This document shows positions 1-51,334 of a stretch of DNA of 51,334 nt, one piece after another; position 1 is the first letter of the stretch, and the number at the start of each line of letters is the position of its first letter. Made by a program: the position numbers and the translations under genes. The notes beneath the pieces were generated by a model that saw only the letters and a list, made by a program, of their open reading frames with translations, ran no database searches and was not told the DNA's origin. This stretch comes from Gammaproteobacteria bacterium (lineage in GTDB: Bacteria > Pseudomonadota > Gammaproteobacteria > Steroidobacterales > Steroidobacteraceae): the NCBI GenBank assembly GCA_003137095.1, contig PLET01000096.1, positions 20,590 through 71,923 of the forward strand. Reading direction: 5' to 3'.

Positions 1-677
1 GCATTGAAGATCTTGTGACGGCAATGCTCGGAGTTGGCCTGCGCGAACATCATCAACTCGACGTCGGTGGGGTCGCGCCCGAGGCGCCGGAAGGCCGCGA
101 TCAGATAATCGATCTCCTCGGCCGACAGCGCCAGGCCCCAGTCGAGATTGGCGCGCTCGAGCGCGGCGCGGCCGCCGCCGAGCGCCACGGTTCGCAAGGG
201 ACGCGCCGCGGCCGAGCACCCTAGTGGCGGCGGATCGGCGTGATCGATCCACACCGTTTCGGTCATGCGGTCATGCAGCACCGCGGCCAGGAGGCGCAAC
301 CGCGCCTCGCCGAGCGTCTCCGCGCCGTGCAGGAAATACAACGTGCCGCGCTCCAGCCGCCGCACGCCGGGAAGTCCGCACACCCGGGCGATGTCGGTGG
401 CCTTGCTCGACCAAGGCGATACCGTGCCGACCCGTGGCGTCACCAGCAGATGGCGGCCGGCATCCGCCGCCTCCGGCACCCGCGGTCCATAGGTGAGCAA
501 TCGGCCGAGCAACTCGAGTTCCGCGGCGCCGAGCGGCGCGACAGCATCCACGAAATGCACGTATCGGGAGGAGAGGCCCGTGACGGCTGCGTCCAGGGCG
601 CCGAGTTCGGCTTTGAGCTTGTCGAGGCGGAACTGCGACAGTGCCGGCGCACCCAGCAGGCTGAAAAGGGAGCTCAC
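1..677 (-). CDS. purL: Phosphoribosylformylglycinamidine synthase, N-terminal part (cut by window edge)
   Basis: The minus-strand frame reading off the left edge encodes the first 225 residues of a single-chain FGAM synthase, the enzyme that converts FGAR to FGAM with glutamine and ATP in purine synthesis. Hallmarks seen are [18 protein letters not shown] about 80 residues in and [13 protein letters not shown] at the edge; both are signatures of the long PurL of gamma- and betaproteobacteria. The N-terminal PurS-like region and the linker are present; the catalytic and glutaminase domains lie outside. The start is GTG at 677, the first start codon after the in-frame TAG of the upstream DUF1820 gene, only 9 bp away, so the two are probably co-transcribed. 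There is no strong ribosome site, so translational coupling is likely (inference). Confidence 0.93.
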
Positions 678-686
678 GCGGGGCGC

Positions 687-1028
687 CTACTTGCGGGCGT
701 TGGAATCCCCGCCCGGCGTGTAAATCGGCACCGGGAATTGTGCGACATTCGAGCCTTCCAGGGCGACGATCTTGCTGATACCCTGTTTTTTGACCTCATC
801 GACGCGCAGCACCGAATGCATCGGCAGGTAGGTTCGCTTCACATCGTTGAATTCGGCCTTGATCTTCTCCTCGGTGGGATCGACGACCACGGTGGATCGC
901 TCGCCGAACACCAACTCCTCGACCTCGATGAAGCCGAAAAGACTGCCATGGCTCACCTTGCGGGCGTAGATCTCATAGACCTTGCCCTGGTTGACGAATT
1001 GAACCTTGAAAATGTGACTCGCGGCCAT
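687..1028 (-). CDS. DUF1820 family protein
   Basis: A 113-residue protein matching the DUF1820 family of gammaproteobacteria in length and sequence: near the N-terminus it has FKVQFVNQGKVYEIYARKV, then GFIEVEELVFGERSTVVVDP and KRTYLPMHSVLRVDEV. No biochemical function is known to me for this family. It has no signal peptide or membrane segment, so it is probably cytoplasmic. It lies directly upstream of purL in the same reading frame, separated by one TAG and three codons, so it is likely the first gene of that transcription unit. A TATAAT hexamer on the minus strand 35 bp upstream of the start is a plausible -10 element. Confidence 0.88.
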   Translation of the reverse strand: MAASHIFKVQFVNQGKVYEIYARKVSHGSLFGFIEVEELVFGERSTVVVDPTEEKIKAEFNDVKRTYLPMHSVLRVDEVKKQGISKIVALEGSNVAQFPVPIYTPGGDSNARK

Positions 1029-1062
1029 TAAGACGGCTCCAGAGATGGGTACTATTCACCAT

Positions 1063-1068
1063 ATTATA
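1063..1068 (-). promoter_or_regulatory. Candidate -10 element for the DUF1820-purL unit
   Basis: Minus-strand TATAAT, a perfect -10 hexamer, lies 35 bp upstream of the DUF1820 start in the 84-bp divergent gap with tagH. No good -35 hexamer is seen at 16-18 bp, so this is a suggestion only. Confidence 0.4.
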
Positions 1069-1112
1069 CGAGTACTTAGCGCAATACCGCAGACCCGCCG
1101 GAGAGACTGAAA

Positions 1113-2447
1113 ATGGCCTTGCGCTTAGCGATTGTCAGCGAGCATGCAACGCGCCTCGGATCGCAGGCTAGCAAGGTATTCGGCGTGCACGGCGGCAGCA
1201 TCGGACGCGCGAAGGACAATGAGTGGATTCTACCCGACCCGGAGCGCTACCTGTCGGGCAAACACGCACGCATCGATTTTCGCGCCGGGAAATACGTCCT
1301 GGTGGACACCAGCTCGAACGGCACCTACGTCAACGGTGCGCAGGTGCCGCTCGGCAAGTATCACGACTACACGCTCAAGGACGGCGATTACGTGCGGATC
1401 GGCGAATACGAACTGCTCGTAAGTATCGATTCGACCAATGATTTCCCGCCGGATGAGGACGCCATCGTGGCCTATGACGGCCACGCCGCCTCGGCTGCGG
1501 TGAAGAAATCCACGGCCGGCGATCTGGGTGCCGATCTGGACTTGTCCGTACTGCTCGAGCCCAGCGTGCAACTCGACATCGACTCGGGCATCAGGCCGCA
1601 CAACGCCTATGGCCAGTCGATGCTGCCGCGCAGCCCGCCGCCGCGCGAGCCGCTGCGCGAACCGCCGCGCGATCAGCGCCAAGAACCGGGCGGTGCCCCG
1701 TGGCACATGCTCACGCGTCCGTTCCGGCTCGACACCGGACCGCCGCCCGATGTGCCGCTGCCGATTCCGCAGAACACCGTGCTGCACGACGGCGATTTCG
1801 ACGTCGGCCTCGGCGCGCTGTGCCGTGGCGCCGGCATCGATCCGCGCACCATCACCCCGGAGATGCGCGGCGCCGTGCTGCAGCTCGCCGGCCAGCTGCT
1901 GCGCGAGGCGGTCCTCGGCCTGATGGACATGAGCCAGAGCCGTGAGGAATTTCGCAATCGCTTCAAGATCGGCGCCGCCCCGGCCGATGCGCCGCCCTCC
2001 TCGCTGAACTTCGCCAATGGCGTCGGCGATGCGCTGCTGCGGCTGCTGACCACCAAGTCCACCCGCGCCGGCTCGGTGGATGCCATGCGCGAGAGTTTTC
2101 GCGAGTTCAAGGCGCAAAACGCCTCGACGATCTCCGCCATGCAAGCCGCCTTCGAGGAGTTTCTCGCACGCCTGGATCCGAAGGCGCTGGAGGAGCGATT
2201 CGAGAAGGCCGCCAAGCGCGGCGTGTTCGGCAGCGCGCAGAAGGGCCGGTATTGGGACCTGTACACCGAATTGTTCGCGGGTCTCGCCCAGCGACCGGCC
2301 GACGGTTTCCCGCATTTGTTCGTGGAAACCTTCGGCAAGGCGTATGAAGCCAAGCTGCGGACCCTGATTCCGCCGCGGCGCAGCGGATTCGGCGGCGAAA
2401 GAGCAGAATCCACCCCTTCGGAGGCCAAAGGGACCGGCAATCCCTAA
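1113..2447 (+). CDS. tagH: Type VI secretion-associated FHA domain protein (TagH-like)
   Basis: The 444-residue protein has an N-terminal FHA phosphothreonine-binding domain (about residues 20-105) with the conserved G31-R32, S48-x-x-H51 and N69-G70 residues. A proline-rich linker follows (about 170-205). The C-terminal half (about 225-430) has the features of the TagH/VI_FHA family, including a region ending in FGKAYEAKLRTLIPPRR. In T6SS clusters TagH acts in threonine-phosphorylation control of assembly. No other T6SS gene (tss, hcp, vgrG, ppkA) is present in the window, so this is an orphan copy. A GGAGAG ribosome site precedes the ATG. It is followed by a two-component system after 12 bp and may be co-transcribed with it. 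Confidence 0.85.
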   Translation: MALRLAIVSEHATRLGSQASKVFGVHGGSIGRAKDNEWILPDPERYLSGKHARIDFRAGKYVLVDTSSNGTYVNGAQVPLGKYHDYTLKDGDYVRIGEYELLVSIDSTNDFPPDEDAIVAYDGHAASAAVKKSTAGDLGADLDLSVLLEPSVQLDIDSGIRPHNAYGQSMLPRSPPPREPLREPPRDQRQEPGGAPWHMLTRPFRLDTGPPPDVPLPIPQNTVLHDGDFDVGLGALCRGAGIDPRTITPEMRGAVLQLAGQLLREAVLGLMDMSQSREEFRNRFKIGAAPADAPPSSLNFANGVGDALLRLLTTKSTRAGSVDAMRESFREFKAQNASTISAMQAAFEEFLARLDPKALEERFEKAAKRGVFGSAQKGRYWDLYTELFAGLAQRPADGFPHLFVETFGKAYEAKLRTLIPPRRSGFGGERAESTPSEAKGTGNP

Positions 2448-2459
2448 AGAGACCTGCCT

Positions 2460-3131
2460 GTGCGGCTGCTGATTGTCGAGGACGATGAGATTGTCGCCGA
2501 CGCCGTCGCGCGCGGGCTGGCGGCCGCGGGCTTCACGGTGCACGGCGTGCGCAGCGCCGAAGCGGCGCTGGCGGCGCTGGCGGCCGCGGACTTCGACCTC
2601 GCCGTGATCGACATCGGCCTGCCGGGGGCCGACGGCCTGTCGCTGGTGCGCCGCCTGCGCAGCGGCGGCAGGAGCCTCCCCACCCTGATACTGACCGCGC
2701 GCTGCACGCTCAACGACAAGGTCAAGGCGCTGGATCTCGGCGCCGATGATTTTCTCGGCAAACCCTTCGAGCCGGCCGAACTGGCCGCGCGCTGCCGCGC
2801 CCTGGTGCGACGCGCGAACGGCGCGCTGCAGGGCGCCCTCAACCTGAACCGCATGGTGGTGGATCTCACGGGCAAACGCCTGCGAATCGATGACGCCGAG
2901 GTCGACCTGACGGCGCGCGAGTGGCTGGTGTTCGAATGCCTGGTGCGGCGCATCGGACTGATCGTCTCGAAGGAGCGGCTGGCCCAGGCGCTGGCGCAGC
3001 CCGATCAGGACGTCTCGCCGAATGCCGTGGAGGTGCACGTTTCGCGGCTGCGGGCCAAGCTCGGCAGTGCCGCCGTGATCCGCAGCCTGCGCGGTCTGGG
3101 GTATCGCCTGGAGGAGGCGAAGCTCCCGTGA
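2460..3131 (+). CDS. OmpR-family response regulator (TctD/QseB-like)
   Basis: A 223-residue response regulator. The receiver domain (about 1-115) has the acidic pair at residues 8-9, the phospho-acceptor Asp51 in AVIDIGLPG, and the conserved Lys in FLGKPF. The C-terminal winged helix (about 130-220) has DLTAREWLVFECL and ends in SLRGLGYRLE, typical of OmpR/PhoB DNA-binding domains. It starts with GTG at 2460, which begins the VRLLIVEDD motif. Its stop overlaps the GTG start of the kinase gene (GTGA), so the pair is translationally coupled. The target genes are unknown; the pilin operon begins 91 bp after the kinase and is an obvious candidate (inference). Confidence 0.93.
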   Translation: MRLLIVEDDEIVADAVARGLAAAGFTVHGVRSAEAALAALAAADFDLAVIDIGLPGADGLSLVRRLRSGGRSLPTLILTARCTLNDKVKALDLGADDFLGKPFEPAELAARCRALVRRANGALQGALNLNRMVVDLTGKRLRIDDAEVDLTAREWLVFECLVRRIGLIVSKERLAQALAQPDQDVSPNAVEVHVSRLRAKLGSAAVIRSLRGLGYRLEEAKLP

Positions 3132-4510
3132 ATTCGTCCATCAGCAGACACCTGGTGTTTTGGCTCGCCATCCCGCTCACGCTGCTCGCGCTGTGCGGCG
3201 CACTGGCGCATTACTTCAACAACGCCGCCCCCGAACTGCTCGGCAGCGACCGCCGGCTGAGGGAGGCCGCGCTGGCCGTGGAACGGCGCCTTGAGGTCAG
3301 GGGCGGCCGTCTGCTGGTAGATATCGCACCGAACGATTCAGCCCTGGCCGCCCTGGGCGTGACCTTTGCGGTGCGCAACACGGCGCTGCAGCTGCTCGCC
3401 GGCGATGCCCGATTGCCGGCCGTTGCGGTCACGGACGCCAACGGCGTGTTCACGGTCACCACCATCGACCGGCGCCGGGTGCGCTCGCTCAGCACGCGGA
3501 TCGCGACCAGCCTGGGAGCGGTGAATGTCACGGTGGCGGATACCCTGCACCCCATCGAACCGGCGGCACGCTTCGGCTTTTTGAGCACCCTGCTCTGGGA
3601 CTTCGTACAGCTCGACATCACCCTGGTGCTGGTGTGGGTGGGCATCCAGCTCGGCCTGCGGCCGGTGAAGCGGCTGCGCGATGAGATCGCCGAACGCTCG
3701 CCGCTCGATCTGCGGCCGATCGACTCCCCGGTGCCACGCGAAATGGCGCCGCTGACCGCCACGCTGAACCGGCTGTTCGGGATGCTGCGCACCTCGGTGC
3801 AATCCCAGCAGCAATTCATCGCCAACACCGCGCATCAATTGCGCACGCCCCTCACCGGCATGCTCGCACAGTTGGACCTGCTGGTGGCCGAACCCGCGGC
3901 GGCGGCGGTCAAGGGCCGCCTGCTGACCTTGCAAGAAAGCGTGCGCCAGCTGTCGCACTCCGCCAATCAGCTGCTGTCGCTGGCGCGCACCGACCCGGCG
4001 GTCAACGTGGCCGCCAGGAATCAGCCCGTGAGCCTGGGGCAGCTCGTCGGCGAGGTGGTGGCCCGCTTCTTCGATCGTGCCCTGCAGTTGAACATCGATC
4101 TGGGCGTCGAACTGGCACCGGCGGTGGTGCTCGCCGACCCGGCGCTGCTCGATGATCTGTTGAGCAACCTGTTGGACAATGCGCTCAAGTACACCCCCAA
4201 CGGCGGCCGGGTCACGGTGAGCGCCGGCCAACAGGGTTCAAGGCCCATGCTGGCGGTCGAGGACAACGGCGCCGGCATCCCCGAAGCCGAGCGCCAGCCT
4301 GTGCGCCAGCGGTTTTATCGACTGCCGGATGCCCCGGGGCACGGCAGCGGCCTCGGGCTCGCCATCGTCGAGCAGATCGCGCGGCTCTACGGCGCGTCGG
4401 TGGCCATCGCGAGCGGCGCCGGCGGCGTCGGCACCCGGGTGACCGTGCAGTTTCCGGAAACCGCGCGCGCGCCCGGCAGCGCTGGGAGCCGGCCCGAGTA
4501 TTCGGCGTGA
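3128..4510 (+). CDS. Sensor histidine kinase (TctE/QseC-like)
   Basis: A 460-residue membrane sensor kinase. One TM helix lies at about 9-27, then a periplasmic sensor of about 125 residues (2CSK N-terminal type), a second TM at about 155-178, a HisKA domain with His236 in the H-box NTAHQLRTPLTG, and a HATPase_c domain with N-box LLSNLLDNALKYTP, G1 VEDNGAGIP and G2 GHGSGLGLAIVEQ. NTAHQLRTPL is typical of the TctE group, which often senses carboxylates. The GTG at 3128 is chosen because it overlaps the regulator stop and places the first TM at the N-terminus; longer upstream frames run through the regulator gene. The ligand cannot be told from sequence. Confidence 0.92.
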   Translation: MNSSISRHLVFWLAIPLTLLALCGALAHYFNNAAPELLGSDRRLREAALAVERRLEVRGGRLLVDIAPNDSALAALGVTFAVRNTALQLLAGDARLPAVAVTDANGVFTVTTIDRRRVRSLSTRIATSLGAVNVTVADTLHPIEPAARFGFLSTLLWDFVQLDITLVLVWVGIQLGLRPVKRLRDEIAERSPLDLRPIDSPVPREMAPLTATLNRLFGMLRTSVQSQQQFIANTAHQLRTPLTGMLAQLDLLVAEPAAAAVKGRLLTLQESVRQLSHSANQLLSLARTDPAVNVAARNQPVSLGQLVGEVVARFFDRALQLNIDLGVELAPAVVLADPALLDDLLSNLLDNALKYTPNGGRVTVSAGQQGSRPMLAVEDNGAGIPEAERQPVRQRFYRLPDAPGHGSGLGLAIVEQIARLYGASVAIASGAGGVGTRVTVQFPETARAPGSAGSRPEYSA

Positions 4511-4601
4511 GCCGCGTTGGCTGGACCCGGCAACTGCGAACCGGTTCTCATTATGGCGAGGCGGCGCCACGCCCGTCAGGTTCGAGCAAGTTTGCTTCTT
4601 T

Positions 4602-5177
4602 ATGATGCGTCCCATGAACGGGCAACCGAAGCGGCCGCCGCCGCGTCAGCGCGGCTTCACCATCATGGAACTGGTGCTGGTGGTGTTGATCGTCGCCATC
4701 CTGGCGACGGTCGCCATACCCTCGTACCTGTCGGTCACGAATTCCTATCGGATCTCGAGCGAGGTCAACTCGCTGCTCGGCGACATGCAATATGCGCGCG
4801 CCGAGGCGATCAAGGAAGGTCAGACGGTCACGGTCTGCGTTTCGAGCAGCGGCACCGGCTGCACCGGCGGCACCAGCTGGCAGAACGGTTGGATCGTGTT
4901 CTCCGACGTGGCCAACAATCAGACCTACGCCGCCGCCACCGATGCCCTGCTGCGGGTGCAGGTCCCTTTCACCAGCACGGACACCTTCGTCGCCAACAAC
5001 GCCTTCACGGCCATCACCTTCAACCGCGAGGGTTTCGCGCAGACCTTCGCCGGCACCAACAACGTCACCGTCACCCTGCACGCCGTAAAGCCCACCACGG
5101 CCTCGACGCGCTGCCTGCAGATCACTCCCGTGGGCATGCTCGCCACCGAACTGGCGGGCGCCGGGAGCTGCTCGTGA
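4602..5177 (+). CDS. fimT: Type IV pilus minor pilin, GspH/FimT family
   Basis: A 191-residue pseudopilin. The prepilin peptidase site is RGF-TIMEL (Gly-1, Phe+1, Glu+5), followed by the hydrophobic helix VLVVLIVAILATVAIPSY. A FimT/GspH-type C-terminal region follows, with NSLLGDMQYARAEAIKEGQ and paired cysteines in the VCVSSSGTGCTGG loop. It is the first gene of the fimT-pilV-pilW-pilX-pilY1-pilE operon, whose products form the pilus tip-priming complex. Start codons at 4602, 4605 and 4614 are all possible; 4614 (MNGQPK) gives a more usual leader length. The stop overlaps the next start (GTGA). Confidence 0.9.
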   Translation: MMRPMNGQPKRPPPRQRGFTIMELVLVVLIVAILATVAIPSYLSVTNSYRISSEVNSLLGDMQYARAEAIKEGQTVTVCVSSSGTGCTGGTSWQNGWIVFSDVANNQTYAAATDALLRVQVPFTSTDTFVANNAFTAITFNREGFAQTFAGTNNVTVTLHAVKPTTASTRCLQITPVGMLATELAGAGSCS

Positions 5178-5806
5178 AACGCCGGCCACCCCGCTGCCCG
5201 CTGGACCGCCCTGGCCGGCGCGCGGCGCCGCGACCCGCGGCGCGCGGCTTCAGCCTGGTCGAGGTGCTGGTGTCGCTGGTGGTGGTGTCGGTGGGTCTGC
5301 TCGGACTCGCCAAGATGGAATCGCTCGCCATCGCCAGCACCGGCGTGGCGAGTTCGCGCTCGCTGGCCGCCATCCTGGCGTCGAGCCTGGCCGATGCCAT
5401 GCATGCCAATCGCAGCTATTGGGCCACCGCGGGCACCCCGCCGGCCAGCTTCACCGTGAGCGGCTCGGGCGTGGGCAACATAACCGATTCGACCAACACC
5501 CTGAACGTGGCCGTCAACTGTGCGACCGGCGTGACGCCCTCGTGCAGCGCGGCGCAGGTCGCTGCCTACGACGTGCAGCAATGGCAGCTCTCCCTGCAGC
5601 CGGTGCTGACGGGCTATCTCGCCACGGTCAGCTGCTCGACACTGACCACCACCCCGGTCAATTGCAACATCCAGCTGCAGTGGGTGGAGCGCGCCGCCCA
5701 GGCTCAGACGCAGTACGGCAACACTGCCGCACAGAACACGGCGGCGTCGGCGGCGCTTGCCACGGTGCAATACACCGACCCCTACATTCTGGACGTTCAG
5801 CCATGA
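5174..5806 (+). CDS. pilV: Type IV pilus minor pilin PilV
   Basis: A 210-residue prepilin-like protein with a long basic Pro/Arg-rich leader (about 25 residues), the cleavage site ARGF-SLVEV (Glu+5) and the helix LVSLVVVSVGLLGLAKMES, as in PilV. A PilV-type C-terminal region follows with cysteines in VNCATGVTPSCSA and SCSTLTTTPVNC. It works with PilW, PilX and FimT in the priming complex at the pilus tip in the inner membrane. The GTG at 5174 overlaps the fimT stop, and the end overlaps the pilW ATG, so expression is coupled. The open frame extends far upstream, but that part overlaps fimT in another frame and is not coding. Confidence 0.9.
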   Translation: MKRRPPRCPLDRPGRRAAPRPAARGFSLVEVLVSLVVVSVGLLGLAKMESLAIASTGVASSRSLAAILASSLADAMHANRSYWATAGTPPASFTVSGSGVGNITDSTNTLNVAVNCATGVTPSCSAAQVAAYDVQQWQLSLQPVLTGYLATVSCSTLTTTPVNCNIQLQWVERAAQAQTQYGNTAAQNTAASAALATVQYTDPYILDVQP

Positions 5807-6558
5807 GCCGCCGGCGCCCGCAGCGGGGATTCACCCTGATCGAGCTCATGATTGCCATGCTGATCGGGCTGTTCCTGCTGGGCGGCTTGCTGACGCTGGT
5901 GGCGGGCATGCGCACCACCTTCGGCATGCAGGGCGGCCTCGCCCAGCTGCAGGACAGTGAGCGCCTCGCCATGACGCTGCTCGCGGACGTGATCCAGACG
6001 GCAGGTTATTACCCCACTCCCACGGTCAATACCGCCGTCACCGCCATGCCGGTCAGCGGTGTGTACACCACCGCGGGACAGTCGCTCTACGGCACCGACG
6101 GCGCCGCGCCCGGCGACAGCATCACGGTGCGCTACCTGACCGCCGGCAACGACGGCGTGATCGACTGCACCGGCAACACCTACACGGTCGCCACCACACT
6201 GGTCAATACCTTCCAGCTGACCGCCTTGGGCACCACGCCCCAGACCTACGCCCTGACCTGCTCGCTCAATGGCGCCACGGCCGTGCAATTGATCAGCGGC
6301 GTGACCAACCTGCAGATCCTCTACGGCGTGAAGACCAACACGACCTCCTCCGGGGACTCGATCGACAGCTACCTGACCGCCACCCAGGTGACGGCGGGCG
6401 GCTACTGGCCCAGCGTCAACTCGGTGCTGCTCACCCTGACCTTCACCAATCCGCTGTATGGCACGGCGCAGGGCCAGACCACCAGCGTGAATGTGCCGCA
6501 GACCTTGAGCTTCACCCGCGTGATCGGCGTCATGGCCAAGATCGGAGTGGCGACGTGA
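5803..6558 (+). CDS. pilW: Type IV pilus minor pilin PilW
   Basis: A 251-residue protein with the class III signal site QRGF-TLIEL (Glu+5), the helix [21 protein letters not shown] and the PilW-type segment [20 protein letters not shown]. The rest is Thr/Ser/Gly-rich, as is usual for the beta-rich head of PilW. It is a minor pilin that, with PilV, PilX and FimT, promotes pilus assembly and PilY1 presentation. The ATG at 5803 overlaps the pilV stop by 4 bp, and the stop overlaps the pilX GTG by 4 bp. Gene order and overlaps match the minor pilin operons of Pseudomonas and Xanthomonas. Confidence 0.9.
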
Positions 6559-7124
6559 GCCGCGGGCAGAGGCGCGGGCGGCGCGAAGGCGGCCTGGTGC
6601 TGATCTCGAGCCTGTTGCTGCTGGTGGTGGTCACCATCCTCGCCGTGGGCCTGTTCCAAAACTTCGGCATCCAGGAGAAGATCGCAGGCAATCTGCGCGA
6701 GAAGCAGCGCGCACTGGCCGCCGCCGAGGCGGCGCAGGAATACGCCGAATGGTGGCTGGCGCAGGGCAACGGCAGCACCGGCATCACCTGCAGCACCACC
6801 GTGACGGCGCCCACGGGCCAGGTGTGTTCCAATGCGCTCACCAGCTACACCACCCTGCCCTGGCAGATCTCGAACAAGCCGGTCGGTGTGTACTACACGC
6901 CGAATACGCCCACCGCCATGACCTTTCAGGCCGCCAATCCGGTGCCGGGCAGCTACTACCAAACGCCGATTTTCTACATCACCTATCTCGGCCTGTCGCC
7001 GAACGGTCTCGGCGCGATCTACCAGGTCGACGGCGCCGGCTATGGCGGCACCGCGAGCGCGGCGGCGGTGGTGGAAAGCACCTACATGGTTCAGGCCGCC
7101 GTCAAGGACTTAGGAGTGCAATGA
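6555..7124 (+). CDS. pilX: Type IV pilus minor pilin PilX
   Basis: A 189-residue protein with an Arg-rich leader, a Gly-Gly-Leu processing region and the helix [20 protein letters not shown], followed by [20 protein letters not shown] and the [12 protein letters not shown] helix typical of PilX. Glu+5 is absent, as in other PilX proteins, so this subunit is expected to sit at a special position in the priming complex. The start is GTG at 6555, overlapping the pilW stop; the end overlaps the ATGATG start of pilY1. PilX is the partner that stabilises PilY1 in the known systems. Confidence 0.88.
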
Positions 7125-10100
7125 TGAACAGGAACAATTTGATCGCCGTGGCGGCCTGTGCCCTCGCGCTCTCGCCCCTGGGGGCAGCCGCGCAGACCGT
7201 CACTTATACGGAAAACTTCACCGGCGCCAATACCGTCAATTCCTGGAACTTCGTGAACGGCGCCTGCCTCACCGCGGGCTCCTCGACCTCGCTGACCAGT
7301 CCCGGACCCATCCCCTCGTGCGTCGAGCTGCGGGTGTCCGGAAATTATTACAACAAGACCATTGCGGGCAGCAGCCCGTATTTCAACAATACCTCCGAGC
7401 CGCTGATCGGCGGCAATACCGGCACGCTGCCCGACAGCCCGACCGTCGGCGGCGCGTTGCGCTTCACCGACGCAGGGACCGTGGGCACCTGGAACGGCAG
7501 CGTCACCAATGGCCTGTTCGAAAACGGCGGCATCCTCTCGAATTTCAGCTTTCCCTTGAGCAGCCAGGGTGTGCAGGTGACCTTCACCACCGAAACCTAC
7601 GATCCGGGTTATGGCCCGGGCTACAACTATCCGACCTATGACGGCTCGGACGGCATCAGCTTCTTCCTGCAGGATGCCAGCCAGTTCGCCGACATCGGCG
7701 CCACCGGCGGCTCGCTCGCGTACAGCTGCTCGAACCAGAACCTCGACCCGACCATCAGGACCAATCCCGCCGACCCCGAATACGGCCACCAGCGCGGCTA
7801 TGACGGCATCCCCGGCGGCTACATCGGTCTCGGCATCGACGAGTACGGTAATTTCTTGAACGGCGCCATCAACATCACCGGCGGCACCGACACGGTCGAG
7901 CAGACGGCCACCTACAGCGGCCTCGGCCCGGGCGGCTGGGACAACAGCAGCACCGGCTACGGCTGGGTGCCGAATCGCATCGGCCTGCGCGGCGCGGGCA
8001 ACACGAATTGGCATTACCTCACCACCACATGGCCGAGCTACTATCCGAGCGGGGCTCCCAACAACCTGACCGATACCCAGCGCAACATCGCCGTGCTGCA
8101 GGCCTGCATCACCGGCTTCGTCTGGAACTACTCAGGCGTCACCTCGGCAACGTCCGCGGCCGGCGCCGCCGTCGCGAACCCGCTGTTCAGCTTCGTCGGC
8201 CGAGGCTCGCTGAGCGGCAGCGTCCTCACCGTGAGCAGCGTCACCTCCGGCCAGATCAACGTCGGGGATCAAGTGACCGCCACCGGCGTTACCACCGGGA
8301 CCACGATCGCCTCTTTCAAGACCGGCAGCGGCGGTACGGGTACTTATAATTTGAGCGCGGCGGCCACCACCGAGGGCACGGAAGCCGTCACCGCCGCGCA
8401 GTACATTCCGAACCCCTTTAGCGCGACGCCGGTGTCGGGCACGAAACTTCCCTACAACTACCCGCCGCTGCCCAATGCGTACAAGGTGCTCTCCGGAGTG
8501 CAGATCGCCAACGAAACCGCGCTGTATCGGGGCACGGTCACGCCCATCACCAACACCCAGTACGGCGTGCCCATCACCTACAACCTGACCATCACCACCG
8601 CCGGCCTGCTCAGCCTGTCCTACAGTTACAACGGCGGCGCGTACCAGTCGGTGATCAGCAATCAGAACATCACCAGCGGCAACGGCCCGTTGCCGGCCGC
8701 CGTGCGCTTCGGCTTCGCCGGCTCGCAGGGCGGCGTGCCCAACACCCACGAGCTCATGTGCTTCCAGGCCGCCCCGCAGCAGACCTCGCAGAGTTCCGCG
8801 GGCCTGAACCAGAAGCAGTCCGCCCAGGTGCAGACCGGCAGCCAGGTGTATTTCTCCTATTACACCCCGAGCGTGTGGTCCGGCGATGTGACCTCGCAGA
8901 ATCTGACCTATAACGGCACCGACGTGGTGATCAGTTCGACGGCCAATTGGGATGCCTCCTGTGTGCTCACCGGCGTCGCGAGCGGCGCCACCTGCTTGAA
9001 GACCGGCGTGGCCGGCCCCACCGCGGCGCAGGGCGTGACCAGCCCCAGCCGCACCATCCTCTCCTGGAACGGCACCACCGGAATCCCCTTCGAGTGGTCC
9101 AACCTCACCGCCGCCGAACAGTCCGCCCTGGATACGGGCGACGGCTCGACCACGGCGTTGCGCCTGAATTATCTGCGCGGCGACCGCACCCAGGAGCAGA
9201 CCACCTCGGGCGGCGGGATCTATCGCGATCGGGTGAGCGTGCTCGGCGACGTCGTCGACTCCAGCCCCACCTGGGTGGGGCCGCCGAATGCCTCTTATCC
9301 GACGCTGTGGAAGGACGCCTTGGATGGCGGCACCCTGCCGGAGAACAGCGGCCAGACCTATGCCGCCTTTACGACGGCGGAGCAGACGCGCACCAACGTG
9401 GTTTACGCCGGCGCGAACGACGGCATGCTGCACGGCTTTCGCTCCGGCTCCTACAGCGCGAGCAACACCTATGTGAACACCAACAACGACGGCCTCGAGG
9501 TGCTCGCCTACGTGCCGGGCTACATCGTCGACACCATCGAGGACGCGAATTCCTCCGACGACTATTCGAATCCCCAGTATGGGCATCACTTCGACGTAGA
9601 CGCGCCGCCCGGCACGGGCGAGGTGTTCTTCGGCAGCGCCTGGCACACCTGGCTGGTCGGCGGCTTGGGGCCCGGCGGCAATGCCATCTACGCCCTCGAC
9701 ATCACCACTCCGGGCAACTTCAGCGAGGCCAATGCCTCCAGCCTGGTGGTCGGCGAGTGGAGCACCACCGGCGGCACCACGACGCTGCATTGCGCCGGCA
9801 TCACCAGCAATGCCACCACCACCGCCACCAACTGCGGCCTGAATCTCGGCAATACCTACGGCGTGCCGCAGATCCGCCGTTTCCACAACGGCGAATGGGG
9901 CGCGGTGTTCGGCAACGGCTTCGGCTCCTCCACCGGCGATGCCGGCATCTATGTGATGCTGTTGAGTTCGACCGGCACGCCGTCGTTCTATTATCTGAGC
10001 ACCGGCACCTCGGGCAAGACCAACGGCATCGCCTACACCACGCCGGCGGATCTGGACGGCGATCACATCGTCGACTATGTGTATGCCGGCGACTTGAACG

Positions 10101-10984
10101 GCAACATCTGGCGCTTCGATCTGACCAGCACCAGCCCCTCGTCCTGGGGCGCCTCGAGCACCCCGCTGTTCACCACCGGCACCGGCCAGCCCATCACCAG
10201 CAAGGTGGTGGTGGCCTCCATTCTCACCAGTCCCTATCCGCGCGTGCTGGTGGAATTCGGCACCGGCCAGCAAGTGCCGTTGAGCAATACCGCCGCGGCC
10301 TCCTACAGCGGCACGCAGCAGTATCTGTACGGGGTGTGGGACTGGAACATGGTTGCCTGGAACGCGAAGTCCTCCACCACCTACGCCAGCCTGACCAGCA
10401 GCCCGGGCACCCTCGGGATCTCGAATCTGCAGGCGCAATCCATCACCAACGAGAGTTCCGGCGGCGTCGATTACCGCGCGGTGACCAACACCGCCATTTG
10501 CTGGGAGGGCACCACCGGCTGCACCGAATACGGCTGGTACGTGCCGCTGACCTCGGGCCATACCAATGCCAGCGACGTTAACGAGTTGACCGCGAGCGGC
10601 ACCAATCCGACGGTCTACGAACAGGTCATCTACAGCCCGGTGCTGCTGTCCGGCGCCTTCGTGGTGAACACCACCATTCCGCCCTCCACGTCTCTGGCCA
10701 ACTGCTCCTCCACCGCGGCGGGCGGCTGGACCCTGGCCATCGACCCCTCGACCGGCGGCGCCTTCAAGACCTCGTTCTTCGGCTCGAATCACACCTTCGT
10801 CGACATCGGCGGCCAGGTGGTGAGCGGCGAGGCCCTGAGCGGCACGGGCACCCCGTCGATGGTGACCTACAACGGCCAAAGCTACCTGGTGACCCAGAAC
10901 GTCTCCGGTACCGGTACCGTGGTGGAGGCCAACCCGCCGGCAGGCACCAAGGGCAGCCGGCTCACCTGGATCGAGAAACGCTGA
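7121..10984 (+). CDS. pilY1: PilY1-like pilus tip adhesin with lectin-like N-terminal domain
   Basis: A 1287-residue exported protein: the signal peptide is about residues 1-25 (ending AAAQ). The C-terminal half (about 700-1280) is the PilC/PilY1 beta-propeller: [31 protein letters not shown], and an EF-hand-like calcium loop D977-L-D-G-D with D985, followed by [14 protein letters not shown]. The N-terminal half (about 28-560) has no visible VWA/MIDAS domain. Instead it carries L-type lectin-like motifs: [30 protein letters not shown], a Trp-rich strand, and NTHELMCFQ at its end. A Gly/Thr-rich module (about 362-426) is inserted within this domain. The start is ATG 7121 or 7124, overlapping the pilX stop. 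PilY1 normally sits at the pilus tip and controls retraction and adhesion. Confidence 0.9.
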
Positions 10985-11463
10985 TGAAAACGCCCAACCG
11001 AGTTGCATCGCGGCGCGCCGCCGGCTTCACCCTGATCGAACTCATGGTGGCGCTGCTGATCGCGGCGATTTTGTTTGCGATCGCGATCCCCTCGTATAAC
11101 ACCTATATCCGCCGGTCGCGGCGCACCGAGGCGAAAACTGCACTGTTGGCGCTCGCCGGCCTGGAGGAGCGCTACTACAGTGCCGCCAACTCCTACAGCG
11201 TGCTCACCACCGATCTGGGGTATACGGGCGCGTGGCCCGTGGTGGTGGGCAGCGGCTATTACGAGATCAATGCGCCGACGGTCGTCGCGGCCACCACCAC
11301 CCCGCCGGCTCCGGCCACCTACACCCTCACCGCCGTCCCGGTGCCCGGTAACGATCAGGCCAAGGACACGGCCTGCGTGTCGTTCACGGTGACTTCCGCC
11401 GGCGCCCAGACTGCCACCATGAACGGCGGAGCCGATAACTCCTCCACCTGCTGGCAGCACTGA
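10984..11463 (+). CDS. pilE: Type IV pilin PilE-like
   Basis: A 159-residue type IV pilin. The prepilin site is AAGF-TLIEL with Glu+5, then the helix MVALLIAAILFAIAIPSYNTY. YIRRSRRTEAKTALLALAGL and a Tyr-rich EERYYSAANSYSVL follow, typical of PilE-like minor pilins encoded after pilY1. A cysteine pair near the end (DTACVSF and SSTCWQH) may form the D-region disulfide. The ATG shares one base with the pilY1 stop (TGATG). It is the last gene of the operon; the next gene converges on it. Confidence 0.9.
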   Translation: MKTPNRVASRRAAGFTLIELMVALLIAAILFAIAIPSYNTYIRRSRRTEAKTALLALAGLEERYYSAANSYSVLTTDLGYTGAWPVVVGSGYYEINAPTVVAATTTPPAPATYTLTAVPVPGNDQAKDTACVSFTVTSAGAQTATMNGGADNSSTCWQH

Positions 11464-11478
11464 TCACCGGGCATTGCC

Positions 11479-11550
11479 ATCGGCGCCGCTCACAGTCGAC
11501 GCCGCGCACTGGGCGCCGCTCAGTGGGCGCCGCTCAGTTGGCGCTGTAGC
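11479..11550. repeat. Short direct repeats of GGCGCCGCTCA between pilE and a convergent gene
   Basis: Two perfect adjacent 14-bp copies of GGGCGCCGCTCAGT lie at 11511-11538, with a diverged copy at about 11479-11497. GGCGCC is self-complementary, so neighbouring copies can pair into a hairpin with an 8-nt loop. It may serve as a bidirectional transcription end, but no T-run follows. Confidence 0.45.
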
Positions 11551-12346
11551 CCCTGCCCTCGACACAGGCCACCATGGCACGCCGATAATCGGGCGCGTGA
11601 GCGGCATCTCCGCCCGCCTGCGAAGCCGCCCACTGCTGGCACTCGCGCCGGTCGGTGGACTGCTGTTCAGCGCTCTGGCCATTCTTTGGATACATGAAAA
11701 TCTGCCCACCGGCATCGGGCGCTGACATGGGCGCTGACATGGGCGCTGACATGGGCGCCGACATGGGCGCCGACTCCGCTCCGGGCGGCGGCGCACCGGT
11801 TGGCGGTGCGCCTGGCGGCACGGCCGAACCATCCGACGGATCCGCAGCCGGCGGCGGGTCGGTGGCCACATACCCGTCATAGCCGGGATTCCAGGTGTAG
11901 TACACATCGTTGGCGTAGTAATACGGGACACCGCCCCACCAGTAGGTCCCGTAAACCGCCGGCAACACGGGCAGGAACCACGCAAAGCCCGCGCCGTAAA
12001 AAGCTCCGGGCCAGAAACCGCCGTGCCAGTAGCCACCATGCCAATACGCACCGGTGGAATAGCCATAATGATAGGCGCCCGGGTAGCCGTAGCTGCCGCG
12101 CGCCGCATAGTGATAGCTCGCCCCCACCGCGGCACCGCCTCCCCCGCGGTAGGCGCTCGCACCGCCGCGCGCCGAATAGTGCTGCACGCCGCCATAATGA
12201 CCGCCTGCCGCGTGGCCGCCGCCGGCATGCGCGACGCCGGCATGGCCGCCACCCGCATGGCCGCCGTGCTGCGCCAACGCGGGCCCGGCGCAGAGCGCCA
12301 GGCCGAGCGTGCCTAACAGAATGGAGCGACCGATGTTGGTATTCAT
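11534..12346 (-). CDS. Exported His/Gly/Tyr-rich surface protein with MSAP repeats
   Basis: A 270-residue protein of unknown function. The signal peptide is about residues 1-26 (hydrophobic stretch, then GPALAQ). Residues about 27-130 are rich in Gly, His, Ala and Tyr. A Tyr/Trp-rich centre has YWHGGYWHGGFWPGAFYGAG and VPYYYANDVYYTWNPGYDGY. A Pro-rich segment follows with five MSAP-type repeats, and then a better conserved tail (IFMYPKNGQSAEQQ, DRRECQQWAASQAG, RAMVACVEGRGY). That tail is shared with small proteobacterial exported proteins of the DUF6515 or glycine-zipper kind. The start at 12346 (MNTNIGRS) is chosen because it begins the signal peptide. An 11-bp motif at 12401-12411 upstream is shared with the lipoprotein gene at 25372-26466. 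Confidence 0.75.
   Translation of the reverse strand: MNTNIGRSILLGTLGLALCAGPALAQHGGHAGGGHAGVAHAGGGHAAGGHYGGVQHYSARGGASAYRGGGGAAVGASYHYAARGSYGYPGAYHYGYSTGAYWHGGYWHGGFWPGAFYGAGFAWFLPVLPAVYGTYWWGGVPYYYANDVYYTWNPGYDGYVATDPPPAADPSDGSAVPPGAPPTGAPPPGAESAPMSAPMSAPMSAPMSAPDAGGQIFMYPKNGQSAEQQSTDRRECQQWAASQAGGDAAHAPDYRRAMVACVEGRGYSAN
11717..11774. repeat. In-frame 12-bp tandem repeat (MSAP units)
   Basis: Four full copies of GGGCGCTGACAT (the fourth has one base change) and a partial fifth lie head to tail inside the preceding surface-protein gene. Each adds four residues (MSAP on the minus strand), so copy changes would keep the frame. Confidence 0.85.
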
Positions 12347-12400
12347 GACCTTAGCTCTCCTGCCGCCTACCGCCCGCCATTGTGAACTCATACCTAAGAG

Positions 12401-12411
12401 ACCTCACATAA
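12401..12411 (-). promoter_or_regulatory. Upstream element TTATGTGAGGT, copy 1
   Basis: Minus-strand TTATGTGAGGT ends 54 bp upstream of the start of the exported protein at 11534-12346. The identical 11 bases occur 52 bp upstream of the lipoprotein start at 26466. It contains TGTGAG, a CRP-like half site, but no matching second half at standard spacing. It could be an activator site or part of a promoter. Confidence 0.4.
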
Positions 12412-12488
12412 GTAACGCGGTTCAAGCCGCTTGGTGTACAGACACTTAATGATTTCCGCAGCATCGTCGCCGGCGCGCGTCATACCGC

Positions 12489-14597
12489 TCAGGGCCGCGA
12501 CCGCCATGCTGCGGTGAACATAATCATGCTGGTACGGCCCGGATCGGGTTCGAAAAACCGTGAATTGCTCTCATTGACGATCACCGTATCGACATAGGCG
12601 CGATTCGCCAGATTGTCGAGCCGCAGATACTCGGTGAAATGCCAGCCGGTGCCGTCCTGTTCCAACCCCGCGCGCAGATTCACCACCCAGAATCCGGGGG
12701 CCGCGGCACTGTTGAGGTCATCGGCATTAATGCGTGCCCGGCCCTGGGTTTCGAGGGTGACCGACACGCCCCGCGGCGCCGTGTTCCAGGTGAGGCCGGC
12801 ATACACCGAGTTCGTGGGGACCGCCGGCAGATGATTCCCCACCGGCACCGTCGCCGGCTTGCATGGCAGACCCACGCAGGTGGAATAGGCCTGCGCCACC
12901 ACCGCGCGGATGTAGGTGTAGGCCAGGCGCGCGCGCAGGCCTCCGGCCCAGACGGAATCCAGGCCGAGTTCGGCGCCGCGGCGGGTGGTCTCGCCGATGT
13001 TCTGGTACACGGCGCGGCCGCCCGCATTCTGCAGCACCGCCAGCTCATGATGGGTGTCCACGGTGAATGCGGCGACATCGGCGCGCAGGCTGCCGTCGCC
13101 GAATTTGATGCCCAACTCGGTGTTGTCGCTGCGCGCCGGCACCAGCCCGAGATTCAAGCCCGGAATGCTGCCGTTGGTTGACCGGTAGGCGAGGTCGTTG
13201 AGCGTCGGCGTCTCGAAGCCCCTGCCATAGGCGGCGTACACATTCACCGACGGCGCGGCGCGGTAGGTGACGCCGGCAACCGGATTCGTGGCGCTGTACC
13301 GCACGCCGCTGTCGACCGGGCCGCCATCCGCGAGATGATTGTGGGACTCGACGTCCACCACGCTGTGGCGCAGGCCCGCGAGCACGCGCCAACTATCGGC
13401 GGGGTCCCATTGCGCCTGCGCGTACTGATCCAGGTCATACACATGATTGGCTTCGTTGCGGCGCAGGCCGCCTTCCACCCCGAGTTCGCCGCCGATGTAA
13501 TTCAGGTAGCCCTTGCGCGCCTCCTCGAGATCATCGTAGCTCAAGCCGGCGGTCAGCTGCAGCGGGGTGCCGGCGAGGCTGCGATGGTCGGCCAGATGCA
13601 GATCGGCGCCCCAGAAATTTCTCGCCAGATCGATGACGCCCCCCGGGCTGGTCGGCACCGCCTCGGAGGCCTGGGTGATGGCCTGAAACTGGGTGGTGTC
13701 CCGATGGCCCGAGTAGGCGATCGCCGTGAGGTCGTCGTTGGCGCCCAGCCGGTCTTGATAATTCGCGCCCAATTGTTCCTGGGTGAGGGACTTGCGCGTG
13801 TTGTAGGCAAGGGCGCCGATGCCGGCCTGACGCGGATCCGCGGCGAGCTGTGCGGCCGTGAGCCCGAGCGGATCCTGCACCGCCGGCGTTTCGATGGCGT
13901 TGCCCACCAGCGTGAGAGTCGAGTCGCCGCCCGCACCGAAGACGAGCTTGGTGTTCAGATTATTGCGTTCCGCGGCGCTGTGATCGCGATAGCCGTCGGT
14001 TTGAAAATGTGCCGCGTCCGCGAGGTAATTGAAGCCGCTGTCGCCCGCCGCCTTCAGCGCGTAGCGCTGGGTGTTGAAGCTGCCGTATTCGGCCGTGCCG
14101 GCGATCAAGGCTCCGGGAGGGCCATCTTCGGTGAAAATCGCGATCACGCCGCCCGAGGAGTTGCCGTAGAGCGCCGAGAACGGTCCGCGCAGCACTTCGA
14201 TGTGATCGGCGGAGCCCAGATCGAACTGGGAGAACTGGCCCTGGCCGTCCGGCATGGTGCCGGGGATGCCGTCCGAGTACAGCCGCACCCCGCGCACCCC
14301 GAAACTCGAGCGCGCACCGAAGCCGCGGATGGACAATTGCAGGTCCTGGGCGTAGTTCTGGCGGTTCTCCACCGAAATGCCGGGCACCGTGATCAAGGAC
14401 TCGGACAGATTGACCTGCGGCTGGCCGTCGCGGATCTGGTGTTGACCGACCCGATCGATGGCCACCGGCAGATCCGCGCTCGACTGCGCCACCCGCGTGG
14501 CGGTGACCACCACCGGCGACAGATCCGGCAATTCCGCCGCCGGACAGTGCCCGGCGAGGATCAGCAGGCCGGCGGTCAGCAAAATTCGGCCGGTCAT
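12489..14597 (-). CDS. TonB-dependent receptor, YncD/PqqU-like
   Basis: A 702-residue outer-membrane receptor. The signal peptide is about residues 1-22 (ending CPAAE). A plug domain (about 25-140) has VVVTATR, VPGISVENR, LSIRGFGARSSFGVRGVRLY and DGIPGTMPDGQGQFSQ, then EVLRGPFSALYGNSSGGVI. A 22-strand-type barrel follows, ending in Phe/Trp-rich strands. The RGFGARSSFGVRG-DGIPGTMPDGQGQ block and the length closely resemble E. coli YncD (PqqU), a pyrroloquinoline quinone receptor; this is remembered similarity, and related receptors may carry other substrates. The start at 14597 (MTGRILL) gives a proper signal peptide and has GGGAAGAA upstream. The gene lies 17 bp downstream of the PLP enzyme gene on the same strand, so the two probably form an operon. 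Confidence 0.87.
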   Translation of the reverse strand: MTGRILLTAGLLILAGHCPAAELPDLSPVVVTATRVAQSSADLPVAIDRVGQHQIRDGQPQVNLSESLITVPGISVENRQNYAQDLQLSIRGFGARSSFGVRGVRLYSDGIPGTMPDGQGQFSQFDLGSADHIEVLRGPFSALYGNSSGGVIAIFTEDGPPGALIAGTAEYGSFNTQRYALKAAGDSGFNYLADAAHFQTDGYRDHSAAERNNLNTKLVFGAGGDSTLTLVGNAIETPAVQDPLGLTAAQLAADPRQAGIGALAYNTRKSLTQEQLGANYQDRLGANDDLTAIAYSGHRDTTQFQAITQASEAVPTSPGGVIDLARNFWGADLHLADHRSLAGTPLQLTAGLSYDDLEEARKGYLNYIGGELGVEGGLRRNEANHVYDLDQYAQAQWDPADSWRVLAGLRHSVVDVESHNHLADGGPVDSGVRYSATNPVAGVTYRAAPSVNVYAAYGRGFETPTLNDLAYRSTNGSIPGLNLGLVPARSDNTELGIKFGDGSLRADVAAFTVDTHHELAVLQNAGGRAVYQNIGETTRRGAELGLDSVWAGGLRARLAYTYIRAVVAQAYSTCVGLPCKPATVPVGNHLPAVPTNSVYAGLTWNTAPRGVSVTLETQGRARINADDLNSAAAPGFWVVNLRAGLEQDGTGWHFTEYLRLDNLANRAYVDTVIVNESNSRFFEPDPGRTSMIMFTAAWRSRP

Positions 14598-14614
14598 GAG
14601 TAGCAATTCTTCCC

Positions 14615-15913
14615 TTATACGGCGGCCAGCGCCGCGTCGAGATCGGCGATCAAATCGTCCGCGTCCTCGATGCCCACGGAAATGCGGATCAGGGCATCGG
14701 TGACCCCGAGACGGTCGCGCGTCGCCTTGGGCACGCCGGAATGCGTGGTGCTCGCCGGGTGCGACATCAGGGTCTCGGTGCCGCCGAGACTCACGGCCAG
14801 TTTGATCACCTGCAGCGCGTCGAGCAGCCTGAACGCCTCCGCCTCCCCACCCTTGACGGCGAATCCGAAGGTCGAGCCGGCGCTGTCGCACTGGCGCAGG
14901 AACAAGTGGCGGCGCGGATCCCCCTCGGCCAGAAATCCCAGATAATTGACCGCTGCGATTTTCGGATGCGTCCGCAGGAAAGCGGCCACCAACTTCGCGT
15001 TGTCGGCCGACTTGTGCATGCGCAGCGACAGCGTCTCCAGGGAGCGCATGAGCATCCATGCCGTGTTCGGATCGAGCTGGGTGCCGAGCGCGCCGCGCAG
15101 CCTCTTGACCGGCTCCACCATGGCGCGCGAGCCGACCACCCCACCGGCCACCAGATCGGAGTGGCCGCCCACGTACTTGGTGAGCGAATACAGCGCCAGA
15201 TCCGCGCCGTGTGACAGCGGCCGCTGAAACACCGGGCCGAGAAAGGTGTTGTCGACGGCCACCGGCGGTCTGCCGGCCTGCCGGGCGCCGATCCATTCGG
15301 ATATCTCGCGCATCATCGCCAGATCGACCAGGCTGTTGGTCGGATTGGCCGGCGTCTCGGTCATCACCAGGCTGACGCGTCCGCCGCCGGCAGCGGCCAG
15401 CGACGTGGCGCGCTCCGCGGCCGTCGCGACGGCCTGCCGATCGTGGCCGTCCGAGAAGCTCACCGCGCGCACACCGAAGGCCGGCAGCGTCTTTTCGATC
15501 AGCGTCTCGGTGCCCCCGTACAGCGGCTGGCTCATGAGCAGCACGTCGCCCGGCCGCACGTACGCCCACAGCACCGTCGAGATGGCGGACATGCCGCTCG
15601 AGAACACTGCCGCGGCCTCGGCGGCCTCCCATAACGCCAGCCGGTCCTCGAGCACTTCCAGATTCGGATTGTTGAAGCGCGAATACACCAGCCCGGAAGT
15701 CTGGCCGGCGGGCAGCTCGCGCCGTCCTGAGGTGAAATCGAAGAAATCCTTGCCATCCTGCGCGGTCTTGAAGGCAAAAGTGGAGGTCAGGAAGACCGGC
15801 GGCTTGAGGGCCCCCTCGGAGAGGCTTGGATCGTAGCCGTAGCCCATCATCTGCGTCTCGGGCTTGAGCAGATGCTTGCCGATCTTGCGCTTGTGGTAGG
15901 TGTCGTAGCTCAC
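14615..15913 (-). CDS. Cys/Met metabolism PLP-dependent enzyme (cystathionine gamma-synthase / methionine gamma-lyase family)
   Basis: A 432-residue cytoplasmic enzyme of fold-type I. The PLP lysine is Lys246 in [15 protein letters not shown]. Other family motifs are [26 protein letters not shown] (phosphate binding), [26 protein letters not shown] and [18 protein letters not shown]. The N-terminal extension [20 protein letters not shown] is typical of a proteobacterial subgroup annotated only as cystathionine gamma-synthase family; sequence alone does not separate synthase, beta- or gamma-lyase activity. The GTG at 15913 is chosen for its GGGAG ribosome site 6 nt upstream; a longer open frame exists but lacks family similarity. 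It is the first gene of a likely operon with the TonB receptor. Confidence 0.88.
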
Positions 15914-16044
15914 GCATTCTCCCGTCGTCGGGCCGCATCCTGGAGTCGGGCGGCCGTCCAATGGCGCAATATAGCTGGTTGCGCGCGACGCGTGCGGATT
16001 CAGTACGCCGCCCGGGCCGCACGGCGCGCCGCGGCGCGAATGGA

Positions 16045-16050
16045 TAGAAT
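16045..16050 (+). promoter_or_regulatory. Candidate -10 element for the ZIP transporter gene
   Basis: TAGAAT lies 34 bp before the GTG start of the ZIP-family gene, in the 170-bp divergent gap with the PLP enzyme. No convincing -35 hexamer was found. The rest of the gap shows nothing recognisable. Confidence 0.3.
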
Positions 16051-16083
16051 GCCCCCGCTTCAACCCACAATCGGGGTCGCTCC

Positions 16084-16803
16084 GTGTTATTCGCTGTGAT
16101 CGCCGCCGCGGCATTTCTCTGCACGTATGCGGGCGGACTGCTGGCGCTGCGGCTGCATGACCAGTTGCATCTGATTCTCGGCTTCAGTGCCGGCGCCGTC
16201 ATCGGCGTGGCGTTCTTCGATCTGTTGCCCGAAGCGCTCGATTACGGCCTCAAATACACCGCCCCCGGCGCCCTGGTGGCGTGGACCGCCCTCGGCTTTC
16301 TCCTTTATCTGGTGCTTGACCGAATCCTGAGGTTCCACGGCTCCACGGATCAACATGGCGCCGGTGCCGGATCGCGCGGCGTGGTCGGCGCCGCGGTCCT
16401 GTGCATCCACAGTTTTCTCGACGGCATCGCGATAGGCCTTGCGTTTCAATCCTCACGCGCGGTCGGAATCATCGTGGCGATCGCCGTCCTGACGCACGAT
16501 TTCTCGGACGGCATCAATACCATGAACATCGTGCTGCGCAGCCGCGGCGACCGCGCTCCGGCGCTGCGCTGGCTGCTGCTCGATGCCGTCGCGCCCGCGG
16601 CCGGCATCTTCTCCACGTTCTTCCTGGTTCTGCCGGCGCGCGATTTTGGGATCGTGCTCGCGCTGTTCGCCGGCTTTTTTCTCTACATCGGCGCCAGCGA
16701 TCTGATCCCGGAGAGCTATCATGCTCATCCGAAGTTTCTGACCACCGCCATGACCCTCGCGGGCGCGGTTGTGATATATGTGGCGGTGGCCCTGGCCGGT
16801 TGA
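16084..16803 (+). CDS. ZIP family divalent metal transporter
   Basis: A 239-residue inner-membrane protein with about 7-8 hydrophobic segments. The metal-binding helices show [14 protein letters not shown] (TM4-like) and [14 protein letters not shown] (TM5-like). They follow the ZIP HxxxDG pattern, although the usual HExPHE of TM5 is replaced, so this is a divergent member. Substrate may be zinc or iron; it cannot be decided from sequence. The start is GTG at 16084. It is followed after 36 bp by a small exported protein on the same strand. Confidence 0.8.
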
Positions 16804-16839
16804 CGGCCCGGTTGAAGGCAACAACGGGGGGAGTTCCGC

Positions 16840-17406
16840 TTGATTCGCCTGCTCTGCGCAGCCTGTCTTCTGATCGCCGCCGGCCCGCTCGGGGCGGCCG
16901 AGATATCCGGCGTGAAAATCGACGACACGGCCCGCGTGGGCGGCACGCCCCTGGTGTTGAATGGCGCCGGCAAGCGCACGCGCCTGGTCTTCGATGTGTA
17001 TGTCGCCGCACTGTACCTCACCGCGAAGCGGGCCAACGCGCAGGAAGTGCTCGACGCGCCCGGTCCGAAACGCGTCACGATGTCGCTGATGCGCGATTTG
17101 AGCGCGGATCGGCTGACCGAGGCCCTGCAAGACGGCATCAAATTGAACACCAGCCAGGCGGCGCTCGATGCCATCCGGCCGCAGCTCGAGGCGCTGGTGG
17201 CGGCCATCCGCTCGATCGGCGCCGCCAGCAAGGGCGACGTCATCAGCATCGATTTTCTCGCCGACGGCAGCACGCAGCTGGCTTTGAACGGCGCGCCCAA
17301 GGGCAATCCCATCGCCGGCGGCGCATTCCAGCGCGCCCTGCTCGGCGTGTGGCTGGGTGAAAAGCCGGTGCAGGCGGATCTGAAGTCGGCCTTACTCGGC
17401 GGCTGA
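16840..17406 (+). CDS. Chalcone isomerase-like exported protein
   Basis: A 188-residue protein with a signal peptide (about 1-19, ending GAAE) and a chalcone-isomerase-like domain of the bacterial Chalcone_3 type: KRTRLVFDVYVAALYLTAKR, RVTMSLMRDLSADRLTEAL and GVWLGEKPVQADLKSALLGG. Proteobacterial members are periplasmic and of unknown function; flavonoid isomerase activity should not be assumed. The start is TTG at 16840, supported by a strong GGGGGGAG ribosome site; no ATG or GTG gives the signal peptide. Its last 15 bases overlap the end of the convergent EamA gene. Confidence 0.82.
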   Translation: MIRLLCAACLLIAAGPLGAAEISGVKIDDTARVGGTPLVLNGAGKRTRLVFDVYVAALYLTAKRANAQEVLDAPGPKRVTMSLMRDLSADRLTEALQDGIKLNTSQAALDAIRPQLEALVAAIRSIGAASKGDVISIDFLADGSTQLALNGAPKGNPIAGGAFQRALLGVWLGEKPVQADLKSALLGG

Positions 17407-18264
17407 GGCCGAAGCCGTGGCGGCGCTGCCGCCCGAGGCGAGCATGATGCTGGCGATTGCCGCCCATTGCAGGGGCGTGAGTTGTTCGCCCAGGAAGATC
17501 AACCCGGCCAGCGCCCCCAGTGCGGGCTCCAGGCTCATGAGCACGCCGAAGGTGCGCGTCGGCAGGCGGGTGAGCGCGAACATCTCCAGCGAATAGGGCA
17601 ATGCGCTCGACAACAGCGCCACCCCGATGGCCGCCGGCAGCAGCACCGGCAGCAGCATTCGTCCGCCCGCCTGTGCGATCCCCAGCGGCAGGATGGCGAG
17701 CGCGCCGACCAGCATGCCGAGTGCGGTGGTCTGGCCGCCATGCGCCGCTCCGGCGCGCCGGCCGAAGACGATGTACAGCGCCCAGCATGCCGCCGCTCCC
17801 AGTGCACAGGCGATGCCGCGCGGATCGAGCGGCGCGCCACCGGCCGGCGCCGGCAGGAGCAGGAGCAGCCCGGCTGCCGCCAGCGCTATCCACAGAAAAT
17901 GCAGCGCCCGGCGCGAGGCGGCCATGGCGACGGCGAGCGGTCCGGTGAACTCCAGCGCCACCACGATGCCCAGCGGCACGGTACGCAGCGCCGAGTAGAA
18001 AAACAGGTTCATGAGGCCCATCGCAACGCCGTACACCACGATGGTGCGCGCTTCGCGGCGGCTTGGACGAATGCGCCAAGGGCGCCAGAACGCCAGCAGC
18101 ATCGCGGCCGCAAACACCAGCCGCAAGGTCGCGGCTCCGGCCGCCCCCACCACCGGAAACAGGGTCGTGGCCAGCACCGCACCGAACTGCACGCTGAACA
18201 TGGCCGCAATCAACAGGACGAGCGGCAAGATGACGGGGGAGCGGCCGCGCGGGCTCGTGGGCAT
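17392..18264 (-). CDS. EamA/RhtA-type exporter of the DMT superfamily
   Basis: A 290-residue inner-membrane protein with ten predicted TM helices in two EamA repeats. Motifs are SVQFGAVLATTLFPVVGAAG, ALRTVPLGIVVALEFTGPL in repeat 1 and SLEPALGALAGLIFLGEQLT in repeat 2, typical of the RhtA/YddG group of amino-acid or metabolite exporters. The substrate is unknown. The start at 18264 (MPTSPRGRSP) is chosen as the first Met before TM1. It lies 35 bp downstream of the LpxD-like gene on the same strand, and its stop overlaps the convergent chalcone-isomerase-like gene by 15 bp. Confidence 0.87.
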   Translation of the reverse strand: MPTSPRGRSPVILPLVLLIAAMFSVQFGAVLATTLFPVVGAAGAATLRLVFAAAMLLAFWRPWRIRPSRREARTIVVYGVAMGLMNLFFYSALRTVPLGIVVALEFTGPLAVAMAASRRALHFLWIALAAAGLLLLLPAPAGGAPLDPRGIACALGAAACWALYIVFGRRAGAAHGGQTTALGMLVGALAILPLGIAQAGGRMLLPVLLPAAIGVALLSSALPYSLEMFALTRLPTRTFGVLMSLEPALGALAGLIFLGEQLTPLQWAAIASIMLASGGSAATASASAAE

Positions 18265-18299
18265 CGGGAACTCTGTCCGGCTACTCGGTGGCTGGGAGC

Positions 18300-19379
18300 C
18301 TAAACGTCCGTGGAATCCGGCGCCACTTCCTCGAGGTTTAGTTTCTTCATCACCCGCCGCAGGTTTTTGCGGATCTCGTTCAAATGGCCGATGTTGACGA
18401 TGGTTTTCATCGCCTCCTTCAGCGGCTGCAGCGGATAGCCCCCGTAGGGACCGGCTTGCGGCACGTCGTTGGTGACCGTGGAGCGGCCCGCGAGCACGAC
18501 GTTGTCGCCCAGCGTCACGTGTGCCGTCACCACCGAATTGCCGCCGGCCGAGAATTGGCGGCCGATCTTGGTGGATCCGCCCATCATGAACCCCGCCGTG
18601 AAGAATCCGTTTTCGCCGAGATCGCAGTTGTGCGCGATGTGGCAGATGTTGTCGAGTTTCGTGCCCGACCGGATGTAGGTCGAGGTGAGCGTGGCGCGAT
18701 CGATGGCGCAATTGCTGCCGATTTCGACCGCATCGCCGATCTTCACGTTGCCGAGATGGGGGATCTTGCGCGGCCTGCCGTCGCATCCCATCGCATAACC
18801 GAAGCCGTCGCTGCCGATGCTGGTGTGCGGATGGACCTCGCAATCGCTGCCGATCTGGCAGCCTGAGCCGAGGAACACGTGCGGATGCAGCATGGTTCGC
18901 GCGCCGATCTGCGCGCCGTTCTCGATAACCGTGTGGGCACCGATCATGCAATCATCGCCGATGAAGGCGTGCGCGCCCACCACACAGTACGGTCCGAGGA
19001 ACACCCGTTGCCCGATGCGCGCGGTCTGATGCACCACGGCCGTCGCATGGTGCTCGCCCCATTGCGTGAATCTGAGGCATTTGTCGTCGAAGTACTTGAG
19101 CAGTACCGCCATGCCCATCGGAATGTTCTGCACCGAAAAAACGCAGGTCGCCTCGTCCACGGCAGCCAGGGTGGCTGCGAGAATCTTCGATTGCACGATG
19201 AGTATGGCCGGCCGGTGGCTCCGCGCCTCGGCCAGCTGATCGGCATCGCTGGCGTACACCAGACTCTCATCGGAGGCTTCCGTCGGCACGCGACAATGGG
19301 TTGCCGACCGATCCAGGTTGCCGCTCAGGAAGGTGAAAATATCCGCATGCAAATCCTGAATCGTACGTGCGCTGAGCAT
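18300..19379 (-). CDS. LpxD-like UDP-3-O-acylglucosamine N-acyltransferase (orphan paralogue)
   Basis: A 359-residue left-handed beta-helix acyltransferase. The N-terminal domain (about 1-105) resembles the uridine-binding domain of LpxD. Hexapeptide repeats (about 110-310) include the catalytic-type His in [11 protein letters not shown], the DGFGYA segment and [12 protein letters not shown] near the end. LpxD adds the second acyl chain during lipid A synthesis. The usual partners (bamA, skp, fabZ, lpxA, lpxB) are absent here, and the sequence looks diverged, so this is probably a second copy for another sugar or a lipid A variant rather than the housekeeping enzyme (inference). Its start (MLSARTIQ) lies only 21 bp from the divergent glycosylase start. 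Confidence 0.8.
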
Positions 19380-19400
19380 GGATCCCCCGGGCGCAGGAGT

Positions 19401-20063
19401 ATGGCAGAATTGTCCATTGCGTGCGTAATGACTGAGAGCCTGCCTGAGATTTCCGCGCGGCGAGCGCCACGGATTCGTCGCTTGAGCCGCCGCGCGCTGC
19501 CGCGCGACACGGTCGCCCTGGCGCGCTTCCTCATCGGCAAGTTGGTGGTGCGCGAACTGCCGGGCGGCACCGCGATCGGCCGGATCGTCGAGACGGAGGC
19601 GTATCTGGCCGACGATGCCGCCTGTCATGCCCATCGTGGAATGACGCCGCGCAACCGCTCGCTGTTTCTCGAGGCGGGCCACGCCTACGTGTACCTGTGT
19701 TACGGCACGTCGTATATGTTGAATATGTCAAGTGAGTCTGCCGGGATCGGCGCCGGCGTGCTGCTGCGGGCTCTCGAACCGCTGCACGGCATCGAGTTGA
19801 TGCGGCGTGCGCGTAAGGGTGCGGCCATTGCGGCGCTCGCCCGCGGACCCGGTCGGCTGGCTGCGGCCCTGAAGGTCGATCGCCGCCTCGACGGAGTCGA
19901 CCTGCTGTCGCCGGGACCGCTGTGGATCGGCTGCGATGGGCGGGGAAACTTGGATATCGGTCAAAGCGTGCGCATCGGCCTGACCAAGGCGGCGGATGCA
20001 CGCCTGCGATTTTTCGCGCGCGGCAGCCCCTACGTCAGCGGCCCGAAGCGGCTGCGGCCGTGA
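19401..20063 (+). CDS. DNA-3-methyladenine glycosylase (AAG/MPG family)
   Basis: A 220-residue base-excision repair enzyme that removes alkylated purines. The family motifs are present: [34 protein letters not shown] with the catalytic Glu, [21 protein letters not shown] and [10 protein letters not shown], then [11 protein letters not shown]. The length is typical of bacterial MPG. ATG at 19401 and ATG at 19428 are both possible; an AGGAG stands too close to the first for standard spacing. The promoter must overlap the divergent lpxD-like gene. The stop overlaps the GTG of the homocysteine methyltransferase gene (GTGA). Confidence 0.9.
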
Positions 20064-21052
20064 ATCGCCCCGCTCTGCAGCCGGACGAATCGCTGGCAAA
20101 CTTACTGGCGGCGCGCACGGTGATCATTCTGGACGGGGCGCTCGCCACCGAGTTGGAGCGGCGCGGCGCCGACCTGAACGATGCGCTGTGGTCGGCGAAA
20201 ATGCTGATCGAACGGCCGCAGATGATCCGCGCGGTGCATCTCGAGTATTTCGAAGCGGGTGCGGATGTCGCCACCACGGCGACCTATCAGGCGAGTTTCG
20301 AGGGCTTCGGGCGGCGCGGGATCGGCGAGGCGGCCGCGGCGGCGCTGATGCGCGAGGCCGTCGCACTCGCCGTCGCGGCGCGCCAGGAATTCTGGGCGGA
20401 TCCTTCCAATCGGGTCGGCCGGCGGCGGCCGCTGGTGGCGGCGTCGATCGGCCCCTACGGTGCGATGCTGGCGGACGGCTCGGAATACCGCGGCGGCTAT
20501 GCGGCAAGCGATGCGGCCCTGATCGGATTTCACCGTCCGCGGCTCGAAGTGCTGGCACGGTCCGGTGCCGACCTTCTGGCCTGCGAAACCATTCCCGGCC
20601 TGCGCGAAGCGCTGATCCTTGCGCGCTTGCTCGGGGAGTTTCCCGACGTCAGCGCCTGGATGAGCTTTTCCTGCCGCGACGATGCGCACACCAGCGAGGG
20701 CGACCCGGTCGGCGAATGCGCCGCGCGGTTGCGCGAATTTCCGCAGATCGCGGCCATCGGCGTCAACTGCACCGCACCCGCCCACATCGCATCGCTGCTG
20801 CGGCGCATGCGCGCCCGCACCAGCCGGCCGCTGGTGGCATACCCGAATGGCGGGGGCGACTATGACGCCGTCAACAAGCGCTGGCTGGGCGGCTGCGGCG
20901 CGCCGCTGGCAGCACTCGCCCCCGGCTGGTACGCAGCCGGCGCGCGGCTCATCGGAGGCTGCTGCCGAACCACGCCCGGGGATATCGGCGCACTGCGGGG
21001 CTGGGCCGGCACCCTCCCGGATGGACCTGCGTCCCGGTCGCAGACCGCCTGA
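20060..21052 (+). CDS. mmuM: Homocysteine S-methyltransferase
   Basis: A 330-residue zinc enzyme that uses S-methylmethionine or SAM to methylate homocysteine to methionine. Motifs are DGALATELERRG near the N-terminus, TATYQASFEGF, CETIPGLREA, and the zinc ligands Cys237 (GVNCTAP) and Cys301-Cys302 (GGCCRT). Length and architecture match MmuM. The start is GTG at 20060, overlapping the stop of the glycosylase gene, so the two are translationally coupled. Methionine scavenging fits with the Cys/Met PLP enzyme 5 kb away, but they are not in one operon. Confidence 0.9.
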   Translation: MNRPALQPDESLANLLAARTVIILDGALATELERRGADLNDALWSAKMLIERPQMIRAVHLEYFEAGADVATTATYQASFEGFGRRGIGEAAAAALMREAVALAVAARQEFWADPSNRVGRRRPLVAASIGPYGAMLADGSEYRGGYAASDAALIGFHRPRLEVLARSGADLLACETIPGLREALILARLLGEFPDVSAWMSFSCRDDAHTSEGDPVGECAARLREFPQIAAIGVNCTAPAHIASLLRRMRARTSRPLVAYPNGGGDYDAVNKRWLGGCGAPLAALAPGWYAAGARLIGGCCRTTPGDIGALRGWAGTLPDGPASRSQTA

Positions 21053-21071
21053 GCGTTTTTCCGAGCGTTTC

Positions 21072-21860
21072 CTAGTGCTCCGAGAAATTCGGTTCGCGCT
21101 TCTCGAAAAAGGCGCGCACGCCCTCCACGCAATCATGCGTCTCGAGGGACATCTCCTGGGCGCTGCGCTCCGCCCGCAGCTGCTGCTCGAGCGAATGGTC
21201 GAAGGTTGAGGCATGCAGGGCGCGGATCTGGCCGAGCACCGCGGTCGGCCCGCTTGCGAGCTTGCGTGCCACCGACTGCGCATGCGTGACCACCTGCGCA
21301 TCCGGTACAACCGCATACGCGAGGCCCCATTCGCGCGCCATCTTCGAATCGATCTTCTCCGCCAGCATCAAGGATGACAGCGAGCGGCTCGCGCCGATGC
21401 AGCGCGCAAGATGAAAGGTGATTCCCGCGTCCGGCACCAGACCGAGCCGCGCGAAAGAGGGGCAGAAATAGGCGCCTTCACCGGCGACGATGATGTCGCT
21501 TGCCAGTGCCAGACTCATCCCGGCGCCGACGGCCGCGCCGTTGACCGCCGCCACGATCGGAAATCGGAATGCGCCCAGGCGCAGGATCAGCGGGTCCATG
21601 AAGCGGCGCATCTCGAAGTGCGCGCGCTGGCGCGCCTGCTGGGTGGTCAGGTCGATCGAATGCAGATCCAGCCCGCTGCAAAAGACATCGCCGCTGCCGG
21701 TCAACACCACGGCGCGTGCGCCGCTGTCGCCCTTTTGGATTTGATCGAGCGCCACGTGCATGGCGCGAATGACCGTGATGTCGATGGCATTGCTGACGGC
21801 GGCGCGCGTGATGGACAGCGTCGCAACGCCATCGGAGACCTCGAAGGACAGACTGTTCAT
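21072..21860 (-). CDS. Enoyl-CoA hydratase/isomerase family protein (PaaG-like)
   Basis: A 262-residue crotonase-fold enzyme. The oxyanion-hole segments are GDVFCSGLDLHSID and AAVNGAAVGAGMSLALASD. FCPSFARLGLVPDAGITFHL has the PaaG/PaaB-type pattern with Asp in place of one hydratase Glu, suggesting an isomerase rather than a classic hydratase. It ends in EGVRAFFEKREPNF, the usual crotonase C-terminus. The substrate is unknown and no other beta-oxidation genes are nearby. The gene is convergent with mmuM and divergent from the MFS-hydrolase fusion. Confidence 0.88.
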   Translation of the reverse strand: MNSLSFEVSDGVATLSITRAAVSNAIDITVIRAMHVALDQIQKGDSGARAVVLTGSGDVFCSGLDLHSIDLTTQQARQRAHFEMRRFMDPLILRLGAFRFPIVAAVNGAAVGAGMSLALASDIIVAGEGAYFCPSFARLGLVPDAGITFHLARCIGASRSLSSLMLAEKIDSKMAREWGLAYAVVPDAQVVTHAQSVARKLASGPTAVLGQIRALHASTFDHSLEQQLRAERSAQEMSLETHDCVEGVRAFFEKREPNFSEH

Positions 21861-22034
21861 TGATTACCCCCTTGATGGATCCACGCCGCTGCGCGCATCG
21901 ACCCCCAGCCATTGACTTGCGTTCGGATGTCGACCTTAAATGCGTTCTGTTGCGCCGATCATGCCTCCGGGTGCGGTTCGCCGCAAGCAGCGGGATGGCC
22001 GATTCGAGCGGTGGCGCACGGCGGCGGCGCGAAT

Positions 22035-25000
22035 ATGTCGAAAGTGCCCGGCGTCGGGCCTAAAGGTCGATTCTTGATCAGTAAACGTCTGGCGGCAGTT
22101 TTGGCGGCCCGCGGCATACATTATGGCTGGGTGGTGGTGGCGGCGACGTTTCTCACCATGCTGGTCACGGCCGGCGCCGTCGGTGCACCCGGCGTGCTGC
22201 TGCTGCCCCTCGAGCGCGAATTCGGCTGGTCGACCGCCGCCATCTCCTCGGCGCTGGCGACGCGGCTGCTGCTGTTTGGCCTGATGGGCCCGTTCGCGGC
22301 GGCCTTCATCAACCGCTATGGCGTGCGCAACGTTGCGCTGAGCGCATTGACACTGATCGCCGCCGGACTGACCGCCTCGCTCGCCATGACGGCCCTGTGG
22401 CAGCTGGTGCTGTTGTGGGGGGTGATCGTGGGCCTGGGCACCGGCCTGACCGCCCTGGTGCTCGCAGCGACCGTGTCCACGCGCTGGTTCAGCGCGCGGC
22501 GCGGCTTGGTGGTCGGCCTGCTGACGGCGAGCTCCGCCACCGGGCAGTTGGTGTTCCTGCCGCTGCTCGCGGCGGTGGCGATGCATGCCGGATGGCGCAG
22601 CGCCTTGGTGATCATCTGCGGCCTGCTCGGCGTCGCCGCCACAGCGGTGTGGCTGGTGATGGTCGACCGGCCGGCCGACCTCGGTCTCAAGCCCTATGGC
22701 GAGGCCGGTGCGGCGCCCACCGACGCCCGAGCCGCGGCTCCCGCAGCGGCGCCGGCCGCCGCCGCTGCGTCCGCGGCCGGCGGGACCTCGATCGCCGGGG
22801 CTGCGCTCGCCGCCCTGGCCGCGGCCGCCCACGAGCGCACGTTCTGGGTCCTGTTCGCCACGTTTTTCATTTGCGGGGCGAGCACCAACGGCCTCATCCA
22901 GAATCACTTCATTCCGTTTTGTTCGGACAACGGCATGCCGGAAATCGCCGCCGCCGGTATTCTGGCGACCATGGGCGTCTGTGATTTCCTGGGCACCGTC
23001 GGATCGGGCTGGCTGTCCGACCGCTACGACGCGGCGCGCCTGCTGTTCTGGTACTACGGATTGCGCGGACTCGCCCTGCTCTATCTGCCGTTCGCCGTGT
23101 TCACCTTCCAGGGGCTGTCGCCGTTTGCGCTGTTCTACGGCCTGGATTGGATCGCGACGGTGCCGCCCACGGTGGCGCTGACGGTGAAGACCTTCGGGCG
23201 CGAGAAGGCCAGCCTGGTGTTTGGCTGGATATTCGCGGGGCATCAGCTGGGCGCGGCCTGCGCGGCCTTCGGCGCCGGCTTGATGCGGACCGAATTGTCG
23301 ACCTACCTGCCTGCCTTCGTGATCGCCGGCGCGCTGTGCATCGTGGCCGCCGGCCTGGTGCTGCTGTTGCGATCCGCGGGCACGAGGCGCCCCGCCGGTG
23401 CGGCAATCGCGAACCTTGTGATCGGCAGCGTCATCGCGGCCGCCTACCCCAGCGGCGGCGCGGTCGCGGCCGAGACGCTCGCCAATGAGACACCGCTCTA
23501 CTTCCAGCCGAAGTCGGAAACCTTCGATTACGTGAAGCGCGAGGTCATGATCCCGATGCGCGACGGCACGCGGCTGAAGACGGTGATCCTGATCCCGCGC
23601 GGCGCCCTGCATGCGCCGATCCTGCTGACGCGCACCCCCTACGGCGCCGCCGACCGCACTTCGAAGAACACCAGCGCGCACCTGGCCGCGGTGCTCGACA
23701 GCACGGATGTCGCCGACGATGCGGTGCTGAATGGCGGTTACATCCGCGTCTTGCAGGACGTGCGCGGCAAACACGACTCCGAGGGCGACTATGTCATGAC
23801 CCGTCCGTTGCACGGGCCGCTGAACCCGACCGCCGTGGACCACTCGACGGACGCCTACGACACCATCGACTGGTTGGTGAAAAACATTCCCGAATCGAAT
23901 GGCAAGGTGGGGATTCTCGGCATCTCCTATGACGGCTTCACCTCGCTGATGGCGCTGGTCCATCCGCATCCGGCGCTGCGCGCCGCGGTGCCCATCAACG
24001 CCATGGTCGATGGCTGGCGCGGCGATGACTGGTTCCACAACGGCGCGTTTCGCCAGGACAACCTGATCTACGCCCACGATCAGGAGGCCACGCGCGGCGG
24101 CGAAGTCGGCTGGTGGTCCGACCATTACGATGACTACGACACCTGGCTCGCCGCGGGTTCCGCCGGCGACATGGCGCGGCTGCACGGCCTCGGGCAGATC
24201 GGTTTCGCGGTCAAGATGATGACTCATCCGGCTTACGATGCGTTCTGGCAGGCGCAGGCCCTGGACAGGATCCTCGCCGCCGAACCCATCGGCGTGCCGG
24301 TGATGCTGGTGCACAGTTTGTGGGACCAGGAGGATATCTACGGCAACATCGCCGTATACAAGGCCATCAAGCCGCAGGATCGGGAATCGAAGGTGTTTCT
24401 GGTGATCGGGCCGTGGTTCCACCACCAACAGCGGCTCGACGGCAGCGCCATCGGCGACATCGAATTCGGCAGCGACACCGCGCTCTATTTCCGGATGCAC
24501 CTGCTGCGCCCGTTCCTGGATCATTTTCTGAAGGACGACCCGCCGCCGCTCGCGTTGGCGGCGGTGAACGCCTTCGAGACGGGAACCAACCGCTGGCTGG
24601 CGCTTCCCGGCTGGCCGCTCGGCTGCGCGTCGGGCTGCACCACCGTGCCGTCGAAGCTCTATCTTCAGCCGGGGGGCAAGCTGGCCTTCCAGGCGCCGCC
24701 GCCGGCCTCGCCGGACTATGCCGCCTATGTCTCCGACCCCGCCAAGCCGGTGCCTTACCTGCCGCGCCCCATCCACATCGAGGGCGACGGCGAGAAGGAC
24801 TGGCAAAGCTGGCTGGTCAGCGATCAGCGCGACGCCGCCGCCCGCACCGACGTGCTGAGCTTCGAGAGCGCACCCTTGACCTCGCCGCTGAAAATCAGCG
24901 GTGAGCCCATCGCCAACGTATTCGCCTCGACCAGCGGCACGGACGGCGACTTCGTGGTCAAGCTCATCGACGTCTACCCGGAGGAGGTCGGGCGTCAGCC

Positions 25001-25340
25001 GCGGCTCGGCGGGTATCAATTGATGATATCGGCCGACATTTTCCGCGGCCGCTACCGCCTGGGATTCGATGACCCACAGCCGCTGCCGGCGGGACGCAAA
25101 CTGCTGTTCCGCTTCGCACTGCCCACCGCGAATCATGTCTTCCTGCCCGGTCATCGCCTGATGGTACAGGTGCAATCCAGCTGGTTTCCGCTGTACGATC
25201 GGAACCCGCAGACCTTCGTCGGAAATATCTTTTTCGCCAAACCCGCCGATTACCAGGCAGCCACGGTCAGGATCTTCGACGCCGGCCCGCAGGCCGGCTA
25301 TGTCGAATTGCCCGTCGTGAAGGCCGACGGGGCGCAATAA
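22035..25340 (+). CDS. MFS transporter fused to alpha-amino acid ester hydrolase (CocE/NonD family)
   Basis: One open frame encodes 1101 residues. Residues about 25-455 form an MFS carrier of about 12 TM helices (HYGWVVVAATFLTML at the start) with an Ala-rich central loop. A thirteenth hydrophobic stretch (IANLVIGSVIAAAYPSGG, then VAAE) looks like a signal peptide and would place the rest in the periplasm. Residues about 475-1101 are a full hydrolase: DYVKREVMIPMRDGTRLKT, nucleophile Ser631 in GISYDGF, DGWRGDDWFHNGAFRQ, Asp764 in LWDQED, His796 in GPWFHH, and a jelly-roll C-terminus with QSSWFPLYDRNPQTF. This closely resembles the Xanthomonas citri alpha-amino acid ester hydrolase that acts on beta-lactam side-chain esters and amides. 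The start at 22035 (MSKVPG) is chosen over an upstream frame of low-hydrophobicity sequence. No stop or frame break lies at the junction. Confidence 0.88.
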   Translation: MSKVPGVGPKGRFLISKRLAAVLAARGIHYGWVVVAATFLTMLVTAGAVGAPGVLLLPLEREFGWSTAAISSALATRLLLFGLMGPFAAAFINRYGVRNVALSALTLIAAGLTASLAMTALWQLVLLWGVIVGLGTGLTALVLAATVSTRWFSARRGLVVGLLTASSATGQLVFLPLLAAVAMHAGWRSALVIICGLLGVAATAVWLVMVDRPADLGLKPYGEAGAAPTDARAAAPAAAPAAAAASAAGGTSIAGAALAALAAAAHERTFWVLFATFFICGASTNGLIQNHFIPFCSDNGMPEIAAAGILATMGVCDFLGTVGSGWLSDRYDAARLLFWYYGLRGLALLYLPFAVFTFQGLSPFALFYGLDWIATVPPTVALTVKTFGREKASLVFGWIFAGHQLGAACAAFGAGLMRTELSTYLPAFVIAGALCIVAAGLVLLLRSAGTRRPAGAAIANLVIGSVIAAAYPSGGAVAAETLANETPLYFQPKSETFDYVKREVMIPMRDGTRLKTVILIPRGALHAPILLTRTPYGAADRTSKNTSAHLAAVLDSTDVADDAVLNGGYIRVLQDVRGKHDSEGDYVMTRPLHGPLNPTAVDHSTDAYDTIDWLVKNIPESNGKVGILGISYDGFTSLMALVHPHPALRAAVPINAMVDGWRGDDWFHNGAFRQDNLIYAHDQEATRGGEVGWWSDHYDDYDTWLAAGSAGDMARLHGLGQIGFAVKMMTHPAYDAFWQAQALDRILAAEPIGVPVMLVHSLWDQEDIYGNIAVYKAIKPQDRESKVFLVIGPWFHHQQRLDGSAIGDIEFGSDTALYFRMHLLRPFLDHFLKDDPPPLALAAVNAFETGTNRWLALPGWPLGCASGCTTVPSKLYLQPGGKLAFQAPPPASPDYAAYVSDPAKPVPYLPRPIHIEGDGEKDWQSWLVSDQRDAAARTDVLSFESAPLTSPLKISGEPIANVFASTSGTDGDFVVKLIDVYPEEVGRQPRLGGYQLMISADIFRGRYRLGFDDPQPLPAGRKLLFRFALPTANHVFLPGHRLMVQVQSSWFPLYDRNPQTFVGNIFFAKPADYQAATVRIFDAGPQAGYVELPVVKADGAQ

Positions 25341-25351
25341 CCCGCGTGACG

Positions 25352-25368
25352 CGGCCGCACCCCGGCCG
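25352..25368. terminator. Weak bidirectional hairpin between convergent genes
   Basis: CGGCC at 25352-25356 and GGCCG at 25364-25368 can form a 5-bp stem with a 7-nt loop in the 31-bp gap between the fusion gene and the lipoprotein gene. No T-run follows, so this is weak support. Confidence 0.2.
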
Positions 25369-25371
25369 TCC

Positions 25372-26466
25372 TCACTGGGCGTCGCGCTTTCGATCCTTCT
25401 CCTGTGGCTGCTTCGCCGCAGGTTTCTTGGCCTGAACTTTTTTCTGCTGCTGGCCCGGAGGGATGGCGCGCGGCTTGGCGTAGGCCGCCTGCGGGTTCGA
25501 AGTACCGGGATGCGCCGCGCCGGCATTGAAATTGACGCCGCCGTTCGGATTGGCTCCGCCTGCCGGTGGCGCTCCGCCTGCCGGTGGCGCTCCGCCCGCC
25601 GGTGGCGCTCCGCCCGCCGATGGCGCTCCGCGTGCTGCAGCCGACGCGCGCGCCGGCATCACCGATGGCGCACTGAAGGCGCTCGGCCGCGGCGTGGCCG
25701 CGATGGCCGGACGGCCCTGATTGACCTTGGCCAGCAGCGCGCGGTTCCTGCCGGCGTCCTGGACGTGCTGCAATTGCGGCGCGGTCGGCGCAACATGCGG
25801 TTCCCGCGCCGCCATCTGTTCCTGCGGCGACGGCGCTGCCGCCACTCCGCCGGTGCCGCCGTTGTAGCTCACCCGGCTGCTGACGTTGTTGATGACGGTC
25901 TCGTTGTAGGTGTTGTGCACGATAGTCACGTTGACGTTGGTGACGGCGGTGTTGTAGGCAAAAGAATTGTTGACCCATCGGCCGCCGGCAAAGCCGACGC
26001 CGCCGTAGCCATAGCCGTAGTTGACGCCGCCGTAGAAGCCCACATGCGGGCCCCAATATCCGGCATGGAACAGGTAGACGCCGCCGCCCCAGCCCCAGTA
26101 GCCCGGTGTCCACAACAAGCCCACCCGTGGCGGCGAAACCCAGGTCCCGGGCACCCAGTAATATCCCTCGGGGCCCCAGGCCCAGTAGCCGGGCGTCCAT
26201 AGATAGCCCGGCTCGGGAATCGGCGGCTGTTCATAGTCCGGCAGCGGCGGCGGCGCTTCGGCTATGCGCACTTCCGCCACCGGTTCGGCATAGGCCGGCG
26301 GCGGAGGCGGCGGGGCATACACCCGCGGGGGCGGTGAATAAACGGGCGGCGGCGGCGCGTACACCGGCGCCGGCTGCACGATGCAGCCCTGCAGGCCGAG
26401 CGCGGCGGCCACGGCCGCGGCGCCCAACGCCGATATCCGATGCGATCGATTCGATGACTCAAGCAT
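25372..26466 (-). CDS. YXWGXW-repeat lipoprotein with Pro-rich and GGAPPA repeats
   Basis: A 364-residue lipoprotein. The signal peptide ends in the lipobox LQGC (Cys at about 28). A Pro/Tyr-rich spacer follows (about 30-85), then repeats of the YXWGXW type (LWTPGYWAWGPEGYYWVPG, LLWTPGYWGWGGGVYLFHAG). The segment NTAVTNVNVTIVHNTYNETV is typical of this family. Then comes a Gly/Ala/Pro region with four GGAPPA units, and a Lys-rich tail. Function is unknown; members are predicted surface or periplasmic lipoproteins. The tandem DNA repeat at 25553-25624 lies in it, and the motif at 26519-26529 lies 52 bp upstream. It is convergent with the fusion gene. Confidence 0.82.
   Translation of the reverse strand: MLESSNRSHRISALGAAAVAAALGLQGCIVQPAPVYAPPPPVYSPPPRVYAPPPPPPAYAEPVAEVRIAEAPPPLPDYEQPPIPEPGYLWTPGYWAWGPEGYYWVPGTWVSPPRVGLLWTPGYWGWGGGVYLFHAGYWGPHVGFYGGVNYGYGYGGVGFAGGRWVNNSFAYNTAVTNVNVTIVHNTYNETVINNVSSRVSYNGGTGGVAAAPSPQEQMAAREPHVAPTAPQLQHVQDAGRNRALLAKVNQGRPAIAATPRPSAFSAPSVMPARASAAARGAPSAGGAPPAGGAPPAGGAPPAGGANPNGGVNFNAGAAHPGTSNPQAAYAKPRAIPPGQQQKKVQAKKPAAKQPQEKDRKRDAQ
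25553..25624. repeat. In-frame 18-bp tandem repeat (GGAPPA units)
   Basis: Four 18-bp copies related to GCTCCGCCTGCCGGTGGC (two identical, two with one or two base changes) sit head to tail in the lipoprotein gene, followed by a degenerate partial copy. The period is a multiple of three, so copy changes alter length without shifting frame. Confidence 0.88.
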
Positions 26467-26518
26467 GGGGATTCCCGTTCATGGTATGTGACAGGGTACC
26501 GGGCAGGCCCGCGTCCAT

Positions 26519-26529
26519 ACCTCACATAA
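26519..26529 (-). promoter_or_regulatory. Upstream element TTATGTGAGGT, copy 2
   Basis: Minus-strand TTATGTGAGGT ends 52 bp before the lipoprotein start, nearly the same position as copy 1 at 12401-12411. Similarity extends a few bases upstream (GTGAC versus GTTAC, with one base offset). Here a second TGTGA stands 10 bp upstream in the same orientation. Confidence 0.4.
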
Positions 26530-26589
26530 CGTCACACTTTGAATTTCGGCCAGAACGTTAAGGGATTGTAACGCCCGGCCCCGGCCGGA

Positions 26590-26605
26590 GCGCCGGCAAC
26601 GGCGC
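26590..26605 (-). terminator. Hairpin downstream of the MHS transporter gene
   Basis: A perfect 6-bp stem GCGCCG / CGGCGC with a 4-nt loop starts 12 bp after the stop of the transporter gene on the minus strand. It lacks a T-run, so it is at best a weak or Rho-assisted end. Confidence 0.3.
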
Positions 26606-26617
26606 CCCGCCGGGACG

Positions 26618-28288
26618 TCACGCGGTGTCGAGACTGCGCTTGTAGGTTTCCGGGAGGAAAAACACGCCGATCACCAACGTCGCGGCTGCAACCACCACCG
26701 GATACCAGAGCCCGTAATAGATGTCTCCGGTCGCGGCCACCATCGCGAAAGCCGTGGTCGGCAGGAAGCCGCCGAACCATCCATTGCCGATGTGATAGGG
26801 CAGCGACATCGCGGTGTAGCGGATTCTCGTCGGGAACAACTCCACCAACAAGGCCGCGATCGGGCCGTACACCATGGTCACGTACAGCACCAGGATGAAC
26901 AGGATCAGAATCACCATCGGCTTGTTGATGGTGGCCGGATTGGCCTTGTCCGGATAGCCCAGACCCTTCAGCGCCGACTTGGCGCCGCTTTGAAAATCGG
27001 CGATTGCCGCCTTGAGCGGCTTGCCGGCCAATATCTTCGGGTCGGGCGCAGTCAGCGTGTTCGAACCGAGGCGGATCTGCGCCACCGTGCCCGGCCCGGC
27101 GTCGACGCGCCGGTACGTCACGCCGGCCTTGGCGAGGAAGCTCTTGGCGATGTCACAAGACGTCGAGTCGAATCGGTTCTTGCCGATGGGGTCGAACTGG
27201 AACGAGCACTCGTTGGGATCGGCGATCACCGACACCGGTGCCGACGTCTGAGCGGCATACAACGCCGGATTGGCATAGCGCGTCAGCGACTCGAACAGCG
27301 GAAAATAGGTGAGCACCGCGAGCAGGCAGCCCGCCAGGATGATGGGCTTGCGGCCGATCTTGTCGGACAGCCAGCCGAAGAACAGGAAGAACGGCGTCGC
27401 CAACGCAAGGGCGATGACGATCAGCACATTGGTGGTGGCTCCGTCCACCCGCAGCATTCTTTCCAGGAAAAACAGCGCATAGAACTGGCCCGTGTACCAC
27501 ACCACCGCCTGGCCCATGACGGCGCCGAGCAGCGCGATGATCACCACCTTCAGATTGACCCAGCGGCCGAACGCCTCCTTGAGCGGCGCCTTCGAGCCGG
27601 CACCCTGCGCCTTCATCTTCAGGAAAACCGGGCTTTCGGCGAGCTGCATGCGGATCCACAGGGAAATGGCCAACAGCAGGATCGACACCAGGAACGGCAG
27701 CCGCCAACCCCAGACCTTGAAGGATTCCTCGCCGAAAAAGCCGCGTGCACCAATCACCACCAGCAGCGCCAAGAACAGCCCGAGGGTGGCCGTGGTCTGG
27801 ATCCAGCTCGTATACAGTCCGCGCTTTTCCGGCGGCGCACTCTCCGCGACATAGGTTGCGGCGCCGCCGTATTCGCCGCCGAGCGCAAGTCCCTGCAGCA
27901 GGCGCAGCGCGATCAATAGGACCGGCGCCGCCACGCCGATGGAATCGTAATTCGGCAGCAATCCCACCGCGAACGTGGCCGCGCCCATGATGCTCATGGT
28001 GACCAGAAAGGTGTGTTTGCGCCCCACCAGGTCGCCGAGCCGTCCGAACACCAGCGCGCCGAACGGGCGCACCGCGAAGCCGGCGGCAAATGCAGCCAGC
28101 GCGAAGATGAACCCGGTGACTTCGTTGACCGCGGAGAAGAATTGGGCGCTGATCACGGTCGCGAGCAGCCCGTATAGGTAGAAATCGTACCATTCGAAAA
28201 TCGTGCCCAGCGACGCAGCGCCGATGACCAAAAAATCGCTCTGGGTGCTCTTCAGGCTCTTTTGAAGATCTTCCGCCACGGTGGACAT
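26618..28288 (-). CDS. MHS-family MFS metabolite:H+ symporter
   Basis: A 556-residue inner-membrane transporter with about 12 TM helices. Diagnostic MHS features are GTIFEWYDFYLYG in TM1, RPFGALVFGRLGDLVGRK (MFS motif A), LRLLQGLALGGEYGGAATYV and WLSDKIGRKPI in the second half. It is longer than the usual 430-450 because of an insertion of roughly 110 residues in the C-terminal half (about 345-455), predicted periplasmic, with a cysteine pair (DPNECSF and STSCDIA). The substrate is unknown; relatives carry organic acids or osmolytes such as proline and betaine. ATG at 28288; the gene is 49 bp downstream of the DUF3014 stop side on the same strand. Confidence 0.88.
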   Translation of the reverse strand: MSTVAEDLQKSLKSTQSDFLVIGAASLGTIFEWYDFYLYGLLATVISAQFFSAVNEVTGFIFALAAFAAGFAVRPFGALVFGRLGDLVGRKHTFLVTMSIMGAATFAVGLLPNYDSIGVAAPVLLIALRLLQGLALGGEYGGAATYVAESAPPEKRGLYTSWIQTTATLGLFLALLVVIGARGFFGEESFKVWGWRLPFLVSILLLAISLWIRMQLAESPVFLKMKAQGAGSKAPLKEAFGRWVNLKVVIIALLGAVMGQAVVWYTGQFYALFFLERMLRVDGATTNVLIVIALALATPFFLFFGWLSDKIGRKPIILAGCLLAVLTYFPLFESLTRYANPALYAAQTSAPVSVIADPNECSFQFDPIGKNRFDSTSCDIAKSFLAKAGVTYRRVDAGPGTVAQIRLGSNTLTAPDPKILAGKPLKAAIADFQSGAKSALKGLGYPDKANPATINKPMVILILFILVLYVTMVYGPIAALLVELFPTRIRYTAMSLPYHIGNGWFGGFLPTTAFAMVAATGDIYYGLWYPVVVAAATLVIGVFFLPETYKRSLDTA

Positions 28289-28337
28289 GTCTTGCCCCTT
28301 TGTATTTGAGAAGTCGTGGGATTCAATTGCATTCGGG

Positions 28338-29138
28338 TCACTTGTGCTTGATCGGCGCCGCCGTCACCGCGGCGCGCAGCTCCATGAGCTTGGCCTTGAC
28401 CGCCTTGGCGTTGTCCGCACCCATGCGCATCAGCAACTTCTGCCCAGCGGGTCGCGCCTCGATCGCAGGGTCGGCGTACAGGTACATGACATTGGGCCGC
28501 ACCAGTTCCGGCGGCGCGGCCGGCGTCGGCGTCGCCAGCAGTATGTCGATGACCTCGACCAGCCGGTCGTTGAAGTAGGCGTTGGGGTAACCGAGATCCT
28601 CGTAGCTGCGTTGGAACAAGGGATAGAAATGCACGTACAGCGCGGTCAGGCGCTGCAGGTCGAGATTCCTGATCACCGACACCATCGGCTGATAGCGCGC
28701 GTAATTCTTCGGATCGATGCTGGCGTGCAGCTCGTCTCCGGCGGCGATGAAAGCGCCCGGCGCAGTGCCCACGGGGCGCTGTTGCAGGGGGGCTTTTTGG
28801 CGCGCGAGGTTGTCCACGGTGACCACGATGCGGCGGATGATATTCTCAGGCGCCAGATATTGCATCACCGTGGCCGCGCCGAACACCTGATCGAGGGCAT
28901 TGCGGATGGCCGGGTCGCTGTCGTTCAAGGCCGGCAACGGTGCATTGCCGAAATCAGGACCGGCTTCCGGCACCGGATGCACCGGTGCCGCTTCCTGCGG
29001 CGCCGCGGGCGGCGGCGGTGCCTCCACCGCCATAGTCACCGGCGCCGGCTGTGCTCGGCTGGATCGCCAGTAGTACCAACCGCCGCCGATCGCCCCTGCG
29101 ATCACCAATATCACCAATCCGATCAGCGGCCTGTTCAT
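28338..29138 (-). CDS. DUF3014 family membrane-anchored protein
   Basis: A 266-residue protein with one N-terminal TM helix (LIGLVILVIAGAIGGGWYYW), a Pro/Ala-rich linker (about 30-65) and a C-terminal domain matching DUF3014: RRIVVTVDNLARQKAP, YARYQPMVSVIRNLD, ALYVHFYPLFQRSYEDLGYP, NDRLVEVIDILLATP. Function is unknown; it is predicted to be anchored in the inner membrane with the domain in the periplasm. The start at 29138 (MNRPLIG) is chosen since it immediately precedes the TM helix; upstream in-frame sequence is Arg-rich and unlike the family. Confidence 0.82.
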   Translation of the reverse strand: MNRPLIGLVILVIAGAIGGGWYYWRSSRAQPAPVTMAVEAPPPPAAPQEAAPVHPVPEAGPDFGNAPLPALNDSDPAIRNALDQVFGAATVMQYLAPENIIRRIVVTVDNLARQKAPLQQRPVGTAPGAFIAAGDELHASIDPKNYARYQPMVSVIRNLDLQRLTALYVHFYPLFQRSYEDLGYPNAYFNDRLVEVIDILLATPTPAAPPELVRPNVMYLYADPAIEARPAGQKLLMRMGADNAKAVKAKLMELRAAVTAAPIKHK

Positions 29139-29203
29139 GGACGACACCCCTGCCCGCAACTTATCGTCCGGCCGCGGCCCGGTCAAGCGCACCGCCTGCC
29201 GGA

Positions 29204-30244
29204 TCAGCCTCCGCGCACGGGGCGCATCAGCACTTCGTGCCGGCGGTAATCGATGATGAGCGCGTCGAGCAGACCCAGGGCATCCATGCCGATCAGAATC
29301 GCGGGCTCGTCGGTCAGCTTCCAATGTCGGAAAATGTACGCGTCCGCATAAGTCACGCCCGCATCGCGAATCTGCAGCGAGCCGAACGCAATCGCCGGCG
29401 TGGGTAGGATTTCACCGTCCTGGACGTCCATGGTCGCGCCGATGATTTGATCCGCCTTGCCCCGGCGGGCCGCATTGTGACGCGCCAGTGCATCGCGCAG
29501 CGCCAGATTCGCGACGCTGATCTGGCCGCCGGTGTCGATGATCGCCTTGGTGCGCACATCGCCCACGTACGCGTCGATGACGATCAGGTTGTCGCGTATC
29601 GCGCGAAACGGGATGTTGTGGAAATCCTGCCCGGAGTGCTGGCCGCGCGAGTACATGATGACGATCTGGTCGTGGCGGAAATCGATGAAAATGCGCTTGT
29701 CCGACAAGCCCGTGCTGCCGAGTATGCCCTCGGCGCCGCCCATCGCGTCGGGCACGATCGGCAGCACGGTGGCATCGAGCAGCAGATCCCCCACGGACAC
29801 ATTGTTGACGCGGATCGTGGGCACGGTGGCCGTGCCCGTGACCCCCCGTAGCGTCACGGGTGGCGATTGATCGAGGGGCAGACCGAGCGCCACGGCCACC
29901 TGGGCGGTGACACCGGATCGGCTCGCGCCCGTGTCGAGCACCAGGCGAAACGGTCCGCGGCCGTTGATCCAAACCGGCGCCCAGATGCGTCCGATCTGGT
30001 CGCGCCGCGTCGGCGCGACGAAGCGCGCTTCGCGCGTCTGCACGACGATCTCATCCAGGTCGTCCGGTTGGGCAGCCGCCTCTCCCGGCACGCTCGCGAC
30101 GGCCGGCACGCTCGCGACGGCCGGCACACTCGCGACGGCCGGCACACTCGCTCCGCCCGGCGGCGGCGCGGCCGCAGCGGACAGCAGCGACCAGGTGCAT
30201 GCCGCCAGCACGCCCAATCCCCTGCTCAGCCTGATCGGCATCAT
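29204..30244 (-). CDS. Retropepsin-like aspartyl protease, exported
   Basis: A 346-residue protein with a signal peptide (about 1-25), a low-complexity linker of ASVPAV repeats (about 30-55) and two retropepsin-like halves. The first has the active-site motif LVLDTGASRSG, followed by GILGSTGLSDKRIFIDF. The second has AIIDTGGQISVANLAL, followed by ILIGMDALGLLDALIIDY. Having both Asp-Thr-Gly motifs in one chain suggests a pseudo-dimeric periplasmic protease, unlike most bacterial members, which carry one. The start at 30244 is favoured by GAGG 9 nt upstream; ATG at 30259 is an alternative. The target is unknown. Confidence 0.82.
   Translation of the reverse strand: MMPIRLSRGLGVLAACTWSLLSAAAAPPPGGASVPAVASVPAVASVPAVASVPGEAAAQPDDLDEIVVQTREARFVAPTRRDQIGRIWAPVWINGRGPFRLVLDTGASRSGVTAQVAVALGLPLDQSPPVTLRGVTGTATVPTIRVNNVSVGDLLLDATVLPIVPDAMGGAEGILGSTGLSDKRIFIDFRHDQIVIMYSRGQHSGQDFHNIPFRAIRDNLIVIDAYVGDVRTKAIIDTGGQISVANLALRDALARHNAARRGKADQIIGATMDVQDGEILPTPAIAFGSLQIRDAGVTYADAYIFRHWKLTDEPAILIGMDALGLLDALIIDYRRHEVLMRPVRGG
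30087..30157. repeat. In-frame 18-bp tandem repeat (ASVPAV units)
   Basis: Three copies of GGCACGCTCGCGACGGCC (the third differs by one base) and a diverged partial fourth encode the ASVPAV linker of the aspartyl protease. The period preserves the reading frame. Confidence 0.85.
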
Positions 30245-30285
30245 GGTGACCAGCCTCATCGCGCCCGTACGTTGCGGAGCGCGGT

Positions 30286-31185
30286 TTATTGTACTCCTAC
30301 TGGCTGCTCGTTCCGCGTCATCCGGCCAAAGCGTCCGGCCTGGAAATCGGCCACGGCCGTCTCGATCTCCCGGGGCGTGTTCATCACGAACGGTCCGTAG
30401 CCGGCGATCGGCTCCGCGATGGGCGCGCCGCTCAGCAGCAAGAACGCGGTGTCTTCGGCCGCCACCAGCCGCAGCTGCACGCCCGCCGGGTCCAGAACCG
30501 CCAGATCCGCGGGTCCCAACGCCGCCTGGTTGACGCTCATGGCGCCGTGCAGCACGATGACCGCCGCATTATGCCCGTCGGGTACCTCCAAGGTCGTGGT
30601 GCGTCCCGCCTGCAGCGTGCCGTCCCAGACATTGAGCGCCGTGAACGTGTGGGCGGCGCCTCGGGTGCCGGCGCAGTCGCCCGCGATCACGCGTAGCCGG
30701 CCCGCGCCGTCCGCCAGCGCCACCTCCGCGATATCGGCCCTTTGGATCGCCTGATAGCTCGGCGCGGACATTTTGTGACGCGCCGGCAGGTTCACCCAGA
30801 GCTGCACCATTTCCAGGTCACCGCCGCGGCGGGTGAATTCCGGAGAATGGAATTCCTCGTGCAGAATGCCGGATGCAGCCGTCATCCACTGGACATCGCC
30901 CGGGCCGATGACCCCGCCATTGCCTGCGGAATCCCGGTGCGCCACTTCGCCCCGGTAGACGATGGTCACCGTCTCGAAACCGCGATGCGGGTGTTCGCCG
31001 ACGCCGCGCGGGTGCGCCGCCGGATCGAAGCGCCGCGGGCCGGCATAGTCGAGCAGCAGGAACGGGCTCAATTGCCTGCCCAGGCGATCGTAGCTGAACA
31101 AGCTGCGCACCGGAAAACCGTCGCCGACCCAATGGCCCTGCGGATTTCGATGCGTAGCCGAAACTTTTTTCTCCATTCGCCTCAT
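30286..31185 (-). CDS. Pirin family protein
   Basis: A 299-residue bicupin. The N-terminal cupin has the metal-binding motif GVGEHPHRGFETVTIVYRG and GDVQWMTAASGILHEEFH, supplying the His-x-His, His and Glu ligands. The C-terminal domain ends in FVMNTPREIETAVADFQAGRFG, the typical pirin tail. Bacterial pirins may act as quercetin dioxygenases or as metabolic regulators; activity here is unknown. ATG at 31185 or 31176 (MEKKV) are both possible. The gene is divergent from the formate dehydrogenase operon with a 128-bp gap, in which I see no clear promoter consensus. Confidence 0.9.
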   Translation of the reverse strand: MRRMEKKVSATHRNPQGHWVGDGFPVRSLFSYDRLGRQLSPFLLLDYAGPRRFDPAAHPRGVGEHPHRGFETVTIVYRGEVAHRDSAGNGGVIGPGDVQWMTAASGILHEEFHSPEFTRRGGDLEMVQLWVNLPARHKMSAPSYQAIQRADIAEVALADGAGRLRVIAGDCAGTRGAAHTFTALNVWDGTLQAGRTTTLEVPDGHNAAVIVLHGAMSVNQAALGPADLAVLDPAGVQLRLVAAEDTAFLLLSGAPIAEPIAGYGPFVMNTPREIETAVADFQAGRFGRMTRNEQPVGVQ

Positions 31186-31313
31186 ATGCGGCCAAAGCCG
31201 GGTTTTTCCAGTGGGCCGCGAGGCGGCGTTCGACGGCCACGATATCAGGTTAAACTAAGCGATCGAAGCGGCTCATACCCAGAAGCGGCCCATTTCCAGG
31301 AGCGCCCAGCGCA

Positions 31314-31841
31314 ATGCCGACCAATCCGCCCAGGCGAGTTATCGCGATCAAGCCCGAACGCCCCTCCACGTTGGACGCCCCGCAGCGCGCCGCGATCGAA
31401 GGCGTCTGCGCGCGGCTGCAAGCGACGCCGGGGGCACTGTTGCCGGTGCTGCACGCCGTGCAGGATGCGCTCGGCTTCGTTCCCAAGGACGCGGTGCCGC
31501 TGGTGGCGCACGCACTCAATCTGTCGCTCGCCGAGGTGCACGGCGTACTGAGCTTTTATCATTGGTTCCGCAGCCGCGAGCCCGGCCGGCACCTGATGCA
31601 TCTGTGCCGTGCGGAAGCCTGCCAGTCGGTCGGCGCCGTGCAGCTGGAAGCGTATGCCAAGCGCAATCTCGGCATCGGATTCCACGACACCACGGCCGAT
31701 GGCGCGATCACGCTGGAACCGGTGTATTGCCTCGGCAACTGCGCACTCGGGCCGTCGCTGATGATCGACGATGAACTGCACGGACGGGTCACAACCCGCC
31801 GCTTCGATGAACTGGTTGCTCGCGCCAAGGCCTCACCGTGA
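31314..31841 (+). CDS. fdsG: NAD-dependent formate dehydrogenase gamma subunit
   Basis: A 175-residue NuoE-like subunit carrying a [2Fe-2S] cluster with ligands Cys98, Cys103, Cys139 and Cys143 (CX4C and CX3C). It has LLPVLHAVQDALGFVPKDAV and SLAEVHGVLSFYHWFR, both typical of FdsG/NuoE. It forms the diaphorase half with FdsB and relays electrons to NAD+ in the cytoplasmic FdsABG complex. It is the first gene of fdsGBAD; its stop overlaps the GTG of fdsB by 4 bp. No fdsR regulator is adjacent. Confidence 0.93.
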   Translation: MPTNPPRRVIAIKPERPSTLDAPQRAAIEGVCARLQATPGALLPVLHAVQDALGFVPKDAVPLVAHALNLSLAEVHGVLSFYHWFRSREPGRHLMHLCRAEACQSVGAVQLEAYAKRNLGIGFHDTTADGAITLEPVYCLGNCALGPSLMIDDELHGRVTTRRFDELVARAKASP

Positions 31842-33400
31842 GCGCAGTGAGGATCTACGTGCCGTGCGACGCCGCGGCGTTGAGCGTCGGTGCCGGGGAG
31901 ACCGCGGCAGCCATCCTCGCCGAGGCGGCCCGCAGGCACGTCGAAGTCGAACTCAAACGCAACGGATCGCGCGGACTGCTGTGGCTCGAGCCGCTGGTCG
32001 AGGTCGCCACCGACCGTGGACGCGTCGCCTACGGACCCGTCCACGCGGCCGACGTGCCGGGCCTGTTCGACGCCGGTTTCACCGACGGCGGAGCGCACGC
32101 TCTGGCGCACGGGCTGACCGCCGAGATCCCCTACCTCAGAAGCCAGGAGCGCCTGACTTTCGCGCGGGTGGGTCTGATCGATCCGCAAAGCCTCGACGAC
32201 TACCGCGAGTACGGCGGATTTCGCGGACTAGGCGCAGCGCTTTCAATGCCCCCGGCGGCCATTGTCGAGTGCCTCACCGAGTCCGGCCTGCGCGGCCGAG
32301 GCGGCGCCGCGTTCCCGGCCGGCATCAAGTGGAAGACGGTTCTCGCCACACCAGCTGCTCAGAAATACATCGTCTGCAACGCGGACGAGGGCGATTCCGG
32401 CACCTACTCGGACCGCATGCTGATGGAGGGCGACCCGTTCGTGCTGATCGAGGGCATGATCATTGCGGGACTGGCCACCGGCGCGACGCGCGGCTACATC
32501 TATCTGCGCTGCGAGTATCCGCATGCCAGGCGCGCACTGCAGGCGGCCATCGCGACCTGCCAGGCGAGCGGCTATCTCGGCGCCGACATCCTTGGCAGCG
32601 GCCGCGCCTTCGATCTCGAGGTGCGGCTTGGGGCGGGGGCCTATATCTGCGGCGAGGAAACCTCGCTGCTCGAATCGCTGGAGGGCAGGCGCGGACAGGT
32701 CAGATTCAAGCCGCCGTTACCCGCGGTGGCCGGTCTGTTCGGCCAGCCCACCGTGATCAACAACGTGATCACCCTGGCCTCGGTGCCCATCATTCTGGAC
32801 CGCGGTGCCGCTCATTATCGCGGGTTTGGCATGGGGCGCTCGCGCGGCACGCTGCCGATCCAGCTGACGGGCAACATCCGGCAGGGCGGCTTGATCGAAA
32901 AAGCCTTCGGTCTCACCCTGCGCGAGCTCATCTATGACTACGGCGGCGGCACGCTCTCCGGCAGGCCGGTCCGCGCCGTGCAGGTGGGCGGCCCGCTCGG
33001 CGCGTACCTGCCCGAATCCCAGTTCGACACGCCCCTCGACTACGAGGCCTTCGCGCAGATCAAAGGCATGCTGGGACATGGCGGAATCGTGGTCTTCGAC
33101 GACAGCGTCGACATGGCGGCGCAGGCGCGCTACGCCATGGAATTCTGCGCCATCGAGTCCTGCGGCAAGTGCACCCCCTGCCGCATCGGCTCCACCCGCG
33201 GCGTGGAGGTCATCGACCGCTTGCTGGCCGGCGAGCAGGCGGCCAAACAAGAGGCCTTGCTGAGGGATTTGTGCGAAACTTTGACGCATGGCTCGCTGTG
33301 CGCCCTGGGTGGTCTGACACCCTATCCGGTATTGTCCGCGCTCGATCATTTTGCGGAGGATTTCCACAAACCCTTGCCGGCTCGCGCCCGCGCAGAGTAA
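31838..33400 (+). CDS. fdsB: NAD-dependent formate dehydrogenase beta subunit
   Basis: A 520-residue NuoF-like flavoprotein. An N-terminal thioredoxin-like region (about 1-100) is followed by the FMN/NADH domain with GLRGRGGAAFPAGIKW and CNADEGDSGTYSDR. A SLBB segment comes next, and the C-terminal [4Fe-4S] site has Cys442, Cys445, Cys448 (SCGKCTPCRIG) and Cys488. It takes electrons from the molybdenum subunit and reduces NAD+. The start is GTG at 31838, overlapping the fdsG stop. Its end is 15 bp from fdsA, whose ribosome site CGAGGAA lies in the gap. Confidence 0.94.
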   Translation: MSAVRIYVPCDAAALSVGAGETAAAILAEAARRHVEVELKRNGSRGLLWLEPLVEVATDRGRVAYGPVHAADVPGLFDAGFTDGGAHALAHGLTAEIPYLRSQERLTFARVGLIDPQSLDDYREYGGFRGLGAALSMPPAAIVECLTESGLRGRGGAAFPAGIKWKTVLATPAAQKYIVCNADEGDSGTYSDRMLMEGDPFVLIEGMIIAGLATGATRGYIYLRCEYPHARRALQAAIATCQASGYLGADILGSGRAFDLEVRLGAGAYICGEETSLLESLEGRRGQVRFKPPLPAVAGLFGQPTVINNVITLASVPIILDRGAAHYRGFGMGRSRGTLPIQLTGNIRQGGLIEKAFGLTLRELIYDYGGGTLSGRPVRAVQVGGPLGAYLPESQFDTPLDYEAFAQIKGMLGHGGIVVFDDSVDMAAQARYAMEFCAIESCGKCTPCRIGSTRGVEVIDRLLAGEQAAKQEALLRDLCETLTHGSLCALGGLTPYPVLSALDHFAEDFHKPLPARARAE

Positions 33401-33415
33401 CCCGAGGAACGACCC

Positions 33416-36265
33416 ATGTTGTCCATCGTAGAACCGGATTATGGTACGCCCCGCCGCGACGGCACGAAGCTGGTCAGCCTGATCATCGACGGCCGCGAGG
33501 TGCAGGCGCCCGAGGGCACCTCCGTCATGCGCGCCGCCGCCCTGGCGGGTCTCAAGATCCCCAAGTTGTGCGCCACCGAACAGCTCGAGGCCTTCGGCTC
33601 CTGCCGCCTGTGCTTGGTGCAAATCGACGGCATGAAGGGTCTGCCGGCCTCGTGCACCACGCCGGTTGCCCAGGGCATGCGCGTGAGCACGCAAAACCGA
33701 CAGATCGCCGACGTGCGCCGCGGCGTGATGGAGCTGTATATCTCCGATCATCCGCTCGACTGCCTGACCTGCCCGGCCAACGGGCACTGCGAACTGCAGG
33801 ACATGGCGGGCGCGGTCGGCCTGCGCGAGGTGCGCTACGGCTATGAGGGCGCCAATCACCTCGCCGCCGCCAAGGACGAGAGTAATCCGTATTTCACCTT
33901 CGATGCCTCGAAGTGCATCGTCTGTTCGCGCTGCGTCCGCGCCTGCGACGAGCAGCAAGGCACCCTGGCGCTCACCATCCAGGGACGCGGTTTCGATTCG
34001 AAGGTCGCCGCCGGCCAGGATGTGCCCTTCATGGATTCCGAATGCGTCTCCTGCGGCGCCTGCGTGCAGGCCTGCCCCACGGCGACGCTGTCGGAGAACA
34101 GCCTGATCGCCCAGGGCCAGGCGGAGCACAGCGTGGTCACGACCTGCGCCTACTGCGGAGTGGGCTGCTCGTTTCGCGCCGAAATGCGCGGCGAGGAGGT
34201 CGTGCGCATGGTGCCGAACAAGGACGGCCACGCGAATCATGGCCATTCCTGCGTCAAGGGACGGTTCGCCATCGGCTATGCGACGCACGCCGACCGCATC
34301 ACCCGGCCCATGATTCGCGACCGCATCACGGATCCGTGGCGCGAGGTTTCCTGGGAGGAGGCCATCGCGCATGCGGCCGGCGAATTCAGGCGGATCCAGG
34401 CGGTCTATGGCCGCGACTCCATCGGCGGCATCACCTCCTCGCGCTGCACCAACGAGGAGACCTATCTGGTGCAGAAACTGGTGAGGGCCGGGTTCGGCAA
34501 CAATAACGTGGACACCTGCGCGCGCGTGTGCCATTCGCCCACCGGTTATGGTCTGCGCCAGACCATGGGCGAATCGGCCGGTACCCAGAATTTCGATTCG
34601 GTGATGTCGGCCGACGTCATATTCGTCATTGGCGCCAATCCCACCGACGGCCATCCCGTGTTCGCCTCGCAGATGAAGCGTCGGCTGCGCCAGGGTGCCC
34701 GCCTGATCGTCGCCGATCCGCGCACCATCGATCTGGTACGCACGCCGCATATCCGCGCCGAGCACCACCTGAAGCTGCGGCCGGGCACCAATGTCGCCCT
34801 GATCAATTCGCTGGCGCACGTCATCGTCACGGAGGGTCTCGTCAAGGAGCAGTTCGTGCGCGAGCGCTGCGATACCGAATCGTTCGAGCGATGGCGCAAA
34901 TTCGTCGCGCAGGAGCGCAATTCCCCGGAGAGCATGCAGGCGGTCACCGGCGTTGCGGCCGACAGCGTACGTGCCGCCGCGCGCCTGTATGCGACCGGCG
35001 GCAACGGCGCGATCTACTACGGCCTCGGAGTGACCGAACACAGCCAGGGTTCGACCATGGTGATCGGGATCGCGAATCTCGCCATGGCGACCGGCAATGT
35101 CGGCCGTGAGGGCGTCGGGGTGAATCCGCTGCGCGGCCAGAACAACGTCCAGGGTTCGTGCGACATGGGATCCTTTCCCCACGAATTCCCGGGATACCGG
35201 CATGTCTCCGACGACGCCGTACGCGGCGCGTTCGAACGCGAGTGGGGCGTCGACCTGCAGAGCGAACCGGGGCTGCGGATCCCGAACATGTTCGAGGCGG
35301 CGCTCGACGGCGAATTCAAAGGTCTGTACATCGAAGGGGAGGACATCGCCCAGTCGGATCCGAATACCCAGCACGTCACCGCCGCGCTCATGGCCATGGA
35401 GTGCATCGTGGTTCAGGATCTGTTCCTGAACGAATCCGCCAAGTTCGCGCATGTGTTCCTGCCCGGCTCCTCGTTCCTGGAGAAGGACGGCACGTTCACC
35501 AATGCCGAACGGCGCATCTCGCGGGTGCGCAGGGTGATGCAGCCCAAGGGCGGCTATGCCGACTGGCAGATCACCCAATTGCTGGCAAACGCCATGGGTT
35601 TCCCGATGAGCTACGCGCACCCCTCGGAAATCATGGATGAGATCGCGCGCTTGACGCCCACCTTCACGGGGGTGAGCTTTGCCGCGCTCGATGAACAGGG
35701 CAGCATCCAATGGCCCTGCAACGCCGCGCACCCCGCCGGCACGCCCACCATGCACGTCGGCGAATTCGTGCGCGGCAAGGGAAAATTCATCGTCACCGAC
35801 TATGTACCGACCGCCGAGAAGGTCAATGCCCGTTTCCCGCTCATCCTCACGACGGGCCGGGTGCTCAGCCAGTACAATGTGGGCGCGCAGACGCGGCGCA
35901 CCGCGAACAACCTCTGGCATTCCGAGGATCGGCTCGAGATCCATCCGCACGACGCTGACGAGCGCGGCATCGCCGAGGGCGACTGGGTCGGCATCGCGAG
36001 CCGCGCCGGCGAGACGGTGCTGCGTGCGCGGGTCACCGAGCGCGTCCAGCCGGGCGTGGTGTATACGACCTTCCATTTTCCGGAATCCGGCGCCAACGTG
36101 ATCACCACGGACAACTCCGATTGGGCGACCAACTGTCCCGAATACAAGGTGACCGCCGTGCAGGCGACGCGGGTCAGCCAGCCATCCGAATGGCAGAAGC
36201 GTTTCCGCGAATTCAGCGAAAATCAGGAAACGCTCCTCAAGGGCGCTCACATGGCGGAGAAGTAG
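33416..36265 (+). CDS. fdsA: NAD-dependent formate dehydrogenase alpha (molybdenum) subunit
   Basis: A 949-residue catalytic subunit that oxidises formate to CO2. The N-terminus has a [2Fe-2S] domain (CATEQLEAFGSCRLCLVQ), then the His/Cys cluster HPLDCLTCPANGHC and two [4Fe-4S] motifs (CIVCSRCVRAC and CVSCGACVQAC). The bis-MGD domain begins with the cluster motif CAYCGVGC. The Mo ligand is Cys372, followed by His373 (RVCHSPTGYG), encoded by TGC, so this is a cysteine and not a selenocysteine enzyme. NVQGSCDMGS and the C-terminal Molydop_binding domain are present. The formation of formate dehydrogenase also needs an fdsC/fdhD-type sulfur transferase, which is not in the window. Confidence 0.95.
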   Translation: MLSIVEPDYGTPRRDGTKLVSLIIDGREVQAPEGTSVMRAAALAGLKIPKLCATEQLEAFGSCRLCLVQIDGMKGLPASCTTPVAQGMRVSTQNRQIADVRRGVMELYISDHPLDCLTCPANGHCELQDMAGAVGLREVRYGYEGANHLAAAKDESNPYFTFDASKCIVCSRCVRACDEQQGTLALTIQGRGFDSKVAAGQDVPFMDSECVSCGACVQACPTATLSENSLIAQGQAEHSVVTTCAYCGVGCSFRAEMRGEEVVRMVPNKDGHANHGHSCVKGRFAIGYATHADRITRPMIRDRITDPWREVSWEEAIAHAAGEFRRIQAVYGRDSIGGITSSRCTNEETYLVQKLVRAGFGNNNVDTCARVCHSPTGYGLRQTMGESAGTQNFDSVMSADVIFVIGANPTDGHPVFASQMKRRLRQGARLIVADPRTIDLVRTPHIRAEHHLKLRPGTNVALINSLAHVIVTEGLVKEQFVRERCDTESFERWRKFVAQERNSPESMQAVTGVAADSVRAAARLYATGGNGAIYYGLGVTEHSQGSTMVIGIANLAMATGNVGREGVGVNPLRGQNNVQGSCDMGSFPHEFPGYRHVSDDAVRGAFEREWGVDLQSEPGLRIPNMFEAALDGEFKGLYIEGEDIAQSDPNTQHVTAALMAMECIVVQDLFLNESAKFAHVFLPGSSFLEKDGTFTNAERRISRVRRVMQPKGGYADWQITQLLANAMGFPMSYAHPSEIMDEIARLTPTFTGVSFAALDEQGSIQWPCNAAHPAGTPTMHVGEFVRGKGKFIVTDYVPTAEKVNARFPLILTTGRVLSQYNVGAQTRRTANNLWHSEDRLEIHPHDADERGIAEGDWVGIASRAGETVLRARVTERVQPGVVYTTFHFPESGANVITTDNSDWATNCPEYKVTAVQATRVSQPSEWQKRFREFSENQETLLKGAHMAEK

Positions 36266-36273
36266 GCGCCCCG

Positions 36274-36528
36274 ATGAGCACCCCGCATCTGGTGCAGATG
36301 GCGAATGACATCGGCAACTTCTTCCGCGCCGAGCCGCTGCGCGAAGACGCGGTGGGCGGCATCTTGAACCACATCGAAAAATACTGGACGCGCCGCATGC
36401 AGGAGAAGCTCATCGAGCACCTGCGCCACGACGGCACCGGGCTCGATGAGCTGCCGCAGGAGGCCGTGCTCAGACTGGCGGCACGGGCTTCAGGACCCCC
36501 GATGCCCGGGCGATCTGCGTCGAGATGA
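36274..36528 (+). CDS. fdsD: Formate dehydrogenase delta subunit
   Basis: An 84-residue protein of the FdsD family: [13 protein letters not shown] at the start, then [20 protein letters not shown] and [16 protein letters not shown]. FdsD is required for activity of FdsGBA in other bacteria, probably in assembly. It starts 8 bp after fdsA. The last 19 codons ([15 protein letters not shown] and stop) run into the 3' end of the convergent gfa gene by 59 bp and look unlike the family, whose members usually end near the VLRLA segment. Confidence 0.88.
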
Positions 36529-37057
36529 AATCCATCAGCGGCGGCGACAGGCAGTCGTACGGCTCGAGACCGAGTTCCCGGAGCCGGGCCCGCACCGCTC
36601 CCTGATGCGCCGGGTCCGCGCCGGATTCGATGATCGAGGAAACGAACGCCGCGAAGGTCGGTTGGGACCAGCCGGATTGCGGCGACAGCTCGGTGTGAAT
36701 GAAGTCGAAGCCGAAAAGCGGATGTCCGGCATTCTCGATACGGCCGTAGAGATGCACGCCGCAGGCCTTGCAGGCGTGGCGTTGTATCGTCGCCTTGGGA
36801 TCCACGATGGCGAGCTTGTCACCGTTTTCCGCGACGCTGAGCTTGTCGCGGCCGACCACCGCAACCACTGAAAACAGCGCGCCCGCGGGCTTCCAGCATT
36901 TGGTGCAGCCGCAGGCGTGATTGTGCGCGGATTGGGATTTCACGGATAGCTTGACCGGTTTGTCGGTGCACTTGCACAGCAGCGTGCCGCCCGCGAAGCC
37001 GCTGGCAGCGGGCTTGATGCCATGATCAACCGACGGATGAATCGATACCGTGCTCAT
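36470..37057 (-). CDS. gfa: S-(hydroxymethyl)glutathione synthase
   Basis: A 195-residue glutathione-dependent formaldehyde-activating enzyme. It matches Gfa over its whole length: [18 protein letters not shown] at the start, zinc ligands Cys28, Cys30, Cys49, Cys51, Cys54, Cys96 and Cys99 (CKC, ACGCTKC, ACKACG), then [13 protein letters not shown] and [15 protein letters not shown]. Gfa speeds up addition of formaldehyde to glutathione, the first step toward formate. A Gly-rich purine stretch upstream of the ATG can serve as ribosome site. It converges on the formate dehydrogenase operon and overlaps fdsD by 59 bp. The following enzymes (class III alcohol dehydrogenase, S-formylglutathione hydrolase) are not in the window. 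Confidence 0.93.
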
Positions 37058-37196
37058 TTGTGGCCCCCCTGGTTGAAAAATCTATTGGTGCGGCCCGTGC
37101 CGTGGCGCACCGCTCTTGTACGCGAGAGTGTATCGCAACCGGCGGCGCCGGCGACTTAAGCCACGCACCCGGCGATGAAGGGTGTAAAATCAGCTC

Positions 37197-37586
37197 ATGT
37201 CCCTCGATGTCATCCATGACCTCGACGCGCGCGAATTCCTGGCCCGGGTGGACGGGCATCGGGCCGTGCTGCAGTACGAATTGTCGGACGGCCTGATGAG
37301 CATCACGCACACCCGGGTGCCGGAGGGCGCGAGGAACCGCGGGATCGCCGCGGCACTGACCCGCGCCGCCCTGGACGCGGCCCGCGCCGCGGGTTGGAAG
37401 GTAAAGCCCCTGTGCACCTATGCAATCGAATTTATGCGCACCCACGCCGACTATGCCGACCTGGTCACGACGGCCGGTGCGCCGCCCGCTGAGTCCGAGC
37501 GCCGGCATGTCGACGAACTGCTCGATGAGGCGCTGGAGGAATCCTTTCCGGCGAGCGATGTACCGGCGGTCCGCGGCTACCAATGA
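37197..37586 (+). CDS. YjdJ-like GNAT N-acetyltransferase with C-terminal FPASD motif
   Basis: A 129-residue protein. Residues 1-95 match the short GNAT family (Gcn5-like, YidJ/YjdJ type): HRAVLQYELSDGLMSITHTR, PEGARNRGIAAALTRAAL with the acetyl-CoA-binding RxxGxA/G pattern, and CTYAIEFMRTHADYADL with the Cys. The tail DELLDEALEESFPASDVPAV is a short acidic motif found at the ends of many small proteobacterial proteins; its role is unknown to me. The stop overlaps the ATG of the next gene by 4 bp. The acceptor is unknown. Confidence 0.8.
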   Translation: MSLDVIHDLDAREFLARVDGHRAVLQYELSDGLMSITHTRVPEGARNRGIAAALTRAALDAARAAGWKVKPLCTYAIEFMRTHADYADLVTTAGAPPAESERRHVDELLDEALEESFPASDVPAVRGYQ

Positions 37587-38479
37587 GGCTGAGCCTGGGC
37601 GCGTGCGCGGCGATGCTGTTCTTGTGCGGTGCATCACGGGCCGGCATGATGGTCGTGGATGCCCATTCGGCTTATCCCGAGGGCCCTCTGTGGCGCGCCG
37701 GTCGCCTGTACTTCGTCGAATACGCCGGCCCCGGCGTCCGGGTGTGGGACGGAAAGCGCCTCGCGGTGTTTTGGGGCCGCCCGGGATGCGGCGCCAGCGG
37801 GCTGATCGACTTCGGCCGCCATCTGCTGGTGGCCTGCTACGATTCAAACTCCCTCGTCGAACTCGATGAGGAGGGCCACGAGGTCCGGGTGCTGGCGCGG
37901 GATGCCGGCGGCAAGCCCTTCGTCGGACCCAACGACTTCGCCGCCGACGGCGCCGGCGGCGTGTATTTCTCGGCATCCGGCGTGTTCGATCTGGCTGCGC
38001 CCATCACCGGAGCGGTCTTGCATCTGACGGCCGACGGGCGCATCACCGAACTCGCCAACACCATCCACTATTCCAATGGCCTGACCGTGGCCAAGGACGG
38101 CCGGCATCTGCTGGTGGCCGAAATGCTCGCCGGACGCATCCTCTCGTTCCCCATCGAAGCCGATGGGACACTCGGTCCACGCAGCGTCTGGGCGCGCCTT
38201 GAGGATCTGGCGAGGCCCACCGCAGGCGAGGACGCCTTTGACGGTCCGGACGGCCTGAAGCTCGGACCGGACGGCAACTACTACATCGCGCAAAATGGCT
38301 CCGGCCGCATCCTGGTGGTGGGCGCGGATAAGAAGCTGGTGCGCATCATCGCGGTGCCGAGCCGCTACGTCACCAATATGAACTTCGGTGCGGACGGCGC
38401 CGCCACGCTGTTCATCACCGCCGCCGTCGATCCGTGGAAGACCCCGTTCCCCGGCGCCGTGTATCGCTGGACCCGGTGA
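37583..38479 (+). CDS. SMP-30/gluconolactonase-like exported protein
   Basis: A 298-residue six-bladed propeller of the SMP-30/LRE type with an N-terminal signal peptide (about 1-20, ending SRAG). The metal-site residues typical of the family are visible: Glu in YPEGPLW, Asn in GPNDF, Asn in YSNGLTV and Asp in DGPDGLKLGPDG. It is probably a periplasmic lactonase; the substrate is unknown. It overlaps the GNAT gene by 4 bp and precedes the aldo/keto reductase gene by 2 bp, so the three appear to be one operon. Confidence 0.86.
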   Translation: MRLSLGACAAMLFLCGASRAGMMVVDAHSAYPEGPLWRAGRLYFVEYAGPGVRVWDGKRLAVFWGRPGCGASGLIDFGRHLLVACYDSNSLVELDEEGHEVRVLARDAGGKPFVGPNDFAADGAGGVYFSASGVFDLAAPITGAVLHLTADGRITELANTIHYSNGLTVAKDGRHLLVAEMLAGRILSFPIEADGTLGPRSVWARLEDLARPTAGEDAFDGPDGLKLGPDGNYYIAQNGSGRILVVGADKKLVRIIAVPSRYVTNMNFGADGAATLFITAAVDPWKTPFPGAVYRWTR

Positions 38480-38481
38480 CC

Positions 38482-39501
38482 ATGATCAACCGGCCCCTGG
38501 GACCGTTCAGCGTGTCGGCCATCGGACTCGGCTGCATGAACCTGAGCCACGCCTACGCCGTACCGCCGGCGCCGGCAGCGGCTGCCGAACTGCTGCTGCG
38601 GGCGCTCGATCTGGGCATCACGCATTTCGACACGGCGACGCTCTATGGCTTCGGCGCCAACGAGGAGCTGGTCGGCCGCGTACTGTCGCCGCACCGCTCG
38701 AAATTCACGCTGGCCAGCAAGTGCGGAATCCACGGCGTGGCGGCGAACGGCCAGATCAAACGGGTGATCGACGGCCGGCCCGAGACTCTCAAGAGCAGCT
38801 GCGAGGAGAGCCTGAAGCGGCTGCGCACCGACGTCATCGATCTCTATTATCTACATCGCTGGGATAAAAAGGTCCCCATCGAGGAGAGCGTGGGCGCGCT
38901 GGCCGCTCTGGTCGACGCCGGCAAGATCCGCACCATCGGCCTGTGCGAGGTGTCGGCCGGCACGCTGCGCCGGGCCGCCGCAGTGCATCGCATCGCGGCG
39001 GTGCAGAGCGAATATTCGCTGTGCACCCGCAATCCGGAGATCGCGGTTCTCGATGCCTGCCGCGGCATTGGTGCCAGTTTCGTGGCGTTTTGCCCGCTGG
39101 GACGCGGCTTTCTGGCCGGCGCCTTGCGCGACGTGTCCGGACTCGCCGCCAAGGACATCAGACGTGCGATGCCGCGCTTCGAGCCGGCCAATCACGCCCT
39201 GAATCTGCGGGTGCAGCGCGAGTACGAGGACATCGCCCGTGAAGCCGGGTGCAGGCCATCGCAGCTCGCGTTGGCCTGGGTGCTCGCGCGCGGCCCGCAC
39301 GTGCTCGCGATTCCGGGCACCACGAGCATCGCCCATCTGCAGGAGAACGCGTGCGCCCCTGCAGCCGCACCCCCGGAAACTCTGATGCAACGGCTCGATG
39401 ATCTGTTCGGCCCCGCGGCCCTGGCGGGCGACCGCTACAATACCGCGACCCAGGCGGAAATCGACACCGAATGCTTCGAGCCCGCATCACCGGCGCCATG
39501 A
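38482..39501 (+). CDS. Aldo/keto reductase
   Basis: A 339-residue NADPH-dependent reductase of the AKR superfamily (perakine reductase/YakC-like group). It has the start signature IGLGCMNLSHAY, catalytic-type Asp and Tyr in HFDTATLYG, Lys in ASKCG, and His in YYLHRWD. AIPGTTSIAHLQEN is the NADP-binding signature and ALAGDRYNTATQAEIDTE is the usual C-terminus, so the protein is complete. The start is ATG at 38482, two bases after the SMP-30 stop. With the SMP-30-like lactonase it suggests carbohydrate or lactone metabolism (inference). Confidence 0.9.
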   Translation: MINRPLGPFSVSAIGLGCMNLSHAYAVPPAPAAAAELLLRALDLGITHFDTATLYGFGANEELVGRVLSPHRSKFTLASKCGIHGVAANGQIKRVIDGRPETLKSSCEESLKRLRTDVIDLYYLHRWDKKVPIEESVGALAALVDAGKIRTIGLCEVSAGTLRRAAAVHRIAAVQSEYSLCTRNPEIAVLDACRGIGASFVAFCPLGRGFLAGALRDVSGLAAKDIRRAMPRFEPANHALNLRVQREYEDIAREAGCRPSQLALAWVLARGPHVLAIPGTTSIAHLQENACAPAAAPPETLMQRLDDLFGPAALAGDRYNTATQAEIDTECFEPASPAP

Positions 39502-39644
39502 TCCGACGGCTGCGGCCGGCGCCGCACGGCGGCCAATACCGGTTGGGCGATGTCTATGTGACTTTGGCCACACGCAGCGTACAGCTGCAGCTCGAGCGCG
39601 CCGGCGTGCGCCTCGCCTGGATTTTGAACGAGGCGCTCGGCTAG
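39498..39644 (+). pseudogene. Possible remnant of an S1/P1 nuclease C-terminus (48 codons)
   Basis: A 48-codon frame starts with ATG overlapping the aldo/keto reductase stop (ATGA) and ends at TAG 39644. Its second half (RSVQLQLERAGVRLAWILNE) resembles the last helix of bacterial S1/P1 nucleases, which end in a similar AGxRLAxxLN pattern. The rest of such a gene is absent, since the upstream DNA is the intact reductase. It could be a decayed gene tail or a chance frame; the family match is from memory. Confidence 0.35.
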
Positions 39645-40618
39645 ACAGTGAGCACGATCTTGCCGATGTGGGATGAACTCTCCATCAACCGGTGGGCGGC
39701 GGCGGCATCGGCGAGCGCAAAGGTGGCGTATATGACCGGCTTCACGCGCCCGGCGGACAGCAGCGGCCAGACCTCGCGGCGCAACGCCGCAGCAATGGCC
39801 GCCTTCTGCGCCACCGTTCTCGGCCGCAGCGTCGAGCCGGTCACCGTCAATCGCTTGCGGGTCAGCAGATTCACGTCGAGCTCCGCGCGCGAGCCACCCA
39901 GCGAGGCGATGCAGACGATCCGTCCCTCGACCGCGGCGGCGGCCATGTTGCGTTCGAGATAGCCGCCGGCCACCATGTCCAGGATCACATCGGCGCCCTT
40001 GCCCGCACTCTCCCGCTGGATCACCTCGACGAAATCCTCCGTGCGATAATCGATGCCGCGCACCGCGCCCAGCCGTTCGCAGGCGCGCGCCTTCTCGGGC
40101 GAACCCGCCGTCGCGAACACGCGGGCACCCCGCACGGCGGCGAGTTGAATGGCCGTCGTCCCGATGCCGCTGCTGCCGCCGTGGATCAGCACGGTGTCCC
40201 CGGCCTTGCAGCCGCCGCGTTCGAACAGGTTGGTCCACACGGTGAAGAACGTTTCGGGCAGCGCGGCCGCTTCGATCATGCTGAAACCCGCAGGCACGGG
40301 CAGGCAAAGCGGCGCGGCGGCCAGTGCATAGGCGGCATAGCCGCCGCCCGTCACCAGCGCCGTGACCCGATCCCCGACCGTCAGGCCGGAGACATCCGGG
40401 CCCAACGCCGCCACTTCGCCCGCGATCTCGAGGCCCGGCAGATCCGAAGCCCCCGGCGGCGGCGGGTAGCGGCCCTGGCGCTGGCTGATGTCCGGGCGGT
40501 TGATGCCCGCCGCGGCCACGCACACCAGCACCTCACCCTCCCCGGGGCGGGGTACGGGACGCGTCGCCAGCTTGAGCATTTCCGGTCCGCCCGGGGCGGT
40601 GATCTCGATTACCTGCAT
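39641..40618 (-). CDS. NAD(P)H quinone oxidoreductase, PIG3/Qor type
   Basis: A 325-residue zinc-independent MDR enzyme: MQVIEITAPGGPEMLKL at the start, AGINRPDISQRQGRYPPPPG, DLPGLEIAGEVAALG, LPETFFTVWTNLFERG and the NADP-binding motif HGGSSGIGTTAIQLA. These are typical of the PIG3 family (TIGR02824-like). It reduces quinones with NADPH in the cytoplasm. The start at 40618 is chosen from the family N-terminus; an upstream extension in frame is unlike the family. It is divergent from the next SMP-30-like gene with only 21 bp between start codons. Confidence 0.9.
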   Translation of the reverse strand: MQVIEITAPGGPEMLKLATRPVPRPGEGEVLVCVAAAGINRPDISQRQGRYPPPPGASDLPGLEIAGEVAALGPDVSGLTVGDRVTALVTGGGYAAYALAAAPLCLPVPAGFSMIEAAALPETFFTVWTNLFERGGCKAGDTVLIHGGSSGIGTTAIQLAAVRGARVFATAGSPEKARACERLGAVRGIDYRTEDFVEVIQRESAGKGADVILDMVAGGYLERNMAAAAVEGRIVCIASLGGSRAELDVNLLTRKRLTVTGSTLRPRTVAQKAAIAAALRREVWPLLSAGRVKPVIYATFALADAAAAHRLMESSSHIGKIVLTV

Positions 40619-40639
40619 CTCAAGGGGTAGGATTGACAC

Positions 40640-41557
40640 GTGAAAAGTCTCCAAGGGATCTTGTGGCTCGTCATTGCAGTATGCGCGGTGTACCTCGCCC
40701 TGCAACGGCACGCCTATGATCTGTCACCGGTGGTCGAACCGGGCGCCCGATTGCAGAAACTCGCCGACGGGTTCAAATGGGCCGAAGGCACGACGGCCGA
40801 CAAGTCCGGGAATCTGTTCTTCACCGACCAGCCGAACGACCGGATTCTCGAGTGGAGCCTCGACGGCAAGTTGTCGACGTTTCTGGCGCCTGCCGGGCGT
40901 GCCAACGGCATGTATTTCGACGCGGCGGGCAACCTCATCGCCTGCGCCGATGAAAATACCGAATTGTGGTCCATCGCGCCCGACGGCACGCACACCGTGC
41001 TCGCCGGACGCTACCAGGGCAAGCGCCTCAACGGACCCAATGACGTGTGGGTGCGCGCCGACGGCGGCGCCTACATCACCGACCCGTTCGACACGCGCCC
41101 CTACTGGAATTACGACCAGGCTCCGCAGGGTACGCAGCAGGTCTACTTCCTGGGGCCCGATCACAGCGCGCTGCGGCGGGTCACGGACGATCTGGTCAAG
41201 CCCAACGGCATCGTCGGCACGCCCGACGGCAGGACGCTGTACGTGTCGGACATCCAGGCGGCCAAGACCTACGCCTACGACATCCAGGCCGACGGCACCC
41301 TGGCGAACAAGCGTCTGCGCTGCTCGCTCGGTTCCGACGGCATGACGCTCGACACCGAGGGCAACCTGTACCTGAGCGGAACCGGCATCACGGTATGCAA
41401 TCCGGCCGGCGGCAAGATCGAGCACATCGACGTGCCGGAAACCTGGACGGGCAATCTCAGCTTCGGCGGCGCGGATCACCGCACCCTGTTCATCGCCGCC
41501 CGCGCGGGGCTGTACTCGATCAGGATGCGGTTTGCGGGGGCGAACCGGGCCAAGTGA
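40640..41557 (+). CDS. SMP-30/gluconolactonase-like protein, membrane anchored
   Basis: A 305-residue propeller protein. The N-terminal hydrophobic helix (ILWLVIAVCAVYLAL) has no clear cleavage site and is probably a membrane anchor, with the domain in the periplasm. Metal-site positions typical of SMP-30 are Glu in KWAEGTTAD, Asn in NGPNDVWV, Asn in KPNGIVGTPDG and Asp in SDGMTLDTEGN. The substrate is unknown. It is the second SMP-30 protein within 3 kb, and only distantly similar to the first. The start is GTG at 40640. Confidence 0.86.
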   Translation: MKSLQGILWLVIAVCAVYLALQRHAYDLSPVVEPGARLQKLADGFKWAEGTTADKSGNLFFTDQPNDRILEWSLDGKLSTFLAPAGRANGMYFDAAGNLIACADENTELWSIAPDGTHTVLAGRYQGKRLNGPNDVWVRADGGAYITDPFDTRPYWNYDQAPQGTQQVYFLGPDHSALRRVTDDLVKPNGIVGTPDGRTLYVSDIQAAKTYAYDIQADGTLANKRLRCSLGSDGMTLDTEGNLYLSGTGITVCNPAGGKIEHIDVPETWTGNLSFGGADHRTLFIAARAGLYSIRMRFAGANRAK

Positions 41558-41573
41558 CGCCCATACCGGGAGG

Positions 41574-42542
41574 CTACCCGCCGGAGCGCCGCGGGATCTG
41601 CAGATAAAAGAGCCGTTTCGCCTCCTTGCGGCCCCGCGTCACCGTTTCCAGGATGAGACCGGCCGTGACAAACAGGAACGCGAGGATCATGATCGCCGCC
41701 GACAGCACCGCGGTCGGAAAGCGCGGCACCTGTCCCGTCTTGAGCCAATGCAGAATGAGCGGCACGGCCAGTGCGACGGCGAGCAGTGCCAGCGCCGCCG
41801 CGAGCACGCCGAAGAATGCCAACGGCCGTTCGTGCTTGTAGAGCGTGAGCGCCAGCCGCAAGATCCGCGCCCCGTCGCGGTAGGTCGACAGCTTGCTGTG
41901 CGAGCCGGCCGGCCTGGCGAGGTAACGGGTTTCGATCTCGCCCACCGGCATGTTCAATTCCAGCGCGTGCACCGACAACTCGGTCTCGATCTCGAATCCC
42001 CGCGAGATCACCGGACATGACTTCACGAAGCGGCGCGACATCACCCGGTAACCCGACAGGATGTCCGTGAACCGCTTGCCGAACAGATTGGAGACCACCT
42101 GTGTCAGCAGCACGTTGCCGAAGCGGTGCCCGGTGCGATAAGCGGCCGCCGCCTCGTGTGCGCGGCACCCGACCACCATGTCGAGATTCTGGGTCTGCAG
42201 CAGCTCGATCATGGCGGGCGCGCTGTCCGCGCAGTAGGTCGCATCGCCGTCGACCAGCACATACACATCGGCCTCGACGTCGGCGAACATCCGGCGCACC
42301 ACGTTGCCCTTTCCCTGGCTCGATTCGCTGCGCACTTCCGCCCCGGCGGCGCACGCCGCGGCCATCGTCCCATCGCTCGAATTGTTGTCGTAGACGAGGA
42401 TCTGCGCCTGCGGGAGGGTTCGCCTGAAGTCCTGCACCACCCGGCCGACCGCGGCCGCCTCGTTGTAGCAGGGTATGAGAACCGCCACCCGGGCCGTGTT
42501 CGCGGCTGCGGCGCGCGCGTGATCCTTCAATGAAACAGCCAT
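41574..42542 (-). CDS. GT2 glycosyltransferase, polyprenyl-phosphate hexose synthase type
   Basis: A 322-residue protein. The GT-A domain (about 18-230) has VAVLIPCYNEAAAVGRVV, VYDNNSSDGT, the DxD motif VLVDGDATYCAD, TDILSGYRVMSRRFVKS and GFEIETELSVHAL, as in DPM1-like enzymes. Two C-terminal TM helices follow (about 240-265 and 275-300). It probably transfers a sugar to undecaprenyl phosphate at the inner membrane. It follows, and overlaps by 16 bp, a polytopic membrane protein that could use or flip the product. The start is ATG at 42542. Confidence 0.87.
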   Translation of the reverse strand: MAVSLKDHARAAAANTARVAVLIPCYNEAAAVGRVVQDFRRTLPQAQILVYDNNSSDGTMAAACAAGAEVRSESSQGKGNVVRRMFADVEADVYVLVDGDATYCADSAPAMIELLQTQNLDMVVGCRAHEAAAAYRTGHRFGNVLLTQVVSNLFGKRFTDILSGYRVMSRRFVKSCPVISRGFEIETELSVHALELNMPVGEIETRYLARPAGSHSKLSTYRDGARILRLALTLYKHERPLAFFGVLAAALALLAVALAVPLILHWLKTGQVPRFPTAVLSAAIMILAFLFVTAGLILETVTRGRKEAKRLFYLQIPRRSGG

Positions 42543-43969
42543 TCTGCCAGCCTCGGATAATGCCTCTCGAATTCCAGCCGATAAAAGACGCCAACCCCGG
42601 ATCGCAGGTACCTGATCGGCGGCCCCAGCCACGAGATCTTGTAGAGGACCAGCGTCAGATTCGATCCGATGACCGCGACCGCCGCCGGCACCACGAACCA
42701 TGCGCGTCGGCGCTGCGCCGCCGCCGGCGGCCGCCGGCACAGCAGCACGAAGCCGAGAAAAGCGCCGAATTCGATGAGCGGATAGAATTCGACGCGGTAG
42801 CGGAAGCACATGCTGATCGCGCTCAGCATCAACAGGCAGGGCACTGCGAGCCCCGCCGCGACCGCCGCGCTCTGGAGCCGGTCCGGCTGCACCACGCGAT
42901 CGGCCCGAATAAGGGACCACAGGGCGTACGCCATCAGCAGCAGCAGCAACGGGTCGGTGAGCAGGAAGCTCGCCGGCGGCAGCTCGGTGGAATCGAGCAA
43001 CCGGCGCTGGGTCGCCTCCAGCAGCAGATGCCCGTCATCGCCCTGCAGAACCCAGATGGGGAAGAAATAGTAGACGATGCCGAACGGCACGCGCTGCAGA
43101 TTGAACAGTCCGTAGCTCACCGTCCGCGGCCAGCGGTCGGGAAAATCGTTGTTGTACAGGTAATAGCGGTAATTGGCGAACACCAGCGGATTGCCCCAGC
43201 GCAGGGTGTTCACGAGTCCCGCGGTCGCCGCGAGCGCACCCAGAATCAGCAGCGGCAGCAGCAGCCGCCGCGGCGATCTCTCGCGCAGGGCCGTCACCGA
43301 CAACAGGGCGCAGAGCGCCACGGACAATCCGATGCCCGTGGACACGCGCGACAATAGCGCGATGCCCGCGAGCGCGGCCATGGCGCACAGGGTGGCAGTG
43401 GTGAAGCGCCCGGACAGCAGTCCGCGCAGCGCCAGGTAGACGAAGGTCGCGGCCATGGCGCCGGCCCACAGACAGACCTCCTGGTAGATGGACGGCGTGA
43501 GGAACTCGATCTGGGGCCCGGCGAACAAGATGACCAGCAGCAAGATCCAGTACAGCTGATCGCGCAGCGCCGATGGCGGGCTGTGGAGGTAGGCCAGACG
43601 CAATGTCTGCAATTTGACGCAGGCCGCGATGCATACCGCGAAAAAGCAGGACAGACAGGTGACGTCGGCCCATGCGCCGCCGGGAATCAGCAACAGCGGC
43701 AGGCGGATGAACGCGAAGAACGGACCCCAATAGGCGAACACGCGGCCGTCGCGCAAGAACCCCTCGGGGCCGACGATCGACGCATCGACGTCGAACCGGC
43801 CGTGCAGCATGTGCTCGAGCATGCTGTTGAAGGTCAGATCGAGGCGCCCGCCCGGGCGCCCCAGGAAGTCGAATTGACCGCCAGTCAGCCAGAAGCCATA
43901 GACATAGATCGCCAAGGCGAGCAAGCCCAGCCGGATGAAGCGCTCGCTCGAATGGGCCGAATTGCTCAA
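42527..43969 (-). CDS. Polytopic membrane protein, possible GT-C glycosyltransferase
   Basis: A 480-residue inner-membrane protein with about 11-12 hydrophobic segments and no family I can name with certainty. A periplasmic loop near the N-terminus carries LDLTFNSMLEHMLHGRFDVD, and GRVFAYWGPFFAFIRLPLLL follows; acidic residues in such a first loop are usual in GT-C lipid-linked sugar transferases. RVEFYPLIEFGAFLGF near the C-terminus is also of that kind. Coupling to the GT2 gene supports a role in adding a sugar to an envelope glycan or lipid, but this is inference. A TTGACA-16-TAGCCT promoter lies upstream. Confidence 0.75.
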   Translation of the reverse strand: MSNSAHSSERFIRLGLLALAIYVYGFWLTGGQFDFLGRPGGRLDLTFNSMLEHMLHGRFDVDASIVGPEGFLRDGRVFAYWGPFFAFIRLPLLLIPGGAWADVTCLSCFFAVCIAACVKLQTLRLAYLHSPPSALRDQLYWILLLVILFAGPQIEFLTPSIYQEVCLWAGAMAATFVYLALRGLLSGRFTTATLCAMAALAGIALLSRVSTGIGLSVALCALLSVTALRERSPRRLLLPLLILGALAATAGLVNTLRWGNPLVFANYRYYLYNNDFPDRWPRTVSYGLFNLQRVPFGIVYYFFPIWVLQGDDGHLLLEATQRRLLDSTELPPASFLLTDPLLLLLMAYALWSLIRADRVVQPDRLQSAAVAAGLAVPCLLMLSAISMCFRYRVEFYPLIEFGAFLGFVLLCRRPPAAAQRRRAWFVVPAAVAVIGSNLTLVLYKISWLGPPIRYLRSGVGVFYRLEFERHYPRLAEWLFH

Positions 43970-44001
43970 ACGCTTTACTCATCATTGCGGTTAGGTGATT
44001 G

Positions 44002-44029
44002 AGGCTAAAGGGTAATTTGGTCGTGTCAA
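44002..44029 (-). promoter_or_regulatory. Candidate sigma70 promoter for the membrane protein / GT2 operon
   Basis: On the minus strand a perfect TTGACA (44024-44029) is followed, after 16 bp, by TAGCCT (44002-44007), about 30 bp upstream of the start at 43969. The -35 is strong and the -10 weak. The rest of the 209-bp divergent gap with the efflux operon shows no clear plus-strand promoter. Confidence 0.45.
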
Positions 44030-44178
44030 GCGCACCCCCGAGGGAACGTGAAAGGCCCCGAACAAGCCGCCGCACAAAGTTCAATTGCTCCCCCTGCCGC
44101 GGACTCAATGCCGTCGCCGGCCGGTACCTGATGGTAACCTTGTCCGTACGGGCATCGGCCGATCGAGGTTCAAGACCG

Positions 44179-45468
44179 GTGAATGTGGCAAATGACATCG
44201 AAGACATCGGCCAAAGCTCCCCGGGACGGTGGCGCAGGCGGCTGCTCAATCGCCGGACGGTACTGATCCTGGCGTTGATCCTGTTCGTGTTCGTAATTTT
44301 CCTGGTCGGATATCTGCAGCATCGCAAGCAGGCGCCGGCCGAAGCGCGCGGCGGCCGTCCCGGACAGAATGGCCCGGTGGCCGTGTCCGTGGCCACGGTG
44401 AGCACGGGTGACATCGAGGTGCGCATTCCCGCGCTCGGCACGGTCACGCCGCTCGCCACGGTCACGGTGCGCACCCAGATCACCGGGCAACTGCAGAAAA
44501 TCGCCTTCACCGAGGGCCAGCTCGTGCGCCAGGGAGACTTCCTCGCGCAGATCGACCCGCGTCCCTACCAGGCGGCGCTCGAGCAGATGCAGGCGAATCT
44601 GCGCCGCGACCAGGCATTGCTCGCCGACGCCAAATTGGACCTGAAGCGCTACGAGGGGCTCATCAAGGAGGATGGCATTGCGCAGCAGCAGCTCGACACG
44701 CAGCGCGCACTGGTGGATCAATACGAGGGAACGCTTGCCTCGGACGTGGCGCAGATCAACACCGCGAAGCTCAACCTGCAGTACACGCACATCGTCTCGC
44801 CGGTCACCGGCCGGGTGGGCCTGCGGCAGGTCGATCAGGGAAACTACGTCACACCGGGCGACGCCAACGGCATCGTCGTGATCAACCAGCTGCAGCCCAT
44901 CACCGTGATTTTTTCCATACCCGAGGACAACATCTCGGCCGTGATGAAGCGCCTGAAAGACGGCGCCGCGCTCACCGTCGAGGCCTTCGACCGCAGCGAC
45001 AGCACCAAGCTCGCCGACGGCAGGCTGCTGACGGTCGACAACACGATTGATACCACCACCGGCACCATCAAGCTGCGCGCGCAGTTCGACAACACCGACG
45101 GGCTGCTGTTTCCCAACCAGTTCGTGAACGTGATGCTGCTGCAAAACGTCCTGCAGAACCAGATCATCATGCCGAACGCCGCGGTGCACCGCGGCGCGCC
45201 GAACGGCGTGGCGACCAGCTTCGTCTACCTCGTGAATTCTGACGATACGGTGTCGGTGCGGCCGGTGACGCTCGGCGTCATCGACGGCGAGCGTGTCGCC
45301 GTCAGCTCCGGGCTCAAGGCGGGCGACGTCGTCGTCACCGAGGGCGGAGACCGCCTGCGCGAGGGCGCTCAGGTGATACTGCCCGCGGCGGTGCCGGCGG
45401 CGGGGGCTGCGAATGCAGCCGCACGAAAATCCGGTGCACGCCGCCCGCGCACTGCGCCGCAGCCGTAA
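44179..45468 (+). CDS. RND efflux periplasmic adaptor subunit (MdtA-like)
   Basis: A 429-residue membrane fusion protein. One N-terminal TM helix ([19 protein letters not shown]), then an HlyD-type biotinyl-lipoyl half, a coiled-coil hairpin ([20 protein letters not shown] to [20 protein letters not shown]) and [18 protein letters not shown], with [13 protein letters not shown] as in MdtA. It links inner-membrane RND pumps to a TolC-type channel. GTG at 44179 is chosen, with GAGG upstream; ATG at 44131 is an alternative and the frame is open to 43999. Five bp separate it from the first permease gene. Confidence 0.9.
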
Positions 45469-45473
45469 GCGGA

Positions 45474-48400
45474 ATGAATCCGTCGCGCATTTTCATCCTG
45501 CGGCCGGTCGCAACGACCCTGCTGATGCTCGCCATTTTGATCGTCGGCGCCATCGCCTATGTGCAGCTGCCCCTGTCGGCCCTGCCCGAGGTCGCCTATC
45601 CGACGATCCAGGTCGAGACCTTCTATCCTGGTGCGAGCCCCGAAGTCATCACCTCGGCCATCACGGCGCCGCTCGAAAAGCAGTTCGGCCAGATGCCCGG
45701 CCTGAATCAGATGTCCTCGACCAGCTCGGCCGGCGCGTCGGTCATCACCCTGGAATTCAACCTGGCACTCGCCATCGACGTCGCCGAACAGGAGGTGCAG
45801 GCCGCCATCAGTGCCGCGCAAAATCTGCTGCCGCAGGATCTGCCGTCGCCGCCGATCTACGCGAAGGTCAATCCCGCCGACGCGCCGGTGCTGACCCTGG
45901 GCATCACCTCGGGTGTCCTGCCCCTGACGGAGGTCGAGGATCTGGCCGACATCCGGGTCGCGCAGAAGATCTCCCAGCTCAAGGGAGTCGGCGTGGTCAG
46001 CATCAGCGGCGGCCAGCGGCCCGCCGTGCGCGTGATCGTCAATCCGCGCGCGCTCGCCGCCTACGGCCTGAACATCGACGATCTTCGCACCACGATCGGC
46101 GTCGCCAATCAGAACGGACCGAAGGGCACGCTGGACGGGCCGATGAGCGCCTACACGGTCAACACCAACGATCAGATCAGGAGCGCGGACGAATACGGCA
46201 GCATCGTGATCGCCTACAAGAACGCCGCTCCGGTGCGGTTGCGCGACGTCGCCACCCTGGTGGCCGGCGCCGAGAACACCAAACTCGGCGGGTGGATGAA
46301 CCGGACCCCGGCTTTGATACTCAACGTGCAGCGCCAGCCGGGCGCGAACGTGGTCGACGTCGTCAACCGGGTGCACGAACTGCTGCCGTCGCTGCATTCG
46401 GCCCTGCCTGCCGGCGTCGAGGTCACGATCCTCACGGATCGCACGACGACGATCCGCGCCTCGATCGCGGACGTGGAATTCGAACTCGCCCTGGCCGTCG
46501 CACTGGTGGTGCTGGTGATATTCATCTTCCTGCGCAACGTCCCGGCGACGGTCATTCCCAGCCTGTCGGTGCCGCTGTCGCTGGTGGGCACGTTTGCGGT
46601 CATGTATCTGGCGAATTTCAGCCTCAACAACCTGTCGCTCATGGCCCTGACCATCGCCACCGGCTTCGTCGTGGACGACGCCATCGTGATGATCGAGAAC
46701 ATCTCGCGCTACATCGAACTCGGGGACCCGCCGCTCGAAGCCGCCTTGAAGGGCGCCGGTCAGATCGGATTCACCATCATTTCATTGACGGTGTCGCTCA
46801 TTGCCGTGTTGATTCCGCTGCTGTTCATGCAGGATGTGGTCGGAAGACTGTTTCGGGAATTTGCCGTGACGCTCGCCGTCACGATTCTCATATCCGCCGT
46901 GGTGTCGCTGACGCTGGTGCCGATGATGTGCGCAAAGCTGCTCAAGCCGCGGCCGGCGGGGCATAAGGCCGAGGACCTCGGCCGCTGGTTCACCGCGCTG
47001 CTCGGATGGTATGGCCGCGCCCTGACGTGGGTGCTCGATCGCCAGCGTGCGACGCTTTACGTCGCGATCGCCACGCTTGCGGTCACGGCGCTCCTGTACG
47101 TGCTCATTCCGAAGGGCTTCTTTCCGGATCAGGACACCGGCCTGATACAGGGCGTGTCGGAGGCGACCGAGTCGATCTCGTACGCCGCCATGGCAGGCAG
47201 GCAGCAGACGCTGGCGGCTGCCATTCTCACGGATCCGGACGTGCAGAGCCTGTCCTCGTTCATCGGCATCGACGGCAACAACGTCACCTTGAACAGCGGC
47301 CGATTTCTCATCAATCTGAAGGCCCGCGCCCAACGCAGTTCCAACGTCACCGAGGTGATCCGGCGGCTGCAGTCCGAGACCGCCGGGCTGGCCGGCATCA
47401 CCCTGTACATGCAGCCGGTCCAGGATCTCACGCTCGACAACACCATCAGCCGCACCCAATACCAGTTCACCCTGGAGAGCGCGGATTCGGCGGCCCTCGC
47501 CAGTTGGACGCCGAAGCTGCTCGCGGCGCTGCGCCGCCAGCCCGAACTCGCGGACGTGGTTTCCAACCAGGAGGACAACGGACTCGCTGCCTACGTGACC
47601 ATCGACCGGGACAGCGCGGCGCGCCTGGGCATCAGCGTGGGCACGGTGGACAACGCGCTTTACGATGCATTCGGCCAGCGCATCGTATCGACGATTTTCA
47701 CCCAGTCGAATCAGTACCGCGTCATCCTGGAGGCGGACCCCGCCACCTTCCATTCGGTCGATTCGCTGGCGTCGATCTACGTGCCCTCCGCCAGCGGCGG
47801 ACAGGTGCCGCTGTCGGCCATCGCCAAAGTGGACATCGAGACGCGGCCTTTGCTCATCAATCACCTGGCGCAATTCCCGGCGACGACGGTGTCGTTCAAT
47901 CTCGCGCCGGGCGTCTCGCTCGGTGCGGCGGTATCCGCCATCGAGAGCACGGAGCGCGATGCGGGTCTGCCGCAGAGCATCCGCACGACCTTCCAGGGGG
48001 CGGCTCTGGCGTTTCGCAGCAACCTGACCAATGAGCTGCTGCTGCTGGTGGCGGCCGTGCTCGTCATGTACATCGTGCTCGGGGTTCTCTACGAGAGTTT
48101 CATACACCCCATCACCATCCTCTCGACCCTGCCATCGGCAGGCATCGGCGCTCTGCTCGCACTCATGCTCGCCGGAGATGACCTGACCATCATCGCGCTC
48201 ATCGGCATCATCCTGCTGATCGGTATCGTCAAAAAGAACGCGATCCTGATGATCGACTTCGCGATCGACGCCGAGCGGCTGGAGGGCCTGTCGGCCCGTG
48301 AGGCTATCTTCCGGGCCTGCATGCTGAGATTCCGGCCCATCCTCATGACCACGGTGGCGGCGATATTCGGTGCGCTGCCGCTGATGTTCGGCACCGGTAC

Positions 48401-48572
48401 GGGGTCGGAGCTGCGTCATCCGCTCGGCGTGAGCATCGTCGGGGGTCTGCTGGTCAGCCAGGTGCTCACGCTGTTCACCACACCGGTCATCTATCTGGCA
48501 TTCGATCGGCTGGCGAAGCGGGCCCGCGGCCCGCGGCCGGCGGGCGAACTGTCCGCGGCGAGCCCGACTTGA
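45474..48572 (+). CDS. RND efflux permease, MdtB-like
   Basis: A 1032-residue HAE1-type RND pump with 12 TM helices and two large periplasmic loops, a normal length. Proton-relay aspartates are Asp401 and Asp402 in [13 protein letters not shown]; the partner Lys in TM10 is in [34 protein letters not shown] at the N-terminus and [20 protein letters not shown] are typical of MdtB/MdtC. It probably forms a hetero-trimer with the next permease, as in MdtBC. Its stop overlaps the TTG start of that gene. Confidence 0.93.
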
Positions 48573-51334
48573 ACATTTCCGCGCCGTTCATCGCCAGACC
48601 CGTGGCGACCATCCTGTTGACGGCCGGCGTGGCGCTGTGCGGCGCCGCAGCCTTTACCCTGCTGCCGGTCGCACCGCTGCCGCGCATCGATGCGCCGGCG
48701 ATCTTCGTGTCGGCGAGCCTGCCCGGCGCGAGCCCGGAGGTCATGGCCAGCAGCGTGGCCACCCCGCTGGAGCGCCACCTCGGCGCGATCGCCGACGTCG
48801 ACGACATGACCTCCTCGAGCGGCGTCGGAACCTCGAACATCCAGCTGACCTTCGGCATAGACCGCGACATCGACGGTGCGGCACGCGACGTGCAGGCAGC
48901 CATCGTGGCGGCGCACGCCGATCTGCCCACCTCGCTGACCAGCAATCCGTCGTACCGCAAGCTCAACAGCGCCCTGTTTCCCGTCATGGCCCTGGCGATG
49001 ACCTCCGATGTGCTCACCCAGGGCCAGATTTACGACGCCGCGGATGCGGTGATCTCGCAGCGCCTGTCGCAGATCAAGGGGGTCGGCGGCGTCAATGTGA
49101 GCGGCAGCGCCCTGCCGGCCGTGCGGGTGGAGATCAATCCCCTGTCGCTGTCCAAATACGGCATCGGCCTGCAGGACGTGCGCGCCGCGATCTCCAACGC
49201 CAACGCCAACGCCCCCAAGGGTGCGATCGAGTCCGACACCCTGCACTACCAGATCTACACCAACGACAACGCCCGTGACGCCGAGCCGTACCGCAGCCTG
49301 ATCATCGCCAACCGCAACGGCGCGATCGTGCGGCTCGGCGACGTCGCCACGGTGTCGGACATGCAGGACGGGGCGACCGAGAACATCCGCACGTACGGCC
49401 TGTACAACGGCAAGGCGGCGGTGTCGGTGCGGATCTACCAGCAGCCCGGCGCCAACATCATCGAGATGGTCGATGCCGTCAAGGCGGAGCTGCCGCTGCT
49501 CAAGGCATCCATCGACCCGAAGATCGACCTGGTCGTGACCTTCGACCGCTCGGTCACCATCCGCGCCTCGCTGCGCCAGGTCGAGCAGACCCTGTTGCTG
49601 GCCGTGGCGATGGTCATCCTGGTGGTCTACATCTTTCTAAACAGCGGGCGTGCCGCGCTGATTCCGGCGATCGCGGTGCCGGTGTCGCTGATCGGCACGT
49701 TCGGTGCGATGTATCTGCTCGACTACACCCTCGACAATTTTTCGCTGATGGCGCTCACCATCGCCACCGGGTTCGTGGTCGACGACGCCATCGTGGTGAT
49801 GGAGAACACCACCCGTCACATCGAGGCGGGCATGGCGCGGATGCAGGCGGCCCTGCTCGGCGCCCGCGAAGTGGGCTTCACGGTCGTCTCCATGAGCCTG
49901 TCGCTCATCGCGGTATTCGTGCCGTTCGTGCTCGCCGGCGGCCTGGTCGGCAAGCTGTTCCGCGAATTCACCATCACGCTGTCGGTGTCGATCCTGATAT
50001 CCCTGGTGATTTCGCTGACCACGACGCCCATGATGTGCTCGCGGCTGCTCGACCGTGACGGCATGCACAGGCCGTCGAGATTCGGCGCCGCCTTCGAGCG
50101 CGGTTTCCAGGGCCTGCGCCGTGACTACGAGAAGACCCTCGGCTGGGCGCTCGACCACCGGCGGATCATGATGCTGGTGCTGCTCGCCACCATCGGGCTG
50201 AACGTGTTTCTTTACGTGGTGATCCCCAAGGGATTCTTTCCGCAGCAGGACACGGGCCAGCTGCAGGGTGGCATACGCGGCGACGCCACCAGTTCCTTTC
50301 AGCTGATGAAGCGCAAGCTGCAGGACGTGGCGGCCATCATCGGCCGCGATCCGGCGGTCAAGAGCCTGACCGGATCGGTGGGCGGCGGCGGCTTCGGTCC
50401 TTTCGGCGGGGGCGGCGCGAACGCCAATGTCAGCGTGACCCTCAAGCCCTTGTCGGAACGCGGCGATTCCGCGGACCAGGTCATCGCGCGATTGCGCCCG
50501 CAGCTGTCGCGCGTCGCGGGCGTGGCCACCTATCTGCAGGCCGTGCAGGACTTCGGCGGCGGCGGCGGACGTTCGGCGAATTCGCAATATCAATACACGC
50601 TGCTCGGCGATGATTTGACGGAGCTGCGCAATTGGTCGCAGAAGATCCGTGTGGCCCTGCAGGATGTGCCGGAGCTCACCGATGTGGACACGGATCAGCA
50701 GCCGGGCGGCCTGGAGGCGGACCTGATCGTGGACCGCGACAGCGCGTCGCGCCTCGGTCTGACCGAGATCCAGATCGACAACGCGCTGGGCGATGCGTTT
50801 GCGCAGGCCCAGGTATCCACCATTTACAACCCGTTCAGTCCGCAGCAATACCATGTGGTCATGGAGGTGGCGCCGGAGTACTGGCAGAACCCGGAGGTTC
50901 TGAAAAAGCTGTACGTCAGCACCTCGGGCGGCTCGGTCACCGGCACCCAGAGCACTCAGGCGGTCGCCGGCACCGCCGTGCTCAGGTCCGGCACCGGCGC
51001 CACGGCGAACTCCATCGCCGCGGACACCGCCCGCAATCTGGCGGCCAATTCGCTGGCCAATGCCGGCCGCGGCAACACCTCGACCGGATCGGCGGTGAGC
51101 GTCGCCAGCGAGACCGTCGTGCCGTTCTCGGCCTTCAGCCATTTCAGCACCGGCACCACGCCGGTGAGCGTCAACCACACCGGCACGTCGGTGTCGACGT
51201 CCATCGCCTTCAATCTTCCGGAACGCGAGTCGCTCGGCGTGGCGCTGGCGGCGATCGAGCGGACCATGAATCAAATCCACGTGCCGGTGAGCATCCGCGG
51301 TGCGTCCTACGGCACGGCGCGGCTCTTTCAGCAG
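48569..51334 (+). CDS. RND efflux permease, MdtC-like (cut by window edge)
   Basis: The frame starts with TTG at 48569 (overlapping the previous stop, TTGA) and runs off the right edge after 922 codons. The N-terminus [20 protein letters not shown] matches RND pumps. Asp405 and Asp406 in [13 protein letters not shown] are the proton-relay residues; [20 protein letters not shown] is the MdtC-like second loop start. Between LYVSTS and VPFSAFSHF there is an insertion of about 60 residues (nt 50926-51112), rich in Ser, Thr, Ala and Gly, where other pumps have about four residues. There is also a short Gly-rich loop ([12 protein letters not shown]) earlier. Confidence 0.92.

Follow-up and report, generated by a model that had tools for sequence, protein, structure and literature searches.

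The cytochrome b-c1 precursor FbcH of Bradyrhizobium is a polytopic protein with an internal signal peptide and a periplasmic domain, and is cut by signal peptidase. A carrier and an enzyme are read from a single ORF in LplT-Aas, which, as described in PMC11416262, joins an MFS flippase to an acyltransferase in some bacteria. The alpha-amino acid ester hydrolases (AEHs), as PMC3890990 describes them, are tetrameric enzymes with a catalytic triad, oxyanion tyrosines and a carboxylate cluster.

Here we analyse a stretch of 51,334 nucleotides from a member of the Steroidobacteraceae (the window), in which an MFS carrier runs in frame into an AEH (Table 1). The window protein resembles FbcH in its polytopic part, internal signal peptide and predicted periplasmic domain, and by eye a signal peptide with a signal peptidase site stands between its two domains, as in polyproteins of this type. 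The partners in FbcH form a conserved respiratory pair, whereas the MFS-AEH pair of the window has been seen together in one species. With LplT-Aas the window protein shares the union of MFS and enzyme in one ORF; in the account of PMC11416262, however, that enzyme remains at the cytoplasmic face and handles the transported lipid, whereas the enzyme of the window lies beyond an internal signal peptide, so that a cytoplasmic enzyme side of the LplT-Aas type is not predicted for it.

The fused frame and its two halves

The preliminary description of this DNA had proposed an MFS carrier and an AEH in one frame of 1101 residues, and translation of 22035-25340 together with Pfam bears this out: MFS_1 (residues 39-370), Peptidase_S15 (510-797) and PepX_C (848-1060) all score above their curated cut-offs. 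Judged from the sequence, TTG 22074 is a likelier start than ATG 22035, because it has AAAGG upstream at a spacing of seven bases (by eye) and gives an N-terminus of about the same length as in stand-alone MFS relatives; the ATG is without a Shine-Dalgarno match.

Table 1. Positions of the fused frame, its parts and its surroundings in the window
Feature	Position	Strand	Basis
Enoyl-CoA hydratase family gene, conserved upstream neighbour	21072..21860	-	synteny
Upstream element CGATCATGCC..CCGCAAG, common to DNA upstream of congeners' stand-alone AEH	21956..21987	+	alignment
Fused ORF, ATG start	22035..25340	+	1101 aa; translation: single terminal stop, none internal
Fused ORF, likelier TTG start	22074..25340	+	1088 aa; AAAGG upstream (by eye), N-terminal length fits MFS relatives
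MFS carrier, complete up to approximately its natural C-terminus	22074..23390	+	MFS_1; alignment with 7 stand-alone relatives that end near this point
Ala-rich expanded central loop of MFS, residues 222-266	22698..22832	+	alignment with relatives, hydropathy scan
AEH signal peptide, now internal, residues 453-479 (hydrophobic core 456-470)	23391..23471	+	N-terminal equivalent in 9/9 congeneric orthologues
Signal peptidase I-type site Ala-Val-Ala-Ala-Glu, residues 476-480	23460..23474	+	sequence; similar Ala-ending sites in congeners
Mature AEH, residues 480-1101	23472..25337	+	Pfam, structure match, alignment
Catalytic Ser631	23925..23927	+	aligned to AEH 1mpx
Catalytic Asp764	24324..24326	+	aligned to AEH 1mpx
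Catalytic His796	24420..24422	+	aligned to AEH 1mpx
WXXGXW-repeat protein gene, conserved downstream neighbour	25372..26466	-	synteny

The MFS half matches the MFS_1 profile at E 5e-29 (101.7 bits against a cut-off of 33.4). Ahead of the junction, 12 segments were picked out by a hydropathy scan; one of these is the Ala-rich middle loop, so that one expected helix was missed. The curated models closest to the carrier are mostly small-carboxylate transporters, all below cut-off; the NCBIfam thresholds for L-lactate and oxalate/formate transporters were not reached (114.5 bits where 320 are required for the former, 57.6 where 374.85 are required for the latter).

The hydrolase half aligns best with the AEH structure 1mpx, the nearest solved structure to it (E 2e-223), and this alignment confirms the triad of Ser631, Asp764 and His796 that had been suggested earlier. 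With AEH residue numbers matched by hand on the same alignment, the oxyanion tyrosines Y536 and Y632 are present, as are D665, E766 and D767 of the carboxylate cluster that binds the alpha-amino group in AEHs, and all eight checked active-site residues are invariant among 28 aligned relatives. The same triad, tyrosines, cluster and PepX_C domain are found in the AEHs 1mpx and 2b4k/2b9v and in the S15/CocE protein 4pf1. By these sequence features the half is predicted to be an alpha-amino acid ester hydrolase (EC 3.1.1.43). A structure prediction with rows for the AEH half only reached a mean pLDDT of 48, too poor to help. The AEH end branch is 0.21 in a poorly resolved tree with many forks open, against 0.30 for neighbour genes; it appears no longer than theirs and gives no sign of speeding up. 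Two rows of this tree (L011 and L013) contain stops, probably through wrong orientation, and are meaningless, while its pairing of G151 with G152 agrees with the neighbour-gene tree.

In seven comparisons with relatives for each half, dN was below dS in both the MFS half (0.23-0.43 against 0.85-1.27) and the AEH half (0.15-0.19 against 0.82-1.72), values that are averaged over long branches and are no proof of selection after the fusion. The fusion is known from a single genome, a draft assembly of 129 contigs that is 92% complete and 4% contaminated. Four other matches to the fused protein were found there, two MFS-type (27-28% identical) and two hydrolase-type (28% and 33%, partial); because these are only 27-33% identical, neither half has a close second copy in the draft, and no second AEH was found in it. 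An assembly chimera is an unlikely source of the fusion, because both flanks keep the gene order of the congeners and the composition of the MFS differs little (its GC is 0.694, with 0.663 for the whole window, and its GC3 is 0.872, compared with 0.825-0.861 for the AEH and four neighbour genes).

The locus in related genomes

We searched 23 genomes of the genus, including that of the window. Nine of the 22 others carry an AEH 70-75% identical to the window's, and in the remaining 13 none was shown at 70% identity or above. All nine orthologues are stand-alone, each with its own start and, by eye, a signal-peptide-like stretch; they are separate chains, whereas the window's AEH has an MFS ahead of its signal peptide. 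Eight of them keep the window's order of enoyl-CoA hydratase, AEH and WXXGXW protein on one contig; in the ninth (G157) the AEH lies in two pieces on two contigs, flanked by the same genes. No intact MFS lies between hydratase and AEH in any of the nine, nor did the genus search find an intact copy of the window's MFS in any congener. Because the congeners have a stand-alone AEH and no intact MFS at this site, the MFS is, on the evidence of synteny, an addition in front of a resident AEH.

The upstream element precedes the MFS in the window and the AEH in congeners. Its core, ATCATGCC, is present in 9/9 aligned sequences (the window and eight congeners: L131-L136, L138 and L036); its second half differs by one base in two of the congeners, with one change within CCGCAA in G151. 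What precedes the fusion is therefore ancestral AEH upstream DNA. The element can be read in several genomes as a short peptide like MPPxxxxRKD, and Rfam at gathering scores gave no match in the window, the element included. Ahead of it, at 21912-21940, TTGACT-17-CTTAAA resembles by eye the TTGACT-17-ATTAAA at the same place in G150 and is a possible shared promoter; a promoter scan found none, and this pair was not among its output. A second MFS (Sugar_tr and MFS_1; 26618-28288, minus strand) lies close to the fusion and is matched in five of the eight syntenic congener stretches and in G157; the three stretches without a match are those of G152, G151 and G155.

At E 1e-60 or better, relatives of the window's MFS occur in 8 of 216 other genomes of the family; 368 further genomes from the class gave none at 1e-60, which is a sampling result, as other genomes drawn from the phylum gave some, and none was found in viral contigs. 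In a midpoint-rooted tree that carries a long-branch warning, the window's copy groups (100/99) with MFS from Azospirillum, Methylobacterium, Rhizobium and other genomes of the phylum, and only one of the eight family relatives (G047) falls inside this group, the other seven lying outside. The nearest named kin are alphaproteobacterial. The MFS genes of Azospirillum and Rhizobium plasmids (NZ_CP032342, NZ_CP032325 and NZ_CP072868) are 62-68% identical to the MFS half, stand alone near a TetR gene, with SDR and thiolase genes too in Azospirillum, and no AEH was found nearby; among four plasmid records looked at, the three annotated ones have TetR near the MFS. Horizontal acquisition of the MFS is the simplest reading of this distribution.

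One congener retains a trace of such a gene. In G151 (L135) the gap between the upstream element and the free AEH holds an ATG-initiated frame of 13 codons in total, followed after a one-base shift by IHYGWVVIAATLVTMLVT, which is the beginning of an MFS of the window's kind (blastn to the window 53/65 nt, E 5e-12). The stub is frameshifted, spans about 31 codons and starts 165 nt before the free AEH's own start. When it was compared with the window and 17 other MFS loci, the best match was the window (81.7% over 60 nt), followed by Rhizobium (79% over 53). The stub shows that a separate MFS gene stood at the same place as in the window, unfused to the AEH. Such a separate gene could then have become fused in one lineage and been deleted in a second. 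The sister of G151 is G152 (100/100) and not the window, the placement of which is itself poorly resolved; the MFS would thus either be older than the split, with several losses, or have arrived twice. In the intergenic regions of the other seven congeners, blastn for an MFS remnant gave one match, 30 nt in G130, which falls in the Ala-rich loop and was taken as chance. The gap in G157 contains a Fic-family gene (L156:647-2173, minus strand), whose longest ORF starts with the conserved upstream element's ATG, and the gap therefore takes up genes readily. The window, G151 and G157 have three different contents at this one site.

The junction and the fate of the hydrolase

Seven stand-alone MFS relatives end at, or at most about 15 residues beyond, the window's LLLRSAGTRR. 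Directly after this motif comes PAGAAIANLVIGSVIAAAYPSGGAVAAE, in place of the congeners' AEH signal peptide, and the TLANETP that follows corresponds to their TLPSETP-like mature AEH start; no intergenic DNA is left between the MFS end and the signal peptide. The proposal that the junction preserves the ancestral hydrolase signal peptide, made in the preliminary description, agrees with the signal-peptide-like beginning (by eye) of the free AEH in all nine congeners, and the periplasmic location that it assigned to the enzyme would follow from the same stretch.

Signal peptidase sites obey the -3/-1 rule. By eye, the junction stretch is built like a signal peptide, with a core of about 15 residues followed by Pro-Ser-Gly-Gly and Ala-Val-Ala-Ala, and its site is intact; the core scores lower in hydrophobicity than helix 12 (1.56, compared with 2.30 for the helix). 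Because the site is intact, cleavage and release of the AEH would be at least as likely as its staying attached through a thirteenth helix.

Two readings would give the hydrolase a start of its own. The first supposes an assembly or consensus error, with MFS and AEH as two overlapping or adjacent genes whose boundary is hidden by one missing or extra base; this is very unlikely. A single draft assembly and a GTGA overlap at 23418-23421, with a stop one frame away (by eye), would be compatible with it, but homology to MFS proteins stays in frame to residue 451 and the signal peptide then continues in that frame, while a start at 23418 has no Shine-Dalgarno match and would yield a signal peptide without basic residues, unlike those of the congeners. 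The second, which we regard as equally improbable, is that translation also begins internally, for instance at TTG 23367, and yields free AEH, so that the fusion is partly bypassed. This codon lies at about the position of the congeners' AEH start and would provide basic residues in the signal peptide, but its Shine-Dalgarno match is three bases only, a length that none of the internal starts at the junction exceeds.

We consider it probable that the window encodes a lineage-specific MFS-AEH fusion, made as a polyprotein and most likely cut by signal peptidase I. Synteny shows that the MFS gene entered the locus of a resident AEH, behind the ancestral upstream region and ahead of the AEH coding start. 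In the window's lineage the stop of the MFS, the DNA between the two genes and the ribosome site and start of the AEH would then have been lost, the end state of which is what is seen today. One message would give one chain of twelve MFS helices, a cytoplasmic tail and the old signal peptide. The MFS would insert with its C-terminus inside, the former signal peptide would cross the membrane and the AEH would fold in the periplasm, where signal peptidase I would most likely cut at Ala-Val-Ala-Ala. The AEH would then be free in the periplasm like any other, and the MFS would keep one short additional helix at its C-terminus. The lasting effect would be tied expression at a 1:1 ratio rather than a coupled machine.

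Rarity of the fusion and its meaning

The fusion looks real and rare. A search for MFS with S15/CocE architecture had been proposed at the outset, and full-length searches turned up neither a widespread or conserved fusion of this kind nor a second single case in the following scopes. Across 150 genomes of the family including the window's, with at most five candidates scored in most genomes, only the window matched over both halves among the matches listed. The same was true of the 23 genomes of the genus and of 398 genomes of the phylum (E 1e-30, at most two candidates scored per genome). None of the loci of the best 80 of 586 GTDB relatives held a match to the window's MFS, and among 448 plasmid records with a match none had one place covering 80% of the query. 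With five MFS queries, which distant MFS may escape and with some loci short, an MFS adjoined the AEH in 0/80 AEH loci; with the same number of queries, one lay somewhere in the flanks in 3/80. Conversely, no AEH match was found near relatives of the window's MFS in 17 MFS loci. Among the titles of open papers listed, none concerned an MFS-AEH or MFS-CocE fusion.

A candidate second fusion, G002:C166 (29%, residues 105-1096), proved to be two genes, an MFS (L127 2749-4026) and an S15 hydrolase (4090-5853), and long open frames around MFS matches in G094, G140, G058, G771 and G870 had no AEH match. The S15/CocE hydrolase of G002 (28% identical, outside the close AEH relatives) stands behind a different MFS with a short gap between them (L127 2749-5853); loose MFS-S15 links of such a kind therefore exist. 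In Caulobacter sp. 602-1 a tandem pair of AEH-type genes was seen (L112 6001-9782).

Little suggests that the two halves act together. An uncleaved bifunctional protein, with the signal peptide as helix 13 and a tethered periplasmic AEH feeding its product to the carrier, is unlikely. Such a protein would be consistent with a hydrophobic junction stretch long enough to span the membrane, with the small-carboxylate transporters among the carrier's closest, below-cut-off models and, on the account in PMC11416262, with the existence of MFS-enzyme fusions such as LplT-Aas. The intact cleavage site argues against it, however, as do the reduction of the MFS to a stub in G151 and the 0/80 AEH loci with an adjoining MFS and 0/17 MFS loci with an AEH; AEH tetramers should also be hard to tether, and would suit release better than attachment to 12 helices. 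Less likely still is a physical link, through helix 13, of the periplasmic AEH to an importer of carboxylate type that would take over the product as soon as the enzyme has split amino acyl esters or amides; if this were true, the carrier's substrate would name the natural substrate of the window's AEH. The earlier suggestion that the fusion points to the natural substrate of AEHs is not supported, the MFS being a later addition, present as a stub in G151, with 0/80 and 0/17 loci linked.

The polyprotein that we favour says little on the natural role of AEHs. The G151 stub shows that the carrier gene can stand unfused at the AEH site, and the fusion would be a clean case of the birth of a bacterial polyprotein, in which a carrier gene was added, its stop disappeared and an existing signal peptide was put to new use. 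The protein is also suited to testing whether signal peptidase I can act behind a chain of 12 helices.
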